A DNA stretch of 64,000 bases from positions 1-64,000 of the forward strand of contig JALHNO010000018.1 in the NCBI GenBank assembly GCA_022843465.1, in the 5' to 3' direction. The DNA is from Pseudomonadota bacterium (GTDB taxonomy: Bacteria > Pseudomonadota > Gammaproteobacteria > Xanthomonadales > Ahniellaceae). Within the stretch, counting starts at the first letter, position 1. Each line of letters opens with the position of its first letter. A program made the translations under genes and the position numbers. The notes under the pieces are model-generated. The model was not told the origin of the DNA and searched no databases. It saw only the letters and a list, made by a program, of their open reading frames with translations. Below, piece after piece: positions 1 to 64,000 of this stretch.

Positions 1-95
1 AGGCGCCCACACAAGTCACCTGTGCACGCTGTCAAAGATCCTGCGCATCTGCTTGAACATTTCGTCCAGCAGCGAGACGTTTCCGTCTCAGCGAG
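1..95 (-). other. Leader of an rRNA operon that lies beyond the left edge
   Basis: Read on the minus strand this segment looks like the transcribed leader of a 16S rRNA gene. A 6-bp stem closed by a GAAA tetraloop (74-89) resembles boxB. It is followed by GATCTTTGACA (31-40), close to the boxA consensus GCTCTTTAACA, and by TGTGTGGGC (5-13), which also occurs just ahead of the 16S processing stem in enterobacterial rrn leaders. The order boxB, boxA, TGTGTGGGC is that of rrn antitermination leaders. The 16S gene itself is not in the window, so the call rests on the leader and promoter. Confidence 0.75.
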
Positions 96-173
96 CCGCG
101 CACTATACAGTAGTTTTTTGCTTCGTCAACAGTCTCTCGACGAATTTTTTTGCGCTCCTGCGAACATTTCGTC
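55..173. repeat. 12-bp direct repeat flanking the rRNA promoter
   Basis: GAACATTTCGTC occurs at 55-66 and again at 162-173, 107 bp apart, once in the leader and once upstream of the A-tract. The upstream copy is part of an inverted repeat (157-163 with 172-178). The core TTCGTC also occurs at 122-127 over the -35 box, and in inverted form near 139-145. Copies on both sides of the promoter could be protein sites or relics of a duplicated promoter region. Confidence 0.5.
96..151 (-). promoter_or_regulatory. Strong rRNA-type promoter (rrn P)
   Basis: On the minus strand: -35 TTGACG (124-129), a 16-bp spacer, and -10 TATAGT (102-107), followed at once by a GC-rich discriminator (GCGCGGC), a hallmark of stringently controlled rRNA promoters. 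A run of seven A (145-151) with flanking A/T sits about 48-56 bases upstream of the expected start, where an UP element would bind the alpha subunit. The start of transcription should be near position 95. Confidence 0.75.
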
Positions 174-254
174 GCAGGGGGAAGTCACTTTACCTGATTG
201 CGCCCGCTTTGGGAACTGTGCGCCCGCGGTAGCGACTTGATCGATGCCCGATGT

Positions 255-1472
255 TCAGCTGGCCACTGGACCCAGTCGCACGCGGCAGTACGAGCGCTTG
301 CCTACCTGGAGCAGGTACTCCGAGCCGATTGCCAGTACGGCTGCACGATCCTCGACTACGACGCCGTCGATACGCACTGCACGCTCGGCAATTTTTCGGG
401 CGGATTCGGAAGAGCTGCTGGTAAGCCCAGCCATCTTGAGGATGACGCTGATGGTCTCGCCCTGCGCTGGAATCAGCAGTTCGCGCGTCACCAGATCCTG
501 CGGCACTGCACCACCACGAACCGTCTGGTCCCAGAACGCCTGCGCTGATTCCGCTGCTGATTCACCATGGAATCGGGCCACCAACTCGCGCGCGAGCTCG
601 ACTTTGAGATCGCGAGGATTTCTCTCGCCGGATTCGGTAGCGCGCCGCGCTTCACGCAGATCAGAGAGCGACATGCGGAACGAGAGGAGTTCGAAGTAGC
701 GCCACATCAGATCATCGGAGATCGACATCGTCTTGCCGAATATCTGATTTGGCGCCTCGTTGATCCCGATGTAATTGCCGAGAGACTTCGACATCTTGTT
801 GACACCATCAAGGCCTTCCAGCAGGGGCATGGTGATCACAATCTGCGGCGCCTGGCCGACATCTGCCTGCAGCTGCCGACCCACCAGCAGATTGAACTTC
901 TGATCGGTTCCGCCCAGCTCGACGTCGGCCTGCAAGGCAACCGAGTCGTATCCCTGCACCAGTGGATACAGAAACTCATGTATGGCAATCGGCATTTCGC
1001 CGCGGAATCGCTTCTGGAAATCATCGCGCTCGAGCATGCGCGCCACCGTGTGCTTGGCGGCCAGCTTGATCATCTCGGCCGCAGTCATCTTGCCGAACCA
1101 TTCCGAATTGAACCGCAACTCGGTCTGTTCGCGGTCAAGCACCTTGAATACCTGATCCGCGTAAGTCTTGGCGTTCTCGGCCACGTCTTCAACTGACAGC
1201 GGCTTGCGGGTCACGTTCTTTCCGGTCGGGTCACCGATCATTCCGGTGAAATCCCCGATCAGGAAGATCACCCGGTGTCCGAGATTCTGGAACTGGCGCA
1301 TCTTGTTGAGCAGCACCGTGTGTCCAATGTGCAGATCAGGCGCGGTCGGATCGAACCCCGCCTTGATGCGCAGCGGCCGCCCAAGCTTCAGACGCGCCTC
1401 AAGTTCATCGAGCTTGATGACTTCTTCGGTTCCGCGCCCAATCAGGTCGAGGGCGTCTTTTAGGTCACTCAT
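255..1472 (-). CDS. tyrS: Tyrosyl-tRNA synthetase
   Basis: Charges tRNA-Tyr with tyrosine in the cytoplasm. The 405-residue product has the class I signatures HIGH (48-51) and KMSKS (226-230) and ends in an S4-like RNA-binding domain. The length and the sequence around HIGH fit the second bacterial TyrRS subtype (TyrZ-like) rather than the E. coli TyrS form. ATG at 1472 has only a weak ribosome site (CAGAG). The gene points toward the rRNA operon at the left edge, so both translation functions lie on the same strand. Confidence 0.97.
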
Positions 1473-1657
1473 AGGTACTCTGGGGTAAGCGGCGGAACAT
1501 CCGCCCTGGGCCGGCTAACTTAGCCGAATCAGCTGTATCGAGACCACCGGCGCGTGCAGGGCCGGATTCGCAGCTGACACCAGCATCGCCAGCGGCGCCG
1601 CGCAAAGTTAAAATGGCGTTAAGTCAAAAGTGTAAAAAATGCTGTTGAAACAAGGGT
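1473..1657. promoter_or_regulatory. Divergent control region between tyrS and the M23 peptidase gene
   Basis: On the tyrS side lie two perfect hairpins with 6-bp stems and 3-base loops, 1491-1505 and 1512-1526, both probably within the tyrS leader. On the peptidase side the sequence turns AT-rich (1605-1645): TAAAAT (1609-1614) is a good -10 candidate, and GTTAA is repeated 11 bp apart (1607-1611 and 1618-1622), a spacing that would put both copies on one face of the helix. No convincing -35 box was found for either gene. Confidence 0.4.
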
Positions 1658-3193
1658 TTGACGCCGACTCCGGGCCCAGTTATGGTGCAGGCCGATCTGC
1701 CTGACTGTGTCCGAATGCGCCTTCCCGATCCCAATTCCGAAACGCAACTCAAGCGCCGACAGGCCGTGCGGCGGCACGCACAGCGCCGCCACCAGCGTTT
1801 CTATGCGGTCAGTCTGGATGGCAACTTCATCCAGAACTTCGCCACGGCACCTATTCGCTGGGCTGGGGAGCGCTGGGTGATCGGTGCACTGGTGGGCCTG
1901 CTGGCCTTGCTGGCACTGGTCGTTCTGCCCAGTTGGGCGGGCGCCTTTTCGTCCGAAGACAACCCGACCCTCAACTGGTCGGAACTTCCGTTGCCGTCGG
2001 CACCGGCGATCACCGACACCAGCGATGAACAGGACGAGCGGATTGCCCTCGTCGATGGCAACTACATACCGTTGTCGGAGACCAGCCTGTGGACTTCTGC
2101 CACGGTCGAGAGCGGGCAGACGCTGGGCGAGATATTCAGCGCCGCTGGCATATCCTCAACGCAGATGATGGACGTGCTCAGCAAGATGCCGAGTGCGTCC
2201 ATGCTGACCCGGCTCAGTCCGGGGGAACACATCGGAATGCGCCGAAGCAGCGATGGTCAATTGACCGGAATCCAGTTCGATGCCGAAGGGCTGAGCCGCA
2301 TCCAGGTTGATGTCGGAAGCGACGGTCAGGTTTCGGAGCGCGCTGTTTCGGGCACTATCGAGAAGCGGGTCCGGGTTGCCTCCGGACTGATCGAGGGGTC
2401 CCTGTTTGCTGCCGGTGATGCCGCCGGGCTCAGTGATGCGGCAATCCTGCAGATGGCCAAGGTGTTCAGCTACGACATCGACTTTGCCCAGGATCTGCGC
2501 AAGGGCGATCGTTTTTCCGTGGTCTACGAAGACCATTATCGCGACGGCGAAAAGGTCAGTGGCGGCCAGATTCTGGCGGCTTCCTTCGTCAACCGGGGCA
2601 AGAAGTTCGATGCCTTGCGCTACAGCCGCCCTGGCGGCGACACCGAGTACTACGACCTGGTCGGCCGCCCTCTGCGCAAGGCCTTCATCCGCACGCCGGT
2701 CGAATTCACCCGGATCAGTTCCCGATTCTCGTCGGCGCGCCGGCACCCGATTCTAGGCACGGTGCGCAAACACCAGGGCGTGGATTACGCGGCACCAGCT
2801 GGCACACCCATCATCGCAGCGGCGGCTGGCAAAGTAATTTTTTCCGGTTGGCAGAATGGCTATGGCAACACGATTGTCATCGACCATGGCAAGGGCCACA
2901 CCACCCTGTATGGGCACATGTCGCGCTTCACCAACGCCGGCAAACGTGGCAATCGTGTTCAGCAAGGGACCACGATCGGCTATGTCGGCAAGACCGGCCT
3001 CGCGACTGCTCCGCACCTGCACTACGAATTCCGGATCGGTGGCGTCCACCGTGATCCACTCAAACTCACACTGCCACCACCGGAACCCCTGCCTGGCGCC
3101 CTGATGGCAGACTTCCGCAACAAGACCAGGGCATTGAATTCACAGTTGACGCTGGCCGACAGCCGGCTGCCGACGCTCGTTGTGAAGAAGTGA
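1658..3193 (+). CDS. M23 family murein endopeptidase, membrane anchored
   Basis: Likely cleaves peptidoglycan cross-links in the periplasm, as MepM-type enzymes do. The N-terminus is cytoplasmic and Arg-rich, then one membrane segment (about 76-96) and an OapA/LysM-like region (about 150-195). The C-terminal M23 domain has the zinc motifs H-x3-D (HQGVD, about residue 372) and HLH (about 453), so it should be active. The start is TTG at 1658 with AGGG almost touching it; ATG at 1682 is the alternative. It overlaps anmK by 4 bp, which couples wall cutting to recycling of wall sugars. Confidence 0.9.
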   Translation: MTPTPGPVMVQADLPDCVRMRLPDPNSETQLKRRQAVRRHAQRRHQRFYAVSLDGNFIQNFATAPIRWAGERWVIGALVGLLALLALVVLPSWAGAFSSEDNPTLNWSELPLPSAPAITDTSDEQDERIALVDGNYIPLSETSLWTSATVESGQTLGEIFSAAGISSTQMMDVLSKMPSASMLTRLSPGEHIGMRRSSDGQLTGIQFDAEGLSRIQVDVGSDGQVSERAVSGTIEKRVRVASGLIEGSLFAAGDAAGLSDAAILQMAKVFSYDIDFAQDLRKGDRFSVVYEDHYRDGEKVSGGQILAASFVNRGKKFDALRYSRPGGDTEYYDLVGRPLRKAFIRTPVEFTRISSRFSSARRHPILGTVRKHQGVDYAAPAGTPIIAAAAGKVIFSGWQNGYGNTIVIDHGKGHTTLYGHMSRFTNAGKRGNRVQQGTTIGYVGKTGLATAPHLHYEFRIGGVHRDPLKLTLPPPEPLPGALMADFRNKTRALNSQLTLADSRLPTLVVKK

Positions 3194-4296
3194 CAGCAAC
3201 GGCTCGGTTCATAGGCCTGATTTCAGGCACCAGCGTCGACGCAATCGACGCTGTCGTAGTCGAGTTCAGACCTGAACCCATCGTGCTCGCCGCAACCGCC
3301 GTCAGGTACGAGCCACAATTGCGCGCACGCATCGTCGATATCAGCACGGGCGGAGGCAACATCCGGCTTCCCGAATTGGGGGCATTGGATACCCGGATCG
3401 GTCTCGCCTTTGCAGCAGCCGCCAACGCCGTTGCCCAACTGGCGGGCCTGGCGACCACGGATATCCGCGCCATCGGCTCGCACGGCCAGACCGTCTGGCA
3501 CGCGCCAACAGGCGCCCATCCCTCGAGCATCCAGCTCGGCGACCCCAATATCATCGCCGAGCACACCGGCATCGACACGGTCGCCGACTTCCGCCGACGC
3601 GATCTGGCGGCTGGTGGCCAGGGTGCACCGCTGGTGCCGGCGTTTCACGCCGCCTTCCTGGGCAGCAGCACGGAAGATCGGGCCGTACTCAATCTGGGCG
3701 GGATTGCCAACCTGAGCCTGTTGCCCGCGAACGGTGAGGTGCGGGGCTTCGATACCGGGCCGGCGAGCGCGCTGATGGACAATTGGGCGATGCAGTGCTT
3801 CGGCGTCGCCTACGATGACGAAGGTCGCCACGCGGGTCGCGGGCGCGTTGACGCACAACTGCTGGACCGGATGATGGGCGACACGTATTTCGCTCGCGCC
3901 GCGCCCAAGAGCACCGGCCGCGATCATTTCAATATGGGCTGGTTGGCCTCGATGATTGGCGAACAGCAACTCGGAGCCGAAGACATCCAGGCGACCCTGC
4001 TGGCGTTGACGACGCGATCCATCGCCGAAGCATTGCAGCGCGAAGCGCCCCTGACCAGGCGTCTGCTGGTCTGTGGTGGTGGAGCGCACAATGTCGCCCT
4101 GATGCGCGCCCTCTCGGCAGCTCTGCCGGACACTTCGATCGAATCCACGGCAGCGCATGCCATTGACCCGGACTATCTGGAGGCTACGGCATTTGCCTGG
4201 CTTGCCCGCGAAACGCTGGCGGCTCGCCCCGGCAATCTGCCGGCGGTCACCGGCGCACGCGGCCCCAGGATCCTGGGCGCCGTATATCAGGCCTGA
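3190..4296 (+). CDS. anmK: Anhydro-N-acetylmuramic acid kinase
   Basis: Phosphorylates and hydrolyses 1,6-anhydro-MurNAc to MurNAc-6-phosphate in the cytosol, a step in peptidoglycan recycling. The 368-residue length fits the family. The N-terminal SGTSVDAID and central GFDTGPASALMD nucleotide and sugar binding motifs are both present. It starts with GTG overlapping the TGA of the M23 peptidase gene (GTGA), so translation is coupled. An AmpG-like muropeptide importer is encoded less than 2 kb away on the other strand, adding to the recycling theme. Confidence 0.96.
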   Translation: MTATARFIGLISGTSVDAIDAVVVEFRPEPIVLAATAVRYEPQLRARIVDISTGGGNIRLPELGALDTRIGLAFAAAANAVAQLAGLATTDIRAIGSHGQTVWHAPTGAHPSSIQLGDPNIIAEHTGIDTVADFRRRDLAAGGQGAPLVPAFHAAFLGSSTEDRAVLNLGGIANLSLLPANGEVRGFDTGPASALMDNWAMQCFGVAYDDEGRHAGRGRVDAQLLDRMMGDTYFARAAPKSTGRDHFNMGWLASMIGEQQLGAEDIQATLLALTTRSIAEALQREAPLTRRLLVCGGGAHNVALMRALSAALPDTSIESTAAHAIDPDYLEATAFAWLARETLAARPGNLPAVTGARGPRILGAVYQA

Positions 4297-4305
4297 GGGT
4301 GAAGC

Positions 4306-4587
4306 CTAGCGATTGAGCAATGGAGTTTCCGCTGGCAGGCTCTCGAAGGCTTCTACCGCGGCCCGAAAGGCCGCAGCTTCGTCCGAGCCCCAGGTTCCGC
4401 TCAGCAAGGCCACATCATTGCGATCCTCGGGCACCGGCGCTGCGGCCGCGGGCGAACCACCGGCGTTCAGCCCCTTCTGCAAAAGCTCAAGCACCACATC
4501 ATTGATCGACCAGTTCCTGGCCCGCGCGATCTCCTTGATCCGCTCGGCCAGGGTGATATCGATTCCGCGAACGGTGAAGTCGGGCAT
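4306..4587 (-). CDS. Small ribbon-helix-helix-like protein
   Basis: A 93-residue protein. Its first 40 residues (strand FTVRGID, then helices ITLAERIKEIARARN and SINDVVLELLQKGL) have the beta-alpha-alpha pattern of Arc/CopG-type DNA-binding proteins. The acidic, Ala-rich C-terminal half could be a partner-binding tail as in antitoxins, but no toxin gene is adjacent. It converges on anmK with a 9-bp gap. The function is unknown; DNA binding is inferred from the fold pattern only. Confidence 0.7.
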   Translation of the reverse strand: MPDFTVRGIDITLAERIKEIARARNWSINDVVLELLQKGLNAGGSPAAAAPVPEDRNDVALLSGTWGSDEAAAFRAAVEAFESLPAETPLLNR

Positions 4588-4620
4588 CAGCGACGCACTT
4601 GGTAAGCCAGTATGCCGTCG

Positions 4621-4626
4621 ATTCTA
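4621..4626 (-). promoter_or_regulatory. -10 box for the small ribbon-helix-helix-like gene
   Basis: TAGAAT on the minus strand, five of six matches to consensus, would start a transcript near 4614 and give a leader of about 27 nt. No good -35 hexamer lies at the right distance, so this is a single-element prediction. Confidence 0.35.
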
Positions 4627-4686
4627 GCGCGATCACGCTGTTTCGACTGCGAACGGCATCTGATTCCGGCCCGGCGGCGGCTGCGA

Positions 4687-6003
4687 CTAGGCCACCGACT
4701 CCCGCTGTTGACCCGGAGCGGAAGGTGCAATCCGTGGCCACAGCCACCACAGCAATGCGAGCGTCGGAACCACCGACAACGAACTTATCAGGAAGAACGC
4801 GAAGTAGCTGCTTGCCTCAACAATATAGCCAGACAGACCGCCTATGATCCTGCCGGGCATGTTTGCCAGCGAGACCAGCAGCGCGTACTGGGTCGCGGTG
4901 AAGTGACGATTGGTCAGTCCTGACATGAACGCCACCAGCACCGTGCCAGCGAACCCCTGGGCGCCATTGTCGGCAGTGATCGCCGCAAAGAATGCCCACT
5001 GCTGGGCCGGGAAGACCGCCATCAGCAGGAACGCCAGATTCGACAGCGCTACACCAAGGGCCGCGATGACCAGAAGTTGCCGGATTGCGAACACGGACAC
5101 GCAGTAGCCGCCGAGAAAAGCTCCGGCCAATCCAATCCACACGCCGTAGAGTTTCGAAACCGTGGCGATGTCGGTCTTGGTGTAGCCAGAATCCAGATAG
5201 AACGGTCCGGCAAGCACACCCAGCATCTGGTCCGGCAATTTGAACAGTCCGACAAAGGCCAGGAACGCCAGCGCCAGGAGCACGCCGTTGCGACTGAAGA
5301 ATTCGACGAAGGGTTTGGCGAATGCCTCGACCAGGTCGAGGCGCTGAGTCGCCGATGCCAAGGGACGCACGGGCTCGCGACAGACCAGGGTAGCAAGTGC
5401 CGGCAGCAGCATCGCCGACGCGGCCGCGAGATAGGCCGTGCGCCAGTCAACCAGATCGGCCAGGTAAAGCACAGCTGCACCAGACATGATCAGGCCCAGG
5501 CGATAGCCGAGATTGTAGGTCGCCGCGAGTGCCCCCTGCGACTCCTGTGGTGCGATCTCGATTCGGTAGGCATCGACCAGGATATCCTGGGTCGCACCCG
5601 CGAATGCGCACAGGGCGATCAACCAGAGCATGCCGGTGAGTGATGTCTTCGGATCCAGCACCGCCATCCCGGCCAGTGATGCCATTACGACCAGTTGGGT
5701 CACGAGCAGCCAACCGCGTCTACGACCGAGCATCGGCAAGGCATAGCGATCGAGAAACGGCGCCCAGAATGGCTTGAAGACGTAGAACAATCCGATGAAG
5801 CTGAGCAGCCCGATCAGGCTCAGATCGAGGCCTTCATCGCGTAACCATGTCGACAGGGTGCCGCCTACCAGCAGAAACGGCAGGCCGCTGCCGAATCCGA
5901 GGAACACCATGGTCAGCGCCGAGGGCGTGCCGAACGCGCGGCGAATTCCGGCCCAGCCGCGATAGCTTGTGACCTGCCCTGCACCTTCCGCGGTCCGGTT
6001 CAT
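4687..6003 (-). CDS. ampG: AmpG-like muropeptide permease (MFS)
   Basis: A 438-residue multi-pass inner-membrane protein. The opening membrane segments and the FKPFWAPFLDRY and RRRGWLLVTQ stretches between TM2 and TM3 are typical of AmpG, which imports anhydro-muropeptides released from the wall. The start is placed at ATG 6003 because it overlaps the xthA stop by 4 bp (ATGA); a longer reading frame extends upstream but only as the shadow of xthA. A role in recycling fits anmK nearby. Other MFS substrates cannot be excluded. Confidence 0.85.
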   Translation of the reverse strand: MNRTAEGAGQVTSYRGWAGIRRAFGTPSALTMVFLGFGSGLPFLLVGGTLSTWLRDEGLDLSLIGLLSFIGLFYVFKPFWAPFLDRYALPMLGRRRGWLLVTQLVVMASLAGMAVLDPKTSLTGMLWLIALCAFAGATQDILVDAYRIEIAPQESQGALAATYNLGYRLGLIMSGAAVLYLADLVDWRTAYLAAASAMLLPALATLVCREPVRPLASATQRLDLVEAFAKPFVEFFSRNGVLLALAFLAFVGLFKLPDQMLGVLAGPFYLDSGYTKTDIATVSKLYGVWIGLAGAFLGGYCVSVFAIRQLLVIAALGVALSNLAFLLMAVFPAQQWAFFAAITADNGAQGFAGTVLVAFMSGLTNRHFTATQYALLVSLANMPGRIIGGLSGYIVEASSYFAFFLISSLSVVPTLALLWWLWPRIAPSAPGQQRESVA

Positions 6004-6767
6004 GCGTAATCCACCACAAACGGCGCATGGTCCGAGAACCGCGGCTCCGAGTGGATCGCGCAGGCCTTCAGACGCGATTTGAGCGCTGGTGTAACTAACT
6101 GGTAATCGATGCGCCAACCGACATTGTTCTTGCGCGCCTGCCCGCGCTGCGACCACCAGGTGTAGTCCTCGCCCTCGGGCTTCAGGTGCCGATAGCTGTC
6201 TACCCAGCCCTGGCGCTCAAGCAGATCACCAAGCCAGGCACGCTCCTCGGGCAGGCAGCCCGAGTTCTTCTGGTTCGACTTCCAGTTGCGGATGTCGCGC
6301 TCGGTATGCACGATGTTCCAGTCACCGCAGACCACATAGTCGCGACCACTCGCCGCCCAGCCGGCCAGGATGGGAGCGAAGCGCTCCATGTAACGGAACT
6401 TGAACTGCTGGCGCTCATCACCGGAGGAGCCCGAGGGCAGGTACAGGGACACGACACTGGTATTGCCGAATCGCGCCTCGATGTAGCGCCCCTCTTCGTC
6501 GGACTCCGGCCAATCGAGCGAGTCGATGACCGCATCGGGCTTTTTCCGGCTGAAGATCGCCACGCCGCTATAGCCCTTCTTCTGCGTCGGGCTGCGCAGA
6601 TGGCAGTGGTAGCCGGGCGGAAAACTCGCCGCCTCATCGAGCTGCTCGCGATGTGCCTTGGTTTCCTGCAGGCAAAGCACATCAACATCCTGTGTGGCGA
6701 ACCAGGGCAGGAACCCCTTGCTGATTGCCGAGCGGATGCCATTGGCATTGAAGGTCATGATGCGCAT
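6000..6767 (-). CDS. xthA: Exodeoxyribonuclease III family AP endonuclease
   Basis: Removes 3' blocks and cuts at abasic sites during base excision repair. The 255-residue product carries the family motifs: MTFNANGIR at the start, LCLQETK with the metal-binding Glu, GDWNIVH in the centre, and a C-terminal FSDHAPFVVDY with the catalytic Asp-His pair. It starts at ATG 6765-6767, with no clear ribosome site, and leads a two-gene unit with the AmpG-like permease. Confidence 0.95.
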   Translation of the reverse strand: MRIMTFNANGIRSAISKGFLPWFATQDVDVLCLQETKAHREQLDEAASFPPGYHCHLRSPTQKKGYSGVAIFSRKKPDAVIDSLDWPESDEEGRYIEARFGNTSVVSLYLPSGSSGDERQQFKFRYMERFAPILAGWAASGRDYVVCGDWNIVHTERDIRNWKSNQKNSGCLPEERAWLGDLLERQGWVDSYRHLKPEGEDYTWWSQRGQARKNNVGWRIDYQLVTPALKSRLKACAIHSEPRFSDHAPFVVDYA

Positions 6768-6885
6768 GCGCGTTGGTCCGTGCCGATGGTCGAAAACCCA
6801 CAGCTTAGTGGCAAGGCCGCTCCGATGCCGATGCCCCGATTGAATCCCGCGACAGGCTGGGCTGCCCGTCCGCAGTGACCGGCAC

Positions 6886-6891
6886 TATGAT
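6886..6891 (+). promoter_or_regulatory. -10 box for pyrE
   Basis: CTATGATC contains TATGAT (five of six matches) 27 bp before the pyrE ATG, giving a leader of about 20 nt that holds the AAGGAA ribosome site (6907-6912). No matching -35 box is visible. The C-TAT-n-n-T pattern recurs upstream of other genes in this window (13410, 39586, 44595, 54207). Confidence 0.4.
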
Positions 6892-6917
6892 CACGACAGA
6901 CGAATCAAGGAAACCGT

Positions 6918-7574
6918 ATGCACCCGTTCCAACAGGAGTTCTTGCGCATGGCACTGGACCATCAGGTGCTGCGCTTTGGTCAGTTCACCCTCAAGTCGGG
7001 GCGCATCAGTCCGTATTTCTTCAATGCGGGGCTGTTCAATTCCGGCGCGTCGATCAGCGCGCTGGGCGGATTCTTCGCGCAAACGCTGACCTCATCGGGG
7101 CTGGAATTCGACATGTTGTTCGGACCCGCCTACAAGGGCATCGCACTGGCGACGGCGACCTCGATCGCACTGGCACGGGACCACGGACGCGATGTAGGGG
7201 TAAGCTTCAACCGGAAGGAAGCCAAGGACCATGGCGAGGCCGGCATCCTGATCGGTGCCCCGCTACGCGGCCGGGTGCTGATCATCGACGATGTGATCAC
7301 TGCCGGCACCTCGGTGCGCGAATCAGTGGCGCTGATCCGGGCCCAGGGCGCATCGCCCTGTGGCGTGCTGATCGCCCTGGATCGACAGGAACGCGGTGAA
7401 GGCGGCCTTTCGGCGGCACAGGAGGTCACCGCTCAGTTCGGCCTGCCTGTGCTCGCCATCGCCAGCCTCACCGAGCTCCTCGTACTTGCCAGTCGGGATT
7501 CCACGCTGATTCAGCACCACCAGGTACTTTTGGACTATCGTAACCGCTATGGCGCCGTTGATCCGGCTGCCTGA
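6918..7574 (+). CDS. pyrE: Orotate phosphoribosyltransferase
   Basis: Converts orotate and PRPP to OMP in de novo pyrimidine synthesis. The 218-residue product has the PRPP-binding signature VLIIDDVITAGTS (about 115-127) and the FNRKEAKDHGE flexible-loop segment. A good ribosome site, AAGGAA, lies 5 bases before ATG 6918. It is divergent from xthA and followed after 17 bp by the DUF4124 gene. Confidence 0.97.
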   Translation: MHPFQQEFLRMALDHQVLRFGQFTLKSGRISPYFFNAGLFNSGASISALGGFFAQTLTSSGLEFDMLFGPAYKGIALATATSIALARDHGRDVGVSFNRKEAKDHGEAGILIGAPLRGRVLIIDDVITAGTSVRESVALIRAQGASPCGVLIALDRQERGEGGLSAAQEVTAQFGLPVLAIASLTELLVLASRDSTLIQHHQVLLDYRNRYGAVDPAA

Positions 7575-7591
7575 AGACACTGGAGCAACGC

Positions 7592-8227
7592 ATGCATATC
7601 CGATTTCTGACCTTGGCCGCGCTCGGCCTGATGCTCGCCAGCACCCAGGTGCAGGCCAAGATATACAAGTGCACGGATGCTGCGGGCAAGGTCTATTACA
7701 GCCAGACCTATGACCCCAAAATGTGCGGCGGCGGCGTCAGTCAGCTCAATGCGCAGGGCATGGAAGTCAAGAAACTGGAGCGCCAGAAAACCGCCGAGGA
7801 GCTGGCTGCTGATCGCGAGCAAGCCAAGCGCGACGCCGAAGCCAAGGTAGTTGCCGAAAACCAGGCGCAGCAGGATCGTGCCCTGATGATGTCCTACACC
7901 TCGGAAGCAGACCTGGAGCGCGCGCGACTCCAGGAACTCGAAGTGGTCCAGGCCAGCATCAACACCACCAAGTTGTCGCTGGCCAGCCAGGAAAAGGCCC
8001 TTGCTGACATTCTCGCGCATGCGGCCAGCTTCGAACGTGCCAAGAAGCCGGTGCCGCAAGTCACTGCGGATCAGCTGAAGATGGTGCGGCAACAGATCGA
8101 AATTACGTCCAAACAGGTGGCCGAGCGCGGCGAGGAACTCAAACGGATCAATGGCAGTTACGAGGCGAAACTGGCACGCTATCGTGAGCTCAAGGCCAAG
8201 GTCGATAGCCAGCGCGCCGGCCACTGA
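7592..8227 (+). CDS. DUF4124 periplasmic coiled-coil protein
   Basis: A 211-residue exported protein: a signal peptide (about 1-22, cut after VQA), then a short DUF4124 domain (KIYKCTDAAGKVYYS) containing two Cys (C28 and another in DPKMCGGG) that could form a disulfide. A long charged helical region from residue 60 to the end is probably coiled coil. DUF4124 proteins are common in gammaproteobacterial envelopes and have no assigned activity. It probably shares the pyrE transcript. Confidence 0.85.
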   Translation: MHIRFLTLAALGLMLASTQVQAKIYKCTDAAGKVYYSQTYDPKMCGGGVSQLNAQGMEVKKLERQKTAEELAADREQAKRDAEAKVVAENQAQQDRALMMSYTSEADLERARLQELEVVQASINTTKLSLASQEKALADILAHAASFERAKKPVPQVTADQLKMVRQQIEITSKQVAERGEELKRINGSYEAKLARYRELKAKVDSQRAGH

Positions 8228-8379
8228 TCGCTATCGCTGCGCTTGCCGCTCCCGGCGGCACCGGTGACCGTTCAGCAGGAAGCACTCTAGCGACAAGGTG
8301 TGCAGCGCCTCCGGCCCGGCGCCCTGTTTCAGGCTCCCGGCTCCCGCGTGATCGCAACGATCAGGCCGGAAGCCTCGCC

Positions 8380-10842
8380 TCAGAACGGCAACTTCAGATT
8401 GCTGTCCACGCTCAACAACTGGCTGCGGAAGCTGTCCTGGATCCGTTCGATGCCAATCTTGTTGACAGCGTCGAATCGCAGGACCAGACAGGGCGTGGTG
8501 TTGGAACAGCGCACCAAACCCCAGCCGTCCTTGTAGTCAGCGCGCACGCCGTCAATGGTAGTGACCCGCGCACCGGGAAACTTGGCGCGTTCGCGGAAGC
8601 GTTCCATGAAGGCGTAGTGTTCCCCTTCGTTCATCTCGATCTTCAGCTCGGGCGTGCTGACACCCTTGGGCAATTCGGCAAACACCTCTTCGGGGGACTC
8701 GTCGCGCAGGGCGAGAATTTCGAGGAGTCGCGCCGCCGAGTAGATGCCATCGTCGAATCCATACCAGCGCTCGGCGAAGAAGAAGTGCCCACTCATCTCG
8801 CCGGCCAGGGCGGCATCTTCTTCGCGCATCTTGGCCTTGATCAGGGAATGTCCCGTCTTCCACATCAGCGGGCTGCCACCGGCGCGCAGAATGACTTCAG
8901 CCAGCTGCCCGGTACATTTGACGTCATAGATCACTGCAGCGCCCGGGTTGCGTGTGAGCACATCCTGTGCGAACAGCATCAGTACACGATCAGGATAGAT
9001 GATCTCGCCGGCACGGGTGACCACACCGAGCCGGTCACCATCGCCGTCGAAGGCCAGACCGATATCGGCATCCATTCGTTTTACCGACAGGATCAGCGCA
9101 GCCAGATTGTGGGGGTCGCTGGGATCCGGATGGTGATTGGGGAAAGTGCCATCCACGTCGCAGTAGAGCTGTTCGACATCACAGCCGATGCCTTCGATGA
9201 CCTGGGGGGCGATGACGCCGGCCACACCATTGCCGGCATCGATGACGACCCTGAGTTTGCGCGAGGTCTGCACGTCCGAGACGATGCGGTCGAGATAGTC
9301 GTCCTTGACATCGACCGACTGTAGCCCGCCCATGCCGTGCGTGAGATTGCCCTCGACGATGCGGGCGAACAGCTCCTGGATGGCATCTTCGGCCAGAGTC
9401 TGGCCCCCGATGACAATCTTGAACCCATTGTAATCCGGCGGATTGTGACTGCCCGTCACCATCACGCCACTTCCGGTGTTCAGATGGTAGGTCGCAAAAT
9501 ACAGTACCGGCGTGGGCACCATGCCGACATCGATGACATCACAACCGGAGGCACGCAATCCCGCAATCAGCGCGTCGGTGAGTTGCGGCCCCGACAGCCG
9601 GCCATCGCGGGCGACACATATCTGCGAGAGTCCGCGCGCACGATTGAGTGAGCCGATTGCCTGACCGATGAGCATCGCCACCGGAGCGGTGAGCGTCTTG
9701 CCCACCACACCGCGAATGTCGTAGGCCCGAAAAATGCTGCGATCAATTGCGCCCGCAACCGCAGCCGGCACGGGCACCGGCGCGCGCGCGGCAGGCGTCG
9801 GCTGAGCATTCGGCGCATCAAGCTCCTGGACGACCATGGAGGCGTCTGCTCCGGCGTCGGTCGCCACCTTGATCTTGACCACGCGCTGCTCGAGCACCGG
9901 CGCGAATATCTCTTCGTCCTCCTTGCCCGCAGCCGACTTCCGGACCCAGCCATTCGGGAAGATGCGCTTGAAAGCAAGCGCGAACGCGCCCAGCAACGAC
10001 ACCAACGCGATGCCAAGCAAGGCGCCCAGGCTGCGGGTATCGACAAAACTGAAGATCAGGCCAGGCTTGAACAGCTCGGCACGTTGCGCGGCGACCAGAA
10101 AATGGCTCTCGGGGATCGTCGCGACCTCGCGCACACTGGCGTCACCGGAAAGCGTCTCGCCGCCAATCCGGCGCAGAGTCCACTCTGAGCCCTTGCTCGA
10201 GCCCTGCCGCAGTTCGAGTGTACCGCCCAATGCAAAATCGCCGAGCGCGGCCAGCACTTCGTCCAACGGCACCAGCGTGTAGGCATAGGCAATCACGATG
10301 TCACCCTGACGCACTGGCTGCGCCATTGCCAGGCACTCGCCGGCACCGGTTGCACAATGGTGTGCCTGCGCACGCGCTGGCCCATTGCTGCCGCGGGACT
10401 CTGCCAACACGTCAGCCTTGGCGTAGCCGAACACGGCAAGGTCCGCATCAACCAGTTCGGGCAGCTCGGGCGAGAAGAACTCGGCATGGTCCAGCCTGGG
10501 AATGCGCGCCTTCAACAGCTGTGCTGCGGTTGTGCCGCGGTCAGGATCGGGCGTCATCAGCGCAGCGCGGATGGCGTCATCCGCCAGCGCAGCCGAAAGA
10601 GCGTTCTGCTCGGTTGCCACCAGGCGAGCGATCCGGGCGACCGCCTGGTCACGGTCGCTGACCAATCCGGCCATCGCCTGATTCTCCAACCAGACCATGA
10701 CTGCCTGAAACCCGCACAAGCCCGCCACACCCAGCATCAGACTGAATCCAATGGTCATGCCCAGCCGTTGGAAATTGAGTCCATCGGCCTTGCCCGACAT
10801 GGCCGATTGGAGTGCAGTCTGCTTCTTGTTGAAACTGAGCAT
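8380..10842 (-). CDS. algC: Membrane-anchored phosphomannomutase/phosphoglucomutase
   Basis: Interconverts mannose- or glucose-1- and 6-phosphates for exopolysaccharide, LPS and rhamnolipid precursors. The mutase domain covers roughly 365-820 and has the phospho-Ser loop TGSHNPPDYNG (about 461), the metal loop DGDGDRLG and the sugar loop GEMSGHFFF. Ahead of it lie a membrane helix (about 28-50), some 220 residues likely facing the periplasm, a second helix (about 270-288) and a Pro/Ala linker. The long two-helix form is known from pseudomonads and xanthomonads. Last gene of the coaBC-dut-algC unit, 14 bp after dut. Confidence 0.94.
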   Translation of the reverse strand: MLSFNKKQTALQSAMSGKADGLNFQRLGMTIGFSLMLGVAGLCGFQAVMVWLENQAMAGLVSDRDQAVARIARLVATEQNALSAALADDAIRAALMTPDPDRGTTAAQLLKARIPRLDHAEFFSPELPELVDADLAVFGYAKADVLAESRGSNGPARAQAHHCATGAGECLAMAQPVRQGDIVIAYAYTLVPLDEVLAALGDFALGGTLELRQGSSKGSEWTLRRIGGETLSGDASVREVATIPESHFLVAAQRAELFKPGLIFSFVDTRSLGALLGIALVSLLGAFALAFKRIFPNGWVRKSAAGKEDEEIFAPVLEQRVVKIKVATDAGADASMVVQELDAPNAQPTPAARAPVPVPAAVAGAIDRSIFRAYDIRGVVGKTLTAPVAMLIGQAIGSLNRARGLSQICVARDGRLSGPQLTDALIAGLRASGCDVIDVGMVPTPVLYFATYHLNTGSGVMVTGSHNPPDYNGFKIVIGGQTLAEDAIQELFARIVEGNLTHGMGGLQSVDVKDDYLDRIVSDVQTSRKLRVVIDAGNGVAGVIAPQVIEGIGCDVEQLYCDVDGTFPNHHPDPSDPHNLAALILSVKRMDADIGLAFDGDGDRLGVVTRAGEIIYPDRVLMLFAQDVLTRNPGAAVIYDVKCTGQLAEVILRAGGSPLMWKTGHSLIKAKMREEDAALAGEMSGHFFFAERWYGFDDGIYSAARLLEILALRDESPEEVFAELPKGVSTPELKIEMNEGEHYAFMERFRERAKFPGARVTTIDGVRADYKDGWGLVRCSNTTPCLVLRFDAVNKIGIERIQDSFRSQLLSVDSNLKLPF

Positions 10843-10856
10843 AGGATTTCCTTGGA

Positions 10857-11315
10857 TCAGCTGCGTCCAGTATGGCCAAATCCGCCGGCCCCGCGGGAAC
10901 TCTGCGAGAAGGCGTCCACCACACGGAAGCGAGCCCGGACTATGGGCAGGATCACCAGCTGGGCAATTCGATCCCCTGGCTCAATGGTAAAGGGCTCGGC
11001 CGAGCGGTTCCAGCAAGAAACCATCAATGGCCCCTGATAGTCGGCGTCGATCAGTCCGACCAGGTTGCCGAGCACGATGCCGTGACGATGCCCCAACCCG
11101 GACCTCGGCAGAATGATGGCCGCCAAGCCAGGATCAGCGATGTGCAGCGCCATCCCGGTGGGGATCAGTTGGCAATCACCCGGCGCCAGGCGGGTCGACG
11201 CCGCGACCATCGCGCGCAGGTCCAGGCCGGCGGAGTCCTCGGTAGCGTAGTCCGGCAGCGGAAATTCGGTGCCGAGACGGGGATCGAGCACGCGCAGGTC
11301 AATCGCCACGTTCAT
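10857..11315 (-). CDS. dut: dUTP diphosphatase
   Basis: Hydrolyses dUTP to dUMP, keeping uracil out of DNA and feeding thymidylate synthesis. The 152-residue trimeric-type enzyme has all five motifs, including AGLDLRA (1), [10 protein letters not shown] (2), GLIDADYQG (3), GDRIAQLV (4) and the C-terminal [10 protein letters not shown] (5) that closes over the substrate. The start at ATG 11315 overlaps the coaBC stop by 4 bp; the reading frame upstream of it is coaBC shadow. Confidence 0.97.
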
Positions 11316-12529
11316 GGCCGCGGTTCCCCGCAATGGGCACGCGAAGCGATCACCGCGAGCAATTGACGCGCAATTTCCGGCTTCGGCGCGTGCTGCAGCG
11401 CGTGCTGACCTCCCGCCCAAAGCAGGGTGATCTCATTGCAATCGGCTTCGAAGCCGCTGCCCTCTATTCCGATCAGGTTGGCACAGATCATATCGAGACG
11501 CTTGCGCTCCAGCTTGGCGCGGGCATGCTGCAGAAGATCGTCGGTCTCCGCAGCAAATCCGACAACGAACGGCCGCTTCGGCAGACCGGCGACCTCGGCA
11601 ACAATGTCGGGATTGGGCAACAGCCCGAGTGCAAGGCTGTCTCCGCTGCGCTTGATCTTGCGCGTCTTGGGATCAGCCGGCCGGTAGTCGGCGATAGCGG
11701 CCGCCGCGATGAACACATCGCAATGGGCAACCTCGTCGAGCACGGCAGCGCGCATCTGGGCGGCACTGCGCACATTGATCCGGCGAACGCCTGCCGGCGT
11801 TTCCAACTGCACCGGGCCGGCGATCAGGGTGGTGATGGCGCCCATTCGCGCCGCCTCGGCAGCGATCGCGAAGCCCATCCGGCCGGAGCTGCGGTTGCCA
11901 ATGAAGCGTGCCGGATCGATGTCTTCGTAAGTGGGACCGGCGTTGATCAGGACGCGGCAACCCTGCAACAGGGGTGCGGTCGAACCGGGCCAATGCGCCA
12001 GCAGATGCTCAATGATCTGCTCGGGCTCGGCCATCCGCCCGGCTCCCGTTTCGCCGCAGGCCTGGGGGCCATCGACCGGGCCGATGCAGCGGACGCCACG
12101 CGCCGCCAGCAATTCTGCATTGCTCTGGGTCGCGGCATTGGCCCACATCAGGCGGTTCATTGCCGGCGCCAGCACGATCGGGGCTGTGCTCGCCAGGCAG
12201 ATCGTACTGAGCAGATCGGGGGCCAGACCATGCGCCAGCCTCGCCATGAAATCGGCACTGGCGGGCGCGATCAGGATCAGGTCTGCCCAGCGCGCCAGTT
12301 CGATATGGCCCATGGCCGCCTCGGCCCCTGAGTCGAACAGTTCGGTCCGCACCGGGCGCCCTGAAAGCGCCTGGAAGCTCAGGGGCGCCACGAATTGCTG
12401 CGCCGAGTCGGTCATCACGACCTGTACTTCGACGTCATGATCGGCCAGCCGACGGGTCAGCTCACAGGCCTTGTAGGCCGCGATGCCACCCGTGACACCC
12501 AGCACCACGCGTTTTTTGCTACCCGCCAT
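11312..12529 (-). CDS. coaBC: Bifunctional phosphopantothenoylcysteine decarboxylase/synthetase
   Basis: Catalyses two successive steps of coenzyme A synthesis: joining cysteine to 4'-phosphopantothenate, then decarboxylation. The N-terminal flavoprotein half opens with [14 protein letters not shown] and has PAMNRLMW; the C-terminal synthetase half has [19 protein letters not shown] and the K-x-K-K-like IKRSGD segment. The 405-residue length is standard. The start is ATG 12529 (MAGSKKR); an open frame continues upstream against radC but has no matching protein features. It leads the coaBC-dut-algC operon. Confidence 0.96.
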
Positions 12530-12650
12530 TGAGCTCACACCGGATTCGCCTTGGGGAAATCCGAAATATCTTAGCGGCTGCAGCGGCAGAATCTGGCGAT
12601 CGGCGCACTGCTGTCCAGATATTTTGCAGTCCCGAGCCAAGGATGAGCCG

Positions 12651-13325
12651 ATGCGCCTGACCGAACTGCCTGACCAGGACCGCCCACGCGAGCGCATGCT
12701 CAGGCTGGGCGCGACCGCACTTTCCGATGCCGAACTGCTGGCCCTGTTCCTGCGCACGGGCCTGCAGGGACTGAATGCGGTCGAGCTTGCCCAGCAACTG
12801 CTCAACCAGCACCGCGGCCTGGCGGGCCTGCTCGCCATGGAACCGACTGAACTGTTGAAGGCCCATGGCCTGGGGCCGGCGCGCGCCTGCCAGATGCTGG
12901 CTGCGCTGGAACTTGGGCGCCGATTCCTGGAGTCGCAACTGCGGCACGAGTCGGTACTCAGCGATCCGCAGCGCGCCGGCGAGTTCATCGCGCTGAAGCT
13001 CAGGAACTACCCCAACGAGGTGTTCGCGGTGGCCTTCCTCGATTCCCAACATCGCTTGCTGGCCTTCGAGGAGCTGTTCCGCGGCAGCATCAGCAGTACC
13101 GAGGTGCATCCGCGCGAACTGATGCGGCGCGCGCTCGCGCACAATGCCGCCGCGGTGATCCTGGCGCACAATCATCCCTCGGGCGTCAGCGAACCCAGCC
13201 AGGCCGATCGCATCCTGACAGGCAGAATCGTGGAGACCCTGGGCCTGATCGGTGTCCGCGTGCTCGACCACCTGATCGTGGGTCATGGCCGGCCGACCTC
13301 ACTCGCCGAGCGCGGAATGTTGTAG
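12651..13325 (+). CDS. radC: RadC family JAB-domain protein
   Basis: A 224-residue protein with an N-terminal helix-hairpin-helix region and a C-terminal JAB/MPN metalloprotease-like domain. The zinc motif is intact: HAREL-like segment VHPREL, then AVILAHNHPSG and the Asp in DRILTGRI. Named for a supposed role in DNA repair, which is disputed for this family. ATG 12651 has AAGGA 8 bases upstream. It is divergent from coaBC, the usual arrangement in gammaproteobacteria. Confidence 0.95.
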   Translation: MRLTELPDQDRPRERMLRLGATALSDAELLALFLRTGLQGLNAVELAQQLLNQHRGLAGLLAMEPTELLKAHGLGPARACQMLAALELGRRFLESQLRHESVLSDPQRAGEFIALKLRNYPNEVFAVAFLDSQHRLLAFEELFRGSISSTEVHPRELMRRALAHNAAAVILAHNHPSGVSEPSQADRILTGRIVETLGLIGVRVLDHLIVGHGRPTSLAERGML

Positions 13326-13409
13326 CCGCGCCGGCACTGGCGCGGGTCGCTGGTGCCGGTCCGGACTCTGCTGCGCGGCAACAGATTTCCCCAGCCGCCC
13401 CGGCTTGCC

Positions 13410-13415
13410 TATACT
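13410..13415 (+). promoter_or_regulatory. -10 box for the HD-domain gene
   Basis: CTATACTG contains TATACT, five of six matches to consensus. A weak TTTCCC (13386-13391) sits 18 bp upstream as -35. Transcription would begin near 13422, which makes the GTG at 13455 the first usable start for the next gene. Confidence 0.4.
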
Positions 13416-13454
13416 GCGCCGAACGAGCCAGGAGCGGGGCGACGCCCGAGTCGA

Positions 13455-14522
13455 GTGATCAGCGGTCTTGACCAGAACTTTCCACCCGATGCGGTGGAAC
13501 TTCAGCTCGCTGACCCGGCCCAGGCCCGACGCGAGATCGAGTCTCGCCGCGCCGATATTCTGCTGTTGCTGGCTCAGCGACGCGGTGTTCTTGCCGATGC
13601 CTTCGGCGCTGAAACAGCCTGGCAATGGGACAAGGCCGAGGCCGCGCTTTGTCTGAGCCTGTGCCGGTTGGCGTTGCGACATGGCCGCTTTGGACGCGAT
13701 TTCCACCAGTATCACAACGAATCGCATGCCCTCGAACTGCTCGAACGGCGGCTCGGTCGGATGATCGGCCAGCTCGGCCCGGAGGCCCTGAGTGGCGGTG
13801 ACTGGATCGCCCTTTCGCTGTTTGCGACTTGCCACGATCTGCGGCAGCGCGAGAACCTCGATACCGGCCATCCAATCGGCAGCAACGAAGCGGCCAGCAT
13901 TGCCGAAACACATCGCATCCTCGACCGCTGCGGTTTCGACCGCAACGAGGATCACGAGCTGTATCTCGCGCTCGAAGTGATGATCGCTGGCAGCACCTTT
14001 GACGCACGACCCGCGCCGATCGATCGCAGTCGCTACAACACTGCCGAGGTGATCCACACCGGAGGACCGCTGGCGCCCCATCTTGAGCGTGAGGTGGAGA
14101 AGATCAATCCTTCCTGGCGGGAGGAACCCGGCCTGCGTCGCGCGCTCGATCTCGCCCTGATCGCATCCGACCTCGACACTGCAAACGTTGGCGAGAGCTT
14201 TGTCGATCTCTGCGACAGCGCGGCTCGCCTCGCCGGCGAGCGTGAGATGCGCAGCGGGCGCTCGCTGGATCATGTCGAATCGGGCGCACCGATGCTGAGC
14301 TTTCTCAGCACAGGACAGGAGCGCTATTTCTTCGAACTGCACCGCTTCTGCTCGGAGCTTGGCGCGCGCGTATACGCTCCTGGCAAGGAAGCCAACGCCG
14401 AGAAGGTTCGCGCCCTGTCGAAACAGCTGCGCGAACGGTTTGCCGCCCAGGGTCAGCAGGCCAGCTTCACCGGAACCGAAGTGCTGGATGTCCAGCGCGA
14501 GTTGGCCTGGCAACTGCTCTGA
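13455..14522 (+). CDS. HD-domain phosphohydrolase-like protein
   Basis: A 355-residue soluble protein. An HNESH motif followed about 55 residues later by CHD, and later GSNEAASIAET, resembles the H...HD...D metal site of the HD superfamily, whose members cleave phosphoester bonds of nucleotides. The substrate cannot be read from the sequence. The frame opens at GTG 13353, but GTG 13455 is preferred because it lies after a -10 box at 13410; AGGAG at 13430 is too distant to be a normal ribosome site. No close operon partners. Confidence 0.7.
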   Translation: MISGLDQNFPPDAVELQLADPAQARREIESRRADILLLLAQRRGVLADAFGAETAWQWDKAEAALCLSLCRLALRHGRFGRDFHQYHNESHALELLERRLGRMIGQLGPEALSGGDWIALSLFATCHDLRQRENLDTGHPIGSNEAASIAETHRILDRCGFDRNEDHELYLALEVMIAGSTFDARPAPIDRSRYNTAEVIHTGGPLAPHLEREVEKINPSWREEPGLRRALDLALIASDLDTANVGESFVDLCDSAARLAGEREMRSGRSLDHVESGAPMLSFLSTGQERYFFELHRFCSELGARVYAPGKEANAEKVRALSKQLRERFAAQGQQASFTGTEVLDVQRELAWQLL

Positions 14523-14574
14523 TCGTCGACGGCCGGCAGACGGGGCGACCGGATCACACTATGAGTGCGGCTCA

Positions 14575-15141
14575 ATGAACGCGGTGGCGCGCACAAGCAA
14601 CTCGAAAGACTGGAACTTCGTCCGGATGACTGGATGGTCGATGGTGGTGCTTGCCGTCGTCGGCATACTTATGGCGCTGGTCCAGGTCGGCCTGGTCGCC
14701 TACCTGGAACATCTTGAGGTCTTCGAGTTCATTCTGGAGGCCCCCGAACTTTCCCAGGCTCCTGCCTGGCTGGGCTGGCTGCTCCGTCATCTTCTGCCTC
14801 TGTCGTGGCTACTGCTCGCGCTCTGCCTGCTCACCTTGCTTGCCGGACTGGGCCTGCTTGCCCGCCGGAGATGGGCGCTCTGGTTCAGTGTCGCCATGTT
14901 CTGGATCGGCGCCCTGGGCAATCTGGTGGGTATCGTGCTGCATGCCTGGCTGCTGCATGATTTTCGCGTGCATCTGGCCGGGCTGCCGGACTGGATCATG
15001 GATTTGATGGCGGCCAACTACTGGTCGGCGCAGATCAGCGGCGCGCTGTTCGGGCTGGTATTTGCCGCGGGTTTTGCCTGGACGGCCGTCAAATTGCAGA
15101 GCGCGCCGGTCCGGGCGGAATTCATCAGCCCGCCACCGTGA
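14575..15141 (+). CDS. Four-helix integral membrane protein of unknown function
   Basis: A 188-residue protein with four predicted membrane segments (about 22-43, 65-85, 95-120 and 148-172) and short loops. No known family was recognised. A five-codon frame (ATG 14561 to TGA 14578) overlaps the start ATG as ATGA, which may couple its translation or be chance. The chosen start removes an upstream extension that is only a shadow of the HD-domain gene. Confidence 0.7.
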   Translation: MNAVARTSNSKDWNFVRMTGWSMVVLAVVGILMALVQVGLVAYLEHLEVFEFILEAPELSQAPAWLGWLLRHLLPLSWLLLALCLLTLLAGLGLLARRRWALWFSVAMFWIGALGNLVGIVLHAWLLHDFRVHLAGLPDWIMDLMAANYWSAQISGALFGLVFAAGFAWTAVKLQSAPVRAEFISPPP

Positions 15142-15228
15142 CTTATGGCCAGCCTGCGACACCCGTTTAAACCCGACCGCCCGCAAGGGCATCTACCGGG
15201 CATATCCCACACGCGAGGAGTGCATGTC

Positions 15229-16014
15229 ATGAAGGTCCGTCCGAGTGTTTCGCTGATGCTGTTCGCGTTCTGCACAGCGACCTCGCTGTCGGTTCAGGCC
15301 GGCATGTCGCTCGAGCGCGATGAGCACAACTGCGAGGTGGAAAGCGCCTATTCGCTGAATCTCGAGGGCGAGGGCATCGCCTTCGACAGCGACAAGGCCT
15401 CGCCACGGCAGGTGCGGATCGACAGGGGACGGCTCTACATCGATGGCCGCGAGATTCCGCTCAGCGGCAGCGATCGCAGCACGATCCGCAACATCGAGGG
15501 TGAAGTCCGCCAACTCACCGCCGAAGCGGTAGTGATCGCCAGTGATGGGGTCGATCTCGCGTTTGATGCGCTCGGCGAAGTCAGCCGTGCCTTCATCGAG
15601 GACAGCAGCCGCCAGGCCAGTCTGGAGCGCAGCATGGAAAAAACCCGTAGCATCATCCAGTCGCAGATTCGCGATGCGGTGCTGCATCGCCCGTTTGATG
15701 AGCGTGCGTTCGAGGCCTTGATCGAATCCCAGGTCGAGAAGCTGGGCGCCGAACTGATCCAGATCGTGGTGGGGGAGTTTGTCCCCCGCGCCATCAACGC
15801 TGCCTTGAGCGGAGATGAAAAAGCCGTGGCCGATATCGAGGCACGCGCCCTGAAGCTTGAAGCCGATATCGAGCGCCGGATCGAGGGCAAGGCAGCCGAG
15901 ATCGAGCGGCGTGCCTTGAAGCTATGCCCGCGTGTGCGCGCCCTGGTGTCGATGCAGTCGAGCCTGGGGGTGCGCCTGGAAAACGGCGAGCGCCTGGTTC
16001 TGCTCAAGGAATAA
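15229..16014 (+). CDS. DUF2884 (YggN-like) periplasmic protein
   Basis: A 261-residue exported protein with a signal peptide (about 1-24, ending VQA), a beta-rich first half with a C-x-V pattern (NCEVESAYSLNLEG) and an acidic, helical second half with ALKLEADIERR-type repeats. It matches the general plan of DUF2884 proteins, whose role is unknown. GCGAGGAG lies 8 bases before ATG 15229, which fixes the start. It converges on the GST gene across a structured spacer. Confidence 0.8.
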   Translation: MKVRPSVSLMLFAFCTATSLSVQAGMSLERDEHNCEVESAYSLNLEGEGIAFDSDKASPRQVRIDRGRLYIDGREIPLSGSDRSTIRNIEGEVRQLTAEAVVIASDGVDLAFDALGEVSRAFIEDSSRQASLERSMEKTRSIIQSQIRDAVLHRPFDERAFEALIESQVEKLGAELIQIVVGEFVPRAINAALSGDEKAVADIEARALKLEADIERRIEGKAAEIERRALKLCPRVRALVSMQSSLGVRLENGERLVLLKE

Positions 16015-16025
16015 GTCGGCGGGGG

Positions 16026-16100
16026 CGGGGATGCCCGCCTCCAGCCTGCAACCAGACCGTTCCCGAGCGAGGGCCTGGTTGCGGGGACAACGCATCCCCG
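16026..16100. terminator. Nested double-stem element between convergent genes
   Basis: An outer 9-bp perfect stem pairs CGGGGATGC (16026-16034) with its complement at 16092-16100. Inside, GCAACCAG (16048-16055) pairs with CTGGTTGC (16075-16082). Both arms lie entirely between the stops of the DUF2884 and GST genes, so a two-way terminator is the simplest explanation, but there is no T-tract on either side. Confidence 0.45.
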
Positions 16101-16158
16101 GCAGGGCAAACACATTGACCTCAGGCGGTCGGGACTGCCATCAGACGATTGTGGTGGT

Positions 16159-16791
16159 TCATGCCCACTCGCTGAGTCCTTCGGCAGCATAGAGCTGCTT
16201 CCATGCCGGGCGCGCGCGCACCCGATCGGCCAGCACGCGACAGGCTGACCACTCCAACGCGGGCTTGGGCATGTTGCGCGACCAACGCATCAGCATGACG
16301 GCATAGATATCCAGCACCGTGTAGTGCGTCCCCAGCATGTAGGGTCCGTGCTCCTGGAGGTGCGCGTCGATGCGATCGAATGCCAGGCCGATTCGGTGCC
16401 CTGCCTCGGCCTGCACGCGCTCGCTGTTTTGTTCTCCCGCGATCTCGTGCGGGTACCACCAATGCCTGAAAGCGGGCTGCAGGGTATTGGCAAGATAGAA
16501 CATCCATTGCAGAAAGCCCTGCCGCCCCGCCGACTCCGGCGCCGGCGCCAACCCCGCCTCCGGGTGACGTTCGGCCAAAATCATCAGCAAGGCGGCGGCT
16601 TCGGTGACAGGAGCGCCATCGATCATCAGGGTCGGCACTACGCCTGCAGGATTGAGCGCGAGGTATTCGGGACGCTTCTGCTCACCCGCCTTCAGATCGA
16701 GCGCGATCAGTTCGAAGTCAGCCCTGAGTTCGATCAGGGCCAGGTGAACACAAAGACTGGCTGCACCGGGTGCGTAATAGAGCTTGTACAT
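16159..16791 (-). CDS. Glutathione S-transferase family protein
   Basis: A 210-residue protein with the two-domain GST layout: a thioredoxin-like N-terminal half with YYAPGAASLCVHLAL, the cis-Pro motif AGVVPTL and the glutathione-binding E-A (TEAAALLMIL), then an all-helical half. The Tyr/Ser pattern near the N-terminus resembles beta-class and related bacterial enzymes. Conjugation of electrophiles or peroxide reduction are possible roles. ATG 16791 has GGAGG 4 bases upstream. Divergent from the flotillin operon. Confidence 0.92.
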   Translation of the reverse strand: MYKLYYAPGAASLCVHLALIELRADFELIALDLKAGEQKRPEYLALNPAGVVPTLMIDGAPVTEAAALLMILAERHPEAGLAPAPESAGRQGFLQWMFYLANTLQPAFRHWWYPHEIAGEQNSERVQAEAGHRIGLAFDRIDAHLQEHGPYMLGTHYTVLDIYAVMLMRWSRNMPKPALEWSACRVLADRVRARPAWKQLYAAEGLSEWA

Positions 16792-16837
16792 GGAGCCTCC
16801 AACGGGACGGGGGAGCCCGCAAGATGGCGCCCCACAC

Positions 16838-16851
16838 GCAAGCTTGCAAGC
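16838..16851. promoter_or_regulatory. Overlapping palindromes between gst and the flotillin operon
   Basis: GCAAGCTTGCAAGC holds two interlocked 10-bp palindromes (16838-16847 and 16842-16851). It lies 47 bp upstream of the GST start and 34 bp outside the -10-proximal part of the divergent promoter, a suitable place for an operator. No regulator gene for it is evident. Confidence 0.3.
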
Positions 16852-16871
16852 GACTTCCCGGACCAGGGCTC

Positions 16872-16900
16872 TTGACACGGCGTTCACGCCTGGCTAGATT
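16872..16900 (+). promoter_or_regulatory. Sigma70 promoter of the flotillin operon
   Basis: A perfect -35 TTGACA (16872-16877), a 17-bp spacer and -10 TAGATT (16895-16900; four of six). Transcription should start near 16907, leaving a leader of only about 23 nt before ATG 16930. This is one of the best promoter matches in the window. Confidence 0.7.
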
Positions 16901-16904
16901 GCAC

Positions 16905-16930
16905 TACAAATGGTTTCATTGGAATTTGTA
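16905..16930 (+). promoter_or_regulatory. Inverted repeat over the start site and start codon
   Basis: TACAAAT (16905-16911) and ATTTGTA (16924-16930) are perfect 7-bp arms around a 12-bp spacer. The left arm covers the expected transcription start; the right arm flanks the GGAA ribosome site (16921-16924) and ends on the A of the start ATG. As DNA it is placed as an operator; as RNA the whole leader would fold into one hairpin hiding the ribosome site. The first gene encodes a ribbon-helix-helix-like protein, so autoregulation is likely. Confidence 0.55.
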
Positions 16931-17454
16931 TGTCAGTCAAAACGATTCAATTGTCGGTGCGCATCAGCGAGGAAGACGCCGAATTCCTGGCGGATTTCGA
17001 AGTGGCCGGCGCTCAGACGCCCAGTGAAAAGCTGCGCCATCTGATTGCCGAGGCGCGTCAGCGCCGCGATCAGGGTCGCAGCTACGAAGCAGCGCTCGGT
17101 CTGGTGCGCGACCTGCTGGAACCCGTCGCGCAAACCCTGCGCGCACGCGAACTGGTTACCCGGCAGCGCTCGGAAATGATCTCGGACACGCTCTACTGGC
17201 TGCCCGACCTGGTCGCCTTCCTGATCGCCGGCCCCGGCGCAACCGGGGTGAATGCCGATGGCCGTGAACTGGTCGAGTTCGAGGCCGGTGTCGCGCACCG
17301 GATCTTCCGTTTCACTGACGCCATGCTGCGGCTGGCGGTGACCAGCAAGGCACCCTGTTACAACCCTGATGTCGTCGCCGCCCATATGGGTGGCACACTG
17401 GAACTGGCCAAACTGATACTGGAACAAAGCCGCAAGGCATCGCCTTCGGCCTGA
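16930..17454 (+). CDS. Ribbon-helix-helix-like protein heading the flotillin operon
   Basis: A 174-residue cytoplasmic protein. The N-terminus (strand KTIQLSVRIS, helix EEDAEFLADFE, helix TPSEKLRHLIAEARQRR) has the ribbon-helix-helix pattern of CopG-type regulators. The remaining 125 residues are helical and match nothing known to me; a segment near residues 88-104 (YWLPDLVAFLIAG) is hydrophobic. It is followed 42 bp later by the YqiJ-like gene. Either a regulator of the operon or a cytoplasmic partner of the flotillin system. Confidence 0.7.
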   Translation: MSVKTIQLSVRISEEDAEFLADFEVAGAQTPSEKLRHLIAEARQRRDQGRSYEAALGLVRDLLEPVAQTLRARELVTRQRSEMISDTLYWLPDLVAFLIAGPGATGVNADGRELVEFEAGVAHRIFRFTDAMLRLAVTSKAPCYNPDVVAAHMGGTLELAKLILEQSRKASPSA

Positions 17455-17496
17455 TGGCACGACCCCACAAGGCAGCACTCTGCCGGGAGCAATGCA

Positions 17497-18144
17497 ATGG
17501 ACTTTCTGTTTGCCGGACCCAATCTCGTCTTCAGTGTGGCACTGGCCCTGCTCAGCCTGCTGGTCCTGCTCGAACTCGGCATGGGCGGTGGACTGACCGA
17601 GTTCCTCGACACCCTGATCCCGGACATCGACGCCGATGCCGGCAGCGCAGGCAGTGATTCGATGCCCAGCAAATTGCTGTCGTGGGTACGGGCCGGCAAG
17701 GTGCCCACCCTGATGCTGCTGGCCATCTTCCTCGGCGTGTTTGGCGCCGGCGGCCTGCTGCTGCAGTGGCTCAGCAGCCTGTATGGACCTGGCCTGCTGC
17801 CTGCCCTGCTGGCGGCGCCCTTGATGCTGGTACTGGCGATGCCCCTGGTGCGCATGTTTGCCGGACTGCTCGGCGACCTGTTGCCGCGCGACGAGACGCA
17901 GGTGCTCTCGCAGGAGGCCCTGGTCGGACGCACCGCCGTCATTGTCATCGGCAGTGCGCGGCGCAACGCACCGGCACAGGCCAAGTTGCGTGATGAGTTT
18001 GGCACCTCCCATTACGTGATGGTTGAACCCCTGCATGACCAGGACGTCCTCGAGCAGGGTCAGCAAGTGCGGTTGATGGTGCGTGAGGGTGGGCGCTATC
18101 GCGCGGTCCGCGCCGGCCTGCCCGCTTTGGAAAACGAGCAATAA
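17497..18144 (+). CDS. yqiJ: YqiJ-like inner membrane protein with OB-fold domain
   Basis: A 215-residue membrane protein: three hydrophobic segments (about 8-28, 67-90 and 98-125), then a C-terminal beta-rich domain (about 140-205) with VGRTAVIVIGSARRNAPAQAKL, as in NfeD/YqiJ proteins. These are encoded next to flotillins across bacteria and probably form part of the same membrane microdomain complex. The flotillin gene starts 29 bp downstream. Confidence 0.85.
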   Translation: MDFLFAGPNLVFSVALALLSLLVLLELGMGGGLTEFLDTLIPDIDADAGSAGSDSMPSKLLSWVRAGKVPTLMLLAIFLGVFGAGGLLLQWLSSLYGPGLLPALLAAPLMLVLAMPLVRMFAGLLGDLLPRDETQVLSQEALVGRTAVIVIGSARRNAPAQAKLRDEFGTSHYVMVEPLHDQDVLEQGQQVRLMVREGGRYRAVRAGLPALENEQ

Positions 18145-18173
18145 ATCCTGTTCCAATCTTTCGGGAGTAGCAC

Positions 18174-19979
18174 ATGTTCGAGCAATTGATGGGACCCGCC
18201 GTGGTGTTCGGCATCGCCCTGGTCGCACTGTTCGTGCTGATCTTCATCGGCAAGATGTTTGCGCGGATGTATACCCGTGCATCGAAGGAGTTGAGCTTCG
18301 TGCGCACCGGCTTCGGCGGCCAGAAGGTCATCCTCAATGGCGGCAGCCTGGTGCTGCCGGTCATCCACGAGGTGATCCCGGTCAACATGAACACGCTCAA
18401 GCTCGACGTCAATCGGGCTGCCGAGCAGGCGTTGATCACTCGTGACCGCATGCGCGTCGACGTCACCGCCGAATTCTATGTACGCGTGCAGCCGACCGAG
18501 GAATCGATCGCCAATGCGGCGCAGACGCTCGGCCGCAAGACCATCGCGCCCGACGAATTGAAGGCGCTGGTCGAAGGCAAGTTCGTTGATGCCCTGCGTT
18601 CGGTCGCGGCGGAAATGGGCATGGAAGAATTGCACGAGCAGCGCACGCTGTTCGTCCAGAAGGTGCAGCAGGCCGTATCAGAGGACCTGTTGAAGAATGG
18701 ACTGGAACTCGAAGCCGTCTCGCTGACCGGCCTCGACCAGACCGGCAAGGAGTACTTCAATCCGGACAACACCTTCGATGCCGAGGGCCTGACCAAGCTG
18801 ACCGAGGCGATCGAACTGCGTCGCAAGAAGCGCAATGAAATCCAGCAGGACACCGAGGTCGAAATCCAGAAGAAGAACCTGATCGCAGCACAGGAGAAGC
18901 TGACCATCGCCCGTGAGGAGGAATTCGCCCGCCTGCAGCAGCAGCGCGAAATCGAAATCCGCCGGGCGACGCAGAACGCCGAAATCTCGATCCAGCAATC
19001 CGAGAAAGCGCGCGATGCCGAGCAGAGCAAGATCGCCGCGCAACAGCAGATTGACCAGTCGCGGATGGCATCCGAGCGGGTGATCCAGGACCAGCGCATT
19101 GCGATGGAGCAGCAGTTGAAGGAGCGCGATATCGTCAAGGCGCGCTCGGTGGAGACTGCGCAGATTGATCAGCAGAAGGCGGTGCAGCTGGCCGAGCAGG
19201 ATCGCGCCATCGCCATTGCCGAAAAATCGCGCGCCCAATCCGAGGCGCAGGCGCAGGCCGATGAGGCGCGCGCCAATGCCGTGCGCGCCGCCGAGCAGGT
19301 CGACACCGTGCGTGAGGTAGAGCGTGCCGAACGCCAGAAAAAGATCGAGCTGGTCGAAGCATCGCGCCAGGCCGAGCGCGAGATGATCGGCGTGACCATT
19401 GCCGCCGAGGCAGAGAAGCACGCCGCCGAGGACAAGGCCGCTGCGATCCGCACGCTCGCCAATGCTGGTGCTGACCAGCGGCGCATTGAAGCCCAGGCAG
19501 ATGCCGATTCCGAGAAGCTGCGGGCAGAAGCGGCCGAGAAGCGCTACGAAGTCGATGCCGAGGGTCAGCGATTGCTCAACGAGGCAGCCAACATGCTCTC
19601 GGTGGATCAGATCGCCCTGCAGATCAAGCTCGCCGTGCTGCGCCACCTGCCCGACATCATCCGTGAGAGCGTCAAGCCGATGGAGTCGATCGACGGCATC
19701 AAGATCGTCCAGATCGAAGGCTTGCAGAGCGGCGGCCACTCCGGTGGCGACGCTGCCGGTGCCGCGGCCGGCTCCGGCAACCTTGCCGACCAGGTGGTCT
19801 CGAGTGCCCTGCGCTACCGGGCGCAGGCGCCCTTGATCGAGTCTCTGATGAAGGAAGTCGGCATCAGTGGCGGCGATCTGAACGGCCTGACGCAGTCGAT
19901 CAACGGCGACGACGAGACCAGCGCCAAACTGCGCGAAGCACTTGCGCGACGCAGCGCCCGCCGCGGCGACAGCACCTGA
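18174..19979 (+). CDS. yqiK: Flotillin family protein (YqiK-like)
   Basis: A 601-residue scaffold of inner-membrane microdomains. One N-terminal membrane helix (about 10-28), an SPFH/band 7 domain (about 30-210), then about 270 residues of charged coiled coil rich in Glu-Ala and Gln repeats, and a C-terminal region with a Gly/Ala linker (GGDAAGAAAGSGN). The length and order match E. coli YqiK and eukaryotic flotillins. It sits between a YqiJ-like gene and a small membrane protein gene in a four-gene operon. Confidence 0.93.
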   Translation: MFEQLMGPAVVFGIALVALFVLIFIGKMFARMYTRASKELSFVRTGFGGQKVILNGGSLVLPVIHEVIPVNMNTLKLDVNRAAEQALITRDRMRVDVTAEFYVRVQPTEESIANAAQTLGRKTIAPDELKALVEGKFVDALRSVAAEMGMEELHEQRTLFVQKVQQAVSEDLLKNGLELEAVSLTGLDQTGKEYFNPDNTFDAEGLTKLTEAIELRRKKRNEIQQDTEVEIQKKNLIAAQEKLTIAREEEFARLQQQREIEIRRATQNAEISIQQSEKARDAEQSKIAAQQQIDQSRMASERVIQDQRIAMEQQLKERDIVKARSVETAQIDQQKAVQLAEQDRAIAIAEKSRAQSEAQAQADEARANAVRAAEQVDTVREVERAERQKKIELVEASRQAEREMIGVTIAAEAEKHAAEDKAAAIRTLANAGADQRRIEAQADADSEKLRAEAAEKRYEVDAEGQRLLNEAANMLSVDQIALQIKLAVLRHLPDIIRESVKPMESIDGIKIVQIEGLQSGGHSGGDAAGAAAGSGNLADQVVSSALRYRAQAPLIESLMKEVGISGGDLNGLTQSINGDDETSAKLREALARRSARRGDST

Positions 19980-20026
19980 AGCGATTGTTTGCGATCACCG
20001 CTTTGACCACCAGAGAGGACTGAGCC

Positions 20027-20287
20027 ATGCATCTATTTGTTGCGGTTGCCGGCACGCCGATCGAGACCACCCTGGATCTCGCCGGCGTCTTGGGACAGGC
20101 TTGGCAACCTGCTCCGTTTGCCGCAGAACTCAGCCTCGTGCTGGGACTGTTGCTGGTCCTGGTGGTCACGATCGGTGCCAGCGAAAGACTGTTTCGCAGG
20201 GCGCGCCGCGACCAGCTTCGCAGCGCGGCGCGCCCGTCTGCAGCAGCCACCCCGCCGTTGCCGGTCGCTACGCCGCAGCCGCGCTGA
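20027..20287 (+). CDS. Small single-pass membrane protein of the flotillin operon
   Basis: An 86-residue protein with one strong membrane helix (about 33-52) followed by an Arg-rich, then Pro/Ala-rich tail. GAGAGGA lies about 8 bases before ATG 20027, so it is well equipped for translation. It follows the flotillin stop by 47 bp. No family recognised; its place suggests an accessory of the flotillin complex. Confidence 0.65.
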   Translation: MHLFVAVAGTPIETTLDLAGVLGQAWQPAPFAAELSLVLGLLLVLVVTIGASERLFRRARRDQLRSAARPSAAATPPLPVATPQPR

Positions 20288-20360
20288 AGCCATCCTGGCG
20301 GGTGGGACGAAAGCCGTGCATGACCTATCATGCCGGCTTTACGTTTCAAGGAGTTGCCGC

Positions 20361-22118
20361 ATGCGCCCCGTAATCCTCGTTTTGCTCGCCTGCCTGCTGT
20401 CTGCCTGCAGCAAGGACGCACCGGTTGCCGAACCGAAGACACCTGCACACTCCGACAAGCAGAGCTATCAGGAGCTGAAGGTCGACCTGCGCGCACCGCA
20501 TCGATTTGTCCCCGAGATCCGCGCCGAGGACCTTGCCCACCATATCCAGCGTCTGGCCTCGGATGAGTTCGAGGGCCGTGACCCCGGCACGCTCGGTGAG
20601 CGGATGACACTGGCCTATCTGGAGGCCGAGCTTTCGCGCATCGGATTCCTGCCGGCGGTGCCTGATGGCAATCCCTGCCCGAGCTATCCCTGCGCCGGTG
20701 CCAGCTATACCCAACGCGTGCCGATGGTGTCGACGCGGGCCGATTCCGCCACCACGCTGAACTTCCAGATTGGCGAGCAGTCGCAGTCGCTGGCGATGGG
20801 CAAGGAAATGGTGATCGGCACCCAGAGCGGAAACGCGCTGACGGACATCAGCGACAGTGAACTGGTCTTTCTCGGCTATGGGGTGCAGGCGCCCGAGCAG
20901 CAGTGGGACGACTTTGCCGGCATCGATGTCAAGGGCAAGACCATCGTCGTCCTTGTCAACGACCCGGGCTTTCTGCGTCAGGACCCTGAGCTCTTCAAGG
21001 GCAAGGCGATGACCTACTACGGCCGCTGGACCTACAAGTTTGAAGAAGCGGCGCGGCAAGGAGCGCGTGCCGCCCTGATCATCCACGACACCGGCCCCGC
21101 TGGCTATGGCTGGGAAGTGGTGGCCAATTCGTGGAGCGGCGTGCAGCACGATCTGCCACCGTCGGAAGACAGCAGTCCGAAACTCGAAGCACAGGGCTGG
21201 ATCAGCCTGGACGCGGCGCGCGCGCTGTTCGACGCGGCCGGGCTTGATCTTGAGGCACAGCGACTCGCAGCCGATGCGCGCGGATTCAAGGCGGTAGCGC
21301 TCAACGCCAAGATGAGCGTGAAGTTCCGCAGCGAGATCAAGAACTCCTATTCGAACAATGTGGTCGCCATCCTGCCGGGCAGCACGCGCCCCAATGAAAG
21401 CATTTTCTACTCCGGTCACTGGGACCATCTGGGCAACAAATCGGATCAGGCCGAAGGTGATCAGATCTACAACGGAGCGATCGACAACGCCGATGGTCTG
21501 GCGGCGGCACTCGAAGTGGCGCATGCCTTTGCCGCAATGGAACCGCGCCCGGAACGCTCGATCGTGATCATGCTGCCGACGCTGGAAGAGTCCGGACTGC
21601 TCGGCTCACGCTACTACGCCGAGCACCCGGTGTTGCCGCTGGCCACCACGGTGGCGATGATCAATATGGACGCCCTGCCGATCATCGGCCGTACCCGCGA
21701 TTTCGCGATATCCGGTTATGGCCAGAACGATCTGCAGGACATTCTGGCCGATGTGCTCGCCACCCAGAACCGCGTGCTCAAGGACGAACCGACCCCCGAG
21801 CGCGGCTTCTATTTCCGATCGGATCATTTCAATTTTGCACGCAAGGGCGTACCCGCCCTGCATGCCCGCGCCGGACAGGATCACATCAGCAAAGGCGTCG
21901 AATTTGGCAAGGCACAGTCGGACGCCTATACCAACGAGCGTTATCACAAGCCAGGCGACGAGTTCGACCCGGATTGGGACTACGCCGGTCTGGTTGAGGA
22001 CGTGCACGTCTACTTCGAGATTGGTCGCCGACTGGCAACGAGCAGCGAATGGCCGGAGTGGAAGGAAGGCAGCGAGTTCAAGGCAGCGCGCGACGCCAGC
22101 AAGGCCGAGCGCGAATAG
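20361..22118 (+). CDS. M28 family zinc aminopeptidase, lipoprotein
   Basis: A 585-residue enzyme probably anchored to the outer membrane: the lipobox LLSAC gives a lipidated Cys at about residue 16. A PA-like insert domain precedes the M28 catalytic domain. Metal and catalytic residues are visible: SGHWDHLG (His), NGAIDNADG (Asp), LEESGLLGS (Glu pair), NMDALP (Asp) and YHKPGDEFD (His). It releases N-terminal amino acids from peptides outside the cytoplasm. AAGGAG 8 bases upstream of ATG 20361 sets the start; a longer frame begins inside the previous gene. Confidence 0.92.
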   Translation: MRPVILVLLACLLSACSKDAPVAEPKTPAHSDKQSYQELKVDLRAPHRFVPEIRAEDLAHHIQRLASDEFEGRDPGTLGERMTLAYLEAELSRIGFLPAVPDGNPCPSYPCAGASYTQRVPMVSTRADSATTLNFQIGEQSQSLAMGKEMVIGTQSGNALTDISDSELVFLGYGVQAPEQQWDDFAGIDVKGKTIVVLVNDPGFLRQDPELFKGKAMTYYGRWTYKFEEAARQGARAALIIHDTGPAGYGWEVVANSWSGVQHDLPPSEDSSPKLEAQGWISLDAARALFDAAGLDLEAQRLAADARGFKAVALNAKMSVKFRSEIKNSYSNNVVAILPGSTRPNESIFYSGHWDHLGNKSDQAEGDQIYNGAIDNADGLAAALEVAHAFAAMEPRPERSIVIMLPTLEESGLLGSRYYAEHPVLPLATTVAMINMDALPIIGRTRDFAISGYGQNDLQDILADVLATQNRVLKDEPTPERGFYFRSDHFNFARKGVPALHARAGQDHISKGVEFGKAQSDAYTNERYHKPGDEFDPDWDYAGLVEDVHVYFEIGRRLATSSEWPEWKEGSEFKAARDASKAERE

Positions 22119-22167
22119 GCCGCTGTTGCGGTCGTCCAGTCAACGTCCTGCTGCGGAATAATTCGCC

Positions 22168-22911
22168 ATGCCTGTTCTGTTCATTGTCACCGGATTGTTC
22201 CAACTGGCTCTGGCGATCCACGTCGCCAGGACCGGACGCCCGCTGTACTGGATTCTGCTGATCGTGATGCTGCCCTGGATCGGCGGCATCGCCTATCTGG
22301 TTGCCGAGGTGTTGCCGGGTCTGCGCAACGATCCCAGCACACGCCGAGCCCTGCGCAACATCGGCAACCGGATCAATCCGGAAAAGAACCGGCGCCGCAT
22401 CGAAGCCGAGTTGCAGCTCGCCGACACACTGGACAACCGGCGCCGGCTCGCCGAGGAATGCATGCAGCTGGGCGATTTCGACAGCGCCGAGTTTCTCTAC
22501 CAACGCTGCCTTACCGGGGTTTATGCGAGCGATCCGCATTTCATGCTGGGCATGGCCACCGCACAGGCCGAACTGGGTCGCTTTGCCGAATGCCGGCAAA
22601 CCCTGGAAAAATTGATTGCGGCCAATCCATCCTTTCGCTCAGCGGATGGACACCTGCTCTACGCGCGTGCACTGGAGCAAGTCGGCGAGACCGACAAGGC
22701 CCTGGAAGAGTATGCAGCCCTGGAAACCGGCTATCCGGGCGAAGAAGCACGCAGTCGCTACGTGGTCCTGTTGCTGAGCGTCAGTCGCGCGGAAGAAGCG
22801 AAGCGCGTGTTCCAGTCGATGCTGGATCGCGATCGCACTGCACCTGCCTACTACCGGAAAAAGGAACGCGCGTGGCTGGATCAGGCACGGGCCGCGATGA
22901 AGGCCAACTGA
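22168..22911 (+). CDS. TPR protein with N-terminal membrane hairpin
   Basis: A 247-residue protein. Two hydrophobic segments (about 3-20 and 27-50) with a short loop (ARTGRPLYWIL) resemble the phospholipase D N-terminal-like membrane module. From residue 80 on, helical pairs of the tetratricopeptide type (ADTLDNRRRLAEECMQLGDF and following) form a cytoplasmic protein-binding surface. Probably a scaffold; substrate unknown. It follows the M28 peptidase by 49 bp. Confidence 0.75.
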   Translation: MPVLFIVTGLFQLALAIHVARTGRPLYWILLIVMLPWIGGIAYLVAEVLPGLRNDPSTRRALRNIGNRINPEKNRRRIEAELQLADTLDNRRRLAEECMQLGDFDSAEFLYQRCLTGVYASDPHFMLGMATAQAELGRFAECRQTLEKLIAANPSFRSADGHLLYARALEQVGETDKALEEYAALETGYPGEEARSRYVVLLLSVSRAEEAKRVFQSMLDRDRTAPAYYRKKERAWLDQARAAMKAN

Positions 22912-23083
22912 GCCGCGCTTGACCCGCGCAGCGGCGCTGGCGTCGCAGAGATCTGGTTCTGTTGAAGTCGGTGCTGGCAGCGCCGCTACCGCAGGCTGGA
23001 ATGCACCCGGGTTCGTTGCATCAGCCAGGTTGCGCCACGAAGCCCCAGCGCGATGCCGGGACTTCGCAGCGCCTATCGCCTGA

Positions 23084-23461
23084 TCAGGCGGCAGCGTCCT
23101 TGAGTTTCTTCAGCGGACGCACCTTCACTTTCACCGAAGCCGGCTTGGCGGCGAACCATACCTCTTCCTTGGTGAACGGGTTGATGCCCTTGCGCTTGGG
23201 CTTGGCCGGCACATTGACCACGGTGATCTTCAGCAGACCGGGCAGCGTGAACGAGCCTGCGCCCTTCTTGCTGACCGAGCCAGCGACCGCGCCCTCGAGT
23301 GCGCCGAGTACTGCACGCACGTCCTTGGCGGCGACGCCGGTACCTTCCGCCAGATGGGCGACGAGGCCGGACTTGCTCAGTGCTTCTTTCACCGGCTTGG
23401 GGGCAGCGGCCTTCGCGGTTGCGGGGGCTTTGGTCTTTGTGGCTTTGCTGGCTTTGCTCAT
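23084..23461 (-). CDS. HU family DNA-binding protein with Lys/Ala-rich extension
   Basis: A 125-residue nucleoid protein. Residues 25-120 have the HU/IHF fold (KEALSKSGLVAHLAEGTG at the start, then the beta-arm RKGINPFTKEEVWF with the conserved Asn-Pro that intercalates DNA). The first 24 residues are a Lys/Ala/Thr/Pro tail like those of some xanthomonad and actinobacterial HU variants. AGGAG lies 10 bases upstream of ATG 23461. The stop lies inside a perfect 14-bp palindrome (23077-23090). The long leader is strongly structured. Confidence 0.92.
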   Translation of the reverse strand: MSKASKATKTKAPATAKAAAPKPVKEALSKSGLVAHLAEGTGVAAKDVRAVLGALEGAVAGSVSKKGAGSFTLPGLLKITVVNVPAKPKRKGINPFTKEEVWFAAKPASVKVKVRPLKKLKDAAA

Positions 23462-23493
23462 ACGCAGCGTACTCCTGGTTGGATTGAATTGGT

Positions 23494-23557
23494 CCGGACT
23501 ATCCGGGCGCAGCGCGAATTTAGGTCATTCGCGCTGCGCGCGCCATCCATGGGATGG
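23494..23557 (-). promoter_or_regulatory. Three consecutive hairpins in the HU leader
   Basis: From the promoter toward the gene: 23543-23557 (6-bp stem, 3-base loop), 23507-23539 (perfect 12-bp stem, 9-base loop) and 23494-23506 (5-bp stem, 3-base loop). They leave almost no unpaired leader except the last 30 nt with the ribosome site. There is no T-tract, so simple termination is unlikely. The element could control translation or stability of the HU message, or be bound as DNA by HU itself. Confidence 0.6.
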
Positions 23558-23566
23558 TCTGGCGCC

Positions 23567-23594
23567 ATTGTCGTGCATGCGAAGCTGTAGTCAA
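23567..23594 (-). promoter_or_regulatory. Sigma70 promoter of the HU gene
   Basis: On the minus strand: -35 TTGACT (23589-23594), a 16-bp spacer, -10 GACAAT (23567-23572). The expected start near 23560 gives a leader of about 99 nt containing the three hairpins. Confidence 0.6.
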
Positions 23595-23694
23595 CCACTG
23601 AATTTCAGGGTTTTGCGGGCGTTTTGACGAATCAGCTGCGCCGATCCCTCGGCTCCGACCTGATTGTCGGCGAGTTCAGGGTCCGACCGTGGGC

Positions 23695-24678
23695 TCAGGG
23701 TTGGCCCGAACCCGCAGCAACGGCCGGCGCAGTCTGGAAATGCGCGACCAGGGCGGCAGCGGTCAATTCAGGAAACTCCATCATCGGCATGTGGCCGCAA
23801 CCCTTGAAGATGTTGATGGTGGCCGCTGGCAGTCCGCTGCGAAACGCATCGACTGAACTGACATCGAGCAGCTGGTCCCGGTCGCACCACAGCACCAGGG
23901 TCGGCGCCTTGATATCGGGCAATTTCTGCTGCAGGAAATAGCGTGACTTCTCGCTGCTGACACGACGGAGAATCTGGTTCCACAGCGCGGCCCGCGCCGC
24001 ATTGCGCTCGGCGTAGACCTGACGAAAACGGCGTGGCGCGAACGGCGGTCGCTCGAAGGTCATCCGCATGAAGGCATCGAACTTCTCGATGGATTCGGTC
24101 GCGAACGGATTCTCGCCCTGCTCGATACGGGCACGAAAGGCATTGGGCTTGAATGGTACGCCGGCCGCATTCATCAGCGTCAACGACTGCACACGCTCCG
24201 GAAAGCGGGCCGCGAATACACCCGCGCTGTGCCCTCCCATCGAATGACCGACCAGATGGAATCGCTCCAATTTCAGCGCATCGGCGAACGCGTGCAGGCG
24301 GTCCACCTGACTGCTGATCCGATAATCGGCATCCAGCGCCGGTTCGCTACCGCCAAAACCGGCCTGATCCGGCGCGATCACGCGGTAACGGTCGGTCAAC
24401 TGGGCGGCCAGCAGCATCCAGTTTTCCTTGCTGCCGGCCATGCCATGAACCAGCAGAACCGTCTCACCCTGACCGCCCTCGGCGTACTGCCAGTTTGCGC
24501 CAGCCACTTCGACTTCGGCGATCTGCATGCCGGCATACCAGCGCTGCGCGCCGAAGTAGGCATCCAGCAGCCAAGCCGGACGCAGCAGGTAGATGATCAG
24601 CAGCACCGCCATCGACACGCCCAACAGCGCCAGCAGGCGACGCGAAAAACGACTCCGGGTTCGTCCGATCACATTCAT
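23695..24678 (-). CDS. Alpha/beta hydrolase with N-terminal membrane anchor
   Basis: A 327-residue protein: an Arg-rich start, one membrane helix (about 16-36), then an alpha/beta hydrolase domain probably in the periplasm. The oxyanion-region motif VLLVHGMAGSKENW, the nucleophile elbow GHSMGGH, an acidic residue in LWCDRDQLLD and the C-terminal His in GCGHMPMMEFP complete a Ser-Asp-His triad. Substrate unknown; lipase or esterase activity is most likely. Confidence 0.9.
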   Translation of the reverse strand: MNVIGRTRSRFSRRLLALLGVSMAVLLIIYLLRPAWLLDAYFGAQRWYAGMQIAEVEVAGANWQYAEGGQGETVLLVHGMAGSKENWMLLAAQLTDRYRVIAPDQAGFGGSEPALDADYRISSQVDRLHAFADALKLERFHLVGHSMGGHSAGVFAARFPERVQSLTLMNAAGVPFKPNAFRARIEQGENPFATESIEKFDAFMRMTFERPPFAPRRFRQVYAERNAARAALWNQILRRVSSEKSRYFLQQKLPDIKAPTLVLWCDRDQLLDVSSVDAFRSGLPAATINIFKGCGHMPMMEFPELTAAALVAHFQTAPAVAAGSGQP

Positions 24679-24954
24679 GCGACCAGTGTTCCATGTTGTG
24701 CTGCGGGTGCCAAGGGCCGGGCAACCGGGTGCTCCTGCTGCATTGCAGAATCGGCGACCGGCGCGAGCGCGACCGCACCACCCGCCGAGAGTCCCCGGGC
24801 GACCGACGCCACCCGTTCCATTGCATCAGCCAGGGAGTCTGCACCCGGCGCAAACGCGGCGTGCACAGTGACGCCGGTCGACAACCGTTGGGTCGGCGTC
24901 CGCTCGCTGCGCCGGTCGTATTGCGCGTTCAGTCAGCGACAATCACTGGTTCGG
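24679..24954. other. Gap with one doubtful small reading frame
   Basis: A 69-codon frame on the minus strand (24884 to 24675, TTG start) overlaps the hydrolase ATG by 4 bp, as real operon genes do. Its product is Ala/Val-rich with no recognisable domain, the start codon is poor and no ribosome site is seen. It may be a small gene or chance. Nothing else is visible here. Confidence 0.3.
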
Positions 24955-26820
24955 TCAGGGCGCCCGATAGCCCAGGATGGCATCGACAGTTCCTTGTGCG
25001 ATCGGGTGATAGCCAGGGCGCGCCTTGCGATAGACCTCCAGCGCCCAGGCCTTGTTTTCCGGCGTCTTGGCCAACTCAGTCCACAGCGGCACCATCAGCT
25101 TGCGGCGACCGATCTCGATCAGATGATCGCGCAGGGCAGTGCGCATCGGCTCATAGCCGGCGCGGATGCCGGCGAGATAGAAACGAAACGCGATCTCGCT
25201 GTTGCCGATCCCGGTGAGCTTGTAGGCGGCGTCCAGCGCGGCAAGCCGCTGCGCTGGCAGATCCGCCGGCAAGCCGTTGAGGAAATGCAGCCATTGGCCT
25301 GTTATCCAGGATTGCGCGCCGAGCGCAGCGGCGTCGCCGCTGGCGACAAAGGCAGCGAGCGCACGATCGACGCCATCGAGCACATCCGACTGGGCACGCT
25401 GGGCACGCTGCGGAACCCCAGGCTGGTGCAACCACTCGGCAATCTCGGACGGCTTCATTGCTGAGTCAGTGGCGTCGAACAGTCGCTCGCCGAAAAATTT
25501 CAGGAAATCCGCTGTGCTGGCGCTCTGGAAGGCATTGGCGTCGAACCAGGCACGGATCGCGGCATCGAAGCGCGCACGACCGAAGCGCTGCTCCATCGTG
25601 CGCAGCAACCACTCGCCCTTGGTGTAGGGCACGCCGGAGAAGGCATCGTCCGGATCACGGCCGTCGAGTGCCAGCACCAGGTGCTGATCGGCTGCGGGCA
25701 ATTCCTTCATTTCCTCGAGCAACTCGTGCTGATCGACCACCTGCTGCATGGTCGCCTGCTGGACCCCATAGACGGCTTCGACGATGCGGTTCTCGACGTA
25801 GCTGGTAAAGCCTTCATTGAGCCAGAGATCGCGCCAGCTGGAGTTGGTCACCAGATTGCCGGACCAGGAGTGCGCCAGCTCGTGTGCAATCAGGCTGGTC
25901 AGCGACTTGTCGCCCGCGATCACGGTCGGCGTGATGAAGGACAGGCGCGGATTTTCCATGCCACCGAATGGGAACGAAGGCGGCAGGATCAGCAGGTCGT
26001 AACGCCCCCAGCGGTAGGGTCCGTAGAGCTTCTCGGTGGCATCGATCATCGCCTCGGTGTCGGCGAATTCCGCTGCAGCCGCTTCCAGGCGACCCGGCTC
26101 GGTGTAAACGCCGGTGCGCGGACCCATCGACTTGAATGCCAGATCGCCGGCCGCAATGGCGAGCAGATACGAAGGTATCGCCTGTGGCATATTGAAGCGA
26201 TAGCCGCCCTCACCGGTCGCCGCCGGATCATTGTTGGCGCTCATCACCACGCGAATGCCGGTGGGCGCGGTGATGCGGGCGTCATAGGTGAAGCGCACGG
26301 CAGGCGTGTCCTGCAGCGGCACGAAGCTGCGCGCATGAATGGCCTGTGCCTGCGAGAACATGAAAGGCTTGTGCTTGCCCAGGGTCTGTTCCGGCAGCAG
26401 CCATTGCAGACCGGATGCTGCAGGGTTGCTGTGGTAATAGACGCGCAGCTTGGGCACCTGCTGTGTCAACTGGATACTGAGCCGCCGGCCGAAGGCGGGA
26501 TGCGCCCTGGCGAGTTGGAATGGAGTGGCCTTCCAGTTGCCCTCATTATCGGCTGCGACGACCCGCTCGATCGTCAGATCGCGGGTATCCAGATCGAGTC
26601 TGCGCGCATCCGGCTCCTTCCAGTCCAGGTGCAATTCGGCAAAGCCCGCAAGCTGGCGCTGGTCGAAATCCACATCGAGGTCGAGGAAGATGTGACGGAT
26701 GCGCACCTCGTCATAACGCGCGTAGCTATGTTCATCACGACCCGGCACAGCGTCCGACGACCCGGAAGCCGCCGCAGCAGTCAGCGGCATGAGCAGCAAC
26801 AACAGCAGAAAAAGACGCAT
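24955..26820 (-). CDS. M1 family aminopeptidase, exported
   Basis: A 621-residue zinc aminopeptidase like the leukotriene A4 hydrolase/ColAP branch. Signal peptide (about 1-19), beta-saddle domain, then the catalytic domain with the exopeptidase motif GGMEN (286-290), zinc site HELAHSW (from 313) and the third ligand Glu in WLNEGF (336), and a helical C-terminal domain. ATG 26820 is preferred over ATG 26832 because GAGG lies 6 bases upstream. Periplasmic peptide degradation is likely, alongside the M28 enzyme encoded upstream. Confidence 0.93.
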   Translation of the reverse strand: MRLFLLLLLLMPLTAAAASGSSDAVPGRDEHSYARYDEVRIRHIFLDLDVDFDQRQLAGFAELHLDWKEPDARRLDLDTRDLTIERVVAADNEGNWKATPFQLARAHPAFGRRLSIQLTQQVPKLRVYYHSNPAASGLQWLLPEQTLGKHKPFMFSQAQAIHARSFVPLQDTPAVRFTYDARITAPTGIRVVMSANNDPAATGEGGYRFNMPQAIPSYLLAIAAGDLAFKSMGPRTGVYTEPGRLEAAAAEFADTEAMIDATEKLYGPYRWGRYDLLILPPSFPFGGMENPRLSFITPTVIAGDKSLTSLIAHELAHSWSGNLVTNSSWRDLWLNEGFTSYVENRIVEAVYGVQQATMQQVVDQHELLEEMKELPAADQHLVLALDGRDPDDAFSGVPYTKGEWLLRTMEQRFGRARFDAAIRAWFDANAFQSASTADFLKFFGERLFDATDSAMKPSEIAEWLHQPGVPQRAQRAQSDVLDGVDRALAAFVASGDAAALGAQSWITGQWLHFLNGLPADLPAQRLAALDAAYKLTGIGNSEIAFRFYLAGIRAGYEPMRTALRDHLIEIGRRKLMVPLWTELAKTPENKAWALEVYRKARPGYHPIAQGTVDAILGYRAP

Positions 26821-26976
26821 GGGCAACCTCATGGTTCGGTGAGTTGGGTATACATCAGAGCGCCCAGCCGCCGGTGCCACCGGGCCGGACCACGCCCGTC
26901 ACTAGACGCGTGCGCGCAGACAATTGCAAGCGCGCAAAGTCATTTGTCGCGCGGTAGCTGTGCACAGCGCGCGCAT

Positions 26977-27732
26977 TCAGGCACGCACGCCGGTGTGAAT
27001 CGCGACGATCCCGGCACTCAGGTTGCGGTAGTCAACGCGATCGAACCCGGCTTCCAGCATCAACTGACGCAGGGCCTGCTGGTTGGGATGCTTGCGGATC
27101 GACTCGGCCAGATAGCGATAGCTCGCCGAGTCGCCAGCGAACAATTGACCAAGCCGCGGCAGGATCTCGAAGCTATGGATGTCGTACAGCGGCTTGAGCA
27201 GTGGCTCGGTAACCTCGGAGAATTCCAGCACCATCGCCTTGCCACCCGGCTTGAGGACGCGCCGCATCTCGGCCAACGCAGCAGCCTTGTCGGTGACATT
27301 GCGCAGCCCAAAGGCAATCGTGACCGCATTGAAATACTGATCCGGAAACGGCAGCGATTCGGCGTTCAGCAGCACATAGCGCACCTGACCCACGACACCG
27401 CGGTCGGTCAGCCGATCGCGACCGACACCGAGCATTCCGGCATTGATGTCGCCGATGATCACTTCACCATCGGGGCCGACGCGCTCCACCATCAGGGCAG
27501 CGATATCACCGGTGCCACCCGCAAGATCAAGCACGCGATCACCACGACGAACGCCGCTGGATGCGACGAAGTGGCGCTTCCACAGGCGATGGATACCGAA
27601 ACTCATCAGGTCGTTCATCAGGTCGTACTTGCCGGCGACCGATGTAAATACCTCACCGACCAGACGCGTCTTCTCGCTCGCCGGTACCTTGCGAAAACCG
27701 AAGTCGACCTCGTCCTTGTTCTGCGCAGCCAT
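26977..27732 (-). CDS. ubiE: Ubiquinone/menaquinone C-methyltransferase
   Basis: Transfers a methyl group from SAM to the quinone ring in ubiquinone (and demethylmenaquinone) synthesis. The 251-residue product has the SAM motif [10 protein letters not shown], the family signatures [18 protein letters not shown] and [15 protein letters not shown], and the C-terminal [17 protein letters not shown] 27732 follows GGGTGAT at 6 bases; a TTG six codons earlier is less likely. Downstream of the DUF971 gene in the order hslU, unknown, DUF971, ubiE. Confidence 0.96.
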
Positions 27733-27815
27733 TGCGATCACCCGTAGCAATCAAGACTCCATTGTAGGCCATCGGCGCGCAAGGATCTGGCAAGAGCGCT
27801 GCCAGCCGGCGACGG

Positions 27816-28175
27816 CTAGGCCCGGCGGCTGTGCCCGGCAAGCGCCAGGGCGTCCAGATAGCGCTGCCAGTACTCGGCCTGATGCTTGCCGAAGTCGTAC
27901 AGCGTGGTCCAGGAATACAGCCCGGTGGCATGGCCATCATCAAAACTGATCTGGATCGCGTAATTTCCGACCTGGTTGATCGCGGTGATATTGACCTGCT
28001 CCTTGCCAACCTGCAGCACTTCCTGGCCCGGCCCATGGCCCTTGACCTCGGCACTGGGTGAGTGGACACGCAGAAACTCGGCACTCAGCCGGAACGTCTC
28101 TTCGGTGTCAAAGCTGACCTCAAGCACACGGGAGACGCGGTGCAACTTGATATCGATCGGCCATGGATTGCTCAT
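27816..28175 (-). CDS. DUF971 domain protein
   Basis: A 119-residue protein with the DUF971 pattern: PWPIDIKLHRVSRVLEV near the start, then GNYAIQISFDDGHATGLYSW. Related domains occur in gamma-butyrobetaine hydroxylase N-termini and in iron-sulfur cluster assembly proteins. DUF971 genes often lie between hslU and ubiE, as here. It starts 2 bp after the stop of the preceding gene, so the two are co-translated. Confidence 0.88.
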   Translation of the reverse strand: MSNPWPIDIKLHRVSRVLEVSFDTEETFRLSAEFLRVHSPSAEVKGHGPGQEVLQVGKEQVNITAINQVGNYAIQISFDDGHATGLYSWTTLYDFGKHQAEYWQRYLDALALAGHSRRA

Positions 28176-28177
28176 CA

Positions 28178-28792
28178 CTACTGCTTCAGGCCGGGTTCGC
28201 TTGCGCTGATATCCAGCGGCGGCGGCGCACCCGCAACCTCGCAAAGGGCCAGCGCATAGGGTTCGAGCATGCTGATCGCCGAGACTTCGTCCAATCCGAA
28301 CGATGAGGGCTCGCGCAGCCATTCGGCGTGCGGCGAGATCTCCTGCAGACTGAAGCCGTCATTGTCGAACCCGAGCAGGCGCCCGATGTAACAGACTTCG
28401 TTCTCGGCTTCGGTATCCACATAGACGCTGATCACAGCGGCCTGACCAGCAGCCGCAGCGACGGATTCGCGGAAATCATCGAGCGGAAAATCGGTTGGAT
28501 ACTGCGGATCGAGTTTGCGCAATGCGATGGCACGCTCAAGAAAGCTGGCATGCTGATCCGGCGCTTCCAGACGGGTGACATCGCGATAGCGCAGCACAAA
28601 GTAGCCATCAAAGCCGATGTAGTCGCCGAGCACCCACAGCAGGAAGCGGTCCTTGCCCACGGCAACGACGTATCCAGTGAAGCTGCCCGGTTCCATCTGC
28701 TCGCGCCAGACCCGCACCAGGATGCGCTCGCGCATGGCCTCGCGCAGACGTGCCGGCACGGACTTGGGGCGTAGTTCGACAATCTTGCTCAT
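28178..28792 (-). CDS. Conserved protein of unknown function between hslU and DUF971
   Basis: A 204-residue soluble protein. The first half is rich in beta strands (RILVRVWREQMEPGSFTGYVVAVGKDRFLLWVLGDYIGFDGYFVLRYRD is the longest run) with an Sm-like or SH3-like look, and an acidic second half follows. No catalytic motif is evident. It sits 97 bp after hslU and 2 bp before DUF971, so it belongs to the heat-shock/quinone operon. Confidence 0.75.
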   Translation of the reverse strand: MSKIVELRPKSVPARLREAMRERILVRVWREQMEPGSFTGYVVAVGKDRFLLWVLGDYIGFDGYFVLRYRDVTRLEAPDQHASFLERAIALRKLDPQYPTDFPLDDFRESVAAAAGQAAVISVYVDTEAENEVCYIGRLLGFDNDGFSLQEISPHAEWLREPSSFGLDEVSAISMLEPYALALCEVAGAPPPLDISASEPGLKQ

Positions 28793-28889
28793 GGCGCCAG
28801 TTTAGCGGGGCGGGCTGGAGCCTGCATTCGAAAGGATGAACCGATGGCATCGACCGCAGCGCCGTGACGCGGTTCGCACCCCACCGCCA

Positions 28890-30227
28890 TCACAAGATGT
28901 AACGCGACAGGTCCGGATTGCCTGCGATTTCGCCCAACTCCGCATCAACCTGTGCGCGATCAATCAGCAGCGCCTCGCCGCCGCGTTCACTGGCGTCGAA
29001 GGAAATTTTTTCCAGCAGGCGTTCAAGCACGGTGCTGAGTCGGCGCGCACCGATGTTTTCCTGGCTTTCATTCAGTGCGCAGGCGATCTCGGCGAGGCGT
29101 TGGATGCCGGATTCGTCAAACCGGATATTGACGCTTTCGGTTCCGAGCAGGGCCGCATACTGCTTGGTCATTGCGGCCTGCGGCTCGGTCAGGATGCGCT
29201 TGAAATCCTCGATGCCCAGCGCCTGCAGTTCGACCCGGATCGGAAAGCGTCCCTGCAATTCCGGGATCAGATCGCTCGGCTTGGCCACATGAAAGGCGCC
29301 GGACGCGATGAACAGCACGTGGTCGGTCTTCACCGGACCATGCTTGGTACTGACCGTGGAACCCTCGACCAGGGGCAGCAGGTCACGCTGGACACCCTCA
29401 CGGGAGACGCCGGCGCCGCCCCAGTCGGATCGCTGACAGACCTTGTCGATCTCGTCGATGAAGACAATCCCGCGCTGCTCTGCGGCTTCGAGGGCGGCAG
29501 CGCGCACTTCCTCCTCGTTGAGCAGATTGCCGGCCTCCTCCTCGATCAGCAGCGGAATGGCGGCGCGGACACCGAGCTTGCGTTTGTGGGATTTCTGATT
29601 GCTCAGCGAGGAAAACATCTGCTTGAGCTGCTGGCTCATTTCTTCCATGCCGGGCGGCGCCATGATTTCGACGCCCATGTTCTGCGCCAGCTCGATTTCT
29701 ATCTCGCGCTCATCAAGCTTGCCGTCACGCAGCATCAGCCGGAATTTTTCCCGGGTCCGGGTGTCTTCGTCGCTGAGCTTGGGCTCCTCGCCCCAGACGC
29801 GCACGCCCTGGGCACGCGGCAACAGCGCATCGAGCACGCGTTCTTCTGCGTTGGCCTCGGCCTGGCTGCGCACGCGCAGCTTGGCCTGTTCCCGGACCTG
29901 CTTGATCGCCTGATCCATCAGGTCGCGGACGATCGATTCAACGTCCTTTCCAACATAGCCGACCTCGGTGAACTTGGTTGCTTCGACCTTGACGAAGGGC
30001 GCATCGGCGAGCTGCGCCAGTCGCCGAGCAATCTCGGTCTTGCCGACACCGGTGGGCCCGATCATCAGGATATTGCGCGGGGTCACCTCATTGCGCATCT
30101 CCTCATCAAGCTGCATCCGGCGCCAACGATTGCGCAGGGCGATCGCGACAGCGCGCTTGGCCTGATCCTGGCCAATGATGTGCTTGTCCAGTTCCTGGAC
30201 GATCTGACGCGGCGTGAGTTCGGACAT
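28890..30227 (-). CDS. hslU: ATP-dependent protease ATPase subunit HslU
   Basis: Unfolds substrates for the HslV peptidase and acts as a chaperone. The 445-residue product has Walker A GPTGVGKT (57-64), an intermediate domain, Walker [12 protein letters not shown] and the C-terminal SRYIL tail that inserts into HslV to activate it. ATG 30227 (MSELTPRQ) is the usual start; ATG 30236 is also possible. The hslV gene, normally directly upstream, is absent: the next gene is ilvB on the opposite strand. The intact C-terminal tail suggests HslV exists elsewhere. Confidence 0.96.
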
Positions 30228-30256
30228 GGTCGGCATCTTGAGGGACAGAACCTTGC

Positions 30257-30284
30257 AGATGCGTGCCCGCGGGCGCAATTCAAG
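30257..30284 (-). promoter_or_regulatory. Sigma32-like heat-shock promoter of hslU
   Basis: On the minus strand: CTTGAAT (30278-30284), 13 bp, ACGCATCT (30257-30264), compared with the sigma32 consensus CTTGAAA - 13 to 15 bp - CCCCATNT. Transcription would start near 30250, giving a leader of about 23 nt. Its place directly upstream of hslU shows that hslU is expressed without hslV. Confidence 0.55.
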
Positions 30285-30358
30285 CCTCGTGACCGGGCTG
30301 ATTGCGGCCCGGTTCGGGGCATAGCGATGACAGGGCCGCCACCAGACCGGCGATTAGG

Positions 30359-30387
30359 TTTCCATTCCTATCGACTGCTGGTATAGC
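30359..30387 (+). promoter_or_regulatory. Promoter of the ilvBH genes
   Basis: -35 TTTCCA (30359-30364), 17-bp spacer, -10 TATAGC (30382-30387) preceded by TGG, which makes an extended -10 (TGnTATA). A leader of about 85 nt follows. No leader peptide rich in branched-chain codons and no attenuator hairpin was found, so control is not by classical ilv attenuation. Confidence 0.45.
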
Positions 30388-30478
30388 CAAGAGCCCGTCG
30401 AGATTGCGATCCGGGCCAGCCCCGGTAGCTGAGCGCGTGCCATTGCGACGGTCCGTCTTTCATTTCCGGTGAGGTTCC

Positions 30479-32236
30479 ATGTCCGACAAACAGTTGACCG
30501 GCGCCCAGATCGTGGTGCGCGCGCTGCGGGATCAGGGCGTTCGACACATTTTCGGTTACCCCGGGGGTGCGGTGCTGCCCATCTACGACGCCCTGTTCCA
30601 GCAGGACGAGGTCGAGCATGTGCTGGTGCGCCATGAACAGGGCGCGGCCCATGCTGCCGAAGGCTATGCCCGCTCGACCGGCAAGGCCGGCGTCCTTCTG
30701 GTCACCTCCGGTCCCGGCGCCACCAATGCGGTGACCGGGCTGACCGATGCGATGATGGATTCGATTCCCCTGGTCTGCATTACCGGCCAGGTACCGACCC
30801 ACCTGATCGGTTCCGATGCCTTCCAGGAATGCGATACGGTGGGCATCACCCGCACCTGTACCAAGCACAATTTTCTGGTCAAGGACGTTGACGATCTGGC
30901 GCGCGTTCTGCACGACGCCTTCTACATCGCGACCACCGGCCGGCCCGGCCCCGTGGTTGTCGATATTCCCAAGGATGTGCAGTTCAGGCTTGGCGAATAC
31001 GTCGGGCCGTCCAACATCCTGCATCGCACCTACCGGCCGCGCAAGGAAGGCGATCCGGCGCGGATTGCGCAGGCAATCGATCTGATGGCCAATGCCCGAC
31101 GCCCGGTGTTCTATACCGGCGGCGGCGTCATCAATTCGGGCACGCGCGCCTCGCAACTGCTGCGCGAACTGGTGGCGCTGACCGGGTTTCCGATCACCTC
31201 GACCCTGATGGGCCTGGGCGCCTTCCCCGCGAGTGACAACAAGTGGCTCGGCATGCTCGGCATGCACGGCACCTACGAAGCCAATCTGGCGATGAACCGC
31301 TGCGACGTGATGATCAATATCGGCGCGCGCTTCGATGACCGCGTGACCGGCAGGCTCGACGCCTTCTCGCCGGGTTCGCGCAAGATCCACGTCGATATCG
31401 ACCCCTCATCAATCAACAAGAACGTGCGCGTGGACGTACCGATTCTGGGCGACTGCGCTGAAGTGCTGGCGGCGATGATCGAGGCCTGGAAGGCGCGCGA
31501 GCGTCCCGGCGATGCCGCTGCACTGGCGCAATGGTGGCAGCAGATCGAAGGCTGGCGCGAGCGCAAGTCGCTTGCCTACCAGGCATCGACCGAGACCATC
31601 AAGCCGCAGTACGCCGTTGAGCGACTGTACAAGCTGACCCGCGAGCGCAAGACTTACATCACCACCGAAGTCGGCCAGCACCAGATGTGGGCGGCCCAGC
31701 ACTATCGTTTCGAGGAACCCAACCGCTGGATGACCTCGGGCGGTCTCGGCACCATGGGTTATGGTATTCCGGCAGCGGTCGGCGTACAGGTGGCACACCC
31801 GGATGCCCTGGTCATTGATATCGCTGGCGAGGCCAGCGTGCAGATGACGATGCAGGAACTCTCCACCGCGGTGCAGTATCGGCTGCCGATCAAGATCTTC
31901 ATCCTCAACAACGAGTACATGGGCATGGTCCGGCAGTGGCAGCAGTTGCTGCACGGTGGCCGCTATGCGCATTCCTACTCGGAGGCGCTGCCCGATTTCG
32001 TCAAGCTGGCCGAGGCCTATGGCGCCAAGGGCATCCGTGCGATCGACCCCGCCGATCTCGATGCCAAGATCATGGAGATGATCGATCACGACGGCCCCGT
32101 GGTCTTCGACTGCATGGTCGACAAGCTGGAAAACTGCCTGCCGATGATTCCATCCGGCGCGCCCCACGACGAAATGATCCTGCCTGACAACCAGGAATCG
32201 GCTGGCGTTTCCGACGCCGGCAAGATGCTGGTCTGA
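30479..32236 (+). CDS. ilvB: Acetolactate synthase large subunit
   Basis: Condenses pyruvate to acetolactate (or with 2-ketobutyrate) for valine, leucine and isoleucine. The 585-residue product has the catalytic Glu53 (RHEQGAAHA), FAD-domain GGGVINSG and MLGMHGTYEAN, and a thiamine-diphosphate motif. The last reads AGEAS (Glu at 451) where E. coli has the Mg-binding GDGS. Phrases such as VKDVDDLARVLHDAF, VDIPKDVQF and MIPSGAPHDEMIL resemble alphaproteobacterial enzymes more than E. coli IlvI. Followed by ilvH after 16 bp. Confidence 0.96.
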   Translation: MSDKQLTGAQIVVRALRDQGVRHIFGYPGGAVLPIYDALFQQDEVEHVLVRHEQGAAHAAEGYARSTGKAGVLLVTSGPGATNAVTGLTDAMMDSIPLVCITGQVPTHLIGSDAFQECDTVGITRTCTKHNFLVKDVDDLARVLHDAFYIATTGRPGPVVVDIPKDVQFRLGEYVGPSNILHRTYRPRKEGDPARIAQAIDLMANARRPVFYTGGGVINSGTRASQLLRELVALTGFPITSTLMGLGAFPASDNKWLGMLGMHGTYEANLAMNRCDVMINIGARFDDRVTGRLDAFSPGSRKIHVDIDPSSINKNVRVDVPILGDCAEVLAAMIEAWKARERPGDAAALAQWWQQIEGWRERKSLAYQASTETIKPQYAVERLYKLTRERKTYITTEVGQHQMWAAQHYRFEEPNRWMTSGGLGTMGYGIPAAVGVQVAHPDALVIDIAGEASVQMTMQELSTAVQYRLPIKIFILNNEYMGMVRQWQQLLHGGRYAHSYSEALPDFVKLAEAYGAKGIRAIDPADLDAKIMEMIDHDGPVVFDCMVDKLENCLPMIPSGAPHDEMILPDNQESAGVSDAGKMLV

Positions 32237-32252
32237 GTCCCGGAGTATGAGC

Positions 32253-32798
32253 ATGCCCCAACAACCCGCCTCAGCGTATTTTCTGGTCGACAAGCATTCG
32301 CGCGAGACCCGCGCGACACTTTCCATCCTGGTCGACAACGAAGTCGGCGCCCTCGCCCGCGTGGTCGGCCTGTTCGCCGGACGCGGCTACAACATCGAGT
32401 CGCTGACCGTCGCCGAAACCGATCACCTGCGGCACACTTCGCGGATCACCATCGTCACCCGCGGTACGGCCGATGTGATCGAACAGATCAAGGCCCAGCT
32501 TGGCCGCTTGATACCGGTGCATCGGGTGATCGACCTCGCGGTCGACAAGCCCGGCGTGGAACGCGAGATGGCCCTGATCAAGGTGGTCGGTGAAGGCGAT
32601 CTGCGCGCCGAGGCCCTGCGTCTGTCCAAGGTATTCCGCGCCCGTGTGATCGACATTACCCACACCAGTTTCACCTTCGAGGTCACCGGTTCACCGGTCA
32701 AGATCGAGGCCTTCATTGAACTGATGGTGCCGCTTGGCCTCGTCGAGCTCAGCCGGACCGGCGTGGTGGCGATCAGCCGCGGCATCGAGGCAATGTAG
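32253..32798 (+). CDS. ilvH: Acetolactate synthase small (regulatory) subunit
   Basis: Binds valine through an N-terminal ACT domain (LSILVDNEVGALARVVGLFAG) and activates the large subunit. A second ACT-like region fills the C-terminal half, ending GVVAISRGIEAM. Start: GGAG at 32242-32245 is 7 bases before ATG 32253, against only 1 base before ATG 32247, so 32253 is preferred. The full-length form with the C-terminal domain and its wording again look alphaproteobacterial. Confidence 0.95.
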   Translation: MPQQPASAYFLVDKHSRETRATLSILVDNEVGALARVVGLFAGRGYNIESLTVAETDHLRHTSRITIVTRGTADVIEQIKAQLGRLIPVHRVIDLAVDKPGVEREMALIKVVGEGDLRAEALRLSKVFRARVIDITHTSFTFEVTGSPVKIEAFIELMVPLGLVELSRTGVVAISRGIEAM

Positions 32799-32825
32799 GC
32801 GCGGGCGACAATGGCATAATGCGCG

Positions 32826-34655
32826 ATGGCCCGAATCCCCAACGCGTTCATCGATGAGTTGCTTGCCCGCGTCGATATCGTCGAGGTGATCGAGTCGCGC
32901 GTGCCGCTGAAGCGTGCCGGTCGTGAGCACAAGGCCTGCTGCCCCTTTCACGACGAGCGCTCGCCCTCGTTCACGGTCAGCGGCACCAAGCAGTTCTACC
33001 ACTGCTTTGGCTGTGGCGTGCACGGCTCGGCGATCAAGTTCCTGATGGACTACGACCGCATGGAGTTCGTGGACGCCGTCGAGGAACTGGCCGGACGGGT
33101 CGGCCTCAAGGTGCCCTACGAGGGTGGCGCCAGCAATCGCCAGACGGATGGCGAGGGCGACGAGATGTACGCGGTGCTGGATGCGGCCGCCCGCTTCTAC
33201 CAGCGTCAACTGCCCGCCAGTGCCAAGTCGCAGTCCTACCTGAAACAACGGGGACTGAATCCGGCGATCATCCAGCAGTTTGGTCTGGGCTATGCGCCGG
33301 ACAGCTGGGATGCGCTGAAGTCTGCGCTCGGCAGCGATGAACGCAAGCTGCGGCTGCTCGACAAGGTCGGCATGCTGTCGACCGGCGAACGCGGCTCCAG
33401 CTACGACAAGTTTCGCGACCGGCTGATGTTTCCGATCCATGATCGCCGCGGCCGGGTCATTGCCTTTGGCGGTCGCGTGATGGGCGACGCCGAGGGACCG
33501 AAATACCTCAACTCACCCGAGACCCCGCTGTTTCACAAGGGGCGTGAGCTTTTTGCCCTGCATCAGGTGCGCACCGCGCACAGCAAGATTGCGCGCCTGA
33601 TCGTGGTCGAAGGTTATATGGACGTGATCGCGCTGTTCCAGTTCGGGATCACCCAGGCGGTGGCAACCCTGGGCACCGCGACGACCAAGGATCACGCCGA
33701 GTTGCTGTTCCGCAATTCCGCCGATGTCTACTTCTGTTTCGATGGCGATCGCGCCGGCCGCAGCGCTGCCTGGCGCGCCGTCGAGTCGGTATTGCCGCGC
33801 ATGCGCGATGGCCGTCAGGCCTTCTTCCTGTTTTTGCCCGATGGCGAGGACCCGGATTCGCTGATCCGCAAGGAAGGCACCGACGGCTTCGAGCAACGCC
33901 TGCGCAACGCGACGCCGCTGTCGGAGTTCTTTTTCCTGCACCAGGAGTCCGAGACCGATCTGAATACCGCCGATGGCCGCGCCCGGCTGGCGGAAAAATG
34001 CCGCGCGCATATCGCTTCGATTCCCGAAGGCGCCTTCCGGGATCGTCTGACCGAGATGCTGGTGGAAAAGAGCACGATCAAATGGAGCTTCTCGCCCGGC
34101 CTGACCAGCAGCATGCGCGAGAAGGCGGGCGAGTTGCTCGACGTCCGTCTGGCCGAGGCACGTGGCCAGCACGCCGAGCCGCACGCGGCGCACGCGCAGT
34201 ACCCAAGCCGCGCACCGAGCGGCGGGCCCAATCCACGTCGCAGCCTGGTGCGCACGGCAATCGCCCTGTTGTTGCAGCAGCCAGCATTGGCCGCGCAGAT
34301 CGAGCCACCATATGTGTTCGCAATCCTGCGTCAGCCCGGCATTCCCCTGTTGATGGAAATTCTGTCGATCTGCCTGAGCCGACCCGAGATCACCACCGCG
34401 GTACTGCTCGAGCAGTTCGACGGCCGCGAAGACCAGGACGCCCTGCGCAAGCTGGTGATGATGGAATTTCCGAGCACGCCCGAACATTGGAAGGCAGAAT
34501 TTCTCGACGCCCTCGACCAGCTCAATCGGCAGACCGCCCAGCAGCGCCTCGACGATCTGCTGAGCCGACAGCAGCACACCCAGCTCTCAAACGACGAGAA
34601 GGATGAAATGCGCGAACTGCTGCGTAGCCGCGTGCGCACCCGGAGCGCGCCGTGA
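32826..34655 (+). CDS. dnaG: DNA primase
   Basis: Makes RNA primers at the replication fork. The 609-residue product has the CHC2 zinc finger (Cys39, His42, Cys60, Cys63), the RNA polymerase core with the TOPRIM motif VVEGYMDVIALF and FDGDRAGR, and a C-terminal helicase-binding domain. It lies 27 bp after ilvH instead of in the common rpsU-dnaG-rpoD operon, and no other replication gene is nearby. Its transcription therefore may follow the ilv promoter. Confidence 0.96.
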   Translation: MARIPNAFIDELLARVDIVEVIESRVPLKRAGREHKACCPFHDERSPSFTVSGTKQFYHCFGCGVHGSAIKFLMDYDRMEFVDAVEELAGRVGLKVPYEGGASNRQTDGEGDEMYAVLDAAARFYQRQLPASAKSQSYLKQRGLNPAIIQQFGLGYAPDSWDALKSALGSDERKLRLLDKVGMLSTGERGSSYDKFRDRLMFPIHDRRGRVIAFGGRVMGDAEGPKYLNSPETPLFHKGRELFALHQVRTAHSKIARLIVVEGYMDVIALFQFGITQAVATLGTATTKDHAELLFRNSADVYFCFDGDRAGRSAAWRAVESVLPRMRDGRQAFFLFLPDGEDPDSLIRKEGTDGFEQRLRNATPLSEFFFLHQESETDLNTADGRARLAEKCRAHIASIPEGAFRDRLTEMLVEKSTIKWSFSPGLTSSMREKAGELLDVRLAEARGQHAEPHAAHAQYPSRAPSGGPNPRRSLVRTAIALLLQQPALAAQIEPPYVFAILRQPGIPLLMEILSICLSRPEITTAVLLEQFDGREDQDALRKLVMMEFPSTPEHWKAEFLDALDQLNRQTAQQRLDDLLSRQQHTQLSNDEKDEMRELLRSRVRTRSAP

Positions 34656-35974
34656 ACCGGGTGCGCAGCAGCCTGCGCGATGCCGCCGCACCGGTTTCGG
34701 TGAAGCCTTTCTGGCAGGCCCTGCCGGGCATCATCGCCTACCCCTTGCAGCCAGCCGCCCTGGGCATGCTGGCCTTGCTGGCCCTGCTGCGTCTGCTCGA
34801 CCCGCTGATTGGTTTCATCACCAACTACATGATTTTCAGCACACTGGCGATTGCCTTTGTGCATTTCATGATTTCGATGGCGCTCTATCGCTACGCAGTG
34901 CAGGCCCTGCTCAATACCTCGGAGGGCCGATTGAATGCGCCCGAGTACAGCATCGGAATCGAGGACCATCAGGCCGCCGATCAGCTGCGTCTGCAGGTGC
35001 TGTTCGTGCTGGCCAGCATCCTCATCGCGTTTTTCGCGGGATGGAAGATCGGCATGCTGACGGCACTGGTGATCGCCCTGATTACACCGGCTGCCACGAT
35101 TTCCCTGTTCATGCAACGCAGTCTGCTGCTGGCACTCAGCCCGCTCACCTGGTTCGAGGCGATGCGTGGACTCGGCAGCCGCTACCTGGCGCTGGCGGCA
35201 CTGTGCCTGCTGTATGCGCTGTTGCAACTGGCGGCGCTCGCCGTGCTGCCACAGGTGCTGCCGCGATGGCTGGCGGTGCCCCTGTTCTGGTTCGTCTGCC
35301 ACTACACCATCGTCGCCAGTTTTCATGCCATGGGCTACGTACTGCTGCTCGATCAAAGCGAGCGCGGTTACGTGGCGAAGCCGGATGTACGCCTGCCGGA
35401 CAATCGTCATCTAGTCGATGCCGACCACGAAATACAGGCGGAGGCCGAGGCATTGGCCAAGCACGACGCCGCCGCGGCTATCAGGCTGCTTGCCAGTCAT
35501 ATCGAGCGCAATGGCGGTACCCGAGGGACGCATCAGCGCTATCGCAATCTGTTGATCCAGGCTGGCGACCAGCAGGCCCTGAGCCAGCACAGCCGGCGCT
35601 ACATTGATGTACTGATGGCGCAGGGAGCGCAGACCGAGGCTATCCGACTGTTCGAGGCGCAGTTGTCACAGGAACCCGACTACTGCCCATCGCAGCCGGA
35701 GGATGTGCGGCCGCTGGTCACTGCCGCGGCCAAGCTCGGGCGCAACGGGCAGGCGCTGCAACTGATTCGCACCTCAATGTTGCGCTTTCCCAGGCACAGC
35801 GAGCTGATCGGAAATGTCCTGCTGGGCGCCCGCATCCTCGCCGAGAAACACGGCGACATGGCCGCTGCCCGCGCCCTGCTGCTGGAAATCCCGGATCGCC
35901 ATCACAGCCATGCCGACTACAGCGCGGTGCAGACCTATCTGGAGTTTCTGCAGCGGCAGCAGCCAGCGCCCTGA
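34652..35974 (+). CDS. Multi-pass membrane protein with C-terminal repeat domain
   Basis: A 440-residue protein of unknown function. Five or six membrane segments lie between about 38 and 240 (FFAGWKIGMLTALVIALIT is one). The last 190 residues are helical repeats of TPR type (HDAAAAIRLLASHIERNGG, AQTEAIRLFEAQLSQEP and following). It starts with GTG overlapping the dnaG stop by 4 bp, so the two are translationally coupled although no functional link is known. Confidence 0.8.
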   Translation: MNRVRSSLRDAAAPVSVKPFWQALPGIIAYPLQPAALGMLALLALLRLLDPLIGFITNYMIFSTLAIAFVHFMISMALYRYAVQALLNTSEGRLNAPEYSIGIEDHQAADQLRLQVLFVLASILIAFFAGWKIGMLTALVIALITPAATISLFMQRSLLLALSPLTWFEAMRGLGSRYLALAALCLLYALLQLAALAVLPQVLPRWLAVPLFWFVCHYTIVASFHAMGYVLLLDQSERGYVAKPDVRLPDNRHLVDADHEIQAEAEALAKHDAAAAIRLLASHIERNGGTRGTHQRYRNLLIQAGDQQALSQHSRRYIDVLMAQGAQTEAIRLFEAQLSQEPDYCPSQPEDVRPLVTAAAKLGRNGQALQLIRTSMLRFPRHSELIGNVLLGARILAEKHGDMAAARALLLEIPDRHHSHADYSAVQTYLEFLQRQQPAP

Positions 35975-36006
35975 TGCAGTGATCACCTGGTCCGGTCGAC
36001 GTTTGC

Positions 36007-36897
36007 TCAGGCTAACTGGCGTGGCAGGGCCAGATAATGATCGACCAGCAGGAAGGCAAACAGCACCATCAGGTAGATGATCGAGTAGCGGAACACTTCC
36101 ATCGCAAACAGCTCACTCGGCGGCTTCAGCAGGCGGATCGCGTAATAAAGAAAGCCCAAGCCGAGCACAATCGCCCCACCCAGATAGATCAGGCCGCTCA
36201 TGCCGGCGAACCACGGCATCAGGGTGATCAGAAACAGCAGGATCGTGTAGTACAGCACATGCGCGCGGGTGTACTCGACGCCATGGGTGATCGGCAGCAT
36301 CGGTACCGCGGCGCGGGCGTAGTCCTCGCGGCGATAGATTGCCAGCGCCCAGAAATGCGGCGGCGTCCAGATGAAGATGATCAGGAACAGCAGCAGGGCG
36401 TAGGCATGCACCTCGTTGGTCACCGCGGCCCAACCCAGTACCGGCGGCGCGGCGCCGGCAGCGCCGCCAATCACGATGTTCTGCGGCGTCGCGCGCTTGA
36501 GATACACGGTGTAGATCACTGCGTATCCGATCAATGAGAAGAATGTCAGCACAGCGGTCAGCACATTGACGAAGGCAACCAGGATCAGCATCGACAGCGC
36601 GCCGAGGACAACTGCGAACAGCAGTACCTGGCGCGTATTCAACTGGCCGGTAGGCAGCGGCCGGTGCTGGGTGCGCGCCATCAGGGCGTCTATGCGCTGA
36701 TCGAGCAGGTGGTTGATTGCAGCGGCCGACGCAGCCGCCAGCCAGATACCCAGACTGCCCCAGACCAGGGCAGGCCATGGTGGCAGGCCGGGCACGGCCA
36801 GCAACATGCCGACGATCGCCGTAAAGACGATCAGGGCGACCACCTTGGGCTTGGTCAGCGCAAAGAACTGGCCGGGTTTGAGATTCTGTACGTCCAT
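36007..36897 (-). CDS. cyoE: Protoheme IX farnesyltransferase (heme O synthase)
   Basis: Attaches farnesyl to heme B to form heme O in the inner membrane. The 296-residue UbiA-family protein has the prenyl-PP motif N-H-x2-D-x3-D at 62-70 and the second Asp-rich loop ([15 protein letters not shown]). It is the last gene of the heme A branch after ctaA, and converges on the dnaG-linked membrane gene. Confidence 0.96.
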
Positions 36898-37030
36898 GTG
36901 GGCGCTCTGTGTAAGGCGCCGCTGGGCGCGCCTGGTTGATGCGGCGGGCAGCGGGCGCTTTCGGGAGACCCTAGTGTAGTGCCTGACTGGCTATTCCCAT
37001 CTGCGCGGCTTTGGTGGCAGCGTCCCGAGC

Positions 37031-38164
37031 TCATGGGTCGGAAGTACGCGGCGTAATCCGTGCCAGCAGCACCAGCAGACTCAGCAGAAGCACAGCCGCC
37101 ACCGCATTGTGTGCCACCGCCACGTGCAGGGGCAGACCCAGCATGACATTGGCGATCCCGAGTCCGATCTGTGCCAGCAGGGCGAGCAGCAGGATCCAAC
37201 CGGGCAGGGCCAGCACCCGCGTCCGGATCGCCCGCAGCGCCAGCATCAGCAGGTGTCCGGCAACGAGGACGGCGAACAAGCGGTGCGTCATCTGGATGGC
37301 GGTACGCGCCGGGCCATCGAGCACGCCGCCTTCGTAGTCGACACCGATGCCGCGCCAGAGCACGAAGCCCTGGGCAAAATCCATCTGCGGCCACCACGAG
37401 CCCAGACACTGCGGAAAATCCGTGCCACAACTCCAGGCGGCATAGTTCGCACTGGTCCAGCCTCCGAGTGCGATCTGCAGGGTCAACAGACACAGACCGG
37501 AAATCACCAGGCCACGTCGCAGCAGGACTTCGCCCGGCTGCGCCGCGACACCGTACAGTCGCAGCAGCAGCCATGTCAGCAGGGCGAGGGTCGTCAGTCC
37601 GCCCAGCAAGTGCGCGGTGACCACGATCGGCTTCAGCAGCCAGGTGACCGTCCACATGCCCAGCAGGGCCTGAAAGATGATCACCATCAGGATCAGGCTG
37701 CCCAGACGCGCGTAATCGCCACCGCGCCAGCGCAGGGCCGACCACAGCAGGATCAGCTCGCCGAGGCTGGCGACGACGATGGCAGCGCCGTAGTGCTGCT
37801 TGATGTAAAGCGGAATCGAAATTGCGACCAGTGCCGCAGCCGACACGATCCGCAGCCAAGCGTGCTGGCGCTGACGGGCGGCTACCAGGGCGATCAGCAG
37901 CACCAGAACGCCGAGCAGGGCAGCAATATGACGATGAAACTGTTCGCGCCAGGCCTTGTGGGTCTCAACGGCACGCTCGAAAGCGGCGTTCGCCTGGGCG
38001 ATCTCATGATCGGCCTTGGGCCAGGTGACCTTGCCGTAGCAAGTCGGCCAGTCCGGGCAACTGAGGCCAGCATTGGACAGGCGGACGAAGGCACCGAAGA
38101 CGATGACGACCATGGCAAGGGCGACGGCGAGTACGGTGAGGCGGCGCAGCATTGGGCTGTTCAT
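37031..38164 (-). CDS. ctaA: Heme A synthase
   Basis: Oxidises heme O to heme A for cytochrome aa3. The 377-residue COX15/CtaA protein has eight membrane segments, the N-terminal FVRLSNAGLSCPDWPTCYG loop with a Cys pair and the heme-ligand His in EQFHRHIAALLG. ATG 38164 follows GGGGGAG at 8 bases; the 15-residue upstream extension from GTG is less likely. cyoE follows 133 bp downstream. Confidence 0.95.
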   Translation of the reverse strand: MNSPMLRRLTVLAVALAMVVIVFGAFVRLSNAGLSCPDWPTCYGKVTWPKADHEIAQANAAFERAVETHKAWREQFHRHIAALLGVLVLLIALVAARQRQHAWLRIVSAAALVAISIPLYIKQHYGAAIVVASLGELILLWSALRWRGGDYARLGSLILMVIIFQALLGMWTVTWLLKPIVVTAHLLGGLTTLALLTWLLLRLYGVAAQPGEVLLRRGLVISGLCLLTLQIALGGWTSANYAAWSCGTDFPQCLGSWWPQMDFAQGFVLWRGIGVDYEGGVLDGPARTAIQMTHRLFAVLVAGHLLMLALRAIRTRVLALPGWILLLALLAQIGLGIANVMLGLPLHVAVAHNAVAAVLLLSLLVLLARITPRTSDP

Positions 38165-38293
38165 CGATTCAGCTCCCCCGGCGGAGTCGCCCGCCTGGCA
38201 TGGGTCCACGTTGTCTTTGGAATCCTGACAGACCGGATGCCTTGCTGGCGCGAAGACGGCGCGCGCCGACTGCGATCCGCCAGTGCAACAACT

Positions 38294-38842
38294 TCACTTC
38301 AGCAGTTTGCCGAGATCCTTGCGGACACCACTGAAATCGGCATCCTCCGGATAGCGAAGCACGACATAGCCGTTGGGATCGACCAGCGCCAGCCGGGGCG
38401 CCTGCTGCGGGCGCGGCAATGCGGCAGCGACCGACGCTTCGACCGGCTGGGACAGCAGGTAGACACCGGACTCACTGCCAAGGGCTGCGCCTTCCGGCAG
38501 CGGATCGACCACGGCGATCCGCAGTTTGATGGCGTTGCGGGCCAGTGCAGTGCGCAGATTGGGCACCAGATCGAGCTGCGTGCGGCAGCCGGCGATGCAC
38601 TGCTCGGGCAGGCGAACCAGCAGGGTCCAGTACCATTCCGGCGGCGTCTTCCAGGGGAACGCGCTGGCATCCTTGAGTTGTACCGGCGCGAGCGGCACTG
38701 GCGGCGTCACCAGTTCACCATAGTTCTTGCGCCCGCTCGGCATCCAGCCCAGCTTGTTCAGCAGCATCGAGGCCAGAAAGGGCGTGGCAAAACACAGGCC
38801 GACCAGCAACAGCACACGGCGACCGCGATGGGGCTTACTCAT
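38294..38842 (-). CDS. SCO-like oxidase assembly protein
   Basis: A 182-residue protein with one N-terminal membrane helix (about 9-28) and a periplasmic thioredoxin-like domain. C82-x3-C86 (CIAGC) matches the copper-binding pair of SCO proteins, but the distant copper-ligand His is not evident; the C-terminal half ends in RLALVDPNGYVVLRYP, typical of the fold. It is placed between SURF1 and ctaA with an 8-bp overlap with SURF1, so a role in cytochrome oxidase copper or thiol handling is likely. Confidence 0.75.
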   Translation of the reverse strand: MSKPHRGRRVLLLVGLCFATPFLASMLLNKLGWMPSGRKNYGELVTPPVPLAPVQLKDASAFPWKTPPEWYWTLLVRLPEQCIAGCRTQLDLVPNLRTALARNAIKLRIAVVDPLPEGAALGSESGVYLLSQPVEASVAAALPRPQQAPRLALVDPNGYVVLRYPEDADFSGVRKDLGKLLK

Positions 38843-39572
38843 TCGGAGATCCTTTGCGAGGGCGATGCCAAAGTACGAAGAACACGAGCGTACCCACGGC
38901 GAAGCTGAGCCATTGCAGGGCGTAGCCGCGATGCTTGTCAGCCGACAGGCCCGGCAAGCGCCAGACACGCTCGAAACCGCTGCCCGCTTCCGCTGGCAAT
39001 TGCACGACCCACGATTGCAAGGCGGGGCGTTTCAGCACTGCGGCCAGTTCGGCCGGTTCAATCCGGGTCACCAGCAATGGCCGCCCATCATCCGCCGGCA
39101 CTGCCGATCCGGCCAGGCGCAATCCGGAAGCCGGCGGCTCGGCCAGCAGGGCTTCCGTATCGAGTTGTTCCGGCAGTTCGGGAATCAGCGCGGGCTGACG
39201 CCGGCTGGCATCGCTGGCGAGCCAGCCAAGATCGACCAGCACCTGCCTTCCGGTCACATCATCGAGGACTGCATAGACCTGGACACCAAAGCGGCTGTCG
39301 CGCACCTGATTGTCGAGCAGAATCAGCCGCGCGCGATCGAGTTCACCCTGGACCCGGACGCGTTCGAAGCCCTGCACCGCGGGCGCAGCGAGCGCTGAGG
39401 CAAGATCGCGCCGCGCCGGCTCCAGCAGTGCCGCCGCAAATTCGCTGGCGCGAAGCTCCTTGGCGGCGGCGCGCTGCCACTGCCAGTTGGCCGCACTCAG
39501 AAAAACACCGACCATGCCCGCGAACACGAGGACAACGGCAAGCCGCGGCCGCCGCCATCGCGAACGGCTCAC
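38835..39572 (-). CDS. SURF1 family cytochrome oxidase assembly protein
   Basis: Helps insert heme A into subunit I. The 245-residue product has two membrane helices at the ends (about 11-30 and 220-238) around a periplasmic domain. Family signatures FERVRVQGELD, VLVDLGWL and GYALQWLSFA are present. The start is GTG at 39572. It begins the SURF1, SCO-like, ctaA, cyoE unit. Confidence 0.92.
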   Translation of the reverse strand: MSRSRWRRPRLAVVLVFAGMVGVFLSAANWQWQRAAAKELRASEFAAALLEPARRDLASALAAPAVQGFERVRVQGELDRARLILLDNQVRDSRFGVQVYAVLDDVTGRQVLVDLGWLASDASRRQPALIPELPEQLDTEALLAEPPASGLRLAGSAVPADDGRPLLVTRIEPAELAAVLKRPALQSWVVQLPAEAGSGFERVWRLPGLSADKHRGYALQWLSFAVGTLVFFVLWHRPRKGSPNE

Positions 39573-39585
39573 GGACGGCCCCCGC

Positions 39586-39591
39586 TATACT
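39586..39591 (+). promoter_or_regulatory. -10 box for the DUF2909 gene
   Basis: CTATACTG with TATACT (five of six), divergent from SURF1; transcription would start near 39598 with a 46-nt leader. No -35 box is recognisable. Confidence 0.35.
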
Positions 39592-39643
39592 GTCCGGCAC
39601 ACTGCCGATGTCGAAAGGCGCACTTCATGCTGGGACAGACTCT

Positions 39644-39853
39644 ATGCAAAAGCTACTGATCATCGCCGTGTTTCTGGTGATCCTGTACAACCTGGGGGCC
39701 GGGCTGTACTACATGATGACCGACAAGGGCACGACCAATCGAACCGTCAACGCGCTGACCCGACGCATTGCGATATCGGTCGGCCTGGTGCTGCTGATCG
39801 CTTTTGCCGCCTGGATGGGCTGGATCGAACCGCACGGGATCCGGGTCGGATAG
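39644..39853 (+). CDS. DUF2909 twin-transmembrane small protein
   Basis: A 69-residue protein with two membrane helices (about 3-24 and 45-62) joined by a polar loop (TDKGTTNRTVNALTRR). This is the compact DUF2909 plan. Such genes are usually found inside cytochrome c oxidase loci near ctaE and SURF1, as here, so an assembly role is likely. ATG 39644 lies inside a much longer frame that is mostly the shadow of SURF1. Confidence 0.85.
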   Translation: MQKLLIIAVFLVILYNLGAGLYYMMTDKGTTNRTVNALTRRIAISVGLVLLIAFAAWMGWIEPHGIRVG

Positions 39854-39925
39854 CTGGGCAGCCCGACCCGGCCAATTGCGCCCCGGTCCAGCACAAGAGC
39901 ATGCCGCCGGGGTGTTTGCGACGAT

Positions 39926-39954
39926 CACGGAGCGCGCAGCAATGGCGCTCCGTG
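39926..39954. terminator. Bidirectional terminator candidate between DUF2909 and ctaE
   Basis: CACGGAGCGC (39926-39935) and its exact complement (39945-39954) form a 10-bp stem with a 9-base loop, between two convergent stops. No strong T-tract follows on either strand, only GGTTGCT on the plus side. Confidence 0.5.
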
Positions 39955-39963
39955 GGTTGCTGA

Positions 39964-40845
39964 TCAGAGCACGTAGACGAACAGGAACAGGCCGAGCCAG
40001 ACCACGTCGACGAAGTGCCAGTACCAGGCAATCGCCTCGAATCCGAAGTGGTTGTCGCGGCTGAAGTGACCCCTGGCGCAACGGAACCAGGCGACGATCA
40101 GCATGATCGTTCCGAGCGTCACATGCATGCCGTGGAACCCGGTCAACATGAAGAACGTGCTGCCATAAATACCCGAACCGAGCGTGAGGCCAAGCTCGTG
40201 GTAGGCGTGCATGTACTCGATCGCCTGGTAGTACAGGAAGGCCGAGCCGAGCAGGACCGTGGCGCCGAGCCAGATCAGCAGGCTGGTGCGTTGACCGGCG
40301 CGCAGCGCGTGGTGCGCGATCGTGATGGTAACGCCCGAAGAAAGCAGCAGCAGGGTATTGACCAGGGGCAGACCCCAGGGGCCGATCGTGCTGAAGCTGC
40401 CACCCACCTGGCCCGGACCATTGGTCGGCCAGGTCGCACTGTATCCACTCCAGATGAACTCGTTGGTCAGCGCGCCATCACCCTCACCACCCAGCCACGG
40501 CACCGACAGCGAACGCGCGTAGAACAGGGCACCAAAGAACGCCGCAAAGAACATGACCTCGGAGAAAATGAACCAGATCATGCCCATGCGGAAACTGACA
40601 TCGACCTGACGGTTGTAGAAACCCTTGACCGATTCGCGGATGACATCGCCGAACCAGCCGAACAGCATGGCGATCATCGCCGCGATACCGGCCAGCATGA
40701 TCCACTTGCCACCGGCCGCATGATTGACGCTCATTGCAGCGCCCAGCATGGTGGTGAACAGCGCCAGCGTCGCAATGATCGGCCAACGGCTGCCATGGGG
40801 TACGTAGTACAGGCTGGCGTCGTGGCTGGATTCTTGGTGTGCCAT
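39964..40845 (-). CDS. ctaE: Cytochrome c oxidase subunit III
   Basis: Core membrane subunit of the aa3-type terminal oxidase. 293 residues, about seven membrane helices, with the signatures WFIFSEVMFFAAFFGALFY and GFHGMHVTLGTIML and a C-terminal HFVDVVWLGLFLFVYV. The final gene of the oxidase unit, 14 bp after ctaG. Confidence 0.97.
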   Translation of the reverse strand: MAHQESSHDASLYYVPHGSRWPIIATLALFTTMLGAAMSVNHAAGGKWIMLAGIAAMIAMLFGWFGDVIRESVKGFYNRQVDVSFRMGMIWFIFSEVMFFAAFFGALFYARSLSVPWLGGEGDGALTNEFIWSGYSATWPTNGPGQVGGSFSTIGPWGLPLVNTLLLLSSGVTITIAHHALRAGQRTSLLIWLGATVLLGSAFLYYQAIEYMHAYHELGLTLGSGIYGSTFFMLTGFHGMHVTLGTIMLIVAWFRCARGHFSRDNHFGFEAIAWYWHFVDVVWLGLFLFVYVL

Positions 40846-40859
40846 GGGATTCCCCGATC

Positions 40860-41480
40860 TCAGATCTGGTGAGGTGGAACGGCCGCATCCTGCGTGGCGA
40901 CCGCTGAACTCGGTGCGGTCGCAGGCGCGTCGATGCGAAGCGGATTGAAGACGTAGCGAAAAGTGATCGTGCTGATGTCGGCGGGCAACTGATCATCCAG
41001 CATGAAGCGAACTGGCATCTGCCGCGATTCGCCGGCGAAAAGATGCTGTTCGGTGAAACAGAAGCACTCGGTCTTGGTCAGGTTGACTGACGCCCGGCTC
41101 GGCGCCACACCGAAGATCGCCTGGCCCGACATGCCGAGCGCACCGCGATTGGTCGCAGTAAAGACCACCTCGGTCAGCGCGCAGGGATGCACTTGCACGG
41201 TCTTGCGTTGACTGTCCAGCGCCCAGGGCAGATCGGCATGGATGCTGGTGTCAAACTCGACCGTGATCAGGCGACTGGTGTCGACACCGGTGCACACCGG
41301 AGGCGCTGTGGCGGTCTGCACCGGCTTGATCCCCAACACCTTCTCGCATAGCACATCGTAGAACGGGACCAGGGCAAAGCCGAAGCCGAAGGCCGCAACG
41401 GTCGCCAGCAGCGCCCATTTCAGTGTCCGGACGTTGCGCGCCCGAAGCGCATGGATTGTCGCATCGGCTGGCGGGTTCAT
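40860..41480 (-). CDS. ctaG: Cytochrome c oxidase copper chaperone Cox11/CtaG
   Basis: Delivers copper to the CuB site of subunit I. The 206-residue protein has an N-terminal membrane helix (about 20-40) and a periplasmic domain with the copper pair C139-F-C141 (ECFCF). The conserved FYDVLCEKVLG after the helix is also present. Overlaps the upstream 43-codon gene by 4 bp. Confidence 0.96.
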   Translation of the reverse strand: MNPPADATIHALRARNVRTLKWALLATVAAFGFGFALVPFYDVLCEKVLGIKPVQTATAPPVCTGVDTSRLITVEFDTSIHADLPWALDSQRKTVQVHPCALTEVVFTATNRGALGMSGQAIFGVAPSRASVNLTKTECFCFTEQHLFAGESRQMPVRFMLDDQLPADISTITFRYVFNPLRIDAPATAPSSAVATQDAAVPPHQI

Positions 41481-41608
41481 GCGCGCAGCACTCCGCCCAG
41501 CCAGAACAGCGCGTAGACGCTCGCTGCGGCGAGCGCGACCAGCACGCCGGTCCTACGTGCGCGGGCACGTCGCTGGGCGAGTTCGTCAGGTTCAATACGC
41601 GGTGACAT
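41477..41608 (-). CDS. Small oxidase assembly-type membrane protein (43 aa)
   Basis: A 43-codon gene: an Arg-rich N-terminal half (ELAQRRARARRTG) and a single membrane helix (about 21-40, ending FWLGGVLRA). ATG 41608 is 48 bp after ctaD, and the stop overlaps the ctaG ATG by 4 bp, so it is translationally coupled. Tiny proteins of this plan between ctaD and ctaG are known in proteobacteria as cytochrome oxidase small assembly proteins. It is easily missed because of its length. Confidence 0.75.
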   Translation of the reverse strand: MSPRIEPDELAQRRARARRTGVLVALAAASVYALFWLGGVLRA

Positions 41609-41656
41609 CTTCAGAATTCCAGATTGAGCGTGACCGGTGCAGGGCCGGTCGCAGGG

Positions 41657-43306
41657 TCAATGGGTCACGTCGCCATGGGCGAGCTTGCTGTCGTCGATGA
41701 CCGGCGGCGTGGTGAAGCTGTGATAGGGCGCCGGCGAGCTGAGCGTCCACTCAAGTCCGTGCGAGCCTTCCCATACGCCGTCGCTTGCCTTGGCGCCGCG
41801 CTTGCGCACGCAGACATCGAACACGATCCAGGCGAACAGCAGCTGGGTGATGCCGAAACCGAAACCGCCGATCGAGGACCAGAGATTGAAATCGGCGAAC
41901 ACCACGTTGTAGTCGGGAATCCGGCGCGGCATGCCGGCCAGGCCCAGGAAATGCTGCGGGAAAAACAGCAGATTGACGAAGAACGTCGACAGCCAGAAAT
42001 GCCATTTGCCGAGCTTCTCGTTGTAGTGACGTCCGGTCCACTTGGGCAGCCAGTAGTAAGTCGCCGCCATGATCGAGAAGATCGCACCGGTGACCAGCAC
42101 GTAGTGGAAATGCGCGACCACGAAGTAGGTGTCGTGGTACTGGAAATCCGCCGGCACGATCGCCAGCATCAGACCGGAGAATCCGCCGATGGTAAACATG
42201 ATGACGAAGCCGACCGCGAACAGCATCGGCGTCTCGAAGCTCATCGAGCCTTCCCACATCGTGAACACCCAGTTGAATACCTTGATGCCGGTCGGGATCG
42301 CGATCAGCATGGTCGCGTACATGAAGAAGATCTCGCCGCCCAGCGGCATGCCCACGGTGAACATGTGGTGGGCCCAGACGATGAAGGACAGGAAGGCGAT
42401 CGAGGCGATCGCGTAGACCATCGCCTGATAGCCGAACAGCTGCTTGCGGGCGAAGGTCGGAATGATCTCGGAGACGATACCGAACGCGGGCAGGATCATG
42501 ATGTAGACCTCGGGATGCCCGAAGAACCAGAAGATGTGCTGGAACATCACTGGGTCGCCACCGCCGGCCGCATTGAAGAAGCTGGTACCGAAGAACTTGT
42601 CGGTCAGCAGCATGGTGACTGCGCCGGCCAGCACCGGCATCACCGCGATCAGCAGGAAGGCGGTAATCAGCCAGGACCAGACGAACACCGGCATCTTCAG
42701 CAGATCCATACCCGGCGCGCGCATGTTCAGGATGGTCGCGATGATATTGATCGCACCCATGATCGAGCTGATGCCCATCATGTGAATGGCGAAGATGGTG
42801 AAGGCGACATTGTCACCGCCCTGGATCGAAAGCGGCGGATACAGCGTCCAGCCACCGGCCGGGCCACCGCCGCCGATGCCGAAGAACAGATACAGCGCCA
42901 GCGGCAGCAGCAGCAGGGTAAACGCGAACGGCATGATCCAGAACGACCAGTTGTTCATGCGCGGCAGGGCCATGTCCGGCGCACCCACCATCATCGGGAT
43001 CATCCAGTTGGCGAGGCCGACGAAGGCCGGCATCACCGCGCCAAAGATCATCACCAGCGCATGCATCGTGGTCATCTGGTTGAAGACTTCCGGATGTACC
43101 AGCTGCAGGCCGGGCTGGAACAACTCGGCGCGGATCACCAGGGCCATGGCGCCGCCGATGAAGAACATGATCAGCGAGAACACCAGGTACATCGTGCCGA
43201 TGTCCTTGTGATTGGTCGCGTACAGCCAGCGGTTGATGAAACCCTGCGGCTTGTGGTCGTGGTCGTCGTGATGACCAGCGTCGTGCGTGGCGGTTGCGTA
43301 GGCCAT
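41657..43306 (-). CDS. ctaD: Cytochrome c oxidase subunit I
   Basis: Catalytic subunit with heme a, heme a3 and CuB; reduces O2 and pumps protons. 549 residues, twelve membrane helices. The HPEVYIMILPAFG motif with the His-Tyr pair, the WAHHMF His pair and HFHYV are present. The N-terminus (HDDHDHKPQG) is His/Asp-rich. It lies 10 bp after ctaC. Confidence 0.98.
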   Translation of the reverse strand: MAYATATHDAGHHDDHDHKPQGFINRWLYATNHKDIGTMYLVFSLIMFFIGGAMALVIRAELFQPGLQLVHPEVFNQMTTMHALVMIFGAVMPAFVGLANWMIPMMVGAPDMALPRMNNWSFWIMPFAFTLLLLPLALYLFFGIGGGGPAGGWTLYPPLSIQGGDNVAFTIFAIHMMGISSIMGAINIIATILNMRAPGMDLLKMPVFVWSWLITAFLLIAVMPVLAGAVTMLLTDKFFGTSFFNAAGGGDPVMFQHIFWFFGHPEVYIMILPAFGIVSEIIPTFARKQLFGYQAMVYAIASIAFLSFIVWAHHMFTVGMPLGGEIFFMYATMLIAIPTGIKVFNWVFTMWEGSMSFETPMLFAVGFVIMFTIGGFSGLMLAIVPADFQYHDTYFVVAHFHYVLVTGAIFSIMAATYYWLPKWTGRHYNEKLGKWHFWLSTFFVNLLFFPQHFLGLAGMPRRIPDYNVVFADFNLWSSIGGFGFGITQLLFAWIVFDVCVRKRGAKASDGVWEGSHGLEWTLSSPAPYHSFTTPPVIDDSKLAHGDVTH

Positions 43307-43316
43307 GACCTTTCCC

Positions 43317-44195
43317 TCAGTTCAGATTGCTGGCTGCGGCCGGCGCACTTGCGCCCGCGGCTGCGATATTGGATGTCGGCAGACTGTTCGCCTGCTGCGC
43401 CACCAGCCATTGATCGAACTCGGCCTTGGGTTTGACCTCGACGACGATCGGCATGAAGCCGTGGTCCTTGCCGCACAGCTCGGCGCACTGGCCGCGATAG
43501 ATTCCGGGCTTGGACACGCGGGTCCAGCTGTCGTTGATGATGCCGGGGATGGCGTCCTGCTTCCAGCCGAGCGCCGGCACCCACCAGGCATGGATCACGT
43601 CCTCGGCGGTGATCACGAAGCGCACCTTGGTGTCGGCCGGTATTACCAGCGGACGGTCCACATCGAGCAGGTAGTTGTCGACGCTGTAGGGATCGACACC
43701 CGAACCAATCCGGCGCGCTTCATCGCTGTCGCGCTTGAGCGAGCTCATGAAGTTGATGTCGGTACCGACGTACTCGTAGCGCCATTTCCACTGGTAGCCG
43801 GTCACCTTGATCGTGAGTTCGGAATTCGCCGTATCCGCTGAATTGAGCATCACCTTGGTTGCCGGCCAGGCCATGGCAATCAGGATCAGGGTGGGGACAA
43901 CGGTCAGGACCACTTCGACCGCGGTGTTGTGGCTCCACTTGGCGGCAACCGCGCCCTTGGACTTGCGGAACTTCCACATCGCATAAAACATCATGCCGAA
44001 CACGATCGCGCCGATCGCACAGCAGATCAAGAAGGCGATCATGTGCAGGTCGTAGGCCGATTGGCTGGTCTGGGTGACGCCCTTGCCCAGATTGAGCTGC
44101 CAGCGATGAGGCGCTTCGGCCCAGCTCGCTGCACTCACTGCCAGCGCGGCGAGCGCAAGCCCCAGACGGGTGTGCCAGTTCTTGGTCTGCATCAT
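43317..44195 (-). CDS. ctaC: Cytochrome c oxidase subunit II
   Basis: Accepts electrons from cytochrome c at the CuA site. 292 residues: a signal peptide (about 1-26), two membrane helices (about 50-75 and 92-112), then the CuA cupredoxin domain with C-x-E-L-C-G-x2-H-x2-M. There is no fused C-terminal cytochrome c domain. The start codon overlaps the stop of a decayed DUF2244 frame (TGATG), a relic of coupling. Confidence 0.97.
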   Translation of the reverse strand: MMQTKNWHTRLGLALAALAVSAASWAEAPHRWQLNLGKGVTQTSQSAYDLHMIAFLICCAIGAIVFGMMFYAMWKFRKSKGAVAAKWSHNTAVEVVLTVVPTLILIAMAWPATKVMLNSADTANSELTIKVTGYQWKWRYEYVGTDINFMSSLKRDSDEARRIGSGVDPYSVDNYLLDVDRPLVIPADTKVRFVITAEDVIHAWWVPALGWKQDAIPGIINDSWTRVSKPGIYRGQCAELCGKDHGFMPIVVEVKPKAEFDQWLVAQQANSLPTSNIAAAGASAPAAASNLN

Positions 44196-44507
44196 TGTTT
44201 CCGTTCCAATCCGGTCAGGCCGGGGCCAGCTTTGAGTTCATCCAGTGCCTGCCGCATGGTATCGGCAAGCGCCTTGCATTCGTCTTCGGCCAGAAGGCGC
44301 CGATCTCCACCGTGCGGCCAACGGGCCACAGCAACCCTCGATCCCCAGCCCGCCAGAACACTGCGATCGCCGGGCCCAGCATGCCAGTCTCCAGCGCCGC
44401 CAGGGCGACGCAAATACCCAGCCGTGCGCAGCGATCCAGGCTGCGACCGGCAGCAACAACAGCGCAATGACGTGTACCGGATCAACCAACTGCCCGAACC
44501 GGGGCAC
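44192..44507 (-). pseudogene. Decayed DUF2244 membrane protein gene
   Basis: Three short pieces in three frames line up with one DUF2244-type protein: a membrane helix (VIALLLLPVAAWIAAHGWVF, ending near 44405), then LETGMLGPAIAVFWRAGDR with GRTVEIGAF (about 44409-44293), then LAEDECKALADTMRQAL to a stop at 44194. One lost C near 44290 would explain the second frame change, and about 60 residues of the middle domain are gone. The stop still overlaps the ctaC start. DUF2244 genes commonly precede ctaC. Confidence 0.55.
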
Positions 44508-44594
44508 GCTGTGGCCTCTGACAGAGACGCCACCCCGGACCACCTTGGAGGACGAGACGCAGGACCCACGACCGCACCGTGCTGCCAGCGCTCC

Positions 44595-44624
44595 ATGATA
44601 GCGGCGCGCTCGCCTGAGCGGCAA
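44595..44624 (-). promoter_or_regulatory. Promoter of the cytochrome oxidase operon
   Basis: On the minus strand: -35 TTGCCG (44619-44624), 18-bp spacer, -10 TATCAT (44595-44600; five of six). It is upstream of the DUF2244 remnant, so the oxidase transcript carries the dead gene as a leader of nearly 400 nt. Confidence 0.5.
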
Positions 44625-44643
44625 CCGCTGGCTGGCGCCTGCC

Positions 44644-46491
44644 TCAGATCGCGGCAAAGCGTTCCGCGCGCGCCATGGTGGCACTCAGCCGTTCGAGTTG
44701 CGGCTCGATCAGGCCGGCGTGGCGCCGCCATTTCTCCGGACCAGGCTGTGAAATTGTATGCCGCGCCAGCGGCAGGCTGCCGGAAATCGGCTGATCCCAG
44801 CCCAGACCCACCTGGGTACAGACACGGGCGATCTCGGCAGCTGGGTCAGCGACCAGGCGATCATAGCGGGCGATGACCAGGCGCTCGCGCGGCAGCTCGG
44901 CCAGATCATCAAGCAACAGACGGGTCATGGTCTCCCACTGGTGCGCCACGATTTCACCCAGATCGCGGCCGCTGAGCTGACGCCAGCCCGGGGTCAGCAG
45001 CAGCGACCAGGGCAGCCCCTGCCAGCCGGGCAGATCCGGATAGGTGCGGAAGCGGCCAGACTGCCAGGCTTCGATCATGCTGCCCATGACTTCCCGCGGA
45101 TCACGATACAGGTAGACAAACACCGCCTCCTCGAACAGCGCGCGCATGAACGGAACCCGCAGCGAATTCTTTGGCGTTTTCTCCAGCATCCGAATGCGCC
45201 CCGCCGGTGGCGGCAAGCCCGCACGATCGGTCAGCGCGGCGTCGAAACGTTGCCGCAGAGCGGCTGCCACCTCCGGCGTCGCTTCGGCGGCGGTCAGCCG
45301 ATTCGAATCCAGCCCATTGCTGGTCGGGCTGAGCTCGGGCATGCCCTCGATCACCGCATGGCTCTCACCGCCGATCGTGTAGACGCCGGGCGCCCTGGCA
45401 AGTGTTTCGAACAGCAGGGTCGAACCCGAACGCGGTGAAGAGACGATGAAAATTGGCCGCTCGAAACGTGGGTCCGGCGCGCGCATTGCCGGGGCTGCCT
45501 TGGCAGCGCTGGCCAGCGACGGCGTCGGATAGTCCGAAGTGCTGACCTTGCCACCACCGGTCACCGCGACCTTGCCGACCAGGGTGAACATGGCGCTGGC
45601 AAAAAGCAGTTCATTCTGCAGGATCACCGCCTTGCCCAACTCGTTGACCTGCTGCATGTACATTTCGATCGCCTGCCGATAGGCCGGCCAGCCCTGACTG
45701 GACTCGCCGTAGGCAGCCCACAGCGCCTGCCAGTGCCGGCAGAACTGCGCCGCTGCCTGGCGCAATGCGGGCAAGGCAGGATGGGGCACGGCATCGCCGA
45801 TCAGGAACCCGATGCGCGAAGTGATTTCCCAGGGTGTCATCACCACCGGCACATTCACGGTTTCGAAGAGCAGGCGTGGCTCGAAGCCCGCGAGCGGCGC
45901 AATGCGATCCGGGCTCCAGGCACCTGAAAAGGCGCGGCCGGCATGGTCGCGTCCGCTGCCTACCAGACCCCAGAAGCGATCACCACCTACGGTATCGACG
46001 ACCAGATGGATGCGCGAATCCTCGGCGTCGTTGAGGACACGATGCTGGCGCCAGGTGTCGAAGATCCAGCACTCGCCAGCGGCCATGTTGACGTGGCTGT
46101 CACCGCATTCAAAGCGCACCGTAGGCTGGGTTACGATCGGTACGTGGATGCGCACGCGATCGGCCCAGTAGTAGCCCTGGTCGGCATGCCGGGTGACCTC
46201 GGCGTGGCCGCTCAGGCGCATCAACCGGGTCCTGCCCAGGGTCACGCCCATCGAAGCCATCACCCGCATCAGGTAAGGGCAAGCCAGCAGGGAAGCAGTA
46301 GGCCGCATGGCGCCGGCAAAATTCTCGTTGGCCGGATCGCCGTCCACCGCGATCAGCGGCAGCATCGAATTGCCCGGGAACCCCTGCGGATGCGGCATCC
46401 AGACGGATTCGCCGAGTACGGCCACCTCGGCAGCGAGCGCCGGCGCATCAAAAAGCAGCGGCAGCTGGATAAACGGTGCAGCAAGTTTCAT
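44644..46491 (-). CDS. Fusion of an aspartyl/asparaginyl beta-hydroxylase-like dioxygenase and a sulfotransferase
   Basis: A 615-residue two-domain enzyme. Residues about 1-175 form a cupin of the aspartyl/asparaginyl hydroxylase family: iron ligands H102-x-D104 and H150, and R161 for 2-oxoglutarate. Residues about 345-615 form a PAPS-dependent sulfotransferase with the 5'-phosphosulfate loop SSPRSGSTLLF (351-361) and the 3'-phosphate motif YLYRDPREV. A helical linker of about 150 residues joins them. The pairing predicts oxidation and then sulfation of one substrate. Stands alone; divergent from putA. Confidence 0.85.
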   Translation of the reverse strand: MKLAAPFIQLPLLFDAPALAAEVAVLGESVWMPHPQGFPGNSMLPLIAVDGDPANENFAGAMRPTASLLACPYLMRVMASMGVTLGRTRLMRLSGHAEVTRHADQGYYWADRVRIHVPIVTQPTVRFECGDSHVNMAAGECWIFDTWRQHRVLNDAEDSRIHLVVDTVGGDRFWGLVGSGRDHAGRAFSGAWSPDRIAPLAGFEPRLLFETVNVPVVMTPWEITSRIGFLIGDAVPHPALPALRQAAAQFCRHWQALWAAYGESSQGWPAYRQAIEMYMQQVNELGKAVILQNELLFASAMFTLVGKVAVTGGGKVSTSDYPTPSLASAAKAAPAMRAPDPRFERPIFIVSSPRSGSTLLFETLARAPGVYTIGGESHAVIEGMPELSPTSNGLDSNRLTAAEATPEVAAALRQRFDAALTDRAGLPPPAGRIRMLEKTPKNSLRVPFMRALFEEAVFVYLYRDPREVMGSMIEAWQSGRFRTYPDLPGWQGLPWSLLLTPGWRQLSGRDLGEIVAHQWETMTRLLLDDLAELPRERLVIARYDRLVADPAAEIARVCTQVGLGWDQPISGSLPLARHTISQPGPEKWRRHAGLIEPQLERLSATMARAERFAAI

Positions 46492-46773
46492 GGTTCTACT
46501 TGATCAGATCGGCCTGCGCCGAGAACTGCCAGAGTACCGTTTTCGCGCGCCGGGCTCCATTGCGCTCCCACCAGGACAGCAGCAAGGCCACCGCGGGGCC
46601 GCCTCCGCCAACGCCGTATCGCCCGCGGTTGCGGCGCCCGATCGCGCCCATCGGCGGTGCAATTGTGCAAGGACTGGGGCGGATTGACCTCGCGCATGGC
46701 GGCCCGGGCTACGGCTGAATACACTGGTGGTCCGATGCTGCCGGTTGCGGCGGCCGTAATGAGACTCCTGCGC

Positions 46774-49700
46774 ATGAGTGCCCCCGCTCCCCTGCTGACT
46801 CCGGAATTGCCCGCCACGGCAGATCCGCTCTGGGCAAAGATCACGGCCAGCTACGCCCGCGACGAAACCGAGGCCATGGCCGAACTGATCGACATCGCCC
46901 GCCTGCCAGAGGACGCCGATGCCGCCGTGCTGGCGCAGGCAGCCGATCTGGTGCGCCGGGTGCGCGAGCGCGCGCGCAACCAGAGTGCCGTCGAGAGCTT
47001 CATGCGCGAGTACGACCTTTCCTCCGAGGAAGGTGTACTGCTGATGTGTGTTGCCGAAGCCCTGCTGCGCATCCCCGACGCCGAGACCGCGGACCGGCTG
47101 ATCCGCGACAAGCTCGGTGACGCTGCCTGGGACACCCATCTGGGCAAGAGCTCTTCATTGTTCGTCAATGCCTCGACCTGGGGCCTGCTGCTGACCGGCA
47201 AATTGGTTTCACTGGGGGAAGAAACCCAGCGCAATTTTCTCGGCGCGATCAAGCGATTGGTCGCGCGCACCGGCGAACCGGTGATCCGGCTGGCCGTGCG
47301 ACAGGCGATGCGGATCATGGGCCATCAGTTCGTCATGGGCCGCACCATCGATGAAGCGCTCGATCGCTCACTCGACAAGGAAGGCCGCGCCTATCGGCAT
47401 TCGTTTGACATGCTCGGCGAGGCAGCCTTGACCCAGGCCGACGCCGATCGCTACTACCGCGCCTATGAGGCAGCCATTGATCGTATCGGCGCGCGCGGAC
47501 CCTATGCCGACATCTATGCGGCGCCTTCGATCTCGGTAAAGCTGTCCGCACTGCATCCGCGCTATGAAGTAGGCAAGCGTGCCCGCGTGCTGCAGGAACT
47601 GACGCCGCGCGTGCTGCGACTGGCGCAACTGGCGCGTGCGCGCGGTTTTGCGCTGACCATCGACGCTGAAGAGGCGGACCGGCTGGAGCTGTCGCTGGAG
47701 ATCATCGGTCGCGTGTTCCGCGATTCTTCGCTGGCGGGCTGGGACGGCTTTGGCCTGGCTGTACAGGCCTATCAGAAGCGCGCGCCGTTCGTGCTCGACT
47801 GGCTGGCCGCGCAGTGCCGCGCCGCTGGACGCAAGATGTGTGTGCGCCTGGTCAAGGGTGCCTACTGGGACTCCGAGGTCAAACGCGCCCAGGTCGATGG
47901 CCACAGCGGGTTTCCGGTGTTCACCCGCAAGCCCAATACCGATGTCAGCTATCTGGCCTGCGCGCGTCGCCTGTTCGACTATCACGATGCGATCTATCCG
48001 CAGTTCGCCACCCACAATGCGCATACGATTGCGGCGATCCGGCATTACGCTCAGGGTCGCGCCTTCGAATTCCAGCGCCTGCACGGCATGGGTGCCGATC
48101 TCTATGCCGAGGTGGTCGGCGCCGACAAGCTGGGCCTGCCCTGTCGCGTCTATGCGCCAGTCGGATCGCACGAAGATCTGCTGCCGTATCTGGTCCGGCG
48201 CCTGCTCGAGAACGGCGCCAACACCAGCTTCGTCAATCGCATTGTCGACGAGTCGCAGGAGATCGGCGACATCATCAAGGATCCGGTCGGCGTCGTGGTC
48301 GACTTCGAGAGCAAATCCCATCCGCGCATCGATACGCCGGCGCGGCTTTACGGCCAACAGCGGAACAATTCCATGGGCGTCAATCTAGCCAACGACAATG
48401 AACTCCACCAGCTCGCAGCCCAGGTCAACGCGGCGATCCGGCCCTGGCGCGCGGAACCGCTGATTCCGGGCTACCGCTCGGCAGTACAGCCAGCACCGGT
48501 CAGCGATCCCTCGGATCGGCGCCGTCAGGTCGGCAGCTGGATCGCCACCGAGGCCGCCGGTGTCGCCAAGGCGCTGGACAATGCCGTGGCCGCACAGGCG
48601 GGCTGGGATCAGACGCCTGCAGCGGCACGCGCCAAGATACTTGAGCATGCCGCCGACCAGATGGAAGCGCGGATGCCGGAGTTCATCGCGCTGTGCACAC
48701 GCGAGGCCGGCAAGACCATTGCGGATGGTGTTGCCGAAGTGCGCGAGGCCGTCGATTTCCTGCGTTACTACGCGGCGCTGGCACGCAAGCTGATGACCAC
48801 GCCGGAGACGCTGCCGGGCCCGACCGGCGAGCTCAACCAGCTCAGCCTGCATGGCCGCGGCGTCTTCGTCTGCATCAGCCCGTGGAATTTTCCGCTGGCG
48901 ATTTTCATCGGTCAGGTCGCCGCTGCCCTGGTCACCGGCAATGCAGTGATCGCCAAGCCGGCCGAGCAGACCAATCTGGTTGCGCATACAGCAGTCAAGC
49001 TGCTGCATGACTGCGGCATTCCGGAATCCGTACTGCAGCTGACGCCAGGCACTGGCGCCAATGTCGGCGCCTTGCTGACCCAGGACCCGCGCGTCGTCGG
49101 TGTCGTGTTCACCGGCTCCACCGAGACCGCGCGCCTGATCAATCGCACGCTGGCCGCGCGCGAAACCGCCATTCCGGTGCTGATCGCCGAAACCGGCGGA
49201 CAGAACGCCCTGATTGCCGACTCATCCGCGCTGCCCGAGCAGCTGGTCAAGGATGCCATCAACTCCGCATTCGGCTCGGCCGGCCAGCGCTGCTCGGCGG
49301 CGCGCGTGCTGTTCGTGCAGGAAGATATTGCCGACAAGGTGCTGGGCATGCTCGCCGGCGCGATGGAAGAACTCATCGTCGGCGACCCGGGGCTGTTGTC
49401 CACCGATGTCGGGCCGGTGATTGACGACCGCGCGCGCGCGGTGCTCGAAAAGCACTCCGAACGGATGAACCAGGAGGCGCGGCTGATCAAGCAGGTCGGT
49501 CTCGATGCCGAGAAGACCGCGCATGGCACCTTCTTCGCGCCGCGTGCCTATGAGATCCCGTCGCTGGCCACGCTCAAGCGCGAAGTGTTCGGCCCGGTGC
49601 TGCATGTGCTGCGGTTCTCCGGCAAGGACATCGACGGCGTGATTCGCCAGATCAATGACACCGGCTACGGCCTGACGCTCGGTGTGCACAGCCGGATCGA

Positions 49701-49932
49701 CTCAACCATCGAGAAAATCAGCAAGGGCGTGCGTGCCGGCAACTGCTACATCAACCGCAACATGATTGGCGCCGTGGTGGGTGTGCAGCCGTTTGGTGGC
49801 GAGGGCCTCAGCGGCACCGGACCGAAGGCTGGCGGACCGCACTATCTGCTGCGTTTCATCACCGAACGCACTTTGACCGTCAACACCACCGCCGCAGGTG
49901 GCAATGCCAGCTTGCTGACCCTTGGCGAATAG
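46774..49932 (+). CDS. putA: Bifunctional proline dehydrogenase / P5C dehydrogenase
   Basis: Oxidises proline to glutamate in two linked steps at the inner membrane. About 1052 residues: a helical N-terminal arm, the FAD-binding TIM-barrel domain (YQKRAPFVLDWL, RLVKGAYWD) and the NAD-dependent aldehyde dehydrogenase domain (ETGGQNALIADSSA with the Glu, GSAGQRCSAARVLF with the catalytic Cys near 840). There is no N-terminal ribbon-helix-helix domain, so unlike E. coli PutA it does not repress its own gene. ATG 46774 is preferred; ATG 46759 is possible. Confidence 0.96.
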   Translation: MSAPAPLLTPELPATADPLWAKITASYARDETEAMAELIDIARLPEDADAAVLAQAADLVRRVRERARNQSAVESFMREYDLSSEEGVLLMCVAEALLRIPDAETADRLIRDKLGDAAWDTHLGKSSSLFVNASTWGLLLTGKLVSLGEETQRNFLGAIKRLVARTGEPVIRLAVRQAMRIMGHQFVMGRTIDEALDRSLDKEGRAYRHSFDMLGEAALTQADADRYYRAYEAAIDRIGARGPYADIYAAPSISVKLSALHPRYEVGKRARVLQELTPRVLRLAQLARARGFALTIDAEEADRLELSLEIIGRVFRDSSLAGWDGFGLAVQAYQKRAPFVLDWLAAQCRAAGRKMCVRLVKGAYWDSEVKRAQVDGHSGFPVFTRKPNTDVSYLACARRLFDYHDAIYPQFATHNAHTIAAIRHYAQGRAFEFQRLHGMGADLYAEVVGADKLGLPCRVYAPVGSHEDLLPYLVRRLLENGANTSFVNRIVDESQEIGDIIKDPVGVVVDFESKSHPRIDTPARLYGQQRNNSMGVNLANDNELHQLAAQVNAAIRPWRAEPLIPGYRSAVQPAPVSDPSDRRRQVGSWIATEAAGVAKALDNAVAAQAGWDQTPAAARAKILEHAADQMEARMPEFIALCTREAGKTIADGVAEVREAVDFLRYYAALARKLMTTPETLPGPTGELNQLSLHGRGVFVCISPWNFPLAIFIGQVAAALVTGNAVIAKPAEQTNLVAHTAVKLLHDCGIPESVLQLTPGTGANVGALLTQDPRVVGVVFTGSTETARLINRTLAARETAIPVLIAETGGQNALIADSSALPEQLVKDAINSAFGSAGQRCSAARVLFVQEDIADKVLGMLAGAMEELIVGDPGLLSTDVGPVIDDRARAVLEKHSERMNQEARLIKQVGLDAEKTAHGTFFAPRAYEIPSLATLKREVFGPVLHVLRFSGKDIDGVIRQINDTGYGLTLGVHSRIDSTIEKISKGVRAGNCYINRNMIGAVVGVQPFGGEGLSGTGPKAGGPHYLLRFITERTLTVNTTAAGGNASLLTLGE

Positions 49933-49938
49933 AGACTC

Positions 49939-49977
49939 GAACGGCGCGCGTTCGGCTACCGATCAAGCGCGCCGTTC
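49939..49977. terminator. Bidirectional terminator candidate after putA
   Basis: GAACGGCGCGC (49939-49949) and its exact complement (49967-49977) form an 11-bp stem with a 17-base loop, 6 bp after the putA stop and before the convergent rhomboid stop. No T-tract. Confidence 0.5.
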
Positions 49978-49998
49978 CGGGGACCGGCGCGCGCTCAC

Positions 49999-50682
49999 TC
50001 AGTCATTGCGCAGCCGCCGCGCAATCGCCGGTCGCGACAGAAAAGCGAACAGCATGCCGAGGATGAATCCGGCGACATGGATCGGCCAGGCCAGCGCACT
50101 CGACTCCGGCCCGACAATGACGAACAGGAACTGGGTCAGTATCCACAGGCCAATCAGGATGCTCGCCGGCATGCGGACAAACTCGAAGTAGAAACCGAGC
50201 GGAATCACCAGCCCCAGCCGCGCCTGCGGAAACAGCGTGATATAGGCACCGACAATGGCCGACACCGCGCCGCTCGATCCAATGATGGGTCCGCTGACTT
50301 CGGCATAGACCACGGCGCCGGCGAGATTGGCGAGGGCGCCGCAGAGCAGGAACAGCGCCAGAAAACGCAGCGAGCCCAGCAGACGCTCCGAGGCAAATCC
50401 GAAGATCAGCACGAACACCAGATTGCCGATCAGGTGCGGCCAGTCGGCATGCAGGAACAGGCCGGTGAACAGGCGCTGCACTTCACGCAACCAACCGATG
50501 CCTCCGCTGTGCCAGGCCGTGACCAGGCGGGTTGGAATGGTGCCGAGCTCCGCCAGCAGACCGTTGCGTTCACTGCCGCCGCTGCGGCCCTCGAACAGGA
50601 ACAGCAGCAGACAGGCGCTGACGATCGCCAGCGTTGCCCAGGGTAAATGTCGGCGCCGACGCGTCTCGACGCGGACGAACAT
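49999..50682 (-). CDS. Rhomboid family intramembrane serine protease
   Basis: Cuts membrane helices within the bilayer. The 227-residue protein has six or seven helices with the catalytic Ser137 in GSSGAVS, the catalytic His202 in PIHVAGFILG and the conserved Asn in WPHLIGN. All active-site residues are present. It starts 3 bp after the gspB stop, so it is part of the unknown-exported-protein, gspA, gspB operon. Confidence 0.94.
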   Translation of the reverse strand: MFVRVETRRRRHLPWATLAIVSACLLLFLFEGRSGGSERNGLLAELGTIPTRLVTAWHSGGIGWLREVQRLFTGLFLHADWPHLIGNLVFVLIFGFASERLLGSLRFLALFLLCGALANLAGAVVYAEVSGPIIGSSGAVSAIVGAYITLFPQARLGLVIPLGFYFEFVRMPASILIGLWILTQFLFVIVGPESSALAWPIHVAGFILGMLFAFLSRPAIARRLRND

Positions 50683-50685
50683 GGC

Positions 50686-51738
50686 TCAGCCGCCGAGCCG
50701 CGGCAGCAGGAAATAGACGCCGCGGTATTCGATCACCACGCCGTCGGGCCGAATCTCGCGCGCCCAGAGTTCCTGACCCATCACGCCGCCCTCGTTGAGG
50801 CGTTGCCCATCGATGATGACGAATCGTCGCGCGACATCGCTGTTGTAGAAGTGCACGCTCATCTTCAGGGCCGGCAGTCCCTGGCGCTGCCCCAGGGTCA
50901 GGTCGTGGATCAGCGGAATCGTGGCCCCAGCCGGCGGCGGCGGTGCTGGCGCCGGCGCCGGCTGCGCAACGGCACTGGTCGGCGCAGCCGGGGGCGTCGG
51001 CATTGGCATCGGCGGACTCGCGGACGTCGGCCGCGGCGCCACCTGTGCTCGTTCGCGCGCACGCTTCAGGCTCTCGGCAAACTTGGCCTGTTCGCGCGCT
51101 GCCTGCTGATCCCGACTCAAGGGCGCACCATCGGCCGGGAGCTCTTCCAGCGGCGGCGGCAGGGCGGCATCGGCGGTGATGATCTGGGTTTCCGTGGTCG
51201 GCCCACGCTCGGCGAGCAGAGCCGGATTGGGCACGTACAACTCGCCGCTCTCGATCCGCCGGCGATTTTCCGGGGAGACACCCTTCATTGCGTCGAGGTC
51301 ATCCATGCTCTGCGGCAGGGGCAGCGGCTCCGGCATCGGCTTGGGGGGGCGCGCACTGGTCGGGCTCGGACCACTGCGGTTGGCGAAAGCAGCCGGCGGT
51401 CCGATCCTGGCCGCCTCCTGGCTCGCCGCTGGCTGTGCGGGAGCCGCTGCCGACGGCGCTGGCGGTTCCGCTTGAGCTTCCGCGCTGACGGCGGGCGGCG
51501 CCGACTCGTCGGCCGCAGCCGCAATCGAATCCTCCTCGCCCGTCGCTTGGTCGCCGCCGAGCAGGTCGCGATTGCTCCAGGCCGCGGCTGCAATCACCAC
51601 GATCAGCGGCAGCAAGGCCCACCAGGCCTTCGAGACCGGCTTGGGTGGTGCCCACACGGGCAGGGTGCCGAGGTGCGGTGCCTCGCCGAGGCGACGCTCA
51701 GCCTCGGATTTTTTCAGGGCTTCAAGAATCAGTGACAT
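50686..51738 (-). CDS. gspB: General secretion pathway protein B (GspB/ExeB)
   Basis: A 350-residue single-pass protein: cytoplasmic start MSLILEALKKSEAERRLG (family signature), one membrane helix (about 40-57), a very long Pro/Ala-rich periplasmic stretch, and a C-terminal T2SSB domain (ALKMSVHFYNSDVARRFVIID). With the ExeA-like ATPase it assembles the outer-membrane secretin of type II secretion on the peptidoglycan. The structural gsp genes are not in this window. The long upstream frame is gspA shadow. Confidence 0.92.
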   Translation of the reverse strand: MSLILEALKKSEAERRLGEAPHLGTLPVWAPPKPVSKAWWALLPLIVVIAAAAWSNRDLLGGDQATGEEDSIAAAADESAPPAVSAEAQAEPPAPSAAAPAQPAASQEAARIGPPAAFANRSGPSPTSARPPKPMPEPLPLPQSMDDLDAMKGVSPENRRRIESGELYVPNPALLAERGPTTETQIITADAALPPPLEELPADGAPLSRDQQAAREQAKFAESLKRARERAQVAPRPTSASPPMPMPTPPAAPTSAVAQPAPAPAPPPPAGATIPLIHDLTLGQRQGLPALKMSVHFYNSDVARRFVIIDGQRLNEGGVMGQELWAREIRPDGVVIEYRGVYFLLPRLGG

Positions 51739-51814
51739 GCACGCATTGTCCGTGTTCGGCTGGCGCAGGGAAAGCACTGCGATCTGACTTTGACCGCGAT
51801 CAAGGCATCGGCGT

Positions 51815-52756
51815 TCACCACTGTGACACCAGAACCACGAGGATGGCAGCAATGAGCAGGCTGGCCAGCCCCAGGCTGCGCCGCCAGGCGGCGCCAGCGC
51901 CTTCACCCAGCACCTCGCGTGCCGCGCGCCGCACCATCGGCAGGCCCACGACCAGTTGTTCGCTGACATAGCCCGCGACCAGGGCACGATCGGCAATGAT
52001 ATTGACCAGCCGCGGCACCCCAGCGGCACGCCAGTGCAGATAACGCAATGCCCAGGAAGTGAACAAGGGGCGAGTGGCGCCGGCAACCGCGAGCCGATGG
52101 CGGACGTACGCCGAGGTTTCGGCGCGGCTGAGCGGTGTCAGGTGATAGCGCGCGGTGACCCGTTGCGCGAGTTGGCGCAAATCGGGTCGCGCCAGCAGAT
52201 CGCGCAGTTCGGGCTGTCCAAGCAACAGGATCTGCAGCAGCTTCTGCGTCGAAGTCTCGAGATTGGTCAGCAGACGCACCTGCTCCAGTGCCTCGACCGA
52301 AAGATTCTGTGCCTCATCGATGATCAGCACCACCCGCAGGCCTTCGGCATACGCCTGCAACAGATACTCGTGCAGGGCATCGATCAGCAGCTTGTTCGAC
52401 AGCCGGCGACTCTTCAGCCGGATCTGCAACTCCTCGGTGATGGTCTCCAGCAACTGCATCGGCGATTGCCGCGGATGCAGCACCATCGCGATGCGCGTGT
52501 TCTCGGGCACCTGCTCCAGCAGCAACCGGCAGATGGTGGTCTTGCCGGTTCCGACTTCGCCGGTCAGCTGGACAAAGCCGCCGCTACCGCCCTGCCCGAT
52601 GCCATAAAGCAGATGCGCCAGGGCATCCCGATGGCGCTCCGACAGGAACACAAAGCGCGGGTCCGGCGTGATCGAAAACGGCGCCTGCTGCAGGCCGTAG
52701 TGAGCCAGATACACGCAGGTTTCCCGATCGCGGGACGCCCGCTTCACGGCGACCAT
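51815..52756 (-). CDS. gspA: ExeA/GspA-like AAA ATPase
   Basis: A 313-residue ATPase with YGLQQAPFSITPDPRF at the N-terminus (family signature), Walker A GEVGTGKT (66-73) and Walker B LIIDEAQN (144-151), ending in one membrane helix (about 295-311). ExeA proteins normally continue into a periplasmic peptidoglycan-binding domain; this one stops right after the helix, so that domain is missing here. ATG 52756 is chosen; a GTG at codon 15 is possible. 76 bp ahead of gspB. Confidence 0.9.
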   Translation of the reverse strand: MVAVKRASRDRETCVYLAHYGLQQAPFSITPDPRFVFLSERHRDALAHLLYGIGQGGSGGFVQLTGEVGTGKTTICRLLLEQVPENTRIAMVLHPRQSPMQLLETITEELQIRLKSRRLSNKLLIDALHEYLLQAYAEGLRVVLIIDEAQNLSVEALEQVRLLTNLETSTQKLLQILLLGQPELRDLLARPDLRQLAQRVTARYHLTPLSRAETSAYVRHRLAVAGATRPLFTSWALRYLHWRAAGVPRLVNIIADRALVAGYVSEQLVVGLPMVRRAAREVLGEGAGAAWRRSLGLASLLIAAILVVLVSQW

Positions 52757-52776
52757 GGCGGGAACTGCAGCGAAGC

Positions 52777-53175
52777 CTAGTCCAAGGCCAGCAACTGCAT
52801 GCTGCGCGACATGTCCCCCACCAGATTGTTGATCCAGCTGAGGTAGTTGCTGTGAATGTACTGCTTGCCCTTTTTCTCCTTGAAATCGAGATTGCTGCTG
52901 TCGAGGTAGCTGATCTGGATGCTCTTGTCGTCATAGCGGATGCGGATATCGGCGCGGTGCGCGCGCACATTCAGGGTGGCATCGATCTGCCCGGGCGCCG
53001 AGGCGGCAATATTCCAGGTGCGCGCAATCAGGGCACTCTTGATCGCATTGGATACCTGCTTGGCATCGAGTCCCGAGGGAACCGGGACTGGCGGCGGGTT
53101 GACCAGCTCGGCCTTGCCACCAGCAAAGGCAGCGAATGGAATCAGCAGCAGCAAGATCAGGATACGACGCAACAT
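52777..53175 (-). CDS. Small exported protein of unknown function, gspA-linked
   Basis: A 132-residue protein with a clear signal peptide (about 1-18, FAAFAGG) followed by a beta-rich domain with RADIRIRYDDKSIQISYLDS and a conserved-looking HSNYLSWINNLVGDM near the end. No enzyme motif and no lipobox. AGGAG is 7 bases before ATG 53175. It begins the operon that continues to gspA, gspB and rhomboid with a 20-bp gap. Confidence 0.75.
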   Translation of the reverse strand: MLRRILILLLLIPFAAFAGGKAELVNPPPVPVPSGLDAKQVSNAIKSALIARTWNIAASAPGQIDATLNVRAHRADIRIRYDDKSIQISYLDSSNLDFKEKKGKQYIHSNYLSWINNLVGDMSRSMQLLALD

Positions 53176-53272
53176 GAAGTTTCTCCTGGCCCGGATGGTT
53201 GGGCGTAGATGGGTGCCTGGCAACGACTGCAATCCTGCGGTTGGACAACGCCACAACGGCTTTGGTTCGCGA

Positions 53273-53329
53273 CCGCTGCGCGGACGCGCCCGCAGCGGCG
53301 TCCACGCGACAAGGCACATGACATCATGT
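53273..53329. other. Hairpin and palindrome upstream of the exported-protein operon
   Basis: CCGCTGCG (53273-53280) pairs with CGCAGCGG (53291-53298), an 8-bp stem with a 10-base loop that may end the YdcF transcript. Farther up, ACATGA and TCATGT (53316-53329) form a near-perfect 14-bp palindrome of operator type. Confidence 0.35.
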
Positions 53330-53361
53330 CTGCGCGAAGGTAGCGCGGCATTGTGAAGTGT

Positions 53362-54048
53362 CTAGCCGAGTTTGGAAAGCATGCGTCGGTGGCCGATCAG
53401 GCGCGCCCAGCGGATGCCCGCGTCCAGCCAAAGGCTGAGGCTTGCCTCCTTGACCAACCGCAGCCAGTGGCCGCGGCCGAACCCGGGGTCCGACTCGGCT
53501 GCGCACAGTTCGTGCTGCAGGCCGATACTGTGCGCCAGCAAGGCGCAGCGCGCCAGATGGTAGCGATTGCTCAGCAGAACGACGGGTGCATCGCCCAGTG
53601 CAGCCAGCAGCCCGCGAGCGTGGCGAAGATTTTCCAGGGTGTCGCCCGAGGCTTCGTCAAGCACGATAGGAAAACCCTCCGGCATCCCCAGTTGCAGCAG
53701 CAGGTCCTGCGCCACAGCGGCCTCGCTGGGGCCACCATCGCGACTGCCACCGAGCAGGATCAGCGCACGCACCCGCCCCGCCCGGATCAGCGCGTGGGCA
53801 CGCGCAATGCGGTCGATCAGATCCCGATCTGCAATCCCGTTGTCCAGCTTCTTGCCGAACAGCAGGAGATGACAGTCAGCACTTGGCAGCACCGGAGCGG
53901 AACGCGCCACCCGCCAGGTGTGCCGGACATGCAGCAGCCAGGCCAGTCCGGCGCTGCCGATCAGGGCCAGGCTCGCGACCGCAAACGCCTGCCAGACGTC
54001 CGGATCACGCAGATGTCGCTGCCAGCTAGGCGCGCGGTGGGTCGTCAT
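53362..54048 (-). CDS. YdcF/SanA family (DUF218) membrane protein
   Basis: A 228-residue protein with one N-terminal membrane helix (about 21-40) and a DUF218 domain: VLPSADCHLLLFGKKLDNG, ALILLGGSRDGGPSEAAV, SGDTLENLRHARGL and VVLLSNRYHLARCALLA. Family members bind SAM (YdcF) or affect envelope permeability (SanA). Stands alone, divergent from the pigment cluster. Confidence 0.9.
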   Translation of the reverse strand: MTTHRAPSWQRHLRDPDVWQAFAVASLALIGSAGLAWLLHVRHTWRVARSAPVLPSADCHLLLFGKKLDNGIADRDLIDRIARAHALIRAGRVRALILLGGSRDGGPSEAAVAQDLLLQLGMPEGFPIVLDEASGDTLENLRHARGLLAALGDAPVVLLSNRYHLARCALLAHSIGLQHELCAAESDPGFGRGHWLRLVKEASLSLWLDAGIRWARLIGHRRMLSKLG

Positions 54049-54206
54049 GATGGACAGTGAGTGGGCTCAAGGGCTCAGATCTGCGGGTGAAGACGGGATC
54101 GGATCAAGCTGCGCCGTGATGGATTTTTGCCGCCAAGTACCGGGAATTGACCTCGATTTCGTCATTCCGGCGGTTCAATGAGCTATCCGATCGTGCAAGG
54201 GCTTCC

Positions 54207-54212
54207 TATACT
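54207..54212 (+). promoter_or_regulatory. -10 box for the aryl-polyene cluster
   Basis: CTATACTC contains TATACT 28 bp before the GTG start of the ketosynthase gene, giving a leader of about 21 nt. There is no -35 match, which would fit activator-dependent expression. Confidence 0.4.
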
Positions 54213-54239
54213 CGCTGCCCGCACTCAGACAATCAACAC

Positions 54240-55433
54240 GTGCCCGCGCGCATTTCCCCCCTGCAGATCACTGCCTATACAGCGACCACCGCCTGCGGAC
54301 ATGGCAAGACCAGCCTGCACACCGCTCTCGCAGACGAACGCAGTGGTCTGCGCCGCAATGACTTCGGCGTGCATCCACTGGACACCTGGATCGGTCGTGT
54401 TGACGGGCTCGAGGCCCTGGATTTTCCGGCGGCATTCAGCGAAATCGACTGCCGCAACAACCGGCTTGCCTGGTACGGACTGCAGGCCGATGACTTCATC
54501 GATCAGGCGATCGCCGCGCGCGATCGCTATAGCGCCGGGCGCGTTGCCCTGGTGCTGGGCACTTCGACTTCGAGCATCGGTGCTACGGAACAGGCCTATC
54601 GCGAGCTGGACGCAGACGGGAATTTCCCGGCGTCACTCGCCAGTCCGATCCTGCACACACCGCATTCGCTGGGCATCTTCGTGCAAGGCGTGCTCGGACT
54701 GCAGGGCCCCTGCGTAACCGTTGCCACTGCCTGCAGCTCAAGCGCCAAGGTATTCGCCCAGGCCGAGCGCCTGCTGCGCCTGGGACTGGCGGACGCCGCG
54801 ATCGTCGGCGGCGTCGATACCCTCTGTGGCAGTGTCCTGTTTGGCTTCAATTCCCTGGCCCTGGTGTCGGCGCAGCCGTGCCGCCCGTTCGATGTTGCCC
54901 GCAATGGCATCAGCATCGGGGAAGCCGCCGGATTTGCGCTGCTCGAGCGCGGCCATGGGGCATTGCAACTGATCGGCTACGGCGAATCGAGCGACGCCCA
55001 TCACATGTCGACGCCGCATCCGGAGGGACTGGGCGCCGAGCGCGCGCTTGATGATGCCCTCGCCCGCGCCGGTCTCGATGGCACCGACATCGACTACATC
55101 AATCTGCATGGCACCGCCAGCGAGAAGAATGACGAGGTCGAGGCAGCCCTGGTGGCGCGGCGTTTTCCTGCAAGCACACATGCGAGTTCGACCAAGGGCT
55201 ATACCGGGCATACGCTCGGCGCCGCAGGGATCGTCGAGGCCAGCATTGCGCTGCTGGCGCTGGAGACCGGTATCCGGCCCGGTACCGTCAACACCAGCAC
55301 GCTCGATCCGCGCTGTGGACCGCAGATTCGCCTGCACACCGGGCAGGCGCCGGTGCGACATGCGCTCAGCAATTCGTTCGGGTTTGGCGGCAACAACTGC
55401 GTGCTGGTGTTTGCACATGGGGAGACGCCATGA
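54240..55433 (+). CDS. Beta-ketoacyl synthase of an aryl-polyene cluster
   Basis: Extends the polyene chain by decarboxylative condensation on acyl carrier protein. The 397-residue FabF-like enzyme has a complete triad: Cys165 (TACSSSA), His290 (LHGTAS) and His324 (TGHTLGAAG). The GTG at 54240 is chosen because it follows the -10 box at 54207; the open frame before it has no conserved residues. It overlaps the next gene by 4 bp and probably works as a pair with it, like ApeO-ApeC. Confidence 0.9.
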   Translation: MPARISPLQITAYTATTACGHGKTSLHTALADERSGLRRNDFGVHPLDTWIGRVDGLEALDFPAAFSEIDCRNNRLAWYGLQADDFIDQAIAARDRYSAGRVALVLGTSTSSIGATEQAYRELDADGNFPASLASPILHTPHSLGIFVQGVLGLQGPCVTVATACSSSAKVFAQAERLLRLGLADAAIVGGVDTLCGSVLFGFNSLALVSAQPCRPFDVARNGISIGEAAGFALLERGHGALQLIGYGESSDAHHMSTPHPEGLGAERALDDALARAGLDGTDIDYINLHGTASEKNDEVEAALVARRFPASTHASSTKGYTGHTLGAAGIVEASIALLALETGIRPGTVNTSTLDPRCGPQIRLHTGQAPVRHALSNSFGFGGNNCVLVFAHGETP

Positions 55434-56242
55434 GCCGGCATCGCGTGTATGTCGACGGACTGGCCTGCTGGTCGCCGCGGACGCCGGACTGGCCCAGCGC
55501 GCGCGCGGCCTTCCGCGGCGAGGCTGCGCTGCTGGATCCGCCCGTGCGGCGCCCGGCACCCGAATTGCTCGCCCCGACGGAGCGTCGCCGCGCCCCCGAT
55601 ACCGTCGCCATCGCGCTTGAGGTGGCCAGCCGCGCGGTCGCCCAATCGGGCCGCCTGGCGACCGAGTTGCCCAGCGTCTTCAGCTCGGCGCATGGCGATC
55701 TGGCGATCAATGACTACATGTGTGCCACCCTGGTCGCCGAGCCCGGCGCGATATCGCCGACCCGCTTTCACAACTCCGTACACAACGCCGCCGCCGGCTA
55801 CTGGACCATCGGCACCGGCTGCATGCAGGCGAGCACGGCACTGACCGCCTATCTGAACAGTTTCGCGCAGGGCCTGCTTGAGGCAGCCAGTCAATGCAGC
55901 GCGGATCATCACAGCGTGCTGATGGTCGCCTATGACATTGCCGCGCTGGGGCCGCTGGCCTCGGTCACGACCAGCCGCGAAATGCTGGCCGTGGCGTTTG
56001 TGCTGGCGCCTGAGCGCGGCCCCCGGAGTATCGGCCAACTCGACTGGCAACTCGTTACAGCCGCGGTGAGTGCGCCGAGAGCGCGCTCGCCAGCGGCGCA
56101 GGCACTGGCGGTCAATGCCATCGCCGACTGCCTGCCCCTGCTCGAAGGTATTGCCGACGGCAGCAGCTTCGAACTCGAACTCCCGCTGGATGCCGCCCTG
56201 GCACTGCAACTCGCATGGAAGCCCTGCAATGAGCCAGAATGA
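55430..56242 (+). CDS. Ketosynthase-like chain-length-factor protein
   Basis: A 270-residue protein of the beta-ketoacyl synthase-like N-terminal family, similar in plan to ApeC. It has FHNSVHNAAAGYWTIGTGCMQAS in the region that forms the ketosynthase core, but lacks the downstream pair of active-site His, so it is not a complete enzyme. Most likely it forms a heterodimer with the preceding ketosynthase and sets chain length. Confidence 0.82.
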   Translation: MSRHRVYVDGLACWSPRTPDWPSARAAFRGEAALLDPPVRRPAPELLAPTERRRAPDTVAIALEVASRAVAQSGRLATELPSVFSSAHGDLAINDYMCATLVAEPGAISPTRFHNSVHNAAAGYWTIGTGCMQASTALTAYLNSFAQGLLEAASQCSADHHSVLMVAYDIAALGPLASVTTSREMLAVAFVLAPERGPRSIGQLDWQLVTAAVSAPRARSPAAQALAVNAIADCLPLLEGIADGSSFELELPLDAALALQLAWKPCNEPE

Positions 56243-56981
56243 GCCAAGCCGCATCGCGGTGGTGATTCCGGCGCTCAACGAGGCGCTGGCCATCCGTGCC
56301 GTCGTCGAATCGGCGCTGAGCCACTGTCAGGATGTGTTCGTGATCGATGATGGCAGCGAAGACGACACCTCCGCTCGCATCGCCGATCTGCCGATCCAGC
56401 TGATCCGTCATCCGCAACGGATGGGCAAGGGCCGCAGCCTCAAGGATGGCATGCAGGCTGCCTTTGCGGCAGGCTGCACCGGCGTCATCACCATCGATGG
56501 TGATGGCCAGCACAGCAGCGCAGACATTCCGCGCCTGCTGGCGGCGCATGCGCGCCATCCGCAGGCCCTGCTGCTGTGCGCACGCCTGATCGATCGCGGC
56601 GCCCAGCCGGCGATCCGTCGCTTTGCCAACCACTTCGCCGATTTCTGGGTGTCCTGGGCCTGCGGCCAGCGCGTGCTGGACTCGCAGTGCGGACAGCGCC
56701 TCTACCCGCGCGCGTTGATGCAGGCCATTGATGCACCGTTGGCCGATGGCTTCGCCTTCGAGAGCGAAGTGCTGATCAACAGCGCGCAGGCAGGTTTTCC
56801 GATCGCGATGGTGGCGATCCAGGCGCGCTATCACGAGGGCCGGCGCGCCAGCCATTTTCAGCCCCTGCGTGATGTTGGCCGGATCACCCGGATGATTTTC
56901 TGGAAGATCGTATTCCGCGGGCTCGCCCTGCCCTCGCTGCTGCGCTCGCTGCTGCGGCCTGCCTTGCACGCAGAGCCTTGA
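56229..56981 (+). CDS. Family 2 glycosyltransferase
   Basis: A 250-residue GT-A enzyme: IAVVIPALNEALAI at the start, VIDDGSEDDT, the DxD-like ITIDGDGQHSS metal site, and DGFAFESEVLINS with the acceptor region. Similar to polyprenyl-phosphate or lipid glycosyltransferases, and found in most xanthomonad aryl-polyene clusters. It could attach a sugar or act on the lipid headgroup of the pigment. It overlaps the previous gene by 14 bp and ends 3 bp before the next. Confidence 0.88.
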   Translation: MSQNEPSRIAVVIPALNEALAIRAVVESALSHCQDVFVIDDGSEDDTSARIADLPIQLIRHPQRMGKGRSLKDGMQAAFAAGCTGVITIDGDGQHSSADIPRLLAAHARHPQALLLCARLIDRGAQPAIRRFANHFADFWVSWACGQRVLDSQCGQRLYPRALMQAIDAPLADGFAFESEVLINSAQAGFPIAMVAIQARYHEGRRASHFQPLRDVGRITRMIFWKIVFRGLALPSLLRSLLRPALHAEP

Positions 56982-56984
56982 GTG

Positions 56985-58589
56985 ATGGCCGAAACTGCAG
57001 CGCAATACGATGTGATCGTAACCGGCGGCGGACTGGCCGGTCTGTGTCTGGCGCTGCAACTCAAGACCGCCTCGCCGGAGCTGCGGGTATTGGTACTGGA
57101 GCGCCGCGTACATCCGGTGCCTGAGGCAGCGCACAAGGTCGGCGAGTCGACCGTAGAGATCGGCGCGCACTATCTGCAGCACACACTCGGCCTCGGTGAG
57201 CATCTGAAGACCCGGCAGTTGAAGAAGTTCGGCTTCCGGTTTTTCTTCTCGGAGGGTCGCCGCGATATCGACCAGGTCACCGAGGTCGGCGCCAGCCGCT
57301 TCCTGTCGACACCGGCGTACCAGATCGATCGCGGAATTCTGGAGAACCATCTGGCCGAGGAAGCAGCCCGGCGCGGCATCGAATTTCTCGACGGTTGCAA
57401 CGTGCGCAACATCGAACTGGACCGCGACGGGCATAGCGTGCAGTGGCTCCGCGACGGCACCGAGGGCCAGGCGACTGCCCGCTGGCTGGTCGATGCCAGC
57501 GGTCGCGCCGGCCTGCTCAAGCGCAAGCTCGGTCTCGCCGAAGCCAATCCACACGACGTCAACGCGGTCTGGTTTCGCATCGCCGACCGCATCCGGCTCG
57601 ATGAATGGTCTGAGTGCACCCAATGGCAGCAGCGTTGCGATCCTGCGGCGCGCTGGCTGTCGACCAATCACCTCTGCGGCACCGGCTACTGGGCCTGGTT
57701 GATTCCGCTGTCCTCCGGTTCGCACTCGATCGGCATCGTCGCCGACCAGGCCCGCCATCCGCTCGATACGCTCAACAGTTTCGAGAAGACCATGGACTGG
57801 CTGCAGGTGCATCAGCCACGCCTGTTCGACGCCCTTGATGGCCGTCGCGAACTGCTGCAGGACTTTGCATTCTTCCGGCATTTTTCCTATGGCTGCAAGC
57901 AGGTGTTTTCGGAAGATCGCTGGGCCATCACCGGTGAAGCCGGGCTGTTTCTGGACCCCTTCTATTCCCCGGGCTCCGATTTCATCGCGATCAGCAATAC
58001 TTATATCTGCGACCTGATCGTCCGCGATCGCGCAGGCCAGCGGCTGGCCGCGCACTGTGCGCTGTACGGCCAGCTCTACCAGTCGTTCTATGAAAGCACT
58101 CTGGTTCTGTATCAGGACCAATACGATCTGTTTGGCGATCCCGAGGTCATGCCGGTCAAGATCATCTGGGACTATGCCTACTACTGGGGCGTGCTCGCCC
58201 AGATCTATTTCCAGAATCGCCTGACCGACCTTTCGGCGATGTCGCGCCTCGGCCAGGAGCTGGCGCTGTGCCAGGCCTTGAACAAGGAAGTGCAGGCGCT
58301 GCTGCGAGCGTGGTCGCCGCACAGTCGACGGCGCAATCCGGCGGTCATGCTGGATCATGCTGCGCTGCCGTGGTTTGCCGACCTCAATCGTGCGCTTTCC
58401 GTGCCGCTGGATGACACCGGCTTTCAGCAACGCATTGAGCAGTCTGCCTTGCTGTTGCGCCGACTCGCCAGGGAAACACTTGAACGCGCCCGACAGGACA
58501 TGCCGGACATCGACAGCGCTACTTTGTCTGCACTGATCGGCACCACGTCCGCGGCAACTCCTGCCTTGCTGTTTCCACGGCCGCATTGA
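56985..58589 (+). CDS. FAD-dependent halogenase-like oxidoreductase
   Basis: A 534-residue flavoprotein. The FAD-binding GGGLAGL lies near residue 16 and GESTVEIG near 53, and the halogenase signature W-x-W-x-I-P (WAWLIP) is intact at about 236-241. Halogenation of the aryl-polyene head is possible, as xanthomonadins are brominated, but some family members lack the catalytic Lys and act otherwise. GTG 56982 is an alternative start. It is the last plus-strand gene of the cluster. Confidence 0.83.
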   Translation: MAETAAQYDVIVTGGGLAGLCLALQLKTASPELRVLVLERRVHPVPEAAHKVGESTVEIGAHYLQHTLGLGEHLKTRQLKKFGFRFFFSEGRRDIDQVTEVGASRFLSTPAYQIDRGILENHLAEEAARRGIEFLDGCNVRNIELDRDGHSVQWLRDGTEGQATARWLVDASGRAGLLKRKLGLAEANPHDVNAVWFRIADRIRLDEWSECTQWQQRCDPAARWLSTNHLCGTGYWAWLIPLSSGSHSIGIVADQARHPLDTLNSFEKTMDWLQVHQPRLFDALDGRRELLQDFAFFRHFSYGCKQVFSEDRWAITGEAGLFLDPFYSPGSDFIAISNTYICDLIVRDRAGQRLAAHCALYGQLYQSFYESTLVLYQDQYDLFGDPEVMPVKIIWDYAYYWGVLAQIYFQNRLTDLSAMSRLGQELALCQALNKEVQALLRAWSPHSRRRNPAVMLDHAALPWFADLNRALSVPLDDTGFQQRIEQSALLLRRLARETLERARQDMPDIDSATLSALIGTTSAATPALLFPRPH

Positions 58590-58641
58590 TCCGCCCACGG
58601 CAAGGCCTCGCCACGCAACCGCGCGCCTGCCAGCTTCCGGT

Positions 58642-59379
58642 TCAGCCCATGCCGCCGTTGACGCCGATCACCTGACCGGTGATATAGCTGGCCTCATCGC
58701 TGCACAGGAAGCGCACCAGCGCGGCCACTTCTTCGGGTCGTCCGGCACGGCCAGCGGGCACCAGTTGCCTGATCTGCTCCGGCGCAAAACTGCCTTCGGC
58801 CATGCGTCCGGCAATCAGCCCGGGTGCCACCACGTTGGCGGTGACGCCGCGCGACGCCATTTCGCGCGCCAGCGAACGCACGGCGCCATGCAAGCCCGCC
58901 TTGGCAGCGGCGTAGTTGGTCTGGCCACGATTGCCGAGTACCGCGGCCACCGATGAAACACAGATCACGCGACCAAAGCGTTGCCGCGCCATCGCCAGCA
59001 ACAGCGGCTGGGTGACGTTGAAGAAACCATGCAGACTGACATCGATCACGCGGCGCCACTGGTTCGCGCCCATGCCGGCCATCGGCGCATCGTCATGGAT
59101 GCCGGCATTGTTGATCACCGCCGAAATCGGGCCGAGCTCCAGCTGTTCCATCAGCGCGGCCTGTGCGGCATCGGCATCGGTCACATCAAATACCAGGGCG
59201 GCGGCCTGCGCACCGCTGGAACGCAGTTGCTCAACGAGTTCGTTGGCACGCCCGCCATTGCTGTGGGCGTGCACCAGCAACTGCCAGCCAGCGCTCGCCA
59301 ACTCTGTGCAGATTGCGCCACCAAGATCACCGCTTCCTCCGGTTACCAGGGCACGTCGTCCGGGCTGGGTTTGGCTCAT
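58642..59379 (-). CDS. fabG: 3-oxoacyl-ACP reductase (short-chain dehydrogenase)
   Basis: Reduces the beta-keto group of the growing chain with NADPH. 245 residues with the TGGSGDLG nucleotide loop (13-20), NNAG (90-93) and the Ser143-Tyr156-Lys160 triad; ends VIGVNGGMG as FabG proteins do. It is the last gene of the minus-strand unit and its start overlaps the stop of the dehydratase gene by 4 bp. Confidence 0.93.
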   Translation of the reverse strand: MSQTQPGRRALVTGGSGDLGGAICTELASAGWQLLVHAHSNGGRANELVEQLRSSGAQAAALVFDVTDADAAQAALMEQLELGPISAVINNAGIHDDAPMAGMGANQWRRVIDVSLHGFFNVTQPLLLAMARQRFGRVICVSSVAAVLGNRGQTNYAAAKAGLHGAVRSLAREMASRGVTANVVAPGLIAGRMAEGSFAPEQIRQLVPAGRAGRPEEVAALVRFLCSDEASYITGQVIGVNGGMG

Positions 59380-59840
59380 GGCGCAGGCTCCTTCGGCACA
59401 GGGGAATCAACGTCTCGCAACAGCACGGCGGCGCGGCCGCTGGCCAGCAGCTGCCCGTCGTGATGCACCTCGAAGGCGTATTGCCAACTTGTACCCGAAT
59501 CGAGCAGGCGCTCGGCACTGGTGATCAGATCAGACGGGAGCAGGTCGATGCGCGCGCAATGCAGCTGGACCTCGCGCAATGCCACCAGAAATCCTGGCGC
59601 CGCCCGCTGGCCCGACTGCAGGGCGAGCAGGCCACCGTGCACCGCCATCGCCTGGGCGCCGTACTCGCACAGATGCACGGCGCGCAGCTGGCCGCCGCTG
59701 CGCAAGGGGTGATCCGGTGCGCGATGTCCGCTGCTGCGCAGGCGCAGCGCAGCGGGCTGCCAATCGAGCACCTCATCGTGCAGACACATACTGCCCTGAT
59801 GCGGTATCAGGGACAGGATCAGATCACGATCGAGCCGCAT
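59376..59840 (-). CDS. Hotdog-fold dehydratase of the aryl-polyene cluster (ApeP-like)
   Basis: A 154-residue single hotdog protein; LIPHQGSMCLHDEVLDW (His14) matches the FabA/FabZ-like active-site region of ApeP, which removes water from the beta-hydroxyacyl chain to leave a conjugated double bond. ATG 59840 lies inside the 3' end of the exporter gene (17-bp overlap), and the stop overlaps the reductase start. Confidence 0.85.
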   Translation of the reverse strand: MRLDRDLILSLIPHQGSMCLHDEVLDWQPAALRLRSSGHRAPDHPLRSGGQLRAVHLCEYGAQAMAVHGGLLALQSGQRAAPGFLVALREVQLHCARIDLLPSDLITSAERLLDSGTSWQYAFEVHHDGQLLASGRAAVLLRDVDSPVPKEPAP

Positions 59841-62154
59841 CAGACACTCCCGAAGGCCGCCGCGCAAACATCGCCGCCAGCACAAAATTGCACACGACAC
59901 CCAGCGAAACGGTCAGCCCGATTGCGCGCAGCACTGGAATCGAAGCTGAGGCCAGCAGGGCAAACACCATCAGGGTGGAAGCCGCGCAGACCAGCAGGGC
60001 GTGCAAGGTACGGCGCTGAGCGGCCGGATCGGATTCGGCATGTTCGAAGAACAGGGCGTAGTCGAGCCCGAGTCCGGCAGCCAGCACCAGGGCGATCAGG
60101 TGGAACAGGCTGAGCGGGACGCCCACAAGATGCAGCAGGGCCGGCACCAGCAGACTCGACAGCGCCATCGGCAACAGAACCCGGGCAACCCGGGCCGGCG
60201 CGCGCAGGCTGCCTGCGATGACGGCAATCAACAGCACTGCTGCAAGCAACAGGCTGATCAGAATGCGTTCGCGATACTCGATCACCAGTTGCTCAGAGGT
60301 CTGCTTCAGATCCAGCCACTGCACGCCCGCATGCCGGGCAGAGAATCGGGACAGTGCTCCGGTGTCGTGCACGCCTGCCAGTGACACCAGCGCAACCGCG
60401 TCATCGCCACCCAGGCGCAGCAGGCTGTCGACACGCAGGGCCAGAGGGGTGTCGCGCAGATCGCTGACGCGCAGCGGATCGGCTGAACGCGCGCGCTCCA
60501 GATCATCGAGGAAGGGTTCGAATATTCCGGCACGGAACGGCTTGCCCTGGGTCGCCTGATCAAGCATCAGACGGGCGCTGAGCGCATCGGGCAGGCGCGA
60601 CTGGCGCTGGCGCTGGGTCGCCACACTGGGCAGATAACGGGCGGCCAGATCAAAACCGCTGATCGTTCCGGCAGCAACCAGCGCCTGCAGATCGGGAATC
60701 AGCCGCTCACTGCGTTGCAGCAGGGCTTCCTCATCGTGATCGCGCAGGACCAGCATGTGGCGGACATCTGGCGCGCCCAACTGCTGACGCAATTCGATGT
60801 CCCGCTGCAACAGATCGGCGGGCAACGGTGTCAACGCGGCCAGATTGTTTTCAAACAGCGGTCCGCGACCGAGCAGCAGCGCCATTACCGCGCCCAGCGC
60901 CAGCGCAGGCACTAGCCAACGTGGCCGCGGCAGGCGATCAGACAGGCCGAGCAATCGTGCCAAGCGTGGCGAATCGGCGGCGCCGGCATCGAGATCGCCC
61001 AGCAGTGCCGGCATCAGCAGGCGTGTGCAGAGACCCGCGACGGCGACACCGACCATCGAAAAGCAGGCCAGCTGCGCCAACCCGGTGACCCCCGAAAAAA
61101 GAAAGGCAAGATAGGCGATGCAGGTGCTGGCAACGCCGGTGGCCAGAGTCGGCCAGAGCGCGCGTGCGTTTTCGCGTGGGCTGATACCGCGGTGCTGATG
61201 ACTGAACAGGTGCATCGGGTAGTCCTGCGCCACGCCGATCAGGGTGAAGCCAAAAGCCAGCGTGATGCCATGGACATCGCCGAACAGGGCGCTTACCGCC
61301 GCCAGTCCGGCGAGACCTGCCGAGACCATCGGCAATGCGCCGAGCAGAACGAAGCGCGCGCGTCGATAGGCAAACAGCATCAACAGCATCATCCCCAGGC
61401 TTGCCATCACACCGAGCCGGCTGGCCTCGCCGGCGGTGCGCTGTTGCATGATGTTGGCAAAAGCTCCGGGGCCACTGATCAGCAGGCGCAGGCCGGGCTC
61501 GCTGCGTGTGTCGGCGAAGGCCTGCTCGATCGCGGCGATGGCTTCGGCCTGCTGGTGCGGATCAAACCCGGCCGCACGCGTCTCGACCACCAGCAGGGCG
61601 CGCGTCTGATCGGCGCTCATCCAAACATCAAGCGCGCGTTCGGGTTCGTTTTGCGGTCGCCAGCGCTCGAACAATTGCATCACTTCAAGCGTCGGGTCAC
61701 GCCGCACCCAGGGCTTGAGCAGACTCGCGGCCGGCGAATTGAGGTCCTGCACCCGCTGCTGCAATTGCGTACCGAGTTTGCCGGCATCCAGGGGTTCGCT
61801 GTCGAAACCCGGTGACAGCAGATAGCGGTAAGGCAGCAGGGCCTCCGGAAAGGCCTCGAGGCTTGAGCTGCCATTGCTGATCTGGCGAAACTGCGGCGCG
61901 GCGCCCAGTGATTCCAGCAGGGACTGCGAGGTCTCGGCCAGAGCCTGCGGACTGCCCCCTTCGATGGCGAGCAGAAGCAGGCGCGCACCCGGGCCCTCAC
62001 CAATCTCATCGATCAACAGGCGCTGCTCCGCATTCTGCGGTTTGGGCATGAACAGCCGCAGATCCGAACTGAGTTGCAGCCGTACGCTGACGAAAATCGC
62101 CAGCAGGGCCAGGGCCAGCAGCCAGACCGCAAGCAGGATGCGCGCGGGCGGCAC
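59824..62154 (-). CDS. MMPL/RND family exporter of the aryl-polyene cluster
   Basis: A 776-residue inner-membrane transporter with twelve helices in two halves, each with a large periplasmic loop, as in MmpL and HpnN-type lipid transporters. The TM4-like GFTLIGVAQDYPMHLF and TM10-like AAGLGLDYALFFEH hold the charged residues used for proton coupling. It likely extracts the polyene lipid from the inner membrane and passes it to the LolA-like carrier encoded directly upstream. GTG start, adjacent to the previous TGA. Confidence 0.9.
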   Translation of the reverse strand: MPPARILLAVWLLALALLAIFVSVRLQLSSDLRLFMPKPQNAEQRLLIDEIGEGPGARLLLLAIEGGSPQALAETSQSLLESLGAAPQFRQISNGSSSLEAFPEALLPYRYLLSPGFDSEPLDAGKLGTQLQQRVQDLNSPAASLLKPWVRRDPTLEVMQLFERWRPQNEPERALDVWMSADQTRALLVVETRAAGFDPHQQAEAIAAIEQAFADTRSEPGLRLLISGPGAFANIMQQRTAGEASRLGVMASLGMMLLMLFAYRRARFVLLGALPMVSAGLAGLAAVSALFGDVHGITLAFGFTLIGVAQDYPMHLFSHQHRGISPRENARALWPTLATGVASTCIAYLAFLFSGVTGLAQLACFSMVGVAVAGLCTRLLMPALLGDLDAGAADSPRLARLLGLSDRLPRPRWLVPALALGAVMALLLGRGPLFENNLAALTPLPADLLQRDIELRQQLGAPDVRHMLVLRDHDEEALLQRSERLIPDLQALVAAGTISGFDLAARYLPSVATQRQRQSRLPDALSARLMLDQATQGKPFRAGIFEPFLDDLERARSADPLRVSDLRDTPLALRVDSLLRLGGDDAVALVSLAGVHDTGALSRFSARHAGVQWLDLKQTSEQLVIEYRERILISLLLAAVLLIAVIAGSLRAPARVARVLLPMALSSLLVPALLHLVGVPLSLFHLIALVLAAGLGLDYALFFEHAESDPAAQRRTLHALLVCAASTLMVFALLASASIPVLRAIGLTVSLGVVCNFVLAAMFARRPSGVSDAARS

Positions 62155-62796
62155 TCAGCCTGCCTTCCGGCGACAATGCGCCAGCAACGACTCGACCGCG
62201 ATATTTTCCGGCAGCGCTTCCGCAGCGGCCACATCGACCAGCATCAGACTGGAATCGCCATCGGCCTGATCGACCAGAAAGCAACGTGGTGCCGCATCGG
62301 CACCCAGCACGGTGATGGAACGGATGCGCTTGGCGATCCGCGCATCGATCGGCGACAACAGGATCTGCCAGTCCCCGAATTCGCCGGACACAGCCACCTC
62401 GAAGTGACGACGCAAGGCCGCCTGATCGCCGGACAGCAGCGCAGAGAACCCGACCAGCAGGGCACGCAATTCGGGCGCACGCTTGAGACTGAAATGCATC
62501 GGCTTGCGGCCGCTGCGCTCTACCCGCACGGCCTCACCGCGCACCACGGTGGACTCCTGAAAGGGCTCATCGACGCGCTTGCTGAGCTGATCGGCGGCGT
62601 CGAAACTCAGCATGCCGCGGCTCAGCAGGGGCTCGCTGAGCAGGTCCGAGTAGCGAATCTCGACAAAGGCCGTGGTTGCCGGCGCCGGACGCGCCAGGCT
62701 GGCCAGCAGATGCTCAGGCGTCGATGCGCCGATCGCCAACGGACTCAGCGCGCTCAGCAGGCATCCCAGCAGGCTCGGCAGGTTTCCAGAAATCAT
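62155..62796 (-). CDS. LolA-like periplasmic lipid carrier
   Basis: A 213-residue exported protein: signal peptide (about 1-22, LLSALSPLAIGAS), then a LolA-like fold with FVEIRYSDLLSEPLLSRGMLSFD near the start. Aryl-polyene clusters usually encode such a carrier for transfer to the outer membrane. ATG 62796 lies 83 bp inside the acyltransferase gene; no later start would keep the signal peptide. No lipobox Cys. Confidence 0.85.
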   Translation of the reverse strand: MISGNLPSLLGCLLSALSPLAIGASTPEHLLASLARPAPATTAFVEIRYSDLLSEPLLSRGMLSFDAADQLSKRVDEPFQESTVVRGEAVRVERSGRKPMHFSLKRAPELRALLVGFSALLSGDQAALRRHFEVAVSGEFGDWQILLSPIDARIAKRIRSITVLGADAAPRCFLVDQADGDSSLMLVDVAAAEALPENIAVESLLAHCRRKAG

Positions 62797-63685
62797 AGAA
62801 ATTGAACCAGTTGTAGGGGGCGATGCGGAGATGATGCTCCAGCCGGTCGGCAAAGCGCTGAACATATTGCAACAGGTCCAGCTGGCGCCGCTTGCGGTCG
62901 ATCCGCACCGAGTCGGCAAACACTTCGAAGTACAGGTCGTATCGGTTTGCACCTCCGAAGAGGCCGAAACAGAGCGCGACCGGAACACTCAGCACCGAGG
63001 CAATCAGCCAGGGCGAAGCCGGAAACTCTGCTGGCGCACCGAGGAACGGCACGGTCACGCTGCGTTCGCCCGGATGTACGCGATCGGCGAGCAGGGTCAC
63101 GACGGCGCCTTCCTCCAGCGCTTCCTTGATCGCCAGGACGACGGCGGTGCCATGCTGTCCGGCGTCGATCACGGTGCGCGCAAGTTCGGGATTCAGCGCA
63201 GCCAGCAGGGAGGTGATCGCCGGATTGTGGCCGACATCCAGCACGACACGGACCTTGGTATCGGGCCGGTCCAGACTGAGCACGCGCAGGGCCTCGAAGC
63301 TGCCCAGATGCGAACCCAGCAGCAGCAGACCATGGCCGCGATCGAGCAGCTCGTGCAGAGGCTCGACGCCATGGCGGCGCATGTCGAACCGGCGGAAACG
63401 CTCGGACAGCAGAAACACGCGGTCGACTATGGTCGAAGCGAAGCAGTGAATGTGCCGGCACACTTCGAGCAGGCTGGCGCGACGTCCGAACACCCTGCCG
63501 AGATAGGCACGCGAAGCCCGCCGCTCCGGCCCGCGCCGGATCACGAAGTACAGCGTGATCGGATACAGCAGAAGCCGCGCCACCGAGCGGCCACACAGCA
63601 GGGCGATATTGCGGATCAACCGGACCGCAAAATGGCCACCACCCTCGGGACGCTGCTTCCAGTCCCCGCTGGGCGCCGTACTCAT
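62714..63685 (-). CDS. Lysophospholipid-type acyltransferase (LpxL-like)
   Basis: A 323-residue membrane-associated acyltransferase with one N-terminal helix. The catalytic H-x4-D/E-like region LLLLGSHLGSFEALRVLS matches the LpxL/HtrB family, and PYNWFNFYDFW near the end is the usual family close. It probably loads the polyene onto a glycerol or sugar lipid. The last 25 residues, after the family end, are the part that overlaps the LolA-like gene. Confidence 0.87.
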   Translation of the reverse strand: MSTAPSGDWKQRPEGGGHFAVRLIRNIALLCGRSVARLLLYPITLYFVIRRGPERRASRAYLGRVFGRRASLLEVCRHIHCFASTIVDRVFLLSERFRRFDMRRHGVEPLHELLDRGHGLLLLGSHLGSFEALRVLSLDRPDTKVRVVLDVGHNPAITSLLAALNPELARTVIDAGQHGTAVVLAIKEALEEGAVVTLLADRVHPGERSVTVPFLGAPAEFPASPWLIASVLSVPVALCFGLFGGANRYDLYFEVFADSVRIDRKRRQLDLLQYVQRFADRLEHHLRIAPYNWFNFYDFWKPAEPAGMPAERAESVGDRRIDA

Positions 63686-63993
63686 GCAGCGGCCTGCCAG
63701 CCGAGACTTCCGCTGGCCAATTGACGATCCGAACGGTGAATGGAGAACCGCGCGACCGCCTTGGCGATGTCGATCTGCAATTCGACCCGGGCCAGTTCGC
63801 CCGGCAACAGAGGTTCCTGGAACTTCGCCTGCGGAAACCGCAGAGACGACGGCTGCCGACCAAGCGCACGCGCAAGCGTCTGCAGCACCTGGTCCAGCAA
63901 GACCACACCCGGCACGACAGGCGCGCCGGGGAAGTGTCCGGGCAGCGCGGGATGTCCGGCCCCGATCATGAACATGGACTCGAATGTCGGCAT
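63682..63993 (-). CDS. Hotdog-fold thioester dehydratase (ApeI-like)
   Basis: A 103-residue single hotdog domain with HPALPGHFPGAPVVPG, the FabZ-type active-site loop with His20. It is the second dehydratase of the cluster; ApeI and ApeP homologues normally occur together. The frame begins at ATG 63993, 7 bp from the window edge, so a longer N-terminus cannot be ruled out. Its stop overlaps the acyltransferase start by 4 bp. Confidence 0.85.
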   Translation of the reverse strand: MPTFESMFMIGAGHPALPGHFPGAPVVPGVVLLDQVLQTLARALGRQPSSLRFPQAKFQEPLLPGELARVELQIDIAKAVARFSIHRSDRQLASGSLGWQAAA

Positions 63994-64000
63994 CGGTCAG

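Follow-up and report, generated by a model that had tools for sequence, protein, structure and literature searches.

A probable shared promoter and a short 5'-terminal leader hairpin upstream of an Hlp-type HU-like gene and its Lysobacterales orthologues

The 5' untranslated region of Escherichia coli ompA is said to stabilise its mRNA through a 5'-terminal stem-loop, a finding reportedly made by Emory, Bouvet and Belasco in 1992 (cited in PMC7509114). Post-transcriptional control of an HU gene has been described for Salmonella hupA, whose 5' untranslated region is the site of repression by the small RNA RaiZ with ProQ (PMC5391140). Among HU-like proteins, Hlp (XC_1355) of Xanthomonas campestris pv. 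campestris has 140 residues with a PF00216 domain at residues 43–139, and a term search of this source returned no start site or leader for Hlp (PMC8578834). No prior report on a Lysobacterales hlp-type leader was found in the open-access literature searched.

The window, i.e. the whole 64-kb stretch of DNA analysed here, carries a gene of this type on the minus strand (23084..23461, ATG at 23461). Its 125-residue product is composed of a Lys/Ala-rich N-terminal tail and a PF00216 domain (profile search, 53 bits, 4e-14) and resembles Hlp of Xanthomonas. Hlp likewise joins an N-terminal extension to a C-terminal PF00216 domain, the two proteins differing in length (140 versus 125 residues) and being likened by description (PMC8578834). 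Xanthomonas orthologues (L074, L093) were of the window's type, with 132 residues. An earlier note on this DNA, made from the letters, had spoken of an HU gene. Membership of the HU-like PF00216 proteins was borne out, but canonical HU (HupA/HupB, 90 residues with PF00216 throughout) was ruled out by the length, the tail and the 53-bit score. Since three other HU/IHF-type genes of the same genome scored 99–117 bits with PF00216, this gene is not the main HU gene of its host. A Shine-Dalgarno sequence, AGGAG (23472..23476, minus strand), aligned with AAGGAG of Chiayiivirga.

The distribution of the hlp-type gene was patchy within the window's GTDB family. The protein core was 94% identical to that of Arenimonas caeni and 61–73% identical to those of its own family (L143, L026). 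A near-closed genome of the same family (G002, 2 contigs) had three PF00216 genes and lacked the hlp-type one, and a congener (G001) had a candidate S41-type peptidase ORF at the corresponding position. Horizontal acquisition or relocation of the gene in the window's lineage is possible. Elsewhere in the genome of the window (L114, 1417-1446), a strong GC hairpin without a T-tract, GAAGCGCTTCGG-aaggat-CCGAAGCGCTTC, was observed between an S1-like ORF, whose stop it immediately follows, and an IHF-type gene.

Three adjacent stem-loops lie upstream of the gene, as previously pointed out, at 23565-23540, 23539-23507 and 23506-23494 (read on the minus strand). They had all been called perfect, which holds for the middle repeat but not for hairpin 1 (23540..23565), whose 6+4 bp are interrupted by an internal loop. 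The middle repeat, or hairpin 2 (23507..23539), has 13-bp arms and a 7-nt loop instead of the 12-bp stem and 9-base loop first given, and hairpin 3 (23494..23506, minus strand) is the 5-bp stem with 3-nt loop CCGGA-TAG-TCCGG. For the 161-nt region the predicted fold had -65.9 kcal/mol and a z of -4.6, and none of 200 shuffles came as low. Within the 64-kb window the middle repeat was the sole perfect inverted repeat of at least 11 bp with a loop of 3–12 nt, and its 13-bp stem was matched by none of 1000 shuffles of a 150-nt region. No T-tract follows the hairpins on either strand and a terminator scan of the locus was also empty, in agreement with the earlier note; an intrinsic terminator or attenuator, in which a T-tract follows a GC stem, was thereby rejected. 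At this locus, neither the window nor any of six relatives matched an Rfam covariance model. A search of the own genome returned the palindrome region as a single copy, which rules out a REP/BIME-type repeat.

Which of these hairpins are transcribed depends on the promoter. The comparison set comprised about 95 orthologous Lysobacterales loci, 92 of them distinct, and upstream of the gene 83 of the 92 displayed a TTGGCG-like -35 box (5 or 6 of 6 positions) together with a TACATT-like -10 box. The conserved promoter reads TTGGCG-N17-TACATT, the spacer being of 17 nt in 79 orthologues and of 18 nt in 4, with the -10 box mostly 54–77 nt before the ATG. The top match in the window to a matrix built from the 83 orthologues, the window being left out, was ATGGCG-18-TAAATT, 61 nt before the ATG. 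It scored 7.6, a value reached by 0 of 300 shuffles (maxima with mean -18, sd 5.7). On the minus strand, matrix and Chiayiivirga alignment both place the -35 box at 23541..23546 and the -10 box at 23517..23522; the -35 box is one base off the TTGGCG of the relatives and the spacer is 18 nt, not 17.

The most window-like leader was that of Chiayiivirga flava (L059), identical to the leader of G090 and alignable from the -10 box down. BLASTN homology between the window and G090 begins at 23524, at the -10 box, and extends into the coding sequence (72%). From the -10 box to the ATG, the alignment with C. flava scored 59, against 15 +/- 6 and a maximum of 39 in 500 shuffles; above the -10 box the similarity was weaker yet present, with 6 of 500 shuffles as high. 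The proteins of both organisms share the N-terminus MSKASKAT. Comparison at the sequence level thus identifies TAAATT and ATGGCG as homologues of the Lysobacterales promoter. The HU-like gene of C. flava has a divergently oriented neighbour upstream, a gene for bacterial small SRP RNA (L059 2418-2514, minus strand); none was found at the corresponding place in the window.

A -10 box at 23522-23517 would put the start of transcription near 23510 (23508..23512, minus strand, about 7 nt after the -10 box), and hence give a leader of about 49 nt. Hairpin 2 contains the -10 box, in its loop and 3' arm, and hairpin 1 covers the -35 box and DNA upstream of it. From such a start, hairpins 1 and 2 would be promoter DNA and the leader would hold hairpin 3 only. 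The previous view that all three hairpins belong to the HU leader is therefore probably wrong, as the conserved -10 box sits within hairpin 2.

Small hairpins of the GCC...GGC kind were found directly after the -10 box of the relatives in several designs: TGCC-GNRA-GGCA in Dyella and Rhodanobacter, GCCGAC-GGG-GTCGGC in Xanthomonas, Stenotrophomonas and Pseudoxanthomonas, GCCGG-N5-TCGGC in Luteimonas, and longer two-part stems in Arenimonas and Lysobacter. A stem of at least 3 bp after the -10 box was possible in 68 of the 70 distinct relatives with a GCC-type, sequence-only anchor, and the longest stem of the anchored leaders averaged 3.96, versus 2.55 in shuffles. Loops of 4 nt were GNRA in all 18 distinct leaders that had them (GAGA, GAAA, GCGA, GUGA), GNRA loops being a signature of RNA. 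Folded one sequence at a time, the start region gave modest z-scores (mean -0.84). When all leaders were put into one MAFFT alignment, their differing loop lengths kept the 3' arms from lining up, and covariation was for this reason counted in two subgroups. The examination for compensatory changes gave a divided answer: a 5' hairpin was kept among orthologous leaders, but covariation inside it was weak because its GCC/GGC core hardly varies.

In the short leader of the window, hairpin 3 is predicted to fold as drawn, about 4 nt after the presumed start, and the same place reads CCGGA-N3-TCCGG in the window and CCGGG-N3-TCCGG in C. flava. The comparison demonstrates recurrence at this position and points to hairpin 3 as the counterpart of the orthologues' 5'-terminal hairpin. 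Conservation of the structures thus differed along the region: hairpins 1 and 2 were absent at this place from Chiayiivirga and the other orthologues, whereas a counterpart of hairpin 3 was nearly universal. Lack of conservation among close relatives, named in the earlier note as a ground for refuting its reading, thus holds for hairpins 1 and 2. The suggestion of a stability element survives for hairpin 3, right after the -10 box, but not for hairpins 1 and 2, which lie over the promoter.

These observations are best accounted for by a reading to which we assign a probability of roughly two in three. The hlp-type gene would be transcribed mainly from the Lysobacterales-conserved sigma-70 type promoter (ATGGCG 23546-23541, TAAATT 23522-23517), yielding a leader of about 49 nt from near 23510, which opens with the small 5'-terminal hairpin (23506-23494) and continues, with little structure, through the Shine-Dalgarno sequence. 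By analogy with ompA, the terminal hairpin would protect the 5' end of the mRNA against loss of its pyrophosphate and against entry of RNase E, making the message long-lived. The mRNA probably carries this one short hairpin at its start as an ordinary protective cap. Hairpins 1 and 2 would act as promoter DNA, and the 13-bp palindrome over spacer, -10 box and start would be of lineage-specific origin, either mutational (template switching) or as an operator.

It is unlikely that transcription starts instead near 23560, from the TTGACT-16-GACAAT site at 23567..23594 (minus strand), with a leader of about 99 nt whose three hairpins serve stability or translation control, perhaps beside the conserved promoter. 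The promoter announced there does exist as a match. It agrees with 9 of 12 consensus positions, where about 0 such matches are expected in shuffles, stands closer to the E. coli consensus than the conserved site, and ranks second under the orthologue matrix, albeit at -4.9; the strong fold (z -4.6) also speaks for such a leader. However, the promoter orthologous to those of relatives is located within the middle repeat, 50 nt further downstream. The upstream site, a possible second promoter, is unconserved, Chiayiivirga having ACAAAAATGG there and reading ACAAAAAT at the position of the candidate -10 box, and neither promoter nor hairpins were found so far upstream in relatives. Predicted pairing of the Shine-Dalgarno sequence was equal in short and long leaders and independent of hairpins 1 and 2, against the translational control once proposed; with the pairing of the start likewise the same with or without these hairpins, an RNA thermometer or translational switch was rejected. 

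Two further explanations concern the middle palindrome and are both compatible with the conserved-promoter account. Neither C. flava nor any other relative examined carried the palindrome. An ungapped test for a conserved dyad around the -10 box of relatives was negative (mean p 0.47); in a gapped test 16 of 84 reached p ≤0.05, an excess that we tentatively put down to the conserved GGCG (-35) and CGC (after -10) plus shared ancestry. The palindrome, specific to this genome, probably arose by mutation, with a role as an operator being possible. Template switching explains it most economically: the start region ATTCGCGCTGCGC would have been copied into the spacer in reverse-complement form, leaving a palindrome devoid of function; as a complete explanation, we hold this to be tentative, at a little under even odds. 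The downstream arm is common to the window and C. flava, while the upstream arm occurs in the window only; ATTCGCGCTGCGC is nearly unchanged in C. flava, where the spacer contains the near-complementary GGCGCAACGC (8/10). This partial complementarity was however not significant (p 0.12), and the congener G001, which would have offered the closest comparison for dating the event, is without the gene. Action as a DNA operator, where a dimeric repressor, or the HU-like protein of this gene on an extruded cruciform, would block RNA polymerase as a lineage-specific control, appears rather improbable. A 13-bp palindrome far beyond chance, unique in the genome and centred on the -10 box, a usual position for a repressor, would suit this role, but it is missing in relatives, has no second genomic copy as a shared regulator would need, and no regulator was seen among the adjacent genes. 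A self-sensing supercoiling switch, in which the HU-like protein binds the cruciform extruded from the promoter of its own gene, is very improbable.

Correcting the promoter call avoids a false three-hairpin leader. Across Lysobacterales, hlp-type HU genes appear to combine a strong common promoter with a short hairpin at the 5' end, in many cases capped by a GNRA loop, and their leaders lend themselves to simple tests of 5'-end mRNA protection in this order. The nearest parallel is the 5' untranslated region of ompA in which, as in the leader proposed for the window, a hairpin at the 5' end or close to it precedes a single-stranded segment that contains the ribosome site. The window differs in having one very small hairpin behind a start deduced from the -10 box, a 5-bp stem being small for a stabiliser, and no sequence homology is claimed. 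That hairpin 3 is an ompA-like stem-loop slowing mRNA decay is accordingly put forward as an analogy. Salmonella hupA likewise involves an HU gene controlled after transcription by way of its leader; no sign of a small RNA was seen in the window, whereas hupA encodes a canonical HU, has weak leader structure and is repressed by a trans-acting small RNA at the ribosome site (PMC5391140).
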